Shown here one piece after another: positions 1 through 11,181 of a stretch of 11,181 nt of DNA (positions within the stretch are counted from its first letter, which is position 1; each line of letters begins with the position of its first letter). The position numbers were made by a program, and so were the translations under genes. Where the stretch lies: positions 1 through 11,181 of the forward strand of contig JAUWXV010000118.1 in the NCBI GenBank assembly GCA_030616165.1, written 5' to 3'. The notes below the pieces were generated by a model, which searched no databases, had not been told where the DNA came from, and saw only the letters and a list, made by a program, of their open reading frames with translations. This DNA is from a bacterium. Lineage in GTDB: Bacteria > SM23-31 > JAUVVT01.

Positions 1-266
1 ACAACATGCTCAGAAAATTATACATTTTAATATCGCACGATTGGCAAAAGTTGTCGCACCTGTAGATCTCCGTGGGGGCTATTTTCTAAACTCAAATATT
101 ACTTTTAAAGTTCTTTTTTATTAATTTCATTTTATTTAAATATTTTATTTATTTCAAACTTCTCTTAAAAATTTACTAAATAATTAAAATATAATCAATC
201 TAATTATTTTTTTTTAGCCGATTATAGATTTATAATAAAAAAATAAAAAATTTCATAATTTTTCCC

Positions 267-295
267 TTGACTTTTCCAAAGCATTTTCGTATATT
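267..295 (+). promoter_or_regulatory. sigma70-like promoter with no clear gene downstream
   Basis: TTGACT (267-272) and TATATT (290-295) are separated by exactly 17 bases, each one base off consensus, and preceded by a long A/T-rich tract that could serve as an UP element. Transcription would begin near 302 and run into the palindromes at 360 and 430. The only nearby start with any ribosome-site resemblance is a 22-codon frame (326-394), so the product may be a short RNA, a leader, or nothing. Confidence 0.4.
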
Positions 296-359
296 AACTA
301 ACAGGAAGAACATAAATTAGTATTTATGCTATTTACTCGTAAGATGAAACGTCAAAATG

Positions 360-385
360 TAGAGACATGCCATGGCATGTCTCTA
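360..385. repeat. 26-bp perfect palindrome, TAGRG-end family
   Basis: The left arm TAGAGACATGCCA is followed directly by its exact reverse complement, giving 13 bp with no spacer. It shares its ends (TAGAG...CTCTA) and length with three other palindromes in this window, whose inner sequences differ. No run of T follows, so it is not a normal intrinsic terminator. Confidence 0.85.
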
Positions 386-429
386 ATGAAATAAATATAA
401 TTGTAGAATATAAATTTATGTTAATATTG

Positions 430-455
430 TAGGAACAACCCTCGGGTTGTCCCTA
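430..455. repeat. 26-nt imperfect palindrome, TAGRG-end family
   Basis: Arms TAGGAACAACCC and GGGTTGTCCCTA flank a 2-base TC centre, with a single A/C mismatch (434 against 451). The ends match the palindrome at 360-385 but the core is different and still pairs. Confidence 0.8.
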
Positions 456-845
456 TATAAAGCAAATAATTTGGAATTTTCGCTTTTTAATCTGAAAACG
501 ATATTGTGAAAATCAATGAAAACCAATCAAATGAATATAAGCAGTATAAAATCAATAACTCATATACAAAAAATCAGAAATTTCAAAAAAAATCACCGAT
601 TTTTTCAAATCAGTTTTGGCTTATATCATTGTATTTTATTAAATTACAAATTACTAAATGTTCTCAAAAATGGGAAAAATGAAACTTTTGAGACAAAATT
701 CCCACTAATATGGGAAAATATTCCCCAAAAAAACGTATATTTTAGAAAAAATTACAAAACCATCAAATAACCTCTCAAACAAATTAATTGATTTTAACTT
801 AAAATTTGATTAAGTTTAATAAAACAAGAAAATATGAAAAGTGCA

Positions 846-885
846 ATTTCTAATTCATCCCGAGGTCTCGGGATGAATTAGAAAT
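846..885. repeat. 19-bp hairpin with CCCGAG/CTCGGG core
   Basis: Bases 846-864 pair without mismatch with 867-885 around a GT loop. The inner 14 bases (859-872, CCCGAGGTCTCGGG) recur, with a TA centre, in the palindromes near 5452 and 5558. It lies about 60 bases ahead of the moxR-like gene. Because no T tract follows, it is either a dispersed repeat or a structure in the 5' leader. Confidence 0.85.
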
Positions 886-903
886 AAGTATAAAGTTTCT
901 TTG

Positions 904-929
904 TTTACTTTCTTTTCAAAGAAAGTAAA
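904..929. repeat. 12-bp hairpin next to the moxR ribosome site
   Basis: TTTACTTTCTTT (904-915) pairs exactly with AAAGAAAGTAAA (918-929). It ends nine bases before the AGGAGG ribosome site. As RNA it could stack near the ribosome landing site and affect translation, though it is A/T-rich and may be just another dispersed repeat. Confidence 0.7.
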
Positions 930-937
930 ATCAATAC

Positions 938-943
938 AGGAGG
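938..943 (+). promoter_or_regulatory. Shine-Dalgarno site of the moxR-like gene
   Basis: A perfect AGGAGG. It lies 1 base from a TTG at 945 and 4 bases from the ATG at 948. Both gaps are shorter than usual, but the ATG is much the better choice and gives the family's normal N-terminus. Confidence 0.75.
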
Positions 944-947
944 ATTG

Positions 948-1940
948 ATGGAAAGGAAAAAAGGAAACGACATAGAATCGGTAGAGAGGCTGAAAGAGGC
1001 TCGTGATAAGATTGTTAATGAGATTGGAAAAGTGATAATAGGACAGCGGGAAATAATAGACCAGCTTTTGGTATCGCTTCTTTCGCGAGGTCACTGTCTA
1101 TTAATTGGTGTTCCCGGTCTTGCGAAAACGCTGCTTATCAGTACACTTGCGAAGGTTTTAGACCTTAAATTTTCCCGGATTCAATTTACTCCTGACCTTA
1201 TGCCTTCGGATATAACCGGGACAGAGATAATAGAAGAGGATGTTTCGAGTGGTCGGAAAAGTTTTAAATTTGTTAAGGGTCCAATATTTGCCAATATAGT
1301 CCTCGCTGATGAGATAAACCGAACTCCTCCAAAGACACAGGCCGCTTTGCTTGAGGCAATGCAGGAGCACAATGTTACAGTCGCAGGTGAATCTTACACT
1401 TTGAAAGAGCCGTTTTTTGTTCTTGCCACACAGAATCCCATAGAGCAGGAGGGAACATACCCTCTTCCTGAAGCACAGTTGGATAGATTTATGTTTAATT
1501 TATGGATTGATTATCCGCTGCATTCTGAAGAGATTGATATAGTGAAATCAACGACAGGGGGATATGAGGCAAATCTTAAAAAAGTTTTAAAAGGGGAGGA
1601 TATAATCTTTTTTCAGAACCTTGTAAGGAAGGTGCCGGTTTCTGACAACGTAATAGAATTTGCAGTGAAATTAGTTTCAAATACAAGACCCAATTCTAAT
1701 AATACAATCAAGTTTATAAAAGACTGGATTAGTTGGGGAGCAGGTCCAAGGGCTTCACAGTTCCTTATATTAGGGGCAAAAACCCTTGCTGTACTTGAGG
1801 GGAGAGAATCTCCCGATATAGAAGATGTGAAAAGAATAGTAAAACCTGTGCTGAGACACAGGCTTGTTACAAATTTTAACGCAGAAGCAGAAGGAGTCGG
1901 AGCCGCTGAAATTGTAGATAAATTACTGGAATTAATTTAA
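948..1940 (+). CDS. MoxR-family AAA+ ATPase
   Basis: A 330-residue ATPase of the MoxR class, thought to act as a chaperone that remodels or activates partner proteins, commonly those with von Willebrand A domains. Visible motifs are Walker A GVPGLAKT (54-61), Walker B IVLADE (117-122) followed by [18 protein letters not shown], sensor 1 ATQNP (160-164), the family stretch [14 protein letters not shown] (168-181) and the lid-domain GAGPRASQ (264-271). All key residues are intact and the length is normal. A TTG one codon earlier could also initiate, but ATG 948 with AGGAGG upstream is preferred. The DUF58 gene starts 31 bases after the stop, so the two are probably cotranscribed. Two hairpins lie in the leader. 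Client and cellular role cannot be read from this sequence. Confidence 0.94.
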
Positions 1941-1971
1941 GGATAACGAGTAAGAAGAGTTTGAATTTATA

Positions 1972-2865
1972 ATGGAAGATTACCGAAAATATTTAAAACC
2001 CGATGTTGTATCCCGCCTTGCGAATATGGAATTGAAGGCGCGCCTTGTTGTTGAGGGTTTTATTACGGGGCTTCATAAAAGTCCATATCATGGATTCAGT
2101 GTGGAATTTGCTGAACACAGACAATATATGCCCGGAGATGAAATAAAAAGAATTGACTGGAAAGTTTATGGAAAGACAGATAGGTTTTATGTTAAGGAAT
2201 ATGAAGAAGAGACAAACTTGAAAAGTTATATTTTACTTGATGCAAGTGGTTCGATGGGCTATACTTCCGAAAAGATAACAAAACTTGAATATGGATGCTA
2301 TCTATCGGCAGCATTAACATACCTGATGCTTTTGCAGAGGGATGCCGTGGGGCTGGTGGTATTTGATAACAAAATAAGAAAATATTTACCACCTCGTTCC
2401 GTTATGGGCTATCTTTATCAAATATTGAAAGAACTTCAAAATACTGAATCCGGAGAGACAACCGATATTAGTGTTATTCTTCATAATATTGCAGAGAGAA
2501 TAAAAAGAAGGGGGCTCATAATTTTGATATCAGATTTGCTGGATGAACCAGAAAAGGTGATAAAAGGATTGAAACATTTCAGACACAGACAGCATGAAAT
2601 CCTTCTCTTTCATATACTCGACCCGCTTGAGGCAGAATTTTCCTTCTCAAAAGACGCTGTTTTCCGGGATATGGAAAACTCCGAGGAGATCAATACTCAG
2701 ACCTGGCATATAAGAAACGAATACAGAAAACAGGTAAGGGAATTTATATTATATTATAAAAGAGAGTGTCGCGAGAATAGAATCGATTATGTTTTTGTAG
2801 ATACTAAAAAGGAGTTTGACCAGGCGCTTTTTAAATATTTAATCAAAAGGAAGAGGATGAGATAA
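1972..2865 (+). CDS. DUF58 / VWA-like protein, MoxR partner
   Basis: A 297-residue DUF58 protein, the standard companion of MoxR ATPases. The family hallmark lies at about 45-75 (EFAEHRQYMPGDEIKRIDWK and the following VKEYEEE). A von Willebrand A-like fold follows, with an apparently complete metal-binding MIDAS: DASGS at 90-94, Thr164-Asp165 in GETTDIS, and Asp188 in LISDLLDEPE. There is no N-terminal membrane segment, unlike the longer DUF58 proteins, so this is the short soluble type. The ribosome site is weak (GAAGAG, 12 bases upstream), which suggests translation depends partly on the upstream gene. The operon stops here, and the next gene is convergent. The membrane VWA and TPR proteins that often follow are missing. 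Biochemical function is not known for this subgroup. Confidence 0.93.
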   Translation: MEDYRKYLKPDVVSRLANMELKARLVVEGFITGLHKSPYHGFSVEFAEHRQYMPGDEIKRIDWKVYGKTDRFYVKEYEEETNLKSYILLDASGSMGYTSEKITKLEYGCYLSAALTYLMLLQRDAVGLVVFDNKIRKYLPPRSVMGYLYQILKELQNTESGETTDISVILHNIAERIKRRGLIILISDLLDEPEKVIKGLKHFRHRQHEILLFHILDPLEAEFSFSKDAVFRDMENSEEINTQTWHIRNEYRKQVREFILYYKRECRENRIDYVFVDTKKEFDQALFKYLIKRKRMR

Positions 2866-2913
2866 ATTTATCTGTATTGATATTATTATGTAATGTTTTC
2901 AAATGTATATTAA

Positions 2914-2941
2914 GGGATTTCTCGACTCCGCTCGAAATGAC
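2914..2941. repeat. dispersed repeat in the convergent gap
   Basis: The stretch GATTTCTCGACTCCGC followed by TCGAAATGACA lies between the convergent DUF58 and pta genes. A diverged copy, interrupted by a 22-bp palindrome, occurs at 5432-5484 (GATTTCTCCACTACG ... GGTCGAAATGATA). No convincing terminator hairpin is visible for either gene in this gap. Confidence 0.55.
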
Positions 2942-2954
2942 ATAAATTGAATCT

Positions 2955-5075
2955 TTACATTTTCTTTTTCTCTTCGTAGTGAGCCTGACATGCAGTAATG
3001 GCAACAGTGTAAACAATTTCATCAGGGGTGCATCCTCTTGATAGGTCGTTTACTGGTTTATTCAATCCTTGAAGTATTGGACCCACTGCGAGTGCATTAG
3101 CAGACCTTTGAACTGCTTTGTATGCGATATTACCGGAATCGAGGTCTGGGAAAATAAATACAGTTGCTCTTCCTGCTACTTTACTTTCAGGCAATTTTAT
3201 TTTTGCAACATCAGGCACAAATGCTGCATCATACTGCATAGGTCCCTCTATTGGCAGGTCGGGTCTTTTTTGTTTAGAAAGTTTTGTAGCATTGATTACC
3301 TTTTCAACCGATGGTCCTACTGCTGATTTACCTGTGGCGTATGAAAGAAATGCAACGTATGGTTCAATTCCAAATGCTTTAGCGGTTTCGGCACTCGTAA
3401 TCGCGATGTCCGCTAATTCTTCAGCGTTTGGGTCTGTAACAACTGCGCAGTCTCCATATACAAGTACTTTCTCTTCAAGACAAATAAAAAATATGCTGGA
3501 AACAACGGAAAGCCCGGGTTTTGTCTTTATAATCTGAAATGCTGGTCTTATGGTATCGCCTGTAGAGTGTATTGCTCCAGAAACTAATCCGTCAGCCTCA
3601 CCGTGATATACCATCATCGTTCCCAAATATACGGGGTCTTTCATCTGGTCAACAGCATATTCTAAGGTTACACCTTTTTTATGTTTTCTTAATTCATAGT
3701 AAATCTCTCCATATTCCTGAATTTTATCAAATGTGAGTGGGTCAATTATATTTGCGTCAGATATGTTAATCCCTAATTCTTTAGCATGGTCGTATATTCT
3801 CTCTTTATCTCCTATTAATGTAATATCGGCTATTTTTTGTTGTAGGATTTTTTCGGCTGCCCGTAGGTTCCTTTCTTCGGGACCCTCGGGCAAAACTATA
3901 TGTTTGTGATATTCAGTTGCAGATTCGATAATCTTATCCAAAAAATCCTGAGGAGTGGCTTTTCGGATTTTCTTTATTTGGAGTGCCTTATGTATTAATG
4001 AGACATCTATATATTTATCCGTGGCTTTATTTATCTGATATATTTTTACTTTATCCTTTGCTCTGATAGTTATGCTCAAGTTGTTAATGATAGTGCCTGT
4101 TGTGAACGTATCTTCTTTTACAGAGAGGATTGGTATCCTGAATTCACCGACTCCGCTTATCAGTTTTTTTATAAGGTTATCAGGCTGTAATCCGCCAGTT
4201 AGAATCATTCCGGAAATATTCGGACAGGTAGATGAAATTTGTGAACACATTGCTGCTAAAAGTATATCTTCTCTGTCGCCGGGTGTGATAATCAGTGTGT
4301 TTTCTCGTATATGTTTAAGAGCATTTCTTGGTTCCATAGCAGCAATAATTGTGTTATCTGGGATGTTTAACAAAAAGTCTTTTCCATAAATAACCTCTGC
4401 ATTGGTTTTCCTAGTGATTTCTTCCATAGTCGGTTTGGGAAGAATTGGAATGTCGGGAACAGCCCCAAAAAATATTAATTTTCTTTCTTCCAGAAACTTC
4501 GGGATGTAATTTAGAATCTGTGCTCTCTGGTGTTCTTCTACTTTATTTAAAATTACACCTATGTAATCACAGTCTTTTTCTTTGAAGGAATTCTCACTCA
4601 TTAGTAGTTCTGAAACAATTTCATCTATTGAGTCTTGAAATTTTCCCTCACACACGAGTATCACTTTTGCATTAAGGCTTTTTACGATGTCGGCATTAAT
4701 ATCGAACTCAAAAGTGGATGCCATCCCTGCACAATCTGTCCCTTCAATAATAATAATATCATTATTTTTTGAAATTTTATCGTAATTTTGTTTAATTTTA
4801 AATAATAATTCGCCTTGTTTATTATGGACAAAATAATCCCTGATTCCACTGAGAGAAAAAGGATTCATTGTTTCAAGAGGTTCTTTTAATTGATAAATTT
4901 CTTTCATAAGTTCAACATCTATGTCGATACTTTTAGTATCCTCATATCTCTGTCCTATAGGTTTAAAAAATCCGATGTGATTGACCAGTTTTCTAAAAGA
5001 ATGAATCAATCCCAGACATATTGCTGTTTTTCCACTGCCGTGATTTATTGATGCTATATAAATACTTTTCTCCAT
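2955..5075 (-). CDS. pta: Phosphate acetyltransferase, long three-domain form
   Basis: Interconverts acetyl-CoA and phosphate with acetyl phosphate and CoA in the cytoplasm. At 706 residues it matches the long Pta architecture. An N-terminal BioD-like P-loop domain (about 1-200) has an intact GSGKT at 13-17. A DRTGG domain (about 210-320) shows GDREDILLAA at 266-275 and ILTGG at 291-295. The C-terminal catalytic PTA domain (about 385-700) shows LPEGPEERNLRAA (395-407), DGLVSGAIHSTGDTIRPA (495-512), GKSAVG (582-587) and NDLSRGCTPDEI (676-687). By recall of the Methanosarcina enzyme, Ser679 and Arg680 are active-site residues; the position of its catalytic Asp316 appears to be Glu686 here. The start is supported by AAGGGA seven bases upstream. 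No acetate kinase gene adjoins it, although pta and ackA are often paired. Confidence 0.95.
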   Translation of the reverse strand: MEKSIYIASINHGSGKTAICLGLIHSFRKLVNHIGFFKPIGQRYEDTKSIDIDVELMKEIYQLKEPLETMNPFSLSGIRDYFVHNKQGELLFKIKQNYDKISKNNDIIIIEGTDCAGMASTFEFDINADIVKSLNAKVILVCEGKFQDSIDEIVSELLMSENSFKEKDCDYIGVILNKVEEHQRAQILNYIPKFLEERKLIFFGAVPDIPILPKPTMEEITRKTNAEVIYGKDFLLNIPDNTIIAAMEPRNALKHIRENTLIITPGDREDILLAAMCSQISSTCPNISGMILTGGLQPDNLIKKLISGVGEFRIPILSVKEDTFTTGTIINNLSITIRAKDKVKIYQINKATDKYIDVSLIHKALQIKKIRKATPQDFLDKIIESATEYHKHIVLPEGPEERNLRAAEKILQQKIADITLIGDKERIYDHAKELGINISDANIIDPLTFDKIQEYGEIYYELRKHKKGVTLEYAVDQMKDPVYLGTMMVYHGEADGLVSGAIHSTGDTIRPAFQIIKTKPGLSVVSSIFFICLEEKVLVYGDCAVVTDPNAEELADIAITSAETAKAFGIEPYVAFLSYATGKSAVGPSVEKVINATKLSKQKRPDLPIEGPMQYDAAFVPDVAKIKLPESKVAGRATVFIFPDLDSGNIAYKAVQRSANALAVGPILQGLNKPVNDLSRGCTPDEIVYTVAITACQAHYEEKKKM

Positions 5076-5117
5076 TATTATTTCCCTTCATGTTTTTTAT
5101 TTTATTAATTTATATCT

Positions 5118-5146
5118 AATTTATTTTAAAAAGTAATTATTGTCAA
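5118..5146 (-). promoter_or_regulatory. sigma70-like promoter for pta
   Basis: On the minus strand a perfect TTGACA (5146-5141) is followed after 17 bases by TAAATT (5123-5118), which matches 4 of 6 consensus positions. Predicted transcription starts near 5111, leaving a leader of about 36 bases before the pta start. Distance and strength both fit a housekeeping promoter. Confidence 0.5.
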
Positions 5147-5357
5147 CTAAAAATTAAACTATTAAAAAATAGTGAAAATTTTAAAAATAATTTATTGTAT
5201 TTTAAAAAAATAGTCCTAAATTGAAATTTGTAATGTATCAAAAATTTCTATTCTATTTCTGTTATTTTTTTCAGAATAAAGATTCAAGACAAATTATTTG
5301 GGCTCGTTACCGAATCATATTAAAACAATTATCCTTATTGTCATTCCCACAAAAGTG

Positions 5358-5505
5358 AGTGTTGCAGAGCTATTTTTTTATCGTTCCGAGTAAATCCCGA
5401 AGGACGAAGTCGAGGAACTTCCAGCTAATTTGAGATTTCTCCACTACGTCCCCCGAGTACTCGGGGGACTTCGGTCGAAATGATACAGAGGTGTTGTGCA
5501 ACACT
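5358..5505. mobile_element. 148-bp MITE-like non-coding element
   Basis: The segment begins AGTGTTGCA (5358-5366) and ends TGCAACACT (5497-5505), a perfect 9-bp terminal inverted repeat. It is flanked on both sides by the 10-base direct repeat CACAAAAGTG, as expected of a target duplication. It has no coding capacity. Inside are a copy of the ATTTCTC...TCGAAATGA repeat (5432-5484) and a 22-bp perfect palindrome (5448-5469). The two AAAA loops sit in the same orientation, which separates a target duplication from a mere extension of the inverted repeats. No matching transposase is in the window, so any mobility would have to be supplied elsewhere. I cannot assign an IS family. Confidence 0.55.
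5448..5469. repeat. 22-bp perfect palindrome with CCCGAG core
   Basis: GTCCCCCGAGT is followed immediately by its exact complement. The inner CCCGAGTACTCGGG (5452-5465) is the core shared with 859-872 and 5558-5571. It interrupts a diverged copy of the repeat also seen at 2914-2941. Confidence 0.85.
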
Positions 5506-5552
5506 CACAAAAGTGGGAATCAAGTAATATTTTGGGGCTAAACAATGTATGG

Positions 5553-5576
5553 ATTCCCCCGAGTACTCGAGGGAAT
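5553..5576. repeat. 24-nt near-perfect palindrome with CCCGAG core
   Basis: ATTCCCCCGAGT and ACTCGAGGGAAT pair with one mismatch (5559 against 5570). The GGATTCCC...GGGAATGACA frame is a different arm set around the same CCCGAGTACTC core as 5448-5469. Confidence 0.8.
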
Positions 5577-5746
5577 GACATCTTGTGTTAATGATGTTTT
5601 GATTATTTCTAAAAAAGTATTTTCGTGAAATCCTATGAAAAAGATTAGAGATGAATGATAATGAAGTTTTAAGACTGACAAAAGGTTTATGAATAGAGCA
5701 GGATAATTATTTAAAATTTTTAAAGAATAAAAAATCAGGATTTAAA

Positions 5747-6331
5747 ATGAAAAAAACATTTTCAGAATTAGTCATTGAGGGTAACTTTACCTTAGTGAAG
5801 GGTTTTTTAATGGGATTTATTTGTGGAGTTTCTCCCGAGTCTAAGTATTTTTTCCATCGAAAGACCGGAATTATCAGGCGGGATACCATATTAGGCCTGG
5901 TGAAAGAATTTTTGGAAGTTGAGGATTATGTTTATATTAGTTTAGAAGATTCTATCATTGATGATTTTAAAAAGGCTGTTGATATGGCAAAAATTAGAAT
6001 CGGCATCCGGATTAAAGATATTAAAAAGATTAAAAGTGCCGAATTCAAGTTTTCTTTTGAGATTTTCAATGAAAAACTTGCAAGTGAATTTAAAGCCATT
6101 TTGTCTAATCCACCTCACGATGTTGAAATTGTTGATGTTAAGCACTTCGAAAAGATTGATAAAGATGCCCCATCAATAGGATACCGCTCAGAAAGACACC
6201 CTTATCATTATAAGGGGAAAGGGATTGTTAAAGGTGACTTTGAAGATGTTGTCGAATTATTTATGAAATGTAAGAGAAGCAAATGTTCGCAATTTCTCGA
6301 ATGCGATGAGATAAATCTTAATTTCGAATAA
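5747..6331 (+). CDS. Hypothetical protein, 194 residues, C-terminal Cys cluster
   Basis: I do not recognise this family. The start is well supported by CAGGA six bases upstream of ATG. The protein is probably cytoplasmic and soluble: it has no signal peptide, and the mildly hydrophobic stretch FTLVKGFLMGFICG (14-27) is too short and glycine-broken for a clear membrane span. Two segments (about 55-95 and 98-133) have alternating strand-helix-strand character that could form ferredoxin-like halves. The C-terminus carries HPYH (151-154) and three cysteines in CKRSKCSQFLEC (175, 180, 186), so a small metal site is possible. Codon use resembles the neighbours. The hydrolase gene starts 34 bases after the stop, which suggests cotranscription. 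Confidence 0.8.
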   Translation: MKKTFSELVIEGNFTLVKGFLMGFICGVSPESKYFFHRKTGIIRRDTILGLVKEFLEVEDYVYISLEDSIIDDFKKAVDMAKIRIGIRIKDIKKIKSAEFKFSFEIFNEKLASEFKAILSNPPHDVEIVDVKHFEKIDKDAPSIGYRSERHPYHYKGKGIVKGDFEDVVELFMKCKRSKCSQFLECDEINLNFE

Positions 6332-6365
6332 GAAAAATTATTCAAAAAGTGAGGGAGTTGAGAAG

Positions 6366-7199
6366 ATGAAGAATATATTGTTAATAATATTTTTTGTAGT
6401 TTGTATTATTAGTTCTGAGCAGGTTTTTGCGAAGAAAATAAAAGTGGCTGTCTGTCAGATAAATTGTATAGATAGCGACGTGTATGGCAATCTTTCCCGC
6501 ATAGAAAGGCAGGTCGAAGAAGCGAGCAAAATGGGTGCAAAAGCAGCATTTTTCCCGGAGACTGCGTTAATTGGCTGGGTAAATCCGGATGCTTATAAAC
6601 TTGCTGATTCAATACCAGGTGAATTTACTAAAGTAATTGGAGAGATGGCAAAAAAATACAATATTATAGTCGGAATTGGTTTATGTGAAAAAGTCGGGGA
6701 TAAAATTTATGATTCTGCTGTATTAATCGATATATCAGGAAAGATACTGCTTAAGCATAGAAAAATAAATATTCTTTCAAACCTTATGGAAAAGCCATAT
6801 ATACCAGGCAAAAAAGAAGATATAACAGCAGTGGATACCCCAATTGGCAGAATAGGAGTGATGATATGTGCAGATAGTTTTGTTGATGAACATCTGGAAA
6901 TAATGGCGAAAAAGAAGCCTGATTTTGTTTACATACCATACGGCTGGGCATATCCTAAAGAAGGCTGGCCCGAACATGGATTCCAATTGATAAAAACCGT
7001 CCAAAAAGCATCTATTGAAATTGGTGCGCCTGTTATTGGTCCGAATCTTGTCGGTGAAATTACTCATGGACCCTGGAAAGGTAGAACATACGAAGGTTTA
7101 AGTACCTCTGCAAATGGAAGCGGTGTTTTATTGGTTCAGGGTAAATATAACAAGGAGGATTTGATTGTTTTTGATATTGTGGTTAATGATGTTAAATAG
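6366..7199 (+). CDS. Secreted carbon-nitrogen hydrolase (nitrilase superfamily)
   Basis: A 277-residue amidase/nitrilase-superfamily enzyme that cleaves a non-peptide C-N bond; the substrate is unknown. The catalytic triad is visible as Glu65 (FFPETAL), Lys133 (KHRKI) and Cys168 (GVMICAD). Length and motif spacing fit a single-domain member. Unusually for this mostly cytoplasmic superfamily, a Sec signal peptide leads: MKN, a hydrophobic run ILLIIFFVVCIIS (4-16), then VFA with likely cleavage after Ala22, right before the first strand IKVAVCQIN. The enzyme is therefore predicted to act in the periplasm or outside. The start has GAGGGAG eight bases upstream. It sits between an unknown protein and a Tat-signal isomerase-like protein in a co-directional run; the shared export hints at a common extracytoplasmic task, which is inference only. 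Confidence 0.9.
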   Translation: MKNILLIIFFVVCIISSEQVFAKKIKVAVCQINCIDSDVYGNLSRIERQVEEASKMGAKAAFFPETALIGWVNPDAYKLADSIPGEFTKVIGEMAKKYNIIVGIGLCEKVGDKIYDSAVLIDISGKILLKHRKINILSNLMEKPYIPGKKEDITAVDTPIGRIGVMICADSFVDEHLEIMAKKKPDFVYIPYGWAYPKEGWPEHGFQLIKTVQKASIEIGAPVIGPNLVGEITHGPWKGRTYEGLSTSANGSGVLLVQGKYNKEDLIVFDIVVNDVK

Positions 7200-7282
7200 T
7201 AAAATAGGATTTCATAAAAATACTTTCAGCAGTCTCATTAATTTTAAATTTTTTTGAAATATAAGAATTAAAGGAGGTTTAT

Positions 7283-8722
7283 ATGAAGAAAGAAATTAAC
7301 CGAAGAAAATTTCTTAAGACAGCCGCTGCAGGAAGTGCATTCTGTCTTGGAGGTTCAAGAATTCTAACTTTTGGTTCAAATCAAATGGATTCGAGGTTTG
7401 TACACTTGATAAACAAAAAATCAAATGTTAGTGTCGGCAAGATTTACATGGCAAATCCAGGTGGTCTTTGGCCTAAACCGAACTTAGATTTAGATGAAGA
7501 AGTGCGAAGATACGATGTAGAGTTAGCAAAACTCAAGAATGATTTGTCAGACATAGATTTTGTTGTAAATGAGTTAATCACTGCCCCAGAGCAATTTGCT
7601 AAGATTAAAGAAAAATTGAGAGACGTTGAAGGAATCCTTGTAATTCATCTTTCAAATAGCGTTAGACCTATTTTGAATGAAATATTAAGCGTAAGGAAAC
7701 CGACAGTAGTTTTTGCCGTTCCATATTCTGGCCATGATTGGGCGCAATTTGGTTCTATGCGAAATCAGGAACAAGGGGCATTGATGGAATGTCTGCTTAC
7801 CACTGATTACAAAGAATTGGCGGTCGCAGTGAGACCTTTTAGAGCTATCCACCATTTGAAAAAGGCAAAGATTCTTAACGTTACTACACGTAAGTTATCT
7901 ACTGACTATGTCAACAATATCAAAGAAAAGTTTGGTACGGAGATAAAAGCAATCGGACGCCAGCGGATGCTCGATGCTTACGATTCTATTGATAATGACA
8001 AGGCAGAAAAAGAGACAAATAGTTTAATTAGTGATGCAGTAGCTGTTATTGAACCTTCGAGGGAAGAAATATTTAAATCTTGCAAGTTAGCCCTGGCATT
8101 TCAAAAGGTGATGGAAGAAGAAGATGCAAACCTGATAACTGTTGATTGTTACGGAAGTATGTATCGAAATCTGCCAGCGTTTCCTTGTATTGGTTTTAAT
8201 AGACTGAACAATATGGGATTAGGCGGAGTTTGCGAATCCGACCTGCGGTCATCCATGACTCATTTAATCTTTCAGGGATTAGTTGGAAGACCCGGTTTTG
8301 TTAATGACCCGACAATGGATGTATCTAAAAACAGTATTATATTAGCACACTGTTTGGGTACTACGAAAATGGATGGACCTGATAAAGAGGCTTCTCCCTA
8401 TAAGATACGAACCATTATGGAACGACAGGAAGGTGCCGTCATACAGGCTAAAATGAGGATTGGACAGAAGGTTACACAGGCAATACTGGTTGGCTCAGAT
8501 TTGATTTTATACTTTACAGGTGAAATTATCGACACTCCTGTATCGCTTGAACATGACAGGGGCTGCCGCACAAAAATAACGGTCAGGTTGGATGGTGATG
8601 CGGAGAAGTTATGGAAAAGCTGGTCAAGTGGACTGCACAGGGTAACCTGCTATGGAGACCTTATAAAAGACCTCGAACGATTCTGCAGATTCAAGGGAAT
8701 AAAATTGGTGAACGAAGCATAG
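7283..8722 (+). CDS. Tat-signal L-fucose/L-arabinose isomerase-like protein
   Basis: A 479-residue member of the fucose/arabinose-isomerase-like fold group. It opens with a twin-arginine signal, NRRKFLKT (6-13), and a moderately hydrophobic stretch to about residue 30. No AxA site is obvious, so the signal may remain as an anchor. The C-terminal half shows CESD (317-320), GRPGFVNDPTMD (335-346), AHCLG (355-359), RGCRTKITVRL (426-436) and GLHRVTCYGDL (450-460). Glu318 and Asp342 lie 24 residues apart, as I recall for the metal ligands of E. coli FucI (Glu337, Asp361), and His452 could be the third. An intact metal site is thus plausible, but sugar isomerase activity is unproven; many family members are uncharacterised. 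The ribosome site AAGGAGG sits five bases before ATG. Tat export suits folded metalloenzymes. It follows the secreted hydrolase by 83 bases with no clear terminator. Confidence 0.87.
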   Translation: MKKEINRRKFLKTAAAGSAFCLGGSRILTFGSNQMDSRFVHLINKKSNVSVGKIYMANPGGLWPKPNLDLDEEVRRYDVELAKLKNDLSDIDFVVNELITAPEQFAKIKEKLRDVEGILVIHLSNSVRPILNEILSVRKPTVVFAVPYSGHDWAQFGSMRNQEQGALMECLLTTDYKELAVAVRPFRAIHHLKKAKILNVTTRKLSTDYVNNIKEKFGTEIKAIGRQRMLDAYDSIDNDKAEKETNSLISDAVAVIEPSREEIFKSCKLALAFQKVMEEEDANLITVDCYGSMYRNLPAFPCIGFNRLNNMGLGGVCESDLRSSMTHLIFQGLVGRPGFVNDPTMDVSKNSIILAHCLGTTKMDGPDKEASPYKIRTIMERQEGAVIQAKMRIGQKVTQAILVGSDLILYFTGEIIDTPVSLEHDRGCRTKITVRLDGDAEKLWKSWSSGLHRVTCYGDLIKDLERFCRFKGIKLVNEA

Positions 8723-8816
8723 CCGAATTTATCCTTATTAGAATTTTTATGAAATTTACATGAAATTGGATAATTATCTAAAAAAATAGGAAAGAACCTA
8801 AGAAATTAAAGAACAA

Positions 8817-9821
8817 ATGATTATTCCACGCAAGGAACAATTTAGCGGGTGTTTGATTGGGCAGTGTTTGGGGGATGCGCTGGGATTTCCGGTTGAGGGG
8901 CATTCTCCTGAGGCTTGCCGTAAGTATGTTGAAAATATTTTAAGGGCAATTTATAATAAGGAACAGATAGAGGAAAAGATTTTGATTGGTCAGTACACGG
9001 ATGATTCCCAGCTTGCCCGTGAATTACTCCAGAGTTATGTTGCGTGTAAAAAATTTGACCCTCGTGATTATGCCCGACGAATTGCTTCAATTTTCTCAGA
9101 GAACAGAATTGTCGGGCGCGGACGTGCAACTGAACTTGCAGCAATGCGTCTGGCAAAAGGTATCCCCTGGGAAGATGCTGGAACGCCGCCGGGTTCCGCC
9201 GGCAATGGCAGTGCAATGCGTGCAGGTCCTATAGGACTGATGTTTTTTGACAACCCACAGGAACTTATTTTGGCGGCACATGACCAGGGCCGCATTACTC
9301 ATAAGGACAGCCGTTGTTCCGCGGGTGCTGTGGCTATTGCCGGCGCTGTAGCATTATCTCTTCAGAATAAACAGATTGATACATATAATTTTCTTGACCG
9401 ACTTGGTGAGTGGACAAAGAAGTTTGACCGTTCGGTTGCTGATTTCATTCAACAATTGAACGATTGGGTGAAGTTACCACCCGAAGAAGCGGTGAATTTT
9501 ATTTCCAAGGCAGGTATTGAACCCGGGTATTCAGACCAATGGGAAGGAATATCCCCTTTTGTTACGGGGAGTGTTTTATGGAGTTTGTATTCGTTTTTAA
9601 GGACGCCTGATGATTATCGGGAAACAATCTGCACTGCAATTGCCGTGGGAGGGGATGTGGATACAACGGCAGCGATGGCTGGTGCCATCAGTGGTGCTTA
9701 TAACGGTCTGGAGTTGGTTCCCTCACATTTGACCAGTCGTTTAACTGATAGGGGAAGATGGGGATTTTCCGAACTGGTGGAATTGGCAAACAAGTGTTAT
9801 GATTTGAAGATGAGAAGATAA
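8817..9821 (+). CDS. ADP-ribosylglycohydrolase (DraG/ARH family)
   Basis: A 334-residue hydrolase expected to remove ADP-ribose from a modified protein, nucleic acid or small molecule using a two-Mg centre. Motifs in order are GCLIGQCLGDALG (11-23), the metal-binding YTDDSQ (60-65), GNGSAMRAGPIG (129-140) and AVGGDVDTTAAMAGAISG (276-293), which supplies the second metal cluster (Asp280, Asp282, Thr283). The family is complete, with no export signal, so it is cytoplasmic. No ADP-ribosyltransferase is nearby, so the target is unknown. The ribosome site is poor: AGGAAAG lies more than 20 bases away. The ATG is still sensible because the family core begins at residue 11. The gene looks richer in G+C than its neighbours, which could reflect transfer. 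A hairpin follows two bases after the stop. Confidence 0.92.
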   Translation: MIIPRKEQFSGCLIGQCLGDALGFPVEGHSPEACRKYVENILRAIYNKEQIEEKILIGQYTDDSQLARELLQSYVACKKFDPRDYARRIASIFSENRIVGRGRATELAAMRLAKGIPWEDAGTPPGSAGNGSAMRAGPIGLMFFDNPQELILAAHDQGRITHKDSRCSAGAVAIAGAVALSLQNKQIDTYNFLDRLGEWTKKFDRSVADFIQQLNDWVKLPPEEAVNFISKAGIEPGYSDQWEGISPFVTGSVLWSLYSFLRTPDDYRETICTAIAVGGDVDTTAAMAGAISGAYNGLELVPSHLTSRLTDRGRWGFSELVELANKCYDLKMRR

Positions 9822-9823
9822 AA

Positions 9824-9844
9824 GGGCGAACCACCGGTTCGCCC
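9824..9844. repeat. 9-bp hairpin after the glycohydrolase, TAGRG-end family
   Basis: GGGCGAACC (9824-9832), loop ACC, GGTTCGCCC (9836-9844). The right side continues CCTA as in the other TAGRG palindromes, while the left side has lost a base or mutated. It directly follows the stop codon and could slow or end transcription, but no T run follows, so I call it a repeat. Confidence 0.75.
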
Positions 9845-9896
9845 CTACAAATAATAAATTATTTTCTCTGTTTGTGACAAAATTAATAGAGGAAAA

Positions 9897-9922
9897 TAGA
9901 GTCGCACGGCAGTGCGTCTCTA
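9897..9922. repeat. 26-nt imperfect palindrome, TAGRG-end family
   Basis: TAGAGTCGCAC and GTGCGTCTCTA pair with one mismatch (9902 against 9917) around GGCA. Ends and length match 360-385 and 430-455, but the core is different. Confidence 0.8.
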
Positions 9923-10059
9923 TAATATGGATTTGTTATAAGAGAACGCTGAAAGGTGGGAAAAATTGGTCGGTTTTTTGAAAGAATGTTTTTAAATTAA
10001 TGAAATATAAATAAATTATATTTGAATCAGTTATATAATATGTCAGGAAAGGTGAAATT

Positions 10060-11181
10060 ATGGGTACATGTGTATATTATGGATGTAATGAGCATACTAT
10101 ATCATTAACCGATCATAAATATTGCGTATTTCATGCGCCAAAAGATAAAAAAGGAATTTCCGATTATGAATTTAACACATCGATTTTTGATAAAATCGAA
10201 AAAGGGAAATATGACTTTGAGGGGTATATTTTTCCTGCAGGAATTAGTTTTGAGGGAAAAGAGTTTGAAAAGGAAGTTAACTTTAAAAATGCAAAATTTG
10301 AGGGAAAATTTGAAGAATGTGGATATAGGAATTCATGTGTAATTTTTAACAAAGTAAACTTTAAATCATTAGCAAATTTTTCAGAAGCTGAATTTTCTGG
10401 TGGCACTACTGATTTCGAAGAAGCTATATTTTCTGGAAAGACTGCTTATTTTATAGAAACAAAATTTACTGGTGGCAGTGCTTTTTTCAATGGAGCAATA
10501 TTTGATAATGGATATTCTGATTTTTATGGAGCCGAATTTTCAGGGGGAGGTGCTTATTTCGGAAGAGCCAATTTTTCTAAGGGGTCTGCTAATTTTAATA
10601 AAGCCATATTTTCAGGTGGAGATGCTGATTTCTCAGAAGCAGAATTTTCTGGGGGGAATGCTAATTTCTCAGGAGCAGAATTTTCTGTTGGAAATTCTGA
10701 TTTCAGAGGAACCGAATTTTCTGGAGGAGTTGCTAATTTCAGAAGAGCCAAATTTTTAGGTGGGGGTGCTGACTTTAGATATGCCGAATTTTCTGATAAT
10801 TTAATTATTGATAAAAACATAATAAAATGTAGTTTAAATTTCTCTGATATAAAATTAAGCGATGAATCAACATTTTATTTCACAAATCCTGAATTTATAA
10901 AACCTGAAAAAAACATTAGAATAATATTTTCTAATATTCGTTTTAATCCTTTTGAAGCATATTTTGAAAATATTAATTACCCAGAAAAACATAAAAGTAA
11001 TGGTGACTTTATTAATATTGTTATCATATTTCGTTACTGCAATTTAAAAGATGTTTATTTTACTGATAGTGATATGTCATTATTTTCATTTTATAAAAGT
11101 ATATTTGAAGAGGCGAAATATTATTCATGTTTGTGGAAAGAAGAAAAAAGAATTTTTGAAGAAAGGATATATAGTTATGTA
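10060..11181 (+). CDS. Pentapeptide-repeat protein with Cys/His knuckle, 3' partial
   Basis: The frame is open from ATG 10060 through the right edge (374 codons, no stop). AGGAAAGG lies seven bases upstream. The N-terminus holds a probable zinc knuckle, Cys4-x4-Cys9-x12-Cys22-x2-His25. After a first group of loose pentapeptide-like strands (about 55-104), residues 105-247 form twelve consecutive 12-residue repeats of the type A(N/D)FxxAxFSGGx: two pentapeptide rungs plus a two-residue Gly-rich turn. This predicts an elongated right-handed quadrilateral beta-helix. Past 247 the repeats fade, then return around FRYCNLKDVYFTDSDMS (about 327-343) before a charged segment WKEEKRIFEERI. Related proteins often end in a membrane domain, which would lie beyond the window. 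The role is unknown. The A/T-rich codon use contrasts with the upstream glycohydrolase. Confidence 0.9.
   Translation, partial: MGTCVYYGCNEHTISLTDHKYCVFHAPKDKKGISDYEFNTSIFDKIEKGKYDFEGYIFPAGISFEGKEFEKEVNFKNAKFEGKFEECGYRNSCVIFNKVNFKSLANFSEAEFSGGTTDFEEAIFSGKTAYFIETKFTGGSAFFNGAIFDNGYSDFYGAEFSGGGAYFGRANFSKGSANFNKAIFSGGDADFSEAEFSGGNANFSGAEFSVGNSDFRGTEFSGGVANFRRAKFLGGGADFRYAEFSDNLIIDKNIIKCSLNFSDIKLSDESTFYFTNPEFIKPEKNIRIIFSNIRFNPFEAYFENINYPEKHKSNGDFINIVIIFRYCNLKDVYFTDSDMSLFSFYKSIFEEAKYYSCLWKEEKRIFEERIYSYV
10372..10800 (+). repeat. Tandem 36-nt coding repeats (12 copies)
   Basis: Twelve in-frame units (eleven of 36 bases and a last of 33) encode the A(N/D)FxxAxFSGGx repeats. The sequence GAATTTTCTG recurs at the same unit position in several copies (for example 10388, 10640, 10676, 10712), so part of the array probably grew by recent duplication while other copies have drifted. 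Confidence 0.9.

Follow-up and report, generated by a model that had tools for sequence, protein, structure and literature searches.

A non-coding MITE-type family at the centres of extragenic palindromes in an uncultured bacterial genome

The window analysed here is a stretch of 11,181 nucleotides, contig C334 of a ~90% complete MAG (3.74 Mb, 343 contigs). Between two divergently transcribed genes it carries a 187-bp block, in which the two halves of a palindrome enclose a short segment with inverted ends. How did this block arise and, if the segment is a mobile element, what brought it to the middle of a palindrome?

The interrupted palindrome

The segment splits an extragenic palindrome of 24 bp, GTCATTCCCACAAAAGTGGGAATC, at its centre (Table 1). 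A preliminary description of the locus had proposed a MITE-like insertion with terminal repeats AGTGTTGCA (5358-5366) and TGCAACACT (5497-5505), equal ten-base flanks CACAAAAGTG (5348-5357 and 5506-5515), and AAAA loops that read the same way on either side, all of which we found in the sequence. Removal of the segment together with one flank indeed restores the hairpin ATTCCCAC-AAAA-GTGGGAAT. The terminal inverted repeats are perfect, as had been claimed, but the element measures 152 bp with 11-bp ends, and not 148 bp. The ORF list of the window has no frame of at least 60 aa within 5356-5507.

Table 1. Features of the window at and around the interrupted palindrome.
Feature	Position	Strand	Remark
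Phosphotransacetylase-like gene	start 5075	-	flanks the element
Interrupted palindrome, left half GTCATTCCCACAAAAG, including the left duplication copy	5340-5355	+	same half adjoins the ends of other copies
6-bp target duplication, left copy CAAAAG	5350-5355	+	identical to 5508-5513; arrangement in 11/12 complete copies
MITE, 152 bp	5356-5507	+	ends set by comparison of 12 complete copies
Left terminal inverted repeat TGAGTGTTGCA; family consensus TGNNTGTTGCA	5356-5366	+	
Inner palindromic module 1 (atcgttccgag...gaggaacttcc), degenerate GTCATTCCGAG...GAGGAATCTCC type	5380-5422	+	12-copy alignment
Inner palindromic module 2 (gagatttctccactacgt...acttcggtcgaaatgat), inverted relative to module 1	5432-5484	-	
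Perfect hairpin CCCCCGAGTACTCGGGGG, nested in module 2	5450-5467	.	other hairpins instead in other copies
Right terminal inverted repeat TGCAACACTCA	5497-5507	-	
6-bp target duplication, right copy CAAAAG	5508-5513	+	
Interrupted palindrome, right half CAAAAGTGGGAATC	5508-5521	+	empty counterpart at L034
Second palindrome (GGATTCCCCCGAGTACTCGAGGGAATGAC), intact, inverted orientation	5551-5579	.	also present at L034
ORF beyond the element	start 5747	+	other flank

The target in the window is a two-palindrome (BIME-like) repeat, the first palindrome of which is uninterrupted at another locus of the same genome, L034. The window copy (L001) and this empty site align at 80% over 150 bp, the second palindrome included. 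L053 is the closest relative contig, at 76% protein identity, and stops 87 bp upstream of the neighbouring gene. When joined, the window target reads ATTCCC-ACAAAAGT-GGGAAT, which fits the dRS3 repeat of Neisseria, defined as ATTCCC-N8-GGGAAT; this likeness concerns form alone. Farther along the window, a tandem array with 36- and 72-base periods (10522-10796) contains a + frame of repeated LISEEPNF-like units with a pentapeptide-like look.

Folding of the 187-nt block gave z = -7.8 as RNA and -5.6 as DNA. The block forms one long stem, in which the arms of the palindrome run on into the terminal repeats. Because the element folds as a long hairpin that extends the stem of the palindrome, the site stays palindromic after insertion. 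In the alignment of the copies, the inner part of the element is made up of two palindromic modules, one inverted to the other. Units of the module 2 type also stand alone elsewhere in the genome (e.g., L011, L025, L027, L029), and the hairpin within module 2 varies among copies. At L006, L007, L013, L140 and L151 a further palindrome, of the TCCGCCAAAGGCGGATCC type, lies in the inner hairpin or has been swapped for it, which adds a third layer of nesting. Itself lodged in a palindrome, the element thus brings further palindromes with it.

Copies, target duplication and empty sites

The segment is not unique to the window. It has 51 matches in its own genome, of which ~10 are nearly full length, with 73-84% identity, and this is well above what chance would produce. 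Further copies were gathered by searching this genome for right ends, left ends and bare terminal repeats; reversed-pattern controls for the right-end and left-end searches gave 4 and 3 matches, respectively. In total, ~23 related loci were found, and 12 of these are complete with both ends, spanning 135-189 bp. As the preliminary description had anticipated, these many copies each have their own flanking repeat, albeit one of 6 bp.

The choice of site is strict. Out of 35 ends counted as genuine, 32 adjoin an ATTCC half-palindrome with its central 6-mer at the same point, the arm at L003 being one base shorter. Another end (L016) adjoins a decayed half-palindrome, and the remaining two (C311) adjoin a tandem copy of the element across CGAAAG/CTTTCG. 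We left out 13 extra weak end matches that had neither the 6-mer nor the palindrome and look like chance. On C311, three MITE right ends fall within ~670 bp (L024, ~1340-2010), two of them in tandem with a shared CGAAAG, as if a duplicated centre had been re-used as target or copies had recombined.

All complete copies but one, 11 of 12, repeat the central 6-mer directly on both sides; the two 6-mers are identical in 8 of them and have one mismatch in 3. The identical pairs are CAAAAG/CAAAAG, CGCAGG/CGCAGG, CGAAAG/CGAAAG (three times) and CTTTCG/CTTTCG (three times), and hence the rare variants CAAAAG and CGCAGG are paired as well. One mismatch each is found in CCTGCG/CCTGTG, CGAAAG/CAAAAG and ATTTCG/CTTTCG. 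The exception, CTTTCG/TGAAAG, is L002 (C149, 1491-1672), the sole complete copy in which like halves face each other without a direct repeat; it is probably a recombinant between two copies. Since GAAA is not its own reverse complement, the direct orientation separates a duplication from an extended inverted repeat.

The flanks of the 12 complete copies agree in 10-12 of 12 cases at each of the six central positions. Outside these positions the agreement drops: one base further to the right it is 6/12, while to the left it is 8/11 and then 6/12. This drop indicates that the duplication is 6 bp long and that the element starts with TG and ends with CA. A duplication of 4 bp combined with 12-bp ends could also be compatible with these sites, as the 6-mer is usually closed by C/G in both target and element.

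The strict choice of site might also have come about by site-specific recombination instead of transposition by staggered cut and fill-in; a tyrosine recombinase or an enzyme of the IS110/Piv type would then have joined a circular form to the target at a 6-bp core. In line with this idea, elements of the IS110 family are known to enter REPs (PMC1525189), and L002 has mixed flanks. However, a circle that carried its old core along would usually leave two unlike 6-mers, whereas in 8 of 12 copies the two are identical, even for the rare variants. Moreover, 11-bp inverted ends of the TG...CA type are unlike those of IS110. We therefore regard this explanation as very unlikely.

An even smaller chance must be given to the preliminary description's 10-base duplication around a 148-bp element, as in elements of the IS4/IS231 type. 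The ten equal bases on both sides of the window copy seem to suggest it, but this copy looks that way because its arms CAC...GTG happen to match the TG/CA ends of the element, and the outer CA/TG bases are the element's own. Across the 12 copies the agreement of the flanks declines past six positions. In copies with arms GC...GC or GC...CA, the bases beside the 6-mer differ between the two sides, because one belongs to the palindrome and the other to the element. At L003, L005, L007, L140 and L151 the flanking base is of the palindrome on one side and of the element on the other.

Evidence for an insertion, as opposed to a single repeat unit, comes from empty sites. The outer flanks of each complete copy were joined and compared with the loci retrieved from the same genome. 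Besides the window copy, four copies have an empty paralogous counterpart: L005 aligns with L219 at 82% over 165 bp, straight through the junction, L007 with L214 at 81% over 162 bp, L004 with L031 at 86% over 133 bp, and L013 with L048 at 87% over 105 bp. The preliminary description had named an empty site as a possible confirmation; sites aligning through the junction were found, as paralogues within the same genome and not as syntenic loci of relatives. Uninterrupted ATTCCYRCGAAAGYRGGAAT palindromes are common genome-wide, with 26 exact and 6 near-exact occurrences (32 together) against none for the reversed control. Wherever an exact half-palindrome is followed by TG in this genome, the palindrome is either uninterrupted or beside an element.

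It is scarcely credible, then, that the whole 187-bp block is a single repeat unit with the palindrome halves as its long outer terminal inverted repeats, even though the folded block is an almost continuous stem and the halves occur in nearly every copy: the loops are direct and not inverted in 11 of the 12 complete copies, with variants that match across the element, the element lies either way round with respect to the GTC-tagged side of the palindrome, and the empty paralogous sites with common outer flanks refute this explanation in the main. The proposal of a MITE-like insertion into an older extragenic palindrome is upheld by the multiple copies with their own flanking repeats and by the empty sites.

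A putative transposase acting in trans

At the level of sequence, the comparison demonstrates that the element, which is non-coding, entered a palindrome already in place, duplicated 6 bp in direct orientation, used the palindrome centre nearly exclusively and did so in both orientations relative to the palindrome. That a transposase was involved, that it was of the DDE type and that it is now absent is what we infer from this pattern. We consider the element in the window, with a probability of roughly 0.9, to be a copy of a non-autonomous MITE family that owed its mobility to a DDE-type transposase acting in trans, which cut the centres of palindromes with a 6-bp stagger. The family would consist of inverted-repeat transposons of ~135-190 bp without autonomy, on which a transposase encoded elsewhere would act. 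This enzyme would cut the ATTCC...GGAAT extragenic palindrome at its centre, and the staggered cut would copy the six central bases to both sides at each insertion.

No such enzyme could be linked to the family. The preliminary description had suggested looking for a full-length IS with the same ends, but none turned up in the genome, and nowhere in the assembly do exact TGNNTGTTGCA ends enclose a long element. The element ends contain a TGTTGCA motif, which we take to be IS6/IS26-family-like. That family makes 8-bp duplications and uses the IS6 transposase; a derivative of it is rejected because of the 6-bp duplication and of profile searches of the genome, in which PF13610 had no match. PF00665 was likewise absent, and an rve-type partner (IS3, IS21, IS30, IS481) is thus rejected, as the genome has no such transposase. 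Among DDE_Tnp_1 (PF01609) candidates there is one decayed fragment, L275, without TGTTGCA ends, which by eye can tentatively be called IS1380-like. For DDE_Tnp_1_6 (PF13751; IS1182-like) the candidate is L294, an intact IS whose ends (TAGGGGTTCAATATATGAGTCCACTC) are unrelated. L294 (C42) has an ORF at 913-2604 on the minus strand for an intact 563-aa DDE_Tnp_1_6 transposase, and is flanked on both sides by another palindromic repeat family (GGGCGACCACAGTGAGTCGCCCCTAC).

Other replicons and genomes were also searched. Phage and plasmid collections gave no match to the element, and 60 other genomes no complete element; among these 60, the inner modules alone match in two of the same class (G004 and G005). 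In viral contigs, 45 stretches match CGAAAGTGNNTGTTGCA, but none is preceded by a palindrome half, and these matches are attributed to chance. An apparent pair of ends in L230 was rejected as an inverted duplication in a phage contig. This duplication comprises the first ~400 bases of the viral contig (1-400) and is possibly an assembly artefact.

The divergence of the copies points to an old and probably inactive family. Most likely, the family has lost its mover, or the assembly lacks it; with a MAG of ~90% completeness, an autonomous partner could be absent from the contigs.

How would the transposase have recognised its target? The accepted targets have GAAA, TTTC, AAAA, GCAG or CTGC as their loop, oriented either way, and their inner arms vary; they share no more than the symmetric arms and the exact centre. 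Recognition of the hairpin as such is plausible. Yet, the same data would result if a transposase read the symmetric ATTCC...GGAAT arms in duplex form, and we consider it rather unlikely that the lost enzyme recognised an extruded hairpin (cruciform) instead of the duplex sequence. If it did, each insertion would preserve and enlarge its target, because the element itself is a stem-extending hairpin, and the nested palindromes would be a self-maintaining niche. With a site as well defined as 6 bp centred in an ATTCC...GGAAT palindrome, one can ask whether such transposases read hairpin or duplex. Returning to the family as a trans-mobilised MITE, its filled and empty sites support the view that palindromic repeats are safe harbours for mobile DNA.

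Comparison with known systems

The family is short and non-coding, with terminal inverted repeats, a 6-bp duplication and ~23 dispersed loci, as expected of MITEs. Bacterial MITEs such as Nezha, Chunjie, NEMIS and RUP are likewise short, non-coding, multicopy and intergenic, with terminal inverted repeats and a target duplication. The passages considered of a recent review of prokaryotic MITEs (PMC10969869) mention none that targets REP centres. They do describe the reverse nesting, in which IS1111 enters a REP inside a MITE, QMITE2 (PMC10969869). In Halothiobacillus neapolitanus, CGTC-tagged REP dimers are nested in palindromes (Di Nocera et al., 2013, PMC3733652), and the inner modules of the window element resemble an inverted REP dimer with GTC tags. 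However, no empty target palindromes were found in Halothiobacillus, and the passages considered do not mention terminal repeats or a duplication (PMC3733652), whereas the family described here has both, as well as empty sites.

The insertion of full ISs into REPs is established (PMC1525189). Our results therefore do not represent a new kind of system. ISPsy8 of Pseudomonas syringae and IS1397 and ISKpn1 of enterobacteria insert specifically into REP palindromes, and ISPsy8 enters the symmetry axis of the predicted hairpin (PMC1525189). These three are full ISs, ISPsy8 makes 3-bp repeats compared to the 6 bp found here, and the present genome gave no transposase of the rve type. In insertion behaviour, ISRm22 of Sinorhizobium meliloti (IS4 family / Transposase_11) is by analogy the closest precedent. 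Each of its copies interrupts a REP, whose consensus is highly palindromic, at the axis and with 6-bp direct repeats (Tobes and Pareja, 2006, PMC1525189), and some copies have mismatched repeats, which were attributed to recombination between copies (PMC1525189). The family in the window shares the axis of a REP-type palindrome, the 6-bp duplication and the mismatched copies (cf. L002). In contrast, ISRm22 encodes an IS4-type transposase and the window element is non-coding; the likeness is one of behaviour.

We found no REP-axis-targeting MITE in the open-licence literature searched. Hence, while the homing of ISs on REPs was already known, a MITE specific to the REP axis appears to be new. 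Palindrome-homing ISs are known from a few proteobacteria; here, the same strict habit is seen in a non-coding family of an uncultured lineage that sequence collections represent only distantly.
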